A stretch of 28,073 bases of DNA, taken from positions 1 to 28,073 of IMG/VR virus record IMGVR_UViG_3300046009_000407. One strand, 5' to 3'. Each line of letters begins with the position of its first letter. Within the stretch, counting starts at the first letter, position 1. Below the pieces are notes generated by a model. It searched no databases, was not told the DNA's origin, and saw nothing but the letters and a program-made list of their open reading frames with translations. The DNA comes from a virus. This document shows, piece after piece, positions 1 through 28,073 of the stretch. The translations under genes and the position numbers were made by a program.

Positions 1-177
1 AACAAGGAGTGGATCAAGCGGTTCCAGTCAAAGCACCAGACACAGGGGCTAGGCAATGCCAAAGTCTGGTGGGAGGAAACCCTTGATGACATTGCAAAGA
101 AGCGTGGTAAGCCTGCCGCCGAAGACTTACGCCAAAGAATGAACAGGATAAAGAATGAGGTACGCCGCCCGTGTTGA
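1..177 (+). CDS. C-terminal end of an unidentified protein (5' truncated)
   Basis: Frame 1 is open from the first base to the TGA at 175-177, giving 58 residues with no start codon in view, so only the C-terminus of a longer protein is present. The visible part is basic and helical (for example KVWWEETLDDIAKK and LRQRMNRIKNEV) and has no motif I recognise. It overlaps the next gene by 23 bases, as expected for co-transcribed, translationally coupled phage genes. Because the next gene is a nuclease, a DNA replication or recombination role is possible, but that rests on position alone. Confidence 0.6.
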   Translation, partial: NKEWIKRFQSKHQTQGLGNAKVWWEETLDDIAKKRGKPAAEDLRQRMNRIKNEVRRPC

Positions 178-430
178 CGCAAATCAAGACCAAATTGTCA
201 GTGCTCTTCGTGCCGCTGGCGCAGTGGTGTGGATTATTGGCCTACCTGTGGATTTGCTTGTGGGATTTAAAAACCATACTTTCCTTGTAGAGATCAAAAC
301 CACATCTAAAAAGAAATTAACAAAGCTACAAGCTGACTTTTTTGAGAATTGGGCTGGAGGTACGCTTTGCCGCATTGACAGCCCAGAAGCCGCATTACGC
401 ATGATTGGAGTTATCCGTGACAACACTTGA
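155..430 (+). CDS. VRR-NUC-like PD-(D/E)XK nuclease
   Basis: This 91-residue protein has the compact VRR-NUC layout: an N-terminal helix (residues 10-22), GLPVDLLVG with Asp33, a strand with VEIK (Glu46 and Lys48), then a helix with KLQADFF (Gln59). Asp, Glu-x-Lys and the downstream Gln are the catalytic set of the PD-(D/E)XK superfamily. Phage VRR-NUC proteins are stand-alone nucleases thought to cut branched or junction DNA. The N-terminal acidic residue usually seen in the family is not clear here (D8 or D12 could substitute). The ATG lies inside the end of the upstream gene. A Holliday-junction-resolvase-like enzyme of another PD-(D/E)XK family is the main alternative. Confidence 0.72.
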   Translation: MRYAARVDANQDQIVSALRAAGAVVWIIGLPVDLLVGFKNHTFLVEIKTTSKKKLTKLQADFFENWAGGTLCRIDSPEAALRMIGVIRDNT

Positions 431-548
431 AGCATTAAAGTTCGCCCTTGCCGCCATTGAGAGTGGCGAGTCTTTTGATTATTTGGACAACGAAGTAGCG
501 CCAGTCCTGCGTAAAGTTATTGAGGAGCAAGAATGTTTAGAGAAGTAA
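417..548 (+). CDS. Small hypothetical protein, GTG start
   Basis: A 43-residue open frame begins at GTG 417, inside the last codons of the nuclease gene, and ends with TAA at 546-548. The product begins TTLEALKFALAAIE and is acidic and helical, with EVAPVLRKVIEEQE near its end. It fills what would otherwise be a gap between the nuclease and the next small gene, and its end overlaps the next ATG (533), matching the overlap style of this block. There is no good ribosome binding site before GTG 417, so coupling to the nuclease gene is likely. Function unknown. Confidence 0.5.
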   Translation: MTTLEALKFALAAIESGESFDYLDNEVAPVLRKVIEEQECLEK

Positions 549-640
549 CAGAGGCTGTACTAGCCTTTTTGACAATTGCCGCATTGATGGTGGTCGCCAC
601 CTTCACGATCATATGGTTTGAAATGGGAGGTTATCTATGA
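533..640 (+). CDS. Tiny single-span membrane protein
   Basis: This 35-residue frame (MFREVTEAVL...) contains one hydrophobic stretch, from about residue 9 to 29 (VLAFLTIAALMVVATFTIIW), long enough to cross a membrane once. A GAGGAG ribosome binding site at 522-527 lies 5 bases before the ATG, and the stop overlaps the next start as ATGA (637-640). Both support real translation. Phage micropeptides of this kind may act on the host membrane, in lysis timing or in superinfection exclusion. Nothing in the sequence chooses among these. Confidence 0.6.
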   Translation: MFREVTEAVLAFLTIAALMVVATFTIIWFEMGGYL

Positions 641-837
641 CAGACAAACTCAAGGTGATATTTGCCGAGGGTTGCTTTGACGATTTTGATGGCACTCAGG
701 AGGAGTTAGCTGAGTTCATCGCTGACATACAGAACATGGCAAACAACGGAACCCTCATGCATGGTGCTGTAGAACTTAGGGAAGACGAGTCCGAAGCGCT
801 ACACAATTTACTTAAGTCAAGGGAGATCAGGCAATGA
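637..837 (+). CDS. Conserved-type small acidic phage protein
   Basis: A 66-residue acidic protein follows a GGGAGG ribosome binding site at 624-629. It contains FDDFDGTQEELAEFIADIQ, a short segment style that recurs in small uncharacterised proteins of marine and freshwater phages, usually read as Asp/Glu-rich helices. There are no cysteines in pairs, no membrane span and no enzymatic motif. The start overlaps the stop of the membrane peptide and the end overlaps the next gene (ATGAG, 834-838), so it belongs to one tight operon. Function unknown. Confidence 0.65.
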   Translation: MTDKLKVIFAEGCFDDFDGTQEELAEFIADIQNMANNGTLMHGAVELREDESEALHNLLKSREIRQ

Positions 838-1040
838 GTGAACTAAACATTTGGGAAAAAGCCATGGGCTGGCGCAAAAGACAGATGGTTCATGCGCAGG
901 TCGACAACGAGATCACACGCAAGATTCGCAACGAAGCTATCGAAGAAGTCGCAAAAGAAATAGAAAAAATGACCGTGTTTGGTAAAGACACAATAGGCAG
1001 TTTTACTGTAGTTATTAGAAATTTGAAAACAAAAGAATGA
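834..1040 (+). CDS. Small hypothetical protein
   Basis: This 68-residue protein starts MSELNIWEKAMGWRKRQMV and is mostly helical, with alternating Lys and Glu (about residues 30-45, AIEEVAKEIEKM) followed by a short beta-like end (GSFTVVIRNLKTKE). Both ends overlap neighbours by 4 bases (834-837 and 1037-1040), the spacing of translationally coupled genes. I do not recognise a family. The mixed helix-strand end could be a small DNA- or protein-binding fold, which is a guess. Confidence 0.55.
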   Translation: MSELNIWEKAMGWRKRQMVHAQVDNEITRKIRNEAIEEVAKEIEKMTVFGKDTIGSFTVVIRNLKTKE

Positions 1041-1174
1041 ACGAGAAGCAACCACTGCACAAGCTCAGGCTGTGCTCTAAGTGTGAAGAAAAGCGCCCAC
1101 CAGAAGGCGGTGTAGAGATGTCCCCACGCAGGTGGATATGTCAATCATGTTGGCACAAAAGAGATCGCAAATGA
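1037..1174 (+). CDS. Small four-cysteine (probable zinc-binding) protein
   Basis: A 45-residue frame runs from ATG 1037 to TGA 1172-1174 and overlaps both neighbours by 4 bases. It carries two C-x2-C pairs: CSKC (residues 13-16) and CQSC (35-38). These are spaced like a short zinc knuckle, with basic residues around them and a WHKRDRK tail. Such mini zinc-finger proteins are common in phage early regions and usually bind nucleic acid or host polymerase, though none of this is shown here. An ATG at 1132 lies in the overlapping frame but is less likely to be a start, because this gene fills the space. Confidence 0.6.
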   Translation: MNEKQPLHKLRLCSKCEEKRPPEGGVEMSPRRWICQSCWHKRDRK

Positions 1175-1500
1175 ATCCAGAAGACAAAGCAGAATCGATC
1201 AGGCAGAAGTCACCCCTCTATGGGGCGGCTTACGGTCAAAGGGTGTACCTCGAAGAGTTTCGCAAGTCCTTGAAGGCTTTGCTTATGAAAGACGCACTCG
1301 CCATGGGGATCGAGGCGGCAAACGCTCAGGAGAGAGAAGCCTACGCTGACCCACAGTACAAAGAACTCCTGAAGGGGTTAGCTGTTGCGACCGAGAACGA
1401 AATCACCCTCAAGTGGCAAATTGAGGCTGACCGCTTGGACATCGAAATATGGAGAACCAGACAGGCAAATGAGCGCATGCAAGTGAAAGCCCACGAATGA
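1171..1500 (+). CDS. Conserved phage protein with helical C-terminus
   Basis: I start this gene at ATG 1171 (109 residues), which overlaps the zinc gene by 4 bases. The longer reading from 1132 would run deep into that gene. The C-terminal half (YADPQYKELLKGLAVA, then LKWQIEADRLDIEIWRTRQA) is a long helical segment. It resembles a widespread uncharacterised phage protein with a WRT(R/x)xA ending, found near recombination and nuclease genes. No catalytic motif is visible. Its position between zinc-binding and nuclease-type genes suggests DNA metabolism, by inference only. Confidence 0.65.
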   Translation: MNPEDKAESIRQKSPLYGAAYGQRVYLEEFRKSLKALLMKDALAMGIEAANAQEREAYADPQYKELLKGLAVATENEITLKWQIEADRLDIEIWRTRQANERMQVKAHE

Positions 1501-1676
1501 AATGCCCTGTATGCAACACATGGACAATCGTTAAGGACACCAGAACTCAGCCAGATAACACAAAACGCAGGAGAATCGAATGCGCCAATATGCACAGGTT
1601 TTCCACACTGGAGACAATCATTGTTCCAAAAGCACAAGTACATAAGAAGCAAAAAGCTCCTCCAACTAGTAAGTGA
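1497..1676 (+). CDS. NrdR-like zinc ribbon protein
   Basis: A 59-residue frame runs from ATG 1497 to TGA 1674-1676. It opens MKCPVCNTWTIVKDTRT and continues KRRRIECANMHRFSTLE. This matches the N-terminal zinc ribbon of the NrdR regulator: CPxC, V-x-DTR, RRRxEC, RF-T-E. The ATP-cone domain of NrdR is absent. The last pair is altered: NrdR has C-x2-C, whereas here Cys29 is followed by Met32 and His33, so the metal site would be Cys3-Cys6-Cys29-His33. Phages often carry such stand-alone ribbons, probably as transcription or DNA-binding factors. Its 3' third overlaps the next gene in another frame. Confidence 0.68.
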   Translation: MKCPVCNTWTIVKDTRTQPDNTKRRRIECANMHRFSTLETIIVPKAQVHKKQKAPPTSK

Positions 1677-1938
1677 ACTCGACTGCCAGATGTGCGGAAG
1701 AGGGGGTGGTTGCCAAGCCGCTCACACAAACTGGGGTGGGGGAAAGGGCAGGGGCGTGAAGGCTGACGACAACTTAGTTGCGGCGCTGTGTCAAATGTGC
1801 CACCACGAAATTGATCAGGGTGCTAAACTATCGAGACAGGAACGCCAAGAAATGTGGCAATCCGCACACGATAAGACTGTCTCATCGCTTGTGGACTCGG
1901 GTAGATGGCCTCCAGATGTACCCATACCAAAAGGATAA
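1621..1938 (+). CDS. HNH-type zinc-binding nuclease (DUF968/DUF1364-like), TTG start
   Basis: This 105-residue protein holds two C-x2-C pairs (C22/C25 and C57/C60), QAAHTNWG with His35, VKADDNLVAALC and CHHEID (His61/62). This is the layout of phage HNH-type proteins in which the Cys pairs bind structural zinc and the histidines form the active site. They are usually linked with recombination or packaging. No ATG precedes the first Cys pair. TTG 1621 has GGAG at 1610-1613 with 7 bases of spacing, so I accept a TTG start lying inside the zinc ribbon gene (56-base overlap). It sits just before the terminase genes, where HNH proteins often help packaging. Confidence 0.7.
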   Translation: MFQKHKYIRSKKLLQLVSELDCQMCGRGGGCQAAHTNWGGGKGRGVKADDNLVAALCQMCHHEIDQGAKLSRQERQEMWQSAHDKTVSSLVDSGRWPPDVPIPKG

Positions 1939-1942
1939 CTTT

Positions 1943-2407
1943 ATGACTACCGCTTTAGAAAAACCGAAACAAGAAAAGAGAATTGGCAAAGGTGGCGCTC
2001 GAGCAGGCGCAGGAAGACCCCAATTCGTGCCTACAGTCGCTGAACGACAGCTAGTGGCTACCCTATCAGGGAGAGGTCTTCCGCAAGACCAGATAGCGAT
2101 CCTAGTGCGGACTGGCATTCACATCGATACGCTGAGAACGCACTTCCACAAAGAACTACTTGGTGGGAAGGCAAACGCTAACTCCAAGATTGGTGGGGCT
2201 TTATTTGAAAAAGCGTTAGATGGCGACACGACTGCAATGATCTGGTGGACAAAGAGCCAGATGCGTTGGGCTGAGACACAGAAGCTCGAGCACTCTGGAG
2301 TTGATGGCGCTCCAATCACAATCGCGGCTGTCAACCTCAAAGGGCTGAACGATCAAGAACTCGAGCAGATGCAATTACTCCTACAGAAGACGGTGACCGA
2401 AGAATGA
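1943..2407 (+). CDS. Terminase small subunit (probable)
   Basis: I take ATG 1943 (154 residues), preceded by AAGGAT at 1930-1935. The longer in-frame extension lies wholly inside the HNH gene and looks unlike protein. The product has GKGGARAGAGRPQF (from about residue 16), a motif common at the N-terminus of phage small terminases. A helix-turn-helix-like segment follows (GLPQDQIAILVRTGIHIDTLRTHF by pieces, about residues 44-68), then a helical core. Small terminase binds packaging sites on DNA and loads the large subunit. Its place directly upstream of the large terminase supports this. It could also be read as a generic phage HTH protein. Confidence 0.72.
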   Translation: MTTALEKPKQEKRIGKGGARAGAGRPQFVPTVAERQLVATLSGRGLPQDQIAILVRTGIHIDTLRTHFHKELLGGKANANSKIGGALFEKALDGDTTAMIWWTKSQMRWAETQKLEHSGVDGAPITIAAVNLKGLNDQELEQMQLLLQKTVTEE

Positions 2408-2718
2408 ACCCTGAACAACTACCACCAATGCCAGAGCCTGATGGTTCTGGATACACAACAGAGCAGATGTACAGCTATGCCATGCTCTGCATCAAGGATG
2501 CCATGACCAAGGTAGCGCCTCTCATGTCAGATGCTTTAGAAAGCAGTGCTGAGAAGGGTGCAAAGATTGAGCGTGGTGCTTGCGCAATGCTGTGCTCTGA
2601 ACTTGCTACGCAGTGGAGAGCCATGGGCAAGATGGAGGGAACTAACCGAGAGAGGGTAGTAAGCTCGATAGAGGTTGCATTGCTACTGGAGTCCGCGATC
2701 AGGAACAGGGGCGAGTGA
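2404..2718 (+). CDS. Hypothetical protein between terminase genes
   Basis: This 104-residue protein overlaps the small terminase by 4 bases. It has a Pro-rich acidic start (PEQLPPMPEPDGSG), then a largely helical body with IKDAMTKVAPLMSDALE and ATQWRAMGKMEGTNRERV. No metal site, membrane span or nucleotide motif is visible. Being wedged between the two terminase subunits suggests a packaging or early role, but some phages place unrelated small genes there. Function unknown. Confidence 0.6.
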   Translation: MNPEQLPPMPEPDGSGYTTEQMYSYAMLCIKDAMTKVAPLMSDALESSAEKGAKIERGACAMLCSELATQWRAMGKMEGTNRERVVSSIEVALLLESAIRNRGE

Positions 2719-2731
2719 GGTGAACGCTCCT

Positions 2732-4297
2732 ATGTCACCAGCGGTGATGCTGGAGTTGGTCACCAAGGAGAAGCTCAGGCGCAAAGCGTCAGCAAGTCTG
2801 TATGAGTTTGTGAAGCAGAGTTGGCATGTGGTGGAGCCGGGCATTCCCTTCGTCCCAAGCTGGCACATTGAACAAATCTGCGAACACCTCGAAGCAGTCA
2901 GCGCTGGCGAGATCACACGCCTTCTGATCAACATTCCCCCAAGGCACTCCAAGTCGACCATTGTCTCGGTGATGTGGCCCATGTGGGAGTGGCTCACCAC
3001 GCCACAGCAGAAGTTCCTCTGCGCCAGCTACTCAGGCAACCTGTCAATCAGGGACAACTTAAAGGCTCGTCGCCTGATCCAGTCCCCTTGGTATCAAGAC
3101 CGCTGGGGGCACATGTTCGAGCTTGCAGGCGACCAGAACGCTAAGCAGAGGTTTGAGAACGACAAGACTGGTTACCGATTAGCCACCTCTGTTGGTGGTA
3201 CAGCTACTGGTGAGGGTGGCTCACGCCTGATCCTTGACGACCCCCATGGTGCTCAGGACGCGCAGTCTGATGCCATGCGAGAGTCAGCCCTCGAGTGGTT
3301 TGACATGGTCTGGTCTACACGACTGAACAACCCTAAGTCAGATGCCATGGTCACCATCATGCAACGCCTGCACGAAAGGGACATCTCTGGTCACATCATC
3401 GAGGACATCAAGGGGTGGGAGCACATCTGTATCCCTGCTGAGTGGGATGGGATCAAGCGCAAGACAGTGCTTGGCAACTACGACCCTCGAACTAAGATGG
3501 GCGAGTTGATCTGCCCTGAGCGCTTTGGTGAGGAAGAGGTAACTAAACTCAAGCAACTGCTAGGGGTGTACGGAACCAGTGGACAGCTACAGCAGAACCC
3601 AAGCCCTATTGAGGGTGGTATCTTGAAGACCAAGAACTTCCAGTTGTGGCCTGCTGACTCTGGCTTGCCACAGTTCGAGTACATCCTGCAAAGCTATGAC
3701 ACCGCATTCACTGAGAAGACCACAGGCGACCCCACAGCCTGCACGGTCTATGCTGTGTTCACCCAGAAGGGTGTACGCAATGTGATGCTGGTCGACGCAT
3801 GGGATGAGCACCTGAGCTACCCTGACCTGCGGGCACGAGTCATTAAGGACTGGGGGACTGAGTACGGCGATGGGGGCAAGACCAAGGATAACCCTTACGC
3901 GAGGTCTAGAAAGCCTGACAGGATTATTGTCGAGGCTAAGGCAAGTGGGCAGTCATTATTACAAGATTTGCGCTTGGCTAAAGTACCAGCCATTGGCTAT
4001 AATCCCTCAAACGCTGACAAGGTATCCCGTGCGCACCAAGCCGCTCCGACACTAGAGCTTGGTATTTTGTGGATTCCAGAGTCGCGCAAGAATCGTGGTC
4101 ACCCTGTAAGTTGGGCACAAGCATTCATGAAACAGCTTGATAAGTTCCCTGTCGCTGAGCATGACGACTATGTCGACACATTCACGCAGGCAATTATCTA
4201 CCTCAAGAATGATGGATGGTTTGAGCTACCGCAGGCTAAGGATCATGATGAGCCGAAACTGAAACAACGAGAGCGCGTAAACCCTTACGCCGTTTGA
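2732..4297 (+). CDS. Terminase large subunit
   Basis: The large terminase is the ATP-driven motor and nuclease that packs DNA into the prohead. I start it at ATG 2732 (521 residues), which has AGGTGA 8 bases upstream; GTG 2720 is an alternative. Walker A is IPPRHSKS (68-75), the form typical of this terminase group. Walker B is RLILDD (165-170). The RNase-H-like nuclease half shows Asp323 (QSYDTAF), Glu401 (IIVEAKASG) and Asp478/479 (AEHDDYVDTFTQA). All key residues are present and the length is normal for the family, so it should be active. The upstream protein ends 13 bases before. Confidence 0.95.
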   Translation: MSPAVMLELVTKEKLRRKASASLYEFVKQSWHVVEPGIPFVPSWHIEQICEHLEAVSAGEITRLLINIPPRHSKSTIVSVMWPMWEWLTTPQQKFLCASYSGNLSIRDNLKARRLIQSPWYQDRWGHMFELAGDQNAKQRFENDKTGYRLATSVGGTATGEGGSRLILDDPHGAQDAQSDAMRESALEWFDMVWSTRLNNPKSDAMVTIMQRLHERDISGHIIEDIKGWEHICIPAEWDGIKRKTVLGNYDPRTKMGELICPERFGEEEVTKLKQLLGVYGTSGQLQQNPSPIEGGILKTKNFQLWPADSGLPQFEYILQSYDTAFTEKTTGDPTACTVYAVFTQKGVRNVMLVDAWDEHLSYPDLRARVIKDWGTEYGDGGKTKDNPYARSRKPDRIIVEAKASGQSLLQDLRLAKVPAIGYNPSNADKVSRAHQAAPTLELGILWIPESRKNRGHPVSWAQAFMKQLDKFPVAEHDDYVDTFTQAIIYLKNDGWFELPQAKDHDEPKLKQRERVNPYAV

Positions 4298-4307
4298 TGG
4301 AGCGCAC

Positions 4308-4571
4308 ATGGAGCTATTTGCTTGGAACGCAGTCACGACAGTCCTTTTGGCACTGTTAGGCTGGGCAGTAAAGTCTAAGGACGCAGAGCTTGCGGCTACT
4401 AAGGAAGAGCTGGCGCGGGTAACCATCCTTATCAATCGCACGAGGGAAGAGGTCGCCAAAGAGTATGTGACCAAGTCAGACCTGCATACGGACATCAACC
4501 GAATACTCGACAGGCTTGACCGACTAGACAACAAGTTGGATACTTTCATAAAGGAGCACCGTAATGGCTAG
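4308..4571 (+). CDS. Membrane-anchored coiled-coil protein
   Basis: This 87-residue protein has an N-terminal hydrophobic span (about residues 4-20, FAWNAVTTVLLALLGWA). A long heptad-rich helix follows: KDAELAATKEELARV, then DINRILDRLDRLDNKLDTF. One span plus a coiled coil is the layout of phage holin-accessory or haemolysin XhlA-like proteins and of some virion-assembly proteins. No lysin gene is nearby in this window, so a lysis role is open. It overlaps the next gene by 8 bases. Confidence 0.65.
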   Translation: MELFAWNAVTTVLLALLGWAVKSKDAELAATKEELARVTILINRTREEVAKEYVTKSDLHTDINRILDRLDRLDNKLDTFIKEHRNG

Positions 4572-4728
4572 TAAAAAACCTATCTGGGACAAAGCACGAC
4601 CTAAATCTTTAGGTGAGAGCAAGTCCATGTCTCCTGCCAAAGTCGCATCAGCTAAGAGAATGGCTGAGAGCGCTGGCAGACCTTACCCTAACATGGTGGA
4701 TAACATCAGGGCGGCTAAGAAGAAATGA
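4564..4728 (+). CDS. Small lysine-rich protein
   Basis: A 54-residue, strongly basic protein (start MASKKPIWDKARPKS, middle KRMAESAGRPYPNMVDN, end RAAKKK) is encoded from ATG 4564, inside the previous gene's end, to TGA 4726-4728, which overlaps the following ATG. There is no cysteine or membrane span. The charge fits a nucleic-acid-associated or packaged protein. I have seen similar basic peptides beside terminase and internal-protein genes in environmental phages, but no function is established. Confidence 0.62.
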   Translation: MASKKPIWDKARPKSLGESKSMSPAKVASAKRMAESAGRPYPNMVDNIRAAKKK

Positions 4729-4988
4729 AAAAGTCTGAGATGGACTGCAACAGTCCTAAGCGTACACCTGACCACCCAAAGAAGTCACACATTGTGAAGG
4801 CTTGCTTTGATGGCAAAGAGAAGGTGATCCGCTTTGGGGAGCAGGGCGCAAAGACAGCAGGCAAGCCAAAGGCAGGCGAGTCTAGTGCAACGACTGCAAA
4901 GCGTGATAGCTTTAAGGCTAGGCACGCAAAGAACATCGCCAAGGGCAAGGAGTCTGCGGCGTATTGGGCTGACAAAGTTAAGTGGTGA
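4725..4988 (+). CDS. Small basic conserved phage protein
   Basis: This 87-residue basic protein contains KEKVIRFGEQGAKTAGKPK and KRDSFKARHAKNIAKG, ending YWADKVKW. It resembles a small uncharacterised phage family with the pattern (I/V)RFG...KR-SFRARH...YWa-k-W; the RARH segment and the C-terminal tryptophans are the recurring features. The charge suggests DNA or nucleoprotein contact in the head. It overlaps its upstream neighbour by 4 bases and is followed 3 bases later by the large internal-type protein gene. Confidence 0.65.
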   Translation: MKKSEMDCNSPKRTPDHPKKSHIVKACFDGKEKVIRFGEQGAKTAGKPKAGESSATTAKRDSFKARHAKNIAKGKESAAYWADKVKW

Positions 4989-4991
4989 TGT

Positions 4992-7409
4992 ATGGCTGAT
5001 AACGAACGCGCCAGCTTTGGATTCTTTCCGCAACTGAGGAGGAACCGCACGGTTCAAGACCCAGAGGCGGCAAAGAACGCACCACTGGCGGCGTTGCGTG
5101 GGTTTGTGTCTGGGGTGGCAGGCGCACCGGGTGACCTCGAGTCCCTCGCTTACATGCCTTACGACTACCTCCGCGCTCCCAAGATGAGCGAGTTAGTCAC
5201 AGGCGAGAAGAAGACAAAGACCTTCTTTCCGACCTCCGAAGAGATCGAGAAGCGAATCCCTTTCCGTGGCGAGTCCCCTGTTGAAAAAGCATTTGCTGGC
5301 GCTGGTCAATTAGCTGGTGGCTTTTACTACGGTGCTGGCTCACCTCTAAAAGTCTTGGCTGAGTCTCCTCAGATTCTTAAGAAGGCAGGGACAGACTTTG
5401 CGCAGTCAATTGCGCCTGTCAATGTCATCAAGCCTAAAGGTGGTAATTGGGTTCTTGACCCAAGAATGGGTAGGATGAAAAGCGCTTACGACCCTGTCGA
5501 AGCTCTTGCAGATATACAAAAATTAAGAGCGCAATATGGCGATTTGCCCATGTACGCTACTGATGAAATAGAAATTAAAAATCGAATTGCAACTGACAAG
5601 TGGGTTGAAAGCAACTTAAAAAATTACATCAAGAATGAGATGGGCACGGTTGACGATCCCATTCGTTTGTTGATTGAAAAACGCGAAACTGAAATTCTAG
5701 GTAAGTTCGAGAAAGACCAAGAGCGTGCCCAGCGCATGGCAAGCAGGGCAGAAGCAGAGCCTGATCCACGCCGTAAGGCTAATATGACTCGCCAAGCTAA
5801 TCTGATGTTTGAACAGGCAGAAGCAGACAAGGCATTGGCTTTACAGCACAAGTCGCACTTGCCACCTGATCTGCAAAACCCTGAGAGCATATGGACACCA
5901 GAAGAATTGGCTAGTACACGCAAACGAGAAGGCTTCCCTGAAGAAGAGATTGGCAAGACCAAGTCCTCACAGTTGTGGGAGCAAATGGCTGACGAATCTA
6001 TTTATCCGACCAAAGCTCGCGACATCCAAGAGTACCCTGCTCGAATGGAAAGTCGAGCTAATGCCTATGCAAAACTTGCAGACTACGAATCTAAACTAGA
6101 TGCAAAACTTTTCGACAAGTTTCAAAAAGCTGGCATTGATGAGGGTGTCATAAGAAAATATTTGGCAAACAGTTTGGTCACGCACAAAGCAGATGCAATT
6201 GGTGAAGCGGATATTGCTCAAAAGCTCTTGGATAAAGTTGGCCCATTGCCAAGCAACCAACAATTCCTTGAGCAAGCAAGCACACAAAACCCATGGCTGG
6301 CAAAAGTTGATCCAAAGTCTAGTGTTTACTCTGGTGAAATTAGCGGTTTGAACTTTGACCATATTGTTGATGTGATCAAGGAAGATTTAGCCGCTGGTCG
6401 GCTTAAACCTGAAAAGCTCAACACATTGAGCATAGAGCAGGCAGTACGCAGAACGGCTGACTACGACCTTGAGTTGGCAAAGAAAATGAATGCTGATCGG
6501 GCATCTGCTCGTGCAGACTTGCCAGTCTACAAAGAGTATCCAGAAGGTTTAAGGTGGGTACAGCTCAATCGCCCTAGCGATTTTGCCGCAGAGTCAGACG
6601 CAATGGGTCATTCCGTTCGTGGCTACGAGCCACCCCAAGGCCACCCTGACTGGGTTGAAGGTTCTGGCGATAGTGGTTATTCTGGTTATGGTCTTGGCGG
6701 TTGGGATGCCATCAAGAGCGGCAAAGCCAAGGTTTACTCATTGGTCGACTCAAAGGGTGAACCACATGCAACCATTGAAGTTGGTAAAAACACATATGCA
6801 CCACGCTGGGATGATGTAAAAAAATACATGGCGGCGGCTGAGGAAGAAGCCAAGAAACTGCCAAATGGTTACACCGATGGAGATATTGCTAACATTGCTA
6901 CAAACATGGCAAGAGAAAACTCGCCTGAATTTATTAAGCAGATCAAAGGCAAAGGCAACGCTAGACCAGTCGGTAGGTACGACCAATACACTCAAGACTT
7001 TGTTAAAAGCGGAAATTGGACAAATGTTGGTGACTTAGAAAACACTGGGCTAAAACCTATTTCCAAAGTTCCTGAGCGCGAAAGATTTGAATCTGTTGGC
7101 ATGAAGTTGCCAAAATATGTGACAGATGCTGAGCATGATGAGCTGATCAATGAATATCTAAAGCTGACCAGTCATCCACCTGATTTGGACTTCATGCATA
7201 GAACATATGGGTTCCCAAAACCTGATGCACCACCAGAAGGCATGAAGCGCGGTGGCCCTGTAACTCTGGAAGACCTAGCAATGAACTACTATGTCCCAGA
7301 CTACAACGAAGACGATTATTACGAGATGCCTATGGCACTTATGCCACCCCAACAGCGCATGAGCAAGGGTGGACTGACACAATACAAGGAGTGCAACTGC
7401 CATGGCTGA
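4992..7409 (+). CDS. Large polyvalent-type protein, PcfJ-like domain (copy A)
   Basis: This 805-residue protein is the first of two homologous tandem genes. Regions in order: RASFGFFPQLRRNRT (7-21); a G/A-rich segment to about 130; VNVIKPKGGNW (about 143-153), a signature of large phage internal proteins; long helices with many K/E; a PcfJ-like segment around residues 538-590; YTQDFVKSGN and DLENTGL; then GG linkers RGGP (753-756) and KGGL (792-795), ending KECNCHG. The PcfJ-like motif reads GHSVRGY (539-545), whereas copy B has GHCVGGY. A Gly/Ser-rich insertion follows, so this copy may be inactive or altered. The likely place of action is the virion interior or the infected cell. It ends overlapping copy B by 8 bases. 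Confidence 0.68.
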   Translation: MADNERASFGFFPQLRRNRTVQDPEAAKNAPLAALRGFVSGVAGAPGDLESLAYMPYDYLRAPKMSELVTGEKKTKTFFPTSEEIEKRIPFRGESPVEKAFAGAGQLAGGFYYGAGSPLKVLAESPQILKKAGTDFAQSIAPVNVIKPKGGNWVLDPRMGRMKSAYDPVEALADIQKLRAQYGDLPMYATDEIEIKNRIATDKWVESNLKNYIKNEMGTVDDPIRLLIEKRETEILGKFEKDQERAQRMASRAEAEPDPRRKANMTRQANLMFEQAEADKALALQHKSHLPPDLQNPESIWTPEELASTRKREGFPEEEIGKTKSSQLWEQMADESIYPTKARDIQEYPARMESRANAYAKLADYESKLDAKLFDKFQKAGIDEGVIRKYLANSLVTHKADAIGEADIAQKLLDKVGPLPSNQQFLEQASTQNPWLAKVDPKSSVYSGEISGLNFDHIVDVIKEDLAAGRLKPEKLNTLSIEQAVRRTADYDLELAKKMNADRASARADLPVYKEYPEGLRWVQLNRPSDFAAESDAMGHSVRGYEPPQGHPDWVEGSGDSGYSGYGLGGWDAIKSGKAKVYSLVDSKGEPHATIEVGKNTYAPRWDDVKKYMAAAEEEAKKLPNGYTDGDIANIATNMARENSPEFIKQIKGKGNARPVGRYDQYTQDFVKSGNWTNVGDLENTGLKPISKVPERERFESVGMKLPKYVTDAEHDELINEYLKLTSHPPDLDFMHRTYGFPKPDAPPEGMKRGGPVTLEDLAMNYYVPDYNEDDYYEMPMALMPPQQRMSKGGLTQYKECNCHG

Positions 7410-10400
7410 ACAAGACAGAGCATCGTTTGGGGTATTCCCACAGCTTCGACGCAACCGCACAAGGCAAGACCCTGAAGCGGCTAAGAACATGCCACTAGAC
7501 TTCTTGCGTGGTCGTGTGGCTGGCACGCTTGGCATGGCTGGTGACATCGAAGGCTTAGCCCGCATGGTCATCCCTAATGTGAGCAATGAGCCTGTACTGC
7601 CTAACACTGAGTATTTCCAACAGCGTCTACCCCTGCGCAATGAAGCGCCAGCGTCGCGTGGTGCTGAGAACCTTGGTTCTTTGTTTGCATCGCCTGCTGT
7701 CCTGCGCACAGCCGCTAACGCGCCTAGCATTCTGCGCCGTGCCGCACAGGATTTTGCACTGGCAGGCTCACCAGTCAATGTGATCAAACCCAAGGGCGGT
7801 AACTGGTTTGACAAGAACCTGCTCAACTCAATACAAAATCTAAAAAAAGATGTGATGAGTGAGGAGCAACTTGCTGACTTTGCATCAAGGCAGAGTAAAC
7901 CCGTGGTTGACCAGTACATGCAACGCCACAATGCAGATGTTGCAATGAACAACTGGGTTGAAAACACATACAAAAACTATGTGAAGAACGAAATGGCTAC
8001 GCCTGAAGACAGGGTTCGCCAAATGTTTGACCGCCGCTCCCTTGATGTCAACAAATTGGAAGTTAAATACAACCAAGACATTGAGAAATTAGAGAAAAAG
8101 TTAGCAAAAGCGCAGGAATTACCTAAAACCGCTGAGAACGATCAGCGCATTGCTTACATTAAACGAGACATCGAAAACAAAATTGAGCAAAAAGACATCG
8201 ATATCAGCACTGCACGCCAGACAATTGGGCATGACAAGGAATTAGCCAACGAGTCTAACTATTTGGGCAGTGGAACTAGGTTGGCTCGTCAAATGGGTGG
8301 CTACCCTGAGCTTGGAATGGCTAAATCTGAGGTTGGTAAGGGGTGGGAAAATGTTGCTGACAACCTAATTGCAAAGAAAAGAGCTGGGACTATTGCCCCT
8401 AACCCTGAATACACAAAGCGCTATCCATGGTTTGATAAAGTCGACCCAGATACCATGATTTACAAGACTCAGGGTGACTTTAACAAGTACACAGGCATGG
8501 ATCATGTCATGGACATTCTGCGCCAAGACCTGCGTTCTGGTGCTTTAACGCCTGAAAAACTAAGCAAGATCACTGTTGATCAAGCTATTGAGCGTGCCGC
8601 TGACTTTGACCGTGCGGCGGCTAAAAAAATGCGTGAATCGGTTGTTAAAAACACCGAAGGCTTTCCCACTCTTAAAGAATATCCAGAAGGGTACAAGTGG
8701 GTTGAATTGACTACGCCAAAACTGCCTGATGTTTTACCAGAAGGTTGGTCTGCACCTGTGGCTAAAGGCAACGGAATTCAAACTGTATCGCCAAATGGCG
8801 ACATTGTTTTGGGTTTTGATATGCCAGACTTGATTAAGAACATTTACAGGCGACATCCAGAGACAGAAGGGAACCCTGCCAAGATGCTTGAGAAAGCCCT
8901 CAAGTACGAAGGCGACACAATGGGTCACTGTGTTGGTGGCTACTGTCCCGATGTTTTGGAAGGTAGGACTCGAATCTTTAGCTTGCGTGACAAGCGTGGT
9001 GAGCCTCATGTAACTGTGGAGGTTCAACCAAGACCAATTGACAGTTGGAAAAAATTAAAAGAAGTAGTTGGCCCAGAAAAGGGAGAGCAATTGTTTGGGG
9101 AGTTTAGCCAGTTGCCCGGCATCGATGCAGGTAACGCTATTGCAAAGTTTCAAGAATTTATTCAAAGCAAAGGCATCAAGTCTCCTGAAATTATCAACCA
9201 AATCAAAGGTAAGCAAAACCTACGGCCTATTGAAAAGTATGATCCGTACACGCAAGACTTTGTAAAAAGTGGAAACTTCTCTGATGTCAGAGACTTAGAG
9301 AATACTGGTTTGTTTAAAGCAGACCCACGGGAATTAGGGATGTTTATTCCTTCTGACCCGAGGCTTGCCAATATGCCGGGGCGCAGAACAGATGATCTTC
9401 TGAAAGCTCAGCAAGCGGGTTTATTTGGCGACCAAAAATACTTGACGCGCAATGAATGGGAAGACATTCTCCGCAAGCAAATTGAATCCGAGTCTGGCCC
9501 ACTTCCTCCATTAGAAGGCATGGCTCGTGGTGGCCCTGTGCACTTGAGCAAGGGAACCAAAGCCGCTGAGATCGTAGAAGCCACAGCCGAGGGCATCGCT
9601 AACCTGTTTGCTAAGTATTCAGGCAAAGCTCCCAAAGAAGCTAAGGAAGCCATGCCATTAGTGCTTCCAAGAGCCGCGCCAAAGACCTCGCAAGAGATCA
9701 ACGAAATTGCTGAGCGAGTAGCACGCCAGATGATTGGTGAGCATGTCACGCCACAGGGCAAGACAGTTAACTTAGCAGGACGCTCCAAGAAAGAAGCTGA
9801 GCGCGTCAAGCAACTCCAGTTTCAGCTTACGCCTACGGGCACGGTGGCGCAGGCAAAGGTGAACAACCCGCAGATTGGGGATGTGAATGTTGCGTTCCCG
9901 GGCGACCAGACCATCTCCGACACCATCCTCGACACCCTCCAAGGCGAGACTATCAACTCCCTCCAGCAAGGCGGTGCTAAGTACGGACTAGGTCAACGCC
10001 ACCTAATTGACCCTGAGTTTTGGAAGTCCAACATCGGCCCAGCCCAAGGCATCCAAGGTCGCATCGATGACCTCTACGCCAAGTACATGCCTGAGCGCAT
10101 GGTAGGTGAGCACTTAGCGATGGGGCCAATGTCTAACAACTTTGCCATGCACTTTGCGGACGCTAACCTCAAGGCGTTGGACTGGTCGAAGCTCAAGCCA
10201 AAGGATGTTGCGATTTTTGACAGCCACATTGCGGATGGCTATGTGATCAAGAAGAAAAACAAGACGACAGGTGAAGTCACAACTAAGCATGTGAAGTTCC
10301 CAGACTGGCCCGGCCTCGCCTCGCCTGACCTCGCCTTTGAAGCCATGCAAAAGAACCCAGAAATGCGCAAGTGGTTCAACAACCGCATGAAGACCCCTGA

Positions 10401-11643
10401 CCTCACTCAACCCCTTGGCTTACCCAATGGGCGTGACATCGAGTACGCGATCTCAGAGCCTGCTATCCGCAACCTCGAGATCAACATGACTGGTCTAAAC
10501 ACAGGCATCCTCAAGCCTAACGCGCCTGTCGAGCCTCTAGGTAATATCCACAACACCTACACCCATCGAATTTTGGGCGAGGCGATTGGCCCTCGTGAGG
10601 TGCTGTCACCCTTTACCATGTCATACCCTGACGCAACTGCGCATGTCTTGAGGACTCAAAGCCCTTCTGACTTTACAGGCACAATCCAGAAGGTGTTCCC
10701 ACACCAAGTAGTTGACCAACAGTACCTTGACGAGATGGGCAAGTACCAAGATCGAGTCAAGCAAATCGTTGGCTACCAAAAAGGTGGAGCGGTTAAGAAA
10801 TTCCAAGCTGGTGGCAAAGCCAAAGTAGTTAAATCATTAGCTGACCTGTTTGAGTCTTATTACCCAAAAGGCGCTAAAACAACTGTCATCGAGACTATCG
10901 AAGCGCCAGCCGTTGTAATCCCTAAAGGTATTAATAGAGTCAAAGAGGCTGTCCGTGCAACCAAAGGCGACTTTGGCGCAAGGCGTGTAGAGCGTGCGGC
11001 TGACGAGATTGCTAACCTTGAGAAGATGTTTACGGATGAGGCGCTTCGCGAAGCATTTTCTGGTGACAACGCCAAAGCTGTGATGACTATGAACCCAGCG
11101 GACTTTGAAAAATACGCCGCTCGATTGCATTACAAGAGCAGTGTTGGCCCAAATGCGGCAAAGTTAGCTAGTCAAGGTGACCTATCAAAGCACACAATGT
11201 CCACAGAAGATTACCTCAAGTACCTTCGCACATTGCCTGAAGGCTTTACTGATGTGCCCTTTTTGCAAATCAGTAAGCAAGAGACTGGCTTGCCTTTAAT
11301 GCCATACATCACAGGTCACGAAGGTCGCCATCGTAGCCGCGCCTTAGCTGGCGCTGGTGAACAAAAGAGTCTCGTGCGGTTAATGCCAAACTATGAACTG
11401 CGTGAGCCATTGCCTAGACGCTCACAAGAGGAATACATTGAGGCGCTTAAAGAAGAGATGGCTATGACTGGCAATAAAGTCAAGCCAGAGAAATACTTTG
11501 ACGACTCTTTGCCTAAAAACCTGTTGATTGAGCGCCCACCGATAGACTTGCCTGACTTCTATGCCAAAGGTGGTGCTGTCGAGTACAATCCAAAGGAAAT
11601 CGACACAATAGCGGCATCGCTATATGAGGAACTGTATGGCTGA
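7402..11643 (+). CDS. Giant polyvalent-type protein, PcfJ-like domain (copy B)
   Basis: At 1413 residues this is the largest gene here. Residues 1 to about 700 match copy A in order: RASFGVFPQLRRNRT, VNVIKPKGGNW (126-135), a helical middle, GHCVGGYCPDVLEG (508-521) with intact H509-C510-V511, REPHVTVEV-type strand, YTQDFVKSGN and DLENTGL. Then come two extra modules bounded by RGGP (709-712), KGGA (1127-1130) and KGGA (1389-1392). The middle module (about 715-1120) I do not recognise. The last (about 1135-1385) holds GHEGRHRSRALAG (1305-1317), like loops of ParB-type or polyvalent-protein domains. Such multidomain proteins are commonly injected with phage DNA. AAGGAG at 7386 serves its ATG. 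Confidence 0.68.
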   Translation: MAEQDRASFGVFPQLRRNRTRQDPEAAKNMPLDFLRGRVAGTLGMAGDIEGLARMVIPNVSNEPVLPNTEYFQQRLPLRNEAPASRGAENLGSLFASPAVLRTAANAPSILRRAAQDFALAGSPVNVIKPKGGNWFDKNLLNSIQNLKKDVMSEEQLADFASRQSKPVVDQYMQRHNADVAMNNWVENTYKNYVKNEMATPEDRVRQMFDRRSLDVNKLEVKYNQDIEKLEKKLAKAQELPKTAENDQRIAYIKRDIENKIEQKDIDISTARQTIGHDKELANESNYLGSGTRLARQMGGYPELGMAKSEVGKGWENVADNLIAKKRAGTIAPNPEYTKRYPWFDKVDPDTMIYKTQGDFNKYTGMDHVMDILRQDLRSGALTPEKLSKITVDQAIERAADFDRAAAKKMRESVVKNTEGFPTLKEYPEGYKWVELTTPKLPDVLPEGWSAPVAKGNGIQTVSPNGDIVLGFDMPDLIKNIYRRHPETEGNPAKMLEKALKYEGDTMGHCVGGYCPDVLEGRTRIFSLRDKRGEPHVTVEVQPRPIDSWKKLKEVVGPEKGEQLFGEFSQLPGIDAGNAIAKFQEFIQSKGIKSPEIINQIKGKQNLRPIEKYDPYTQDFVKSGNFSDVRDLENTGLFKADPRELGMFIPSDPRLANMPGRRTDDLLKAQQAGLFGDQKYLTRNEWEDILRKQIESESGPLPPLEGMARGGPVHLSKGTKAAEIVEATAEGIANLFAKYSGKAPKEAKEAMPLVLPRAAPKTSQEINEIAERVARQMIGEHVTPQGKTVNLAGRSKKEAERVKQLQFQLTPTGTVAQAKVNNPQIGDVNVAFPGDQTISDTILDTLQGETINSLQQGGAKYGLGQRHLIDPEFWKSNIGPAQGIQGRIDDLYAKYMPERMVGEHLAMGPMSNNFAMHFADANLKALDWSKLKPKDVAIFDSHIADGYVIKKKNKTTGEVTTKHVKFPDWPGLASPDLAFEAMQKNPEMRKWFNNRMKTPDLTQPLGLPNGRDIEYAISEPAIRNLEINMTGLNTGILKPNAPVEPLGNIHNTYTHRILGEAIGPREVLSPFTMSYPDATAHVLRTQSPSDFTGTIQKVFPHQVVDQQYLDEMGKYQDRVKQIVGYQKGGAVKKFQAGGKAKVVKSLADLFESYYPKGAKTTVIETIEAPAVVIPKGINRVKEAVRATKGDFGARRVERAADEIANLEKMFTDEALREAFSGDNAKAVMTMNPADFEKYAARLHYKSSVGPNAAKLASQGDLSKHTMSTEDYLKYLRTLPEGFTDVPFLQISKQETGLPLMPYITGHEGRHRSRALAGAGEQKSLVRLMPNYELREPLPRRSQEEYIEALKEEMAMTGNKVKPEKYFDDSLPKNLLIERPPIDLPDFYAKGGAVEYNPKEIDTIAASLYEELYG

Positions 11644-14116
11644 ACAAAACAAAGACCTAACGATCCCTGAAGATAAAGGCGAAACTGTCGAAGTCGATGA
11701 GGACTTTTCAGAGGTAGAAGATACCGAAGATGGTGGTGCGATCATTCGTGAGAAAGAGAACGACGAAGACGCACAAAAGAACCAAGCCCACTTTGCGAAC
11801 ATTGTCGACGATGTAGACCAGTCTATGCTCGTCGAGGCGACTACGGACTTGCTCGAGAAGATCGACAAGGACAAGGAAGCACGAGAGAAGCGGGACAAGC
11901 AGTACGAAGAGGGACTACGCAGGACAGGTCTGGGCGATGATGCCCCCGGGGGTGCTCAGTTCACAGGCGCTAACAAAGTCGTCCACCCCATGCTCATCGA
12001 AGCCTGCGTGGACTTCTCCGCTCGAGTCATGAAGGAGATTTTCCCTCCAAGTGGCCCAGTCAAGAGCAAGATTCAAGGCGAGAAGAACAAAGAGAAGGTC
12101 GACAAGGCAGAGCGCAAAGCCGCCTTCATGAACTGGCAGACCACTGAGCAAATGACTGAGTTCCGTGGCGAACTCGAGCAACTCAGCACCCAGCTCCCAT
12201 TAGGTGGTGGTCAGTACCTCAAGATGATGTGGAACCCACAGCACCGCAGACCAGCGGCTGAGTTCATCCCCATCGACGATGTTTACCTGCCATTTGCCGC
12301 GACTAACTTCTACAGCGCAGAGCGCAAGACCCATGTCCAGTATGTAACCAAGATGGAATACATGCGCAGGGTCAAGTCTGGCATGTACCGCGATGTCGAT
12401 GTTGGCGTGGCTGATGAGCCTGAGTACAGTAAGTCAACCCAAGCTAACGATAAGATCGAAGGTCGCAAGGAGTCCTCCTACAACGAGGATGGCCTGCGCA
12501 CAATCTTTGAGATTTACACCTACCTAGACTTTGGTGATGGCGATGAGCCTTACATCCTAAGCGTGGACAAGTCAAGTGGGCTGGCGCTGTCGCTGTACCG
12601 TAACTGGGAAGCAGACGACACTTACCGCAAAGAGCTAGACTGGATTGTGGAGTTTGGGTTCGTGCCATGGCGTGGTGCATACCCAATTGGCCTCACGCAC
12701 ATGATTGGTGGCTTGAGTGGGGCGGCTACGGGTGCTCTGAGGGCGCTGATGGATAGTGCGCATATACAGAACATTCCGACACTGCTCAAGCTCAAGGGTG
12801 GCCCCGGCGGTCAGACCATCAACCTCCAGCCCACCGAAGTCGTGGAGATGGAAGGCGGCGCACTCGTGGACGATGTCCGCAAGATCGCCATGCCAATGCC
12901 CTTCAACCCACCCTCCGCTGTGCTCTTCCAGTTGCTTGGCTTCTTGGTGGACGCAGGCAAGGGCGTTGTCCAGACCTCCTTTGAGAAGCTGAGCGACCAG
13001 AACCCTAACGCCCCTGTGGGCACAACCCTTGCCCTCATTGAGCAGGGTATGGTGGTGTTCTCATCTATTCACTCACGCCTACACTCATCGATGGCGCGTG
13101 TGTTTAAGATATTGCACCGCATCAATTCAGCCTACCTGACAGACGAAGATGTAGAGGCGCTCGAGGCTGGTTTGGACATTGAGCCTTCTGACTTTGATGG
13201 CCCGATGGATGTCATCCCTGTCAGCGATCCAGCAATCTTTAGTGAAGCACAACGATTCGCACAGATTCAGGCGATCATGCAGAGGGCGGCAGTGATGCCC
13301 CAGATGTATGACCAGCGCAATGTGGAGAAGATGTTCCTGCGCAATTTGAAGATTAGTGCGGATGAGGTGTTGCAGGCACAGCCCGGCTCTGAGGACATAG
13401 ACCCCGTCAGCGAGAATGTCGCCGCCACCATGGGTCGCCCAGTCTTTGTGATCCCCAAGCAAGACCACATGGCTCACCTCAAGACCCACCTTGCGTTCTT
13501 GAAGTCACCCCTGTTTGGTAGCAACCCAGTGATTGCACGGACATTCATGTACCCTATTGCCACGCACCTGCGTGACCACTTGCTGAACTACTACCTTGTA
13601 GAAGCTCACAACGCTGTGGACATGGCTCAACGCGAAGATTTGATTCAAGAAGATGCAGACGAGCAGGTCGCAGTGATCTTGCAAGTCCAGCAGTTTATTG
13701 AACAACAACTTGGTGCGTTTGGTCAGGAGTTGGCTCAGATTGACCAAGTGGCTCAGCAGTTCAAGCCACAGCCACCAATGCCACCAGACAAGTCAATGGA
13801 GATTGCGCAGATGAACGCGCAACTGCAAGGTCAGGCAATGCAACAGCGTGCTCAGATCGATCAGGCGAAACTGCAACTTGAACAGCAGAAACTTCAGATT
13901 GAAGCGCAGACAGATGCGCAGAAGAATCAGGAAGACATGCAGAAGGAGCAGATGCGCCAGATGTCAGAGAACGAACGCTTACTGGTGGAATTGCAAGCCA
14001 GAGAGCGCATGAACACTGCGGACAACGACACAGCGATGAGGCTTGCGGCAACGGAGCTGGCGACTGGGGAGAAGTTTGCGGTGAGTACGGGCACGGGGAT
14101 TAACCCCGGGCCGTAA
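11636..14116 (+). CDS. Portal protein
   Basis: The portal is the dodecameric ring through which DNA enters and leaves the head. I start at ATG 11636 (826 residues), 5 bases after GAGGA; the in-frame ATG at 11624 is less well placed. The N-terminal 60 residues are acidic. The body has the segments typical of large environmental portals: KVVHPMLIEACVDFSAR, PLGGGQYLKMMWN, and LFQLLGFLVDAGKGVVQ around residue 430 with GTTLALIEQGMVVFSSIH after it. The last 120 residues are a Gln-rich coiled coil (QLQGQAMQQRAQIDQAKLQ). Genomic position between internal proteins and scaffold/capsid agrees. Confidence 0.88.
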   Translation: MAEQNKDLTIPEDKGETVEVDEDFSEVEDTEDGGAIIREKENDEDAQKNQAHFANIVDDVDQSMLVEATTDLLEKIDKDKEAREKRDKQYEEGLRRTGLGDDAPGGAQFTGANKVVHPMLIEACVDFSARVMKEIFPPSGPVKSKIQGEKNKEKVDKAERKAAFMNWQTTEQMTEFRGELEQLSTQLPLGGGQYLKMMWNPQHRRPAAEFIPIDDVYLPFAATNFYSAERKTHVQYVTKMEYMRRVKSGMYRDVDVGVADEPEYSKSTQANDKIEGRKESSYNEDGLRTIFEIYTYLDFGDGDEPYILSVDKSSGLALSLYRNWEADDTYRKELDWIVEFGFVPWRGAYPIGLTHMIGGLSGAATGALRALMDSAHIQNIPTLLKLKGGPGGQTINLQPTEVVEMEGGALVDDVRKIAMPMPFNPPSAVLFQLLGFLVDAGKGVVQTSFEKLSDQNPNAPVGTTLALIEQGMVVFSSIHSRLHSSMARVFKILHRINSAYLTDEDVEALEAGLDIEPSDFDGPMDVIPVSDPAIFSEAQRFAQIQAIMQRAAVMPQMYDQRNVEKMFLRNLKISADEVLQAQPGSEDIDPVSENVAATMGRPVFVIPKQDHMAHLKTHLAFLKSPLFGSNPVIARTFMYPIATHLRDHLLNYYLVEAHNAVDMAQREDLIQEDADEQVAVILQVQQFIEQQLGAFGQELAQIDQVAQQFKPQPPMPPDKSMEIAQMNAQLQGQAMQQRAQIDQAKLQLEQQKLQIEAQTDAQKNQEDMQKEQMRQMSENERLLVELQARERMNTADNDTAMRLAATELATGEKFAVSTGTGINPGP

Positions 14117-14155
14117 TAATTGATACTTTTTTGTAACCCAACTTAGGAGACTCAC

Positions 14156-14293
14156 ATGTCCGATACCCCAAAAACTGGCACAGTTCCCATGACTGGCGCA
14201 TTCGTCAAACAACACCACCGCATGGCGGCTGGCGAGAAGCTCAACGGTCAAACCGTTCCTAGCGCACCCTCTACGCCCAAGACTCCAGCGTGA
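14156..14293 (+). CDS. Small hypothetical protein after portal
   Basis: A 45-residue frame (MSDTPKTGTVPMTGAFVKQH, Thr/Pro-rich end TPKTPA) follows a clear AGGAGA ribosome binding site at 14145-14150, 5 bases before the ATG. The stop TGA 14291-14293 overlaps the next GTG start. It is basic and low complexity and looks unstructured. It could be a packaged peptide or an assembly linker. Nothing in it points to a function. Confidence 0.6.
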   Translation: MSDTPKTGTVPMTGAFVKQHHRMAAGEKLNGQTVPSAPSTPKTPA

Positions 14294-14487
14294 ATTTTCC
14301 TGAGCAACTGCTCAACCGCCTCAAGTCCGACCAGCAGAAGTTTGCGCTGGATGCTTTGAAGCGCCCCCAAGAACGCAATACCTTCGAGTACGGGTATCGT
14401 GTCGGAGTCGTAGCAGGCTACGAAGCCGCCGTAAATGTACTGTTATCACTACTTGACGAGGAGAAAAATAGTGACAATGACTTATGA
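14290..14487 (+). CDS. Small hypothetical protein, GTG start
   Basis: This 65-residue protein starts at GTG 14290, overlapping the previous stop (GTGA), and has no separate ribosome binding site, so coupled translation is likely. The sequence is NFPEQLLNRLKSDQQKF at the N-terminus, then FEYGYRVGVVAGYEAAVNVL, a helical segment with a G-x3-G pattern, and an acidic end. Similar small proteins with a YGYR-G...GYE..l segment sit between portal and head genes in other phages. It overlaps the co-chaperonin gene by 17 bases. Confidence 0.65.
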   Translation: MNFPEQLLNRLKSDQQKFALDALKRPQERNTFEYGYRVGVVAGYEAAVNVLLSLLDEEKNSDNDL

Positions 14488-14878
14488 GAACGCACTGGCA
14501 GAGGCTTTTCCAGCAGTAGAAGCTGGCATTCAGCCTTTTGGAAGCCGTGTTCTGATCCAAATCCGTACCCCTATGCAAAAGTCAGCAGGTGGCATCATCA
14601 TCGACACAGGTTCTCGTGACACTGAAAAGTGGAACACACAGGTTGGAAAGGTCATCGCAATTGGCCCCCTCGCCTTCAAGAACCGAGACACGATGGCGAG
14701 TTGGCCTGAAGGTGCATGGTGCAATGACGGAGATTTTGTTCGTGTCGCAAAATATGGCGGTGACCGCTGGGAAGTAGAACTACCCACTGGTGAAAAAGCC
14801 TTATTTGTTATTTTTAATGATTTGGACATTATTGGTCGCGTTCAAGGCGATCCACTAGCTGTTCGAGCATTCATCTGA
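14471..14878 (+). CDS. Phage GroES-type co-chaperonin (Cpn10)
   Basis: This 135-residue protein has the GroES fold markers: PFGSRVLIQI (22-31), KSAGGIII (37-44), a QVGKVIAIGPLAF strand, GDFVRVAKYGGDRWEV, then LFVIFNDLDIIGRV at the C-terminus. Phage co-chaperonins such as T4 gp31 replace host GroES on GroEL to fold the phage's own capsid protein. Placement just before scaffold and capsid genes fits. GTG 14471 has GAGGAG 7 bases upstream; ATG 14477 would be too far from it. The long insertion between the 60s and 90s (FKNRDTMASWPEG) is unlike bacterial GroES and may enlarge the cap or its mobile part. Confidence 0.85.
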   Translation: MTMTYENALAEAFPAVEAGIQPFGSRVLIQIRTPMQKSAGGIIIDTGSRDTEKWNTQVGKVIAIGPLAFKNRDTMASWPEGAWCNDGDFVRVAKYGGDRWEVELPTGEKALFVIFNDLDIIGRVQGDPLAVRAFI

Positions 14879-14891
14879 AAGGAGATGATCC

Positions 14892-15839
14892 ATGGCTGAA
14901 GTAATGAAAGAAACAGACGAGCGTCCTGAAAACGATACAGAAGAGATAGTTATCGTCGAAGAGAAACCACAAGAACAAGAAAATGAAGATGATGACAGTG
15001 GCGACGACAGAGTTGCCAAACAAGAAGATGACGATGGCAATGACCCAGAACGAGAAGCTATTCGAGAGCGTAGACGACTCGAGAAACTCGAGCGCAAAGA
15101 CCGCCGAGACAAAGCCATTACCCGCGACAAAGTGGAATTGGACTTCCTCCGTAAACGCAATGATGAACTTGAGCGCCGCATGTCTGCTCAAGAACAACGA
15201 GCCTTCCAAAGCGACTTAGGTCAAATTGATGCTCAGATTGCTAGAGCGGCTAATGAAGCTCAGATGGCTGACCGAGTTATTGCTAAAGCAGTAGAGGTTG
15301 GTAACGGTGAAGATGTAGCTAAGGCTATGCGTTACCGCGACGAAGCTATTGCCAAGGTTAACCAACTAAACTACCAGAAACAACAAGCTACACAGCGCCC
15401 GCCACAGGCTCAACAGCCTATGGACGACAGAGCGATGATGCATGCCAAAGAGTTCTTGGAAGAGAACAAGTGGTACGACCCCCAAGGTGGTGACGAGAAA
15501 TCAGCTATTGTTTTAGCAATTGACCAAGCCATGAACAAGGAAGGTCACGATCCTAGAAGTGAAGACTACTGGGATGAGTTACGGGCACGAGTTGCACGCC
15601 GCTTGCCAGAGCAGTTTGGCAAAGCACCAAAGGCAGACCGCGAAGAGCGTGTTGCCCGTGGTGGCCCTACTGTTGGGTCAGGTCGTGAATACGCGCCATC
15701 ATCTACCCGTAAAACAGAAGTTTATGTCAGCCCAGATCGCAAGCAAGCGTTGATTGATGCAGGCGTTTGGGATGATCCAGTGTTGCGCACAAAGTATGTG
15801 AAGCGATACCAAGAGTATGATCGATTAAACAAATCTTGA
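14892..15839 (+). CDS. Scaffolding protein (probable)
   Basis: This 315-residue, highly charged protein follows a very strong ribosome binding site (AAGGAGATGATCC). Residues 1-60 are acidic. A long coiled coil follows (EREAIRERRRLEKLERKD to about 180, with a Q-rich PPQAQQP hinge), and a compact C-terminal part has KFEV-type ends (YVSPDRKQALIDAGVWDDP). A charged helical protein of this size directly ahead of the capsid genes is the usual form of a scaffold, which guides shell assembly and then leaves. Its C-terminal VARGGPTVG carries the same R-G-G-P string found in the large internal proteins. A minor head protein is the alternative. Confidence 0.78.
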   Translation: MAEVMKETDERPENDTEEIVIVEEKPQEQENEDDDSGDDRVAKQEDDDGNDPEREAIRERRRLEKLERKDRRDKAITRDKVELDFLRKRNDELERRMSAQEQRAFQSDLGQIDAQIARAANEAQMADRVIAKAVEVGNGEDVAKAMRYRDEAIAKVNQLNYQKQQATQRPPQAQQPMDDRAMMHAKEFLEENKWYDPQGGDEKSAIVLAIDQAMNKEGHDPRSEDYWDELRARVARRLPEQFGKAPKADREERVARGGPTVGSGREYAPSSTRKTEVYVSPDRKQALIDAGVWDDPVLRTKYVKRYQEYDRLNKS

Positions 15840-15844
15840 TTTAT

Positions 15845-15872
15845 TTGCAAATTAACAAATAAGTCGTATAAT
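15845..15872 (+). promoter_or_regulatory. Sigma70-like late promoter before capsid genes
   Basis: TTGCAA (15845-15850) and TATAAT (15867-15872) are separated by 16 bases in the only AT-rich gap between scaffold and the next gene. The -10 is a perfect consensus and is followed by TTTCTCAAT. The same TATAATTTTC...TCAAT string occurs at the other promoter candidate at 19726, which makes chance less likely. Transcripts would start near 15880 and serve the head genes from 15900. Confidence 0.65.
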
Positions 15873-15899
15873 TTTCTCAATCGCTGAAAGGAGCGAGTA

Positions 15900-16430
15900 A
15901 TGACCGACGAACGAATGAAGAAATCCGCTGGAGAGAATCGCGTGGGGCGTGCGATGACAGATCGCGCCGTAACGGAAAATCGCGAGGTGACCGAGAATGA
16001 GCGGATTGAGATGTTCCGTCAGCAGTTTTTTCAGTCTTCACTGCCTGATCTGCCAAGAATCCCCGGCTGGCACTGTTGCTGGCTGACCACGACTAACCCT
16101 CGTGACTCTATACAAATGCGCATCCGTCTTGGATATGAGCCGCTGAAGCCCGAGGATATCCCGGGCTGGGAATACGCGACCCTCAAGACTGGCGATTGGT
16201 CTGGATTCATCGGGGTGAACGAGATGCTTGCTTTTAAGCTCCCCATGTCTCTTTATGAGGCGTACATGAAGGAAGCGCACCACGATGCGCCACTGCGTGA
16301 GGAAGAGAAATTGACCGACACCGCAGAATTCCTCGAGCAACAAGCCCGTGCATCTAAGTCGAAGCTGTCTGTGGGAGATGGCAATCTGGAAATAGGACAA
16401 CAGCGGGAAGCTCTTTTTGATCTTTCCTGA
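15900..16430 (+). CDS. Conserved head-region protein of unknown function
   Basis: This 176-residue protein follows AAAGGAG at 15887-15893. After a basic N-terminus it has PRIPGWHCCWLTTTNPRDS (about 52-70), RIRLGYEPLKPEDIPGW (about 75-91), then GVNEMLAFKLPMSLYEAYM and a Glu-rich tail. The pattern of PGxH-WL-T-N, RxRLGYEPV and NEM-L-KLP is one I recognise as a very common gene beside capsid genes in environmental phages, with no known function. Likely a minor head or assembly protein. It is the first gene of the unit driven by the promoter at 15867. Confidence 0.72.
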   Translation: MTDERMKKSAGENRVGRAMTDRAVTENREVTENERIEMFRQQFFQSSLPDLPRIPGWHCCWLTTTNPRDSIQMRIRLGYEPLKPEDIPGWEYATLKTGDWSGFIGVNEMLAFKLPMSLYEAYMKEAHHDAPLREEEKLTDTAEFLEQQARASKSKLSVGDGNLEIGQQREALFDLS

Positions 16431-16458
16431 CGAAACCTTTTAATCCATTAGGAGCAAT

Positions 16459-17052
16459 ATGTCATCGACTAGCGCACCCTTTGGCTTTCGTGCTTCTTTC
16501 CACAACAGTGGTCAGATGCGCCCAAAAGCCTATGTAATCGCGAGCACCTATGCGGCTAACATTTTTAGCGGTGATCCCGTTAAGTTAACCGACAACGGTG
16601 TAATTCAACTAGGTACTTCGGACGGCACTCGTTCAGGTACTACAGACGGCGTTTCTTTGCTGGGCATCTTCGCAGGTGTACAGTATTTGGACGCTACTGG
16701 TAAACCAACGATCTCTCCTTTCTTTCCTTCTGGAACGACTGGTACAGAGATCACTGCATGGGTCTATGATGATCCTGAAACACTGTTTGATGTTCAGTAC
16801 AACAACCCCTCCGCTGGCACAACCGTTCAAACGGCTGTTGGTGAAGAGTGTGATTGGACTGTTGCCTCGCCCGGTGGCTCGACCCAAACAGGTTTGTCTA
16901 ACACCTACCTGACCGCCATTCAAGCCACTTCTGGTCAATTCCAGATCACTGGCTTTGGATATGAAATCAACGACTCCCTCACTGACGCTTATGTTGTTGT
17001 GACTGTTCGTATCAACGAACACCACTACAAAGCCGCAGTGAACTCGGTATAA
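16459..17052 (+). CDS. Structural protein, probable capsid decoration protein
   Basis: This 197-residue, Gly/Thr/Ser-rich, beta-type protein begins SSTSAPFGFRASFHNSGQ and has IFSGDPVKLTDNGV, LLGIFAGVQYLDATGKP, ITAWVYDDPETLFDVQ and a closing strand VVVTVRINEHHY. The layout resembles small head proteins encoded just upstream of the major capsid protein in freshwater and marine phages, which are thought to decorate the shell. AGGAG at 16451-16455 precedes its ATG. There are few charges, no cysteine pairs and no enzyme motif. Role inferred from composition and position. Confidence 0.7.
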   Translation: MSSTSAPFGFRASFHNSGQMRPKAYVIASTYAANIFSGDPVKLTDNGVIQLGTSDGTRSGTTDGVSLLGIFAGVQYLDATGKPTISPFFPSGTTGTEITAWVYDDPETLFDVQYNNPSAGTTVQTAVGEECDWTVASPGGSTQTGLSNTYLTAIQATSGQFQITGFGYEINDSLTDAYVVVTVRINEHHYKAAVNSV

Positions 17053-17065
17053 GGAGGGCTAAATT

Positions 17066-17980
17066 ATGGCTACCCCAATGCGTAGTACGGACTTTCGATC
17101 CGTTGTTGAGCCAATCCTGAACGAAGTCTTTGACGGCGTTTACAATCAGCGTGCTGATGAATGGAAGATGGTTTTCCGTGAGCAAAAAGGCATTCCTCGT
17201 AACTACCACGAAGAACCCGTCTTGTACGGTTTCGGCGCGGCTCCCGAGTTGCCTGATGGCATGGCAGTAAGCTACCAATCTGGTGGTGTATTGTTCTTGC
17301 AACGCTACCTCTACAAAGTCTACGGTTTGGCATTCAGCTTGACCAAAGTCTTGGTTGAGGACGGTGATCACATCCGTATCGGTCAGACCTATGCCAAACA
17401 CTTGGCACAGTCACTGATTGAGACTAAAGAAACCCTTGGCGCTAACATCTTGAACCGTGCATTTAACGGCTCATATGTTGGTGGTGATGGTGTATCTTTG
17501 GTTAACACGGCTCACCCAATCGTGAATGGCACTTTCAGTAACCAGCTTACTACTGCCGCCGCTCTTTCACAAACTTCTCTTGAGCAGTTGCTCATTCAGA
17601 TTCGTAACGCTGTTGACAACAACGGCAAGCGTATCCGCTTGACTCCTACCAAGATCGTGTCTGGCCCATCTAATGTGTTCCAAGCCGAAGTTTTGTTGAA
17701 GAGTGTGTTGCGTACAGGCACTGCTGACAACGACATCAACCCTGTTAAGTCCATGGGCTTGCTGGCTGATGGTCAAGCTAACTTGTCTCGTATCACATCA
17801 ACCACTGCATGGTGGATTGAGACTGATGCACCAGAAGGCTTGAAGTTGTTGATGCGCCGTGGTTTGGAAAAGTCTATGGAAGGCGACTTCGAGACTGATT
17901 CAATGCGCTACAAAGCCACCGAGCGTTATACTTTCGGTTGGACTGATCCTCGCGGTATTTATGGCACTGCGGGCGTTTGA
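17066..17980 (+). CDS. Major capsid protein (HK97 fold, Mu gpT-like)
   Basis: This 304-residue protein follows a strong AAGGAGG site at 17051-17057. The N-terminal arm region (PMRSTDFRSVVEPILNEVFD) leads to an E-loop/spine section (GIPRNYHEEPVLYGFGAAPEL), the helix-rich P-domain (GQTYAKHLAQSLIETKETLG), NTAHPIVNGTFSNQL followed by AAALSQTSLEQLLIQI, and a beta end WWIETDAPEGLKLLMRRG with FGWTDPRGIYGTAG. This is the pattern of Mu gpT-like HK97-fold capsids common in environmental phages. High-level expression fits the strong site and the structured untranslated region after it. Confidence 0.88.
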   Translation: MATPMRSTDFRSVVEPILNEVFDGVYNQRADEWKMVFREQKGIPRNYHEEPVLYGFGAAPELPDGMAVSYQSGGVLFLQRYLYKVYGLAFSLTKVLVEDGDHIRIGQTYAKHLAQSLIETKETLGANILNRAFNGSYVGGDGVSLVNTAHPIVNGTFSNQLTTAAALSQTSLEQLLIQIRNAVDNNGKRIRLTPTKIVSGPSNVFQAEVLLKSVLRTGTADNDINPVKSMGLLADGQANLSRITSTTAWWIETDAPEGLKLLMRRGLEKSMEGDFETDSMRYKATERYTFGWTDPRGIYGTAGV

Positions 17981-18002
17981 TCTTTAACTAAAGTATCAAG
18001 TG

Positions 18003-18026
18003 AACACTCTCCGCAAGGGGGGTGTT
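18003..18026 (+). terminator. Hairpin after the capsid gene, possible weak terminator
   Basis: AACACTCTCC (18003-18012), a GCAA tetraloop and GGGGGGTGTT (18017-18026) form a 10-bp stem with two G-T pairs, 23 bases after the capsid stop. The GNRA loop and G-C-rich upper stem make a stable hairpin, but only three T follow, so it should terminate poorly or act as a 3' stabiliser or processing site that lowers downstream expression relative to capsid. Confidence 0.55.
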
Positions 18027-18076
18027 TGCTGGGCACATTTAATCCACGCGCAACAGACGGCACGCCCTTGCCGACG

Positions 18077-18107
18077 ACATGCAGACGGTTGCGCAACACT
18101 TGCATGT
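18077..18107 (+). repeat. Inverted repeat in the leader of the next gene
   Basis: ACATGCA (18077-18083) and TGCATGT (18101-18107) are exact inverted copies. They enclose the perfect palindrome GTTGCGCAAC (18088-18097). The structure ends immediately before the AAGGA ribosome binding site (18108-18112) of the gene at 18119. CAGACGG also occurs twice in this leader (18054-18060 and 18082-18088). As RNA it would make a stem able to influence ribosome access; as DNA it could be a protein-binding site. Confidence 0.45.
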
Positions 18108-18118
18108 AAGGAAACATC

Positions 18119-18721
18119 ATGGCAACAACTACCTTCACAGGCCCAGTCGTATCGCTTAACGGCTTTGAAACTGGCACTTCATCTGCCCCCCTTTCTGTAA
18201 CTACAGCGGAAAACATTAACGCCGCTTTTGCTACAACTTCTGCAACTACTGGCGATACTCGTTTGAGCTACCAGAAGTTGACTTTCACTTCTACAGGTTC
18301 AGGCGAAACTCTTCGTGCTTTTTCTGTTGTGACTGGTACTGGTGCGGCTACAGCGGGCACAATCAACGGCGCTCACATTTCTTTAAGCGTTGACGGTGCA
18401 TCAGCCACTATTTCTGGTGCGGCTAATGCAATTCGTGCGACTTTGGGTGGCTCGGATGCCACGCCCGGTGGCACTCTGGCTGTTATCCAACTGGACACTG
18501 CCTACACCGTCAATGCAACTTTGCCCGCCACAGCCTCGTTTATTCGCGTGTCTGACAGCGGCACAAACACAGGTGAAATTCCTTTGTTGATGAACATTGA
18601 AACCGCTCCTGCGGCAACAATTGCACCAACTGCAACTTCAGTTACCACTGTGGCTAAAGCAGTCAAAGTGATGATTGGCGGCACAGTCTATTACATCCCT
18701 GCTTACGCTACATTCAGCTAA
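18119..18721 (+). CDS. Structural protein, Thr/Ala-rich
   Basis: This 200-residue protein is made of Thr, Ala, Ser and Gly with regular beta strands (FTGPVVSLNGFETG; GAHISLSVDGASATISG; ASFIRVSDSGTNTGEIP; MIGGTVYYIPAYATFS). The ending GT-YYIP-Y is typical of small phage virion surface proteins of this kind. It follows the capsid gene after the only substantial gap in the window. A head decoration or vertex-associated protein is the best reading. The composition, not a catalytic motif, is the evidence. Confidence 0.65.
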   Translation: MATTTFTGPVVSLNGFETGTSSAPLSVTTAENINAAFATTSATTGDTRLSYQKLTFTSTGSGETLRAFSVVTGTGAATAGTINGAHISLSVDGASATISGAANAIRATLGGSDATPGGTLAVIQLDTAYTVNATLPATASFIRVSDSGTNTGEIPLLMNIETAPAATIAPTATSVTTVAKAVKVMIGGTVYYIPAYATFS

Positions 18722-18722
18722 C

Positions 18723-18902
18723 ATGCAAATCACTAAAGAATTTCTGGAAGCAGAAATTGTTGATTTGCAAACTGAGATCAGGAAGGCTGAAATCTTCCTG
18801 ACTCAAGCGCAGGCTACAGTGAGTGCATACCAGATGTTAATCAGGCGTTTAGACTCGCCTGAAGTGGTTGAAACAACTGAAACAGGAGAACATAATGGCT
18901 GA
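18723..18902 (+). CDS. Small coiled-coil protein
   Basis: This 59-residue frame (MQITKEFLEAEIVDLQTEIR...) starts one base after the previous stop, with no ribosome binding site, so reinitiation is likely. It is one long helix with hydrophobic heptads (FLTQAQATVSAYQMLIRRL) and an acidic tail (ETTETGEHNG). Small helical proteins of this shape (MxITK-FLE-EI-) recur in phage structural operons with no known function. Its end overlaps the next start by 8 bases. A frame from ATG 18675 is possible but would overlap the previous gene. Confidence 0.62.
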   Translation: MQITKEFLEAEIVDLQTEIRKAEIFLTQAQATVSAYQMLIRRLDSPEVVETTETGEHNG

Positions 18903-19311
18903 TGCTGTAGCTTCGCAAACAATCCTTGATGGCGAGAGATTGTTTATTGCTAAATTTACAAACATCTCTGATGGCACTGGCGAGACTGGCGCTCTTAAGA
19001 TTGATGTTTCTACATTAAATCGTAATGCTTCTGGAAATGCTTGCAATGGCGTAAAAATCAACAAGATTTACGCAACAACATTTGGCATGGAAGTTCGCAT
19101 TCTTTGGGATGCCACAACTGATGTGTTCGCATGGATGCTTCCTACGAATTCAAACTACTTGATGGACTTGTCGTCTTTTGGCGGTATTCCAAATAACGCA
19201 GGAACTGGTGTGACTGGTGATGTGTTGTTTACGACAACAAACGCCGCCGCTGGCGACATGTACACAATTGTTCTTGAGTGCATCAAGACATACGCAAACC
19301 CACAAGGATAA
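18895..19311 (+). CDS. Probable virion structural protein
   Basis: I start at ATG 18895 (138 residues), with AGGAGA at 18884-18889. The earlier ATG 18868 lies deep in the coiled-coil gene. The product is beta-rich: DGERLFIAKFTNISDGTGE, VKINKIYATTFGMEVRILW, NSNYLMDLSSFGGIPNN, GDMYTIVLECIKTYANPQG. The SDGTGE...LDVS and W-a segments resemble small phage proteins near the head-tail junction, possibly decoration or neck components. No fold can be named with confidence. Confidence 0.65.
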   Translation: MADAVASQTILDGERLFIAKFTNISDGTGETGALKIDVSTLNRNASGNACNGVKINKIYATTFGMEVRILWDATTDVFAWMLPTNSNYLMDLSSFGGIPNNAGTGVTGDVLFTTTNAAAGDMYTIVLECIKTYANPQG

Positions 19312-19314
19312 ACC

Positions 19315-19701
19315 ATGGCAAAAATGAAATATGTCAAGGACTTTGACTTCAATGAAAAGCCTTGCAACTACGAAAGTGGTGGCCCTGCTATGAAGATGGC
19401 TAAGGGTGGCTATGCTAAAGGTGGCATGAAAGAAGCCAAGACAGGCGAGATGTACGCTAGTCGCAAGGAAATGGCTAAGCACGAGAAGACTGAGTCACCT
19501 CGCATGCAAAAAGAAGAGATGATGAAGTCACAGACCGTGAAGAACATTGGCCCTCGTGGTGGTCAAGGCATGATTCCTCCTGCCCAAAAGGGTTTGGGTA
19601 TCACTGCTCCTCGCCGCCAGATGCCAGTTGCACCTCGTGAGCCTATGATTGCTCCCTTTAAAAAGGGTGGTAAGGCAATGAAAGCAAAAGTTAATTGTTA
19701 A
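19315..19701 (+). CDS. Basic K-G-G repeat protein, likely packaged or internal
   Basis: This 128-residue protein is rich in Lys and Met. It carries repeated G-G strings: ESGGPAMKMAKGGYAKGGMK (20-39), GPRGGQG (about 79-85) and FKKGGKAMKAKVNC at the C-terminus. The same K/R-G-G-x strings form the linkers of the two large proteins upstream and one occurs in the scaffold. No hydrophobic core is visible, so it is probably disordered. Such proteins are frequent in marine and freshwater phage genomes with unknown function. DNA neutralisation in the head or a substrate of a processing protease are options. It closes the unit before the promoter at 19726. Confidence 0.65.
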   Translation: MAKMKYVKDFDFNEKPCNYESGGPAMKMAKGGYAKGGMKEAKTGEMYASRKEMAKHEKTESPRMQKEEMMKSQTVKNIGPRGGQGMIPPAQKGLGITAPRRQMPVAPREPMIAPFKKGGKAMKAKVNC

Positions 19702-19702
19702 G

Positions 19703-19731
19703 TTGTTTTTTCTGACTTAATAAACTATAAT
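19703..19731 (+). promoter_or_regulatory. Sigma70-like promoter before adaptor and fibre genes
   Basis: TTGTTT (19703-19708), a 17-base spacer and TATAAT (19726-19731) lie in the AT-rich gap after the K-G-G protein. The text after the -10, TTTCGTCAAT, parallels TTTCTCAAT at the 15867 promoter. Transcripts would begin near 19739 and give a leader of about 50 bases with a small GCTG-GAT-CAGC hairpin before the adaptor start. The -35 matches only partly. Confidence 0.6.
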
Positions 19732-19789
19732 TTTCGTCAATAAGAGCGTGCTGGATCAGCAAGCATCCTGACTACAATGCGGGGTTAGC

Positions 19790-20770
19790 ATGGCTTTTTC
19801 TGGTAATGTGAGCGGCACTACATTTAATGCGCTGAAAGTCGTAGACCACGCTTTCAGGCGCTGTAGACTGCCTGCTCAAGCCATTTCTGGCGAAATGCAG
19901 AGCTATGCGCTTGAATCCCTCTACTTGTTTTTGTCAGAATTGGCGAACATTCGTACACCTAGCTGGTGTATTGACTATGTAATCTTGCCAATGTACCAAA
20001 ATCAACAGATTGTGACCCTTCCTTTGGGTACTGTTGATGTGCTGAACTTGAATTACCGTCAAATTCAGCAGTTAACTGGTGCGACGACCATCACTTCGAC
20101 CGCTTACACAGTAAATTTCACTACGACAACGACTGTTGACACGATTGGCATCAAGTGGGGAGCGGCGGCTGTGCCTGTTACCTTCCAAGTCAGTACAAAT
20201 GGCTCGACTTGGACGACTGTGGGCACGCAAACAGCAACAGCGGTGGCTGGTGAGATTGTTTGGACTGATATTTCAGGTGCTTTGCCTTACCAATACTTCA
20301 GGTTCACTTCAACATCACCGATGACGCTGACGCTAGTCACGCTTGGCAACTTGCCACAAGAGATTCCGCTAGGGGTGTTGAATCGGGATGGGTATGTGAA
20401 TCAGAGCAACAAGGGGTTCCCGGGTCGCCCAGCCACCTTCTGGTATCAACGCGACCTCCCACGCCCTGTTGTCAACTTGTGGCCTGCCCCCGCAGACTAC
20501 GCTGAGCTTGCCCAGCTCGTGCTTTGGCGGCATCGCCAGATCATGGACACAGAGAACCTCCAACAAGAGGTGGAAGTGCCTCAGAGATGGCTACAAGCGA
20601 TTGTGGATGGGCTTGCCGCTAAGGTTGCCGCAGAGACTCCAGCGGTGGATGCGGCGCTGATACCTATGCTTGAGCAGAAGGCGGCGATGAGTGTGCAACG
20701 CGCATGGGATGGGGACAATGATGGGTCGTCGATCCAGATTAACCCGGGCATTGGGGTCTACACCAAATGA
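19790..20770 (+). CDS. Head-tail adaptor (P22 gp4 / tail tubular A-like) with inserted beta-sandwich
   Basis: This 326-residue protein is split. The outer parts (about 1-95 and 190-326) are the helical adaptor type that stacks under the portal: ALKVVDHAFRRCRLPAQ at the start, LPRPVVNLWPAP, and VEVPQRWLQAIVDGLAAKVA at the end. This matches packaged-DNA-stabilising adaptors of podovirus and related heads. Between them, about residues 96-190 form a Thr-rich beta segment with FQVSTNGSTWTTVGT and LPYQYFRFTST, as in F5/8-type-C (discoidin) or galactose-binding-like sandwiches. The insertion should project from the neck. The start follows GGGG about 8 bases upstream. Confidence 0.75.
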   Translation: MAFSGNVSGTTFNALKVVDHAFRRCRLPAQAISGEMQSYALESLYLFLSELANIRTPSWCIDYVILPMYQNQQIVTLPLGTVDVLNLNYRQIQQLTGATTITSTAYTVNFTTTTTVDTIGIKWGAAAVPVTFQVSTNGSTWTTVGTQTATAVAGEIVWTDISGALPYQYFRFTSTSPMTLTLVTLGNLPQEIPLGVLNRDGYVNQSNKGFPGRPATFWYQRDLPRPVVNLWPAPADYAELAQLVLWRHRQIMDTENLQQEVEVPQRWLQAIVDGLAAKVAAETPAVDAALIPMLEQKAAMSVQRAWDGDNDGSSIQINPGIGVYTK

Positions 20771-21069
20771 GCCTTTTCCTAGACCCAACAGGCGAAGCGA
20801 CTTATGGCATTGCAATCTGTGCACGCTGTTCGCGCAAGTTCCTGATGGCAGAGTTGCAGAGCGACCCGAATTACCCGGGGTTGATGGTCTGCTCCGACGA
20901 TGTCGACGACTACGATCCCTACCGCCTCGCCCCTCGTGCACCTGATAAAATCATATTGCCCTTCAACCGCCCTGATACACCGATTAACACCCGCCCTGCT
21001 GGTGTGATACAAGAAGCAGGCGACGAGTTCTTCATCACCGAAGACGGTAATAGCTATTTGGAGTTTTAA
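20767..21069 (+). CDS. Small protein with partial zinc knuckle, head-tail region
   Basis: This 100-residue protein overlaps the adaptor stop by 4 bases (ATGA). It has CARC (18-21), YPGLMVC (36-42) and DYDPYRLAPR (48-57). The family pattern I know has a second C-x2-C ahead of D-DP-RLP-R, but here the second pair is CSDD, so only three cysteines remain and zinc binding is doubtful. The C-terminus (EFFITEDGNSYLEF) reads as a beta hairpin. Such proteins commonly sit between adaptor and fibre genes, probably as small neck or fibre-attachment proteins. Confidence 0.66.
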   Translation: MSLFLDPTGEATYGIAICARCSRKFLMAELQSDPNYPGLMVCSDDVDDYDPYRLAPRAPDKIILPFNRPDTPINTRPAGVIQEAGDEFFITEDGNSYLEF

Positions 21070-23133
21070 ATGTCTGATGTCCCAAGTAATCTGATACCGA
21101 CCCGAATCACGCAGTTACCTGTCGCTCCTGTGGCTGACGAAAACAGCCTGATGATGATCGTCTATCAGGGCAACAACTACCAAATCCGTGTTGGTGATCT
21201 GTTAAGCGTTGCAGGCGTGCCCACAAGCACCCAAGTGATCGCAGGCACAGGCATGACTGGTGGTGGTGCGCTAACAGGTAATGTGACCCTGAGCATCGCC
21301 AACGGTGGTGTAGGTTCCGTGCAGTTAGCCAATTCAGGCGTAAGTTCTGGTGTTTACGGTAACGCAACTAACATCCCAGTTTTTACCATTGACAACAAAG
21401 GTCGAGTAACTGCGGCTACCACTGTGCCTGCAACGATCTCAGGCTATGTGCCTACTAGCACACAAGTGATTGCTGGTAATGGTTTGACAGGTGGTGGAGC
21501 ACTAAGTGGCAATGTCACCTTAGCCGCAAGCTACAGCGCTAGTGCACCAGAGTCTGGCTTCCAAACTGGCTCAGCAGGCGTTGCAAACACTGTAGCTAGA
21601 AGTGATCACAAACACCCTGCTGTTGACTTGTCTGCTGATGATGAAGTTGACAACATCCTTGGTTTAGGTAATGGTGGTACAGCGCGGAGCTTAGTGCCTG
21701 CGGCTGGTGCTATTGTTTGGTCTGGTGCTGATGGGCTGTACATTGGCCCTGTCGGGCTTGCTGGACAAGTATTAGTGTCTGGTGGTGCAGGAGCGCCTAC
21801 ATGGGGTTCTGCGCTGTTGGTGGTGGATCAACCTGCCAATGTGGTCTACGCTGGCCCTGCCGCTGGAGCCGCCGCACCTACAGCTTTCCGCTCTTTGGTG
21901 AACGCAGACTTGCCAGCCTCTGGTGTGACTGCTAACACTTACGGTTCATCGACTGCAATCCCTGTAGTCACGGTCAATGCTAAAGGTGTGATCACAAGCG
22001 TCACAACTGCAAGTTTTACAGGTGGTTTGTCGTATCAGGGTTCATGGAACGCATCAACTAACACGCCTACGCTGACTTCTAGCGTTGGTGTAAACGGTTA
22101 CTACTACATTGTTTCCGTAGCAGGCTCGACCAATTTGAATGGCGTGACTGACTGGCAGGTTGGTGATTGGGCTATCTTTAACGGATCAACTTGGCAGAAG
22201 ATCGACCAGACTAACTTGGTCAGTTCTGTTAACGGTCAAGTAGGTGTCGTCAGTATTGCTTACGCAGACTTGGCTGGCTCTATTCCAACATGGAACCAAA
22301 ACACCACAGGCACTGCGGCTGGTCTGTCAGCGACCTTAGCAATTGGCTCTGGTGGTACTGGACAGACAACAGCTTCTGCGGCATTTAACGCTTTGTCGCC
22401 TATCACCACAACTGGCGACCTGATTCTTGGTAACGGTACTAACAGCGCTACCAGATTAGCAATTGGTGCTAACGGTTATCTTTTATCGTCTAACGGCACA
22501 ACTGCATCATGGCAACCAGCCCCTGCTGGTGGAGTAACTACTTTTGACGCAGGAACTACAGGCTTTACTCCAAGCACGGCAACCTCTGGATCAATCTCCT
22601 TAGCTGGAACCCTTGTGGTATCCAATGGTGGCACTGGTGCTACTACATTGACAGGCTATGTTAAAGGCGCTGGTACAACTGCGTTAACAGCCTCATCGAC
22701 TATTCCAAACACAGACATTACTGGTTTGGGAACCATGTCTACGCAGAATGCAAACTCTGTGGCGGTGACTGGTGGCTCAATTAACGGTACGACTGTTGGC
22801 GCTACAACAGCGGCGGCTGGAACATTCACAAATTTAACTGTAAACGACAATTCAACCTTTGGTAGCAGTAACACCGACACAATCAATTTTGTCGGGCGCA
22901 TAAATTCCGACTTTGATCCCGCAACTGATAACACTTACGATTTGGGCCGTGTTGGACATGAATGGCGAGATTTGTTCATTGACGGAACAGCCAACATTGA
23001 CAGTTTAATTGCTGACACGGCTGACATCAACGCTGGCACTATCGATGGCACGGTAATCGGTGGCGCATCAGCGGCGGCGGGAACATTTACAACTGTGGTC
23101 GCAACGAGTGGCATCTCAGGAGGCACATTCTGA
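21070..23133 (+). CDS. Tail fibre protein
   Basis: This 687-residue protein is almost all Gly, Thr, Ser, Ala, Asn and Val, as in trimeric tail fibres. A conserved head (TRITQLPVAPVADENSLMMI, 11-30) likely anchors to the particle. Two copies of the PTSTQVIAG.G.TGGGAL.GNVTL unit follow (51-73 and 128-151), then fibre-repeat strings such as ATNIPVFTIDNKGRVTAA and STAIPVVTVNAKGVITS. Near the C-terminus DNTYDLGRVGHEWRDLFIDG and TANIDS repeats form a lamin-like shaft. No intramolecular chaperone (S74-type) end is seen; it stops at GISGGTF. The smaller fibre-like and propeller proteins downstream may form its tip. Confidence 0.88.
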   Translation: MSDVPSNLIPTRITQLPVAPVADENSLMMIVYQGNNYQIRVGDLLSVAGVPTSTQVIAGTGMTGGGALTGNVTLSIANGGVGSVQLANSGVSSGVYGNATNIPVFTIDNKGRVTAATTVPATISGYVPTSTQVIAGNGLTGGGALSGNVTLAASYSASAPESGFQTGSAGVANTVARSDHKHPAVDLSADDEVDNILGLGNGGTARSLVPAAGAIVWSGADGLYIGPVGLAGQVLVSGGAGAPTWGSALLVVDQPANVVYAGPAAGAAAPTAFRSLVNADLPASGVTANTYGSSTAIPVVTVNAKGVITSVTTASFTGGLSYQGSWNASTNTPTLTSSVGVNGYYYIVSVAGSTNLNGVTDWQVGDWAIFNGSTWQKIDQTNLVSSVNGQVGVVSIAYADLAGSIPTWNQNTTGTAAGLSATLAIGSGGTGQTTASAAFNALSPITTTGDLILGNGTNSATRLAIGANGYLLSSNGTTASWQPAPAGGVTTFDAGTTGFTPSTATSGSISLAGTLVVSNGGTGATTLTGYVKGAGTTALTASSTIPNTDITGLGTMSTQNANSVAVTGGSINGTTVGATTAAAGTFTNLTVNDNSTFGSSNTDTINFVGRINSDFDPATDNTYDLGRVGHEWRDLFIDGTANIDSLIADTADINAGTIDGTVIGGASAAAGTFTTVVATSGISGGTF

Positions 23134-23477
23134 TGGTAGAAGAACTCATCAACCGAATGTTTAAGGCTCGTAACGCCGCGCACATCAGGCACTGGAAGAC
23201 GAACAGTTACTCAGAGCACAAAGCGCTAGGTCACTACTACGACGACTTGATAGACGACTTGGACAAGTATGTCGAAGCCTACCAAGGTGGGTTTGGGCTT
23301 TTGGGTGAAATCGAAGGTAGCGTGGAAAACACGACAAAAATGATTCACGACGATATAATTTGGCTAACCGAAAATCGTGAAAAGATAGCCAAGAATGTGC
23401 CTGCGCTAGAGAACATCATTGATGAGCTAACGGCGTTGCACATGAAGACTTTGTACAAACTTGAGAATTTGAGGTAA
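23133..23477 (+). CDS. Ferritin/Dps-like four-helix protein (DUF5856-type)
   Basis: This 114-residue protein is all helix. Helix A carries HIRHW (17-21), helix B EHKALGHYYDDLIDDLDKYVE (28-48), followed by two more helices (VENTTKMIHDDIIWL and ALENIIDELTALHMKTLY). His20, His29, Asp44 and Glu48 line up with the Dps ferroxidase ligands (HW, then H, then D-x3-E). From H29 to D44 (15) and D44 to E48 (4) the spacing equals that of Listeria Dps as I recall it; H20-H29 is three shorter. Iron or DNA protection is possible but unproven. At 114 residues it is shorter than a typical Dps. It starts overlapping the fibre stop and sits among tail genes, so it may be structural. Confidence 0.65.
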   Translation: MVEELINRMFKARNAAHIRHWKTNSYSEHKALGHYYDDLIDDLDKYVEAYQGGFGLLGEIEGSVENTTKMIHDDIIWLTENREKIAKNVPALENIIDELTALHMKTLYKLENLR

Positions 23478-23481
23478 CACT

Positions 23482-23802
23482 ATGGCGGCATCAGGCTTTA
23501 CACCTATTCAGCTTTATCGCACGACGACAGGGGCGGCTGTGCCTTCTGCGGCTAACCTGTTGCCGGGGGAGCTTGGCTTCAACATCGCCGACACCGACAT
23601 GGCCCTGTATGCCGAAAACGCCTCTGGCACGGTCACCCGCATCATGAACAACCCTGCTGGCTTAAAGTACCCCACTGCGGATGGCTCAGCAAATCAAGTT
23701 ATTAAAACTGACGGTGCTGGCAACTTGTCTTTTGTAACTCCTGCTTCGGCTGGCGCTACCAAGGGTCAAGCCATCGCTTTTTCAATCGTTTTTGGTCTGT
23801 AA
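23482..23802 (+). CDS. Fibre-associated protein
   Basis: This 106-residue protein begins GFTPIQLYRTTTGAAVPSA then NLLPGELGFNIADTDMALY and ASGTVTRI. These match the N-terminal segment of many phage fibre and tropism proteins (Gly-Glu-Leu-x-x-Asn-x-Ala-Asp, then a Y-x-N or asparagine-rich strand). The C-terminal part ANQVIKTDGAGNLSFVTP is a standard fibre strand pattern. It lacks a receptor-binding tip, so it may be an attachment or cap piece for the long fibre. GAGGT at 23471-23475 is its ribosome binding site. Confidence 0.72.
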   Translation: MAASGFTPIQLYRTTTGAAVPSAANLLPGELGFNIADTDMALYAENASGTVTRIMNNPAGLKYPTADGSANQVIKTDGAGNLSFVTPASAGATKGQAIAFSIVFGL

Positions 23803-23811
23803 GGAACCACC

Positions 23812-24189
23812 ATGGCAAATCCAAATATTATCAATGTCACAACCCTCACAGGTAACACGACATACCTCACACCAGCTAACACAACAGCTAACACCTTGTT
23901 GTCTAACGCCGCATCTTCTGGTCTGGTCTTCAAGATCAACCAGATCGTGTGTGCTAATGTGAACGGCGCAAGTGCAGTAAACGCAACGGTTGCAATTAAC
24001 AACGCCGCCGCTGGTGCAGGTACGAACTTCCCAATTATCTCTACGATCTCTGTGCCTGCTAGTGCATCTGTGATTGCAGTGGATAAGACAACGGCTGTGT
24101 ACCTGATGGAAAATCAATCCATCGTGGTGACTTCTGGTACATCTAGCGGTATCACTTACACGATCAGCTACGAGTCAATCGCAAGCTGA
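23812..24189 (+). CDS. Beta-rich virion protein, tail-tip type
   Basis: This 125-residue protein is Asn/Thr/Ala-rich with regular strands (NVTTLTGNTTYLTPANTTAN; GLVFKINQIVCANVNG; ISTISVPASASVIAVDKTTA; TSGTSSGITYTISYESIAS). The pattern of an N-terminal Thr-rich strand, then VFKINQI and PASAS...DKTTAVYL-E resembles small phage proteins of beta-sandwich type beside fibres. AAGGA at 23802-23806 precedes its ATG. It lies just before the two propeller genes and may act as their attachment or trimerisation partner. Function inferred from context. Confidence 0.65.
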   Translation: MANPNIINVTTLTGNTTYLTPANTTANTLLSNAASSGLVFKINQIVCANVNGASAVNATVAINNAAAGAGTNFPIISTISVPASASVIAVDKTTAVYLMENQSIVVTSGTSSGITYTISYESIAS

Positions 24190-24201
24190 TAGGGGAACAG
24201 T

Positions 24202-25344
24202 ATGTCTATAAGACAAATGTTCTTGGGGAGCATAGTTAAGCCGGGGTTCAATCCTCTAGCGGCTCAGACTACAACCACTTTTTACAACTTATATAGTTGG
24301 GGAAGAAATGGTCAGGGTCAGCTAGGTCTTGGAAATAGAACAGATTATTCATCCCCCAAACAAGTTGGCTCTTTAACTGATTGGTTAACTGTTGTTGGTG
24401 GTCAATACGATAGTTTTTCTGTTAAAAATGATGGTAGTCTTTGGGATTGGGGTTGGAATAATAATGCTCAGTTAGGTCTTGGAAACACGACTCAATATTC
24501 AAGTCCCAAACAAGTTGGCGCTCTTATAACTTGGTCTAAGATAGCAACTTCTAAAGCATATTACTCCACATTAGCTGTTAAAACTGACGGTACTTTATGG
24601 AGTTGGGGTAACAGTAGTTTTGGTCAATTAGGTCTTGGAAACTTAACAGCTTATTCATCCCCAAAACAAATTGGCGCTTTAACTAATTGGTTAAGTGTTA
24701 CTGGTTCTTATGCCTCATTCATGGCAGTAAAAACTAATGGAACATTGTGGGCTTGGGGAAATAATATTAACGGTCAACTTGGACAGGGAAATGTAACAAG
24801 ATATTCTAGCCCCAAGCAAATTGGTTCTTTGACTAATTGGTTGCAAGTATCTGGTTGTTATTTAGCAGTTGCCGCAATTAAAACAGATGGAACAATGTGG
24901 TCTTGGGGCGCTAATAATGAAGGCCAACTAGGTCTTGGTAATGGCACATATTATTCCTCTCCTAAACAGATTGGCGCTTTGACTAATTGGTCTAAACTTT
25001 CTGTAAATGGCGGCAGTAACAATGGTTTTTTAGCTGTTAAAACAGACGGAACATTGTGGGCTTGGGGGTCAAATGGCTCTGGTCAATTGGGCGATGGAAC
25101 TAGAACAAATCGTAATTCTCCTGTACAGATTGGTGCACTAACTAATTGGTCAATTGTTGCTACTGGGCAGGCTTTTTCTCTTTCAATTAAAACAGATGGT
25201 ACTCTTTGGTCTTGGGGTCGAGGAAGTTCAGGTCAATTGGGGTTTAATAATTTAACTTATTACTCTTCCCCAAAACAAGTTGGCTCGTCAACAACATGGC
25301 TTGCAGTTGCGGCAGGGGAACGACATACTCTGGCTCTAGGATAA
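24202..25344 (+). CDS. RCC1-type seven-bladed beta-propeller, tail-associated (first)
   Basis: This 380-residue protein contains seven tandem repeats of about 50 residues, each built as W/Y-x-W-G, GQLGLGN, YSSPKQ(V/I)G, a(L)TNW, then (A/S)VKTDGTL. WG positions occur at YSWG, WDWG, WSWG, WAWG, WSWG, WAWG, WSWG, so a full seven-blade disc is predicted. RCC1 propellers are exchange factors or binding scaffolds in other settings; in a tail region a ligand-binding receptor-recognition disc is likely. The first 30 residues (start MSIRQMFLGSIVKPGFNPLA) may attach it to the tail. Base composition is visibly AT-richer than the head genes, suggesting recent acquisition. Confidence 0.8.
   Translation: MSIRQMFLGSIVKPGFNPLAAQTTTTFYNLYSWGRNGQGQLGLGNRTDYSSPKQVGSLTDWLTVVGGQYDSFSVKNDGSLWDWGWNNNAQLGLGNTTQYSSPKQVGALITWSKIATSKAYYSTLAVKTDGTLWSWGNSSFGQLGLGNLTAYSSPKQIGALTNWLSVTGSYASFMAVKTNGTLWAWGNNINGQLGQGNVTRYSSPKQIGSLTNWLQVSGCYLAVAAIKTDGTMWSWGANNEGQLGLGNGTYYSSPKQIGALTNWSKLSVNGGSNNGFLAVKTDGTLWAWGSNGSGQLGDGTRTNRNSPVQIGALTNWSIVATGQAFSLSIKTDGTLWSWGRGSSGQLGFNNLTYYSSPKQVGSSTTWLAVAAGERHTLALG
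24340..24369 (+). repeat. 30-base exact direct repeat shared by the RCC1 genes, copy 1
   Basis: Positions 24340-24369 and 25816-25845 are identical over 30 bases, 1476 bases apart, in equivalent parts of a blade (D-YSSPKQVG). Blade DNA elsewhere differs at wobble positions, so this perfect match stands out. It is a plausible site for recombination between the two genes. Confidence 0.7.
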
Positions 25345-25347
25345 ATC

Positions 25348-26514
25348 ATGGCAGTAACAGTAACCACAGGCGTTCAATACTCAGGCATCTGGACAATGCA
25401 ACAGGTGAATGCCGCTATTGCGGCTGGGACTTGGCCTGTCGGAAGCCCTAATCGTTTGTACTCATTTGGTGCAAACAATCAAGGTCAACTCGGCCTTGGA
25501 AATACTACCTCTTACTCATCTCCCAAACAAATTGGGACAGGAAATAGATGGCTTCGTGTCAATGGCGCTATGGATGGCGGTCATATGCTGTCTGTTTTTT
25601 CAACTGGTGCTTTGTATGCTTGGGGTCAAAATGATCGTGGTCAACTTGGTCTTAGTAACAGTTCTTATGGTGTAAGCAGTCCTACTCAAGTTGGAGCATT
25701 GACTAATTGGTCAACAACTTCAGGTGGATATGCTTGTACTCTTGCGGTCAAAACTGATGGTACTTTATGGTCATGGGGACGAGGTGATAATGGTGTTCTT
25801 GGCTTAGGCAATGTTACAGATTATTCATCCCCCAAACAAGTTGGCGCATTGACTGGCTGGTCTTCCGTTGCGGCTGGACAAGATTCTAGCTATGCCATTA
25901 AAACAGATGGTACTTTATGGGCGTGGGGTTCTGGTGGTTCTGGTGCTTTGGGTCTAGGCAACACTACTAGCTATTCCTCTCCAAAACAAGTGGGTGCTTT
26001 AACAAGTTGGTTGCAAGTGGTTGGTGGTTACGGATGGGCTTTTGCTATTCGTTCTGACAATACAATTTGGGCGTGGGGCAGAGGTGGGCAAGGTCAGCTT
26101 GGAAATAGCAATACATTTGATCGTTCTTCACCAGTTCAAATTGGAGCTTTAACTAATTGGTCTTCTGGCGCGGCTGGTCAACAATCTGGTTATGGGATTA
26201 AAACCGATGGCACTATGTGGGCATGGGGTAACAATGGTCAAGGTCGTTTAGGAATTGGAACGGCGGTAAACAATTCATCTCCAGTTCAAGTTGGTGCATT
26301 GACTACTTGGTTAAAAGTTTGTTCTGGAAAATATCAAGCGTACGCTGTAAAAACTGACGGGACTTTATGGTCTTGGGGTGACGGAAGTGGTGGAAAATTG
26401 GGTCTTGGAAATACAACAACTTATTCATCTCCAGTGCAAATTGGTTCATCTACCAATTGGATTGCGATACCATCACAAGTTCAAGTCTCATTTGCCGCAA
26501 TAACAACAGCATAA
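25348..26514 (+). CDS. RCC1-type seven-bladed beta-propeller, tail-associated (second)
   Basis: This 388-residue paralog of the gene before it starts 4 bases after that gene's stop. It opens VTTGVQYSGIWTMQQVNAA then AIAAGTWP, a segment I know from phage fibre and tail proteins. It then has seven propeller repeats beginning YSFG, YAWG, WSWG, WAWG, WAWG, WAWG, WSWG. Its blades vary more than the first gene's (VSSPTQVG, FDRSSPVQIG, AVNNSSPVQVG). Both genes share an exact 30-base stretch. Surface loops between shared strands are the likely variable receptor-contact positions. Confidence 0.8.
   Translation: MAVTVTTGVQYSGIWTMQQVNAAIAAGTWPVGSPNRLYSFGANNQGQLGLGNTTSYSSPKQIGTGNRWLRVNGAMDGGHMLSVFSTGALYAWGQNDRGQLGLSNSSYGVSSPTQVGALTNWSTTSGGYACTLAVKTDGTLWSWGRGDNGVLGLGNVTDYSSPKQVGALTGWSSVAAGQDSSYAIKTDGTLWAWGSGGSGALGLGNTTSYSSPKQVGALTSWLQVVGGYGWAFAIRSDNTIWAWGRGGQGQLGNSNTFDRSSPVQIGALTNWSSGAAGQQSGYGIKTDGTMWAWGNNGQGRLGIGTAVNNSSPVQVGALTTWLKVCSGKYQAYAVKTDGTLWSWGDGSGGKLGLGNTTTYSSPVQIGSSTNWIAIPSQVQVSFAAITTA
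25816..25845 (+). repeat. 30-base exact direct repeat shared by the RCC1 genes, copy 2
   Basis: This second copy lies in blade 3 of the second propeller gene, whereas copy 1 lies in blade 1 of the first. Crossover between them would delete or duplicate a set of blades (1476 bases) and join the first gene's start to the second gene's later blades in the same reading frame, since 1476 is a multiple of three. Confidence 0.7.
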
Positions 26515-26518
26515 ACAC

Positions 26519-28073
26519 ATGAACAAAACACTGCACTTCCTCTCTGGCATTCCTCGTTCTGGCTCAACAGTCCTTGCGGCTATCCTGAATCAGAATCCGA
26601 TGACTCATGTATCCACCACATCTGGGCTTGTCCACGCCCTTGATGGCTTGGCTAATACATGGCACTCAGCGGGTCTTCTCAATGAGAACGATCCCACCAG
26701 AGAGAAGCTTGCACAGACGATGCGTGGTTGCATTGATGCGTTCTACGAAGATACAGACAAACCTGTCATCATTGACAAGTCTCGTGGCTGGCCTATCCCC
26801 CAGATCATGGGTGCGATGTCTCAGGTGATTGGTCGCCCATGCAAGGTGATTGCTACAGTGCGTCCAGTACCAGACTGCATGGCTTCATTTGTCCGTGTGG
26901 CAAAGCCTGCTGATCTGGATGAGTTTATGTACTCAGGCCAGTTAGCTGACCACTTGAAAGCCGCTTACCTGTCTTTGGAAGCTGGCTACCAAGCCATGCC
27001 AGAGAACTTCCTGTTTGTTGAATACGACAAGCTGTTGGCTGATCCCCGCGCAGAACTTGCCCGTATCCATGAGTTCTTGGAACTTCCCGAATACGACTAC
27101 GACTTCTCCAACATTGATGGCTCATCAGTCAAAGAAGATGACGAGAACCTCCATGGTTACGCTGGTATGCACGATGTCAAACCAGTTTTGGCTAAACAGC
27201 ACAACGACAAGTCTAAAGACCTGCTCAAACACCACTACAACCAGTTCTGCCAGCCAGAATTCTGGAGCGGTGGCGTTCGTACCATGCCAGAGTTGGATGA
27301 CCTTGATCTACAGGTAGCCGCAGGCAAGATGGGTGACTTTGTTGAAGGCTGGAGACTGTCTGAGAAGCTCCACGCAGAGCGTCCTAACGACCACCGTGCG
27401 GCTTATAACCGTTCATGGTATTTACTCAAGCAGGGTCAGATTGGCGAAGGCTACAAGCAGATGGATCGTGGTCGCTACTGTGGGATCATTGGTGAGCGCC
27501 GCCCAGACACACCAGCCCCTGAGTGGGACGGTAAGACCAAAGGGACTATCCTCCTGTACTGCGACCACGGCTTGGGCGATCAGATTCACCAAGTGCGCTA
27601 TGCCCGTGATTTAGTGGCTAGGGGTAACAAGGTTGTGGTCTGCTGTTCTGGTCAACTGGCTCACTTGTTTGCTGGCATTGAAGGCGTATCCGCTGTGGTT
27701 CAGGTTGGTGCTGAGTTTGGCGTGTTCCACGACTTCTGGTGCTATGGCATGACAGCCCCTAACTACCTTGGCTACGAGATGTCTGATCTGCGTGGTGATG
27801 CTTACATTCCTAAGCCTACGACCATCAAAGGCCGTAAGAAACGCATCGGTATCCGCTGGCAGGGCAACTCAAAGTTTGAAGACGATCACAACAAGAAGTT
27901 CCCTTACGAACTGCTGTTCAACGCCATCAAAGATGCTGACGCAGAATTCATTTCTTTACAGCGTGATGAGGGTGCTGAGGCTTGCCCAACATGGGTAAAA
28001 CAAGTACCATTAAACACATGGGCAGACACCCAAGCGGCGGTGGCTAGTTGTGATCTGGTGATCTCTTCTTGCA
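26519..28073 (+). CDS. Sulfotransferase-TPR-glycosyltransferase fusion (3' truncated by window)
   Basis: From ATG 26519 the frame is open to the last base (518 residues seen). Residues 1 to about 250 are a sulfotransferase: FLSGIPRSGSTVLAAIL (7-23) is the 5'-phosphosulfate-binding loop and KVIATVRPVPDCMASFVR (109-126) the 3'-phosphate site, so PAPS should be the donor. About 270-320 looks like TPR helices (NRSWYLLKQGQIGEGY). From about 342 a GT-B glycosyltransferase of the heptosyltransferase/SPINDLY type appears: GLGDQIHQVRYARDL, RIGIRWQGNSKFEDD, AEFISLQRDEG. No ribosome binding site precedes it, so it is coupled to the propeller gene. It may decorate fibres, propellers or host surface glycans. 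Confidence 0.75.
   Translation, partial: MNKTLHFLSGIPRSGSTVLAAILNQNPMTHVSTTSGLVHALDGLANTWHSAGLLNENDPTREKLAQTMRGCIDAFYEDTDKPVIIDKSRGWPIPQIMGAMSQVIGRPCKVIATVRPVPDCMASFVRVAKPADLDEFMYSGQLADHLKAAYLSLEAGYQAMPENFLFVEYDKLLADPRAELARIHEFLELPEYDYDFSNIDGSSVKEDDENLHGYAGMHDVKPVLAKQHNDKSKDLLKHHYNQFCQPEFWSGGVRTMPELDDLDLQVAAGKMGDFVEGWRLSEKLHAERPNDHRAAYNRSWYLLKQGQIGEGYKQMDRGRYCGIIGERRPDTPAPEWDGKTKGTILLYCDHGLGDQIHQVRYARDLVARGNKVVVCCSGQLAHLFAGIEGVSAVVQVGAEFGVFHDFWCYGMTAPNYLGYEMSDLRGDAYIPKPTTIKGRKKRIGIRWQGNSKFEDDHNKKFPYELLFNAIKDADAEFISLQRDEGAEACPTWVKQVPLNTWADTQAAVASCDLVISSC

What the first reader, a model, noticed from the sequence alone, without database searches (positions are those of the whole stretch)
4992..11643. 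Tandem polyvalent-type paralogs; PcfJ-like cysteine lost in copy A
Seen: 805- and 1413-residue proteins are homologous from the N-terminus (RASFG.FPQLRRNRT) through VNVIKPKGGNW to YTQDFVKSGN and DLENTGL, with many wobble differences, so the likeness is kept at protein level. At the PcfJ-like core, copy B has GHCVGGY (508-514) and copy A GHSVRGY (539-545), with a Gly/Ser-rich insertion after it. If the H-C pair is an active or metal-binding site, copy A may be a decoy, regulator or structural partner of B. The C-terminal extension in B is unique.
Basis: partly seen in the sequence, partly recalled or inferred. Interest (0 to 1): 0.68.

Follow-up and report, generated by a model that had tools for sequence, protein, structure and literature searches.

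The report
Paired phage PcfJ-like modular proteins
Two neighbouring phage genes encode related, mosaic, multi-part proteins that probably act early in infection; one belongs to an old, widespread branch of the PcfJ family in which an otherwise universal cysteine has become a serine, so it looks like a re-purposed version and not a damaged copy or a decoy of its neighbour.

Summary
A (805 aa) and B (1413 aa) are tandem paralogs sharing an N-terminal module and a PcfJ-like module. B has GHCVGGY; A has GHSVRGY plus a 25-residue insertion. Only B matches Pfam PcfJ.

The change is old. Of 128 distinct phage modules, 72 are H-C and 55 H-S. H-S is one clade nested among H-C, with its own invariant residues and purifying selection. 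All 16 bacterial and plasmid PcfJ copies examined keep the Cys; H-S modules keep the rest of the family signature.

A as decoy or partner of B is not supported as a rule: ten 49-68 kb records carry H-S with no H-C copy, and both types occupy the same TerL-portal slot.

Both proteins look polyvalent: modules are permuted among phages, relatives carry ART-PolyVal or LPD23, and module-exchange junctions at four places fall on [MY]xxGG linkers.

Best reading, partly inferred: virion-packaged, injected multi-module effectors; B's module uses the H-C pair, A is a neofunctionalised serine version. Packaging, activity and targets are untested, and the PcfJ module has no confident match to a solved structure.

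The parts
4992..7409 (+). Copy A, 805 aa: N-module, PcfJ module of H-S type, short GG-linked tail
   Evidence: no Pfam, PHROGs, NCBIfam or PADLOC match
6606..6626 (+). A residues 539-545, GHSVRGY: serine where the family has cysteine
6627..6704 (+). A residues 546-571, EPPQGHPDWVEGSGDSGYSGYGLGGW: contains the insertion typical of the H-S clade, modelled with pLDDT about 92
7242..7262 (+). A residues 751-757, MKRGGPV: GG linker at a cassette-exchange junction
7402..11643 (+). Copy B, 1413 aa: N-module, PcfJ module of H-C type, M1, M2, GG-linked tail
8896..9033 (+). Pfam PcfJ (PF14284) match in B, residues 499-544
8923..8943 (+). B residues 508-514, GHCVGGY: conserved His-Cys pair
   Evidence: local pLDDT about 66
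9520..9540 (+). B residues 707-713, MARGGPV: GG linker at a cassette-exchange junction
9547..10773 (+). M1 module of B (about residues 716-1124), unnamed, found in other orders in relatives
10774..10794 (+). B residues 1125-1131, YQKGGAV: GG linker at a cassette-exchange junction
10816..11592 (+). M2 module of B (residues 1139-1397) with invariant GHEGRHR; replaced by an unrelated cassette in L003 and L004
   Evidence: no family named by Pfam
11560..11580 (+). B residues 1387-1393, YAKGGAV: GG linker at a cassette-exchange junction
2675..4297 (+). Terminase large subunit, upstream border of the slot
11624..14116 (+). Portal protein, downstream border of the slot (start possibly 11636, overlapping B's stop)

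Best explanation
A and B are two adjacent polyvalent-type proteins of a tailed phage, encoded in the packaging operon and probably carried in the head and injected with the DNA. Each is a chain of exchangeable modules. The shared unit is an N-module followed by a PcfJ-like module. In B the PcfJ module keeps the His-Cys pair of the PcfJ family and is probably an enzyme or metal-dependent site acting on a host component early in infection. In A the module belongs to an old branch in which Cys became Ser and a 25-residue ordered loop was added, while the other signature residues (Glu, His, Tyr, Thr, Gln, Asn) stay. A is therefore most likely an independent, neofunctionalised effector (serine chemistry or binding only), and the window carries two alternative effector units side by side. 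Shown: homology, clade structure, conservation, locus, module exchange. Inferred: packaging, injection, enzymatic activity, target.
For: 72 H-C and 55 H-S modules, one other, with H-S-specific invariants ES..MGHS, GYEP and YGxGG (the groups were named by the motif, so the motif itself is invariant by definition, but a motif-free pattern gives the same split). H-S is one branch, SH-aLRT 100, among H-C modules. Family signature kept apart from the Cys. dN/dS about 0.2-0.3 for A against its orthologs. All four TCN serine codons are in use at the position. Same TerL-portal slot for both types. Both types in tandem or fused in a few phages: window, L002, L004, L093. Polyvalent hallmarks: permuted modules, ART-PolyVal in 11 and LPD23 in 4 of 27 relatives. 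Swap junctions at GG linkers. Plasmid PcfJ genes lie directly downstream of an AcrIIA9-family gene twice, which fits a conflict role.
Against: No virion proteomics was found. No domain of known activity is detected in A or B themselves. No solved structure resembles the PcfJ module confidently. No function for PcfJ turned up in the papers searched.
Confidence: 0.55

Rival explanations
1. A is a decoy, regulator or structural partner of B: it binds B's substrate or B itself through the same fold without catalysis.
For: A and B overlap and are probably translationally coupled; the H-S then H-C order recurs in the window, L002, L004 and, fused, in L093.
Against: Ten 49-68 kb records have only an H-S module and eleven only an H-C module; the H-S clade is old and widespread; H-S with H-S and H-C with H-C pairs also exist.
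Confidence: 0.12
2. The PcfJ module is a non-enzymatic scaffold or binding domain in both copies; the Cys is structural (metal or packing) and Ser is tolerated in a rearranged site.
For: No enzyme fold found; a second Cys (C515) and a His (H536) are also near-invariant in the H-C phage group, and C515 is lost in H-S, as expected for a remodelled metal site.
Against: The second Cys is absent from bacterial and plasmid PcfJ, where the first is still universal, so a Cys-Cys metal site cannot be the family-wide role.
Confidence: 0.25
3. A and B are structural or ejection-apparatus proteins of the virion (internal head or conduit proteins) and not effectors.
For: Position between TerL and portal; the A model is mainly long helices before the PcfJ module; one alternative cassette in L004 and L007 is Gly-rich and strand-like by eye.
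Against: Caulobacter phage RW and Planktothrix phage Pag-Yong1, with related portals, have no such gene between TerL and portal; module content is highly variable, and ART-PolyVal, GDSL lipase and endolysin-like modules occur in relatives.
Confidence: 0.18
4. A is a decaying duplicate.
For: The family Cys is missing and Pfam does not recognise A.
Against: Intact frame, dN/dS 0.2-0.3 and invariant clade-specific residues in more than 50 distinct sequences.
Confidence: 0.02

Closest known systems
PcfJ-like family, Pfam PF14284 (named after PcfJ of Enterococcus plasmid pCF10; the name's origin is from memory)
   Same: B 499-544 matches over the curated cut-off; E, H-C, Y, T, Q and N signature shared with plasmid and bacterial copies
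   Different: In these phages it is one module in proteins of about 700-2800 aa; A lacks the Cys, has a 25-residue insertion and is not recognised by the Pfam model
Polyvalent proteins of phages and conjugative elements (Iyer et al. 2017, PMC5512222)
   Same: Many modules per chain, permuted between phages, late-gene location, ART-PolyVal and LPD23 modules in relatives
   Different: That paper does not mention PcfJ; none of the named polyvalent domains is detected in A or B themselves
PcfJ-like protein of Phage DSL-LC04 (WJZ48068.1; phage described in PMC10611076)
   Same: Same slot between TerL and portal; N- and PcfJ modules of H-C type; GG motifs
   Different: Single copy of 825 aa, no M1 or M2 match; about 25-27% identical
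Inactive PBECR domain of Mu MuF, cited in PMC5512222
   Same: Precedent for a polyvalent-associated domain with active and inactivated versions among orthologs
   Different: Unrelated domain

Membership tests
PcfJ-like (PF14284) | Match to the Pfam model over its cut-off, copy B | tested here: met
   29.6 bits against 25
PcfJ-like (PF14284) | Match to the Pfam model over its cut-off, copy A | tested here: not met
   No match at E up to 1; related through the B-like clade only
PcfJ-like (PF14284) | His-Cys pair, copy B | tested here: met
   H509-C510; Cys in 16 of 16 and His in 15 of 16 bacterial or plasmid copies
PcfJ-like (PF14284) | His-Cys pair, copy A | tested here: not met
   His-Ser in A and its whole clade
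Polyvalent proteins | Several distinct modules in one chain, recombined between elements | tested here: met
Polyvalent proteins | Named polyvalent catalytic or LPD domains | tested here: inconclusive
   Present in relatives with the same N-PcfJ unit, not detected in A or B
Polyvalent proteins | Packaged and delivered with the DNA | not testable with these tools
   Only gene position supports it
GNAT acetyltransferases | Detectable fold or profile similarity of the PcfJ module | tested here: not met
   Many GNATs among hits at E above 0.1 for both models, but profile comparison gives probability 0.1% in one direction and 1.5% in the other
ParB/Srx superfamily, for M2 | Match to ParB_N | tested here: not met
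   No ParB match in any of 14 M2 domains; the GHEGRHR motif is only reminiscent

The most novel reading that the evidence does not exclude
These phages carry an exchangeable effector polyprotein: modules are joined by [MFY]xxGG linkers that serve both as junctions for cassette exchange and as processing sites that free the modules after packaging or injection; within it the PcfJ module exists in a cysteine and a serine form that do different chemistry and are used alternatively, or together as in the window.
Probability: 0.2. Interest if true: 0.75.

Novelty: new variant of a known kind. Interest (0 to 1): 0.5.

Why it matters
PcfJ occurs on conjugative plasmids and in phages, yet the papers searched give no function for it. 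A natural cysteine-to-serine branch with the rest of the signature conserved gives direct comparison pairs (A and B of one phage) to find out what the His-Cys pair does. The phages also add PcfJ to the polyvalent-protein repertoire and show, between near-identical relatives, where modules are exchanged.

Tried and rejected
Multiple alignment that pairs B's GHCVGGY with A's GYGLGGW: rejected after profile alignment and secondary structure. GNAT fold for the PcfJ module, suggested by weak hits of both models: not supported by profile comparison. M2 as ParB from its GHEGRHR motif: no Pfam support. LPD23 as the name of the shared N-module: the match in L175 lies in a region that does not align with the conserved parts of A and B. 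Bacterial host from genome scan: only one contig of a Nitrosomonadales bin matched, likely a phage contig. Promoter and terminator scan gave chance numbers. PADLOC and NCBIfam: no match. Literature on PcfJ in phages and on GG-type phage polyproteins: nothing relevant found.

Full report
What is there. The window is a 28,073-base virus record. Genes run in one direction: terminase large subunit (2675-4297), two small ORFs, A (4992-7409), B (7402-11643), portal (11624 or 11636 to 14116), a GroES-like chaperonin, a probable scaffold, major capsid protein, then tail genes. A and B overlap by 8 nt, as do B and the portal gene if the portal starts at 11636, each time in the string ATGGCTGA, which fits translational coupling.

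Homology of A and B. BLASTP gives E 1e-48 and 6e-42. Synonymous positions are saturated between A and B, while A against its orthologs in L004, L002 and L029 has dN/dS of about 0.2-0.3, and B against L002 and L004 0.13-0.29. Both copies are under purifying selection.

The H-C and H-S question. After removing near-copies there were 72 of H-C type, 55 of H-S type and one other (L009, NVGCQGGWC). The groups were named by the motif, so its invariance inside each group is by definition; a pattern that leaves the residue after His free gives the same split (C 72, S 55). The independent facts are these. The H-S group has further invariants that the H-C group lacks (ES before the motif, GYEP after it, then SG, YGxGG and IK), and mostly lacks the R of SLRD. 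On the tree the H-S rows form one branch with SH-aLRT 100; under midpoint rooting it lies inside the H-C rows, and the distant DSL-LC04 row is H-C (a quick tree without bootstrap, motif columns included). At the serine, 68 of 69 distinct modules use TCN codons, in all four synonyms, and one uses AGC.

Comparison with PcfJ elsewhere. In 16 bacterial and plasmid PcfJ proteins the Cys is kept in all and the His in 15 (N-C in L205). H-S modules keep the Glu, His, Tyr, Thr, Gln and Asn of the family signature (a few bacterial copies vary at Tyr, Gln or Asn). The loss of Cys in A is therefore precise, ancient and shared.

Not a fixed partner of B. Of 21 records of 46-68 kb searched whole, ten have an H-S module only and eleven an H-C module only. 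Completeness of these records is not stated, so a missed second copy cannot be excluded in single cases. Tandem or fused combinations exist as H-S then H-C (window, L002, L004, L093; split frame in L178), H-S with H-S (L159) and H-C with H-C (L061). Where the contig allows the test, TerL lies within 2.5 kb upstream for 86 of 87 H-S proteins and 74 of 83 H-C proteins, and further upstream for the rest (loci not deduplicated, and B itself counts among the latter because A lies between). H-S and H-C proteins fill one slot.

Modules and linkers. HMMs for the N-module, PcfJ module, M1 and M2 find them in many orders: N-PcfJ, N-PcfJ-M1, N-PcfJ-M1-M2, M1-N-PcfJ, M2-M1-N-PcfJ and double units. Comparison of the window with close relatives shows blocks of 90-100% identity interrupted by replaced blocks. 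In L003 and L004 the M2 cassette of B is replaced by an unrelated one, with breakpoints at residues 1126 (YQKGG) and 1388 (YAKGG); other breakpoints are at B 707 (MARGG) and A 748 (PEGMKRGG). Further breakpoints flank the conserved core inside the PcfJ module, at variable loops, and follow DLENTGL. GG pairs are twice as frequent in linkers as in modules over 147 proteins (14.8 against 7.2 per 1000 residues). The motif is enriched over shuffles in B and in a 128-aa protein at 19315-19701, not significantly in A, and not in the portal or tail protein. Exchange at the linkers is shown; processing at them is a guess.

Polyvalent character. Of 27 diverse relatives, 14 match PcfJ, 11 ART-PolyVal (best 6.5e-43), 4 LPD23, 3 ParB_N and 2 GDSL lipase. 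This places the proteins among polyvalent proteins (PMC5512222), a class that includes the head-packaged P1 DdrB; that paper does not mention PcfJ. For A and B the inclusion rests on architecture, locus and relatives.

Structure. AlphaFold2 models of B 335-1130 (pLDDT 86.7) and A 1-710 (85.3) were made from alignments of 70 and 43 rows. The H-C or H-S motif follows a helix and precedes a pair of strands in both. The B loop has local pLDDT near 66; the A loop with its insertion is near 90. No solved structure matched at E 0.001; among viral models the matches are phage proteins, several annotated PcfJ-like.

Context of PcfJ on plasmids. On two Gram-positive plasmids PcfJ lies directly downstream of an AcrIIA9-family gene; AcrIIA9 carries the PcfK domain (PMC6739104). 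This is guilt by association, and fits a role in conflict between mobile elements and hosts.

Conclusion. The sequence observation is right.

Noticed in passing
24202-25344 and 25348-26514: Two tandem proteins made almost wholly of RCC1-type repeats (Pfam E 3.7e-68 and 3.3e-62), at the tail end of the structural genes; possibly receptor-binding or decoration proteins.
   Followed up: no
19315-19701: A 128-aa, Lys/Met-rich protein with several copies of the same [MFY]xxGG motif that joins the modules of A and B.
   Followed up: partly
14435-14878: GroES-like co-chaperonin (Cpn10, E 2.2e-8) directly after the portal gene; a GroES gene lies near the portal in distant relatives too.
   Followed up: partly
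L009:3247-5397: Copy A ortholog whose ends are about 95% identical to the window's A but whose PcfJ core is of a third kind (NVGCQGGWC, no H-C or H-S).
   Followed up: partly
L004:5765-9793 and L007:1-4032, C-terminal parts: A Gly-rich, strand-like cassette of about 160 aa (with NIPLGGGNLNLGVNFNKLS) replaces or follows M2; no Pfam match.
   Followed up: partly
L226 and L229: Plasmid PcfJ genes directly downstream of an AcrIIA9-family anti-CRISPR gene.
   Followed up: partly
L178:3517-9563: An H-S module followed by an H-C module that is split over two overlapping frames, perhaps a frameshift or assembly error.
   Followed up: no
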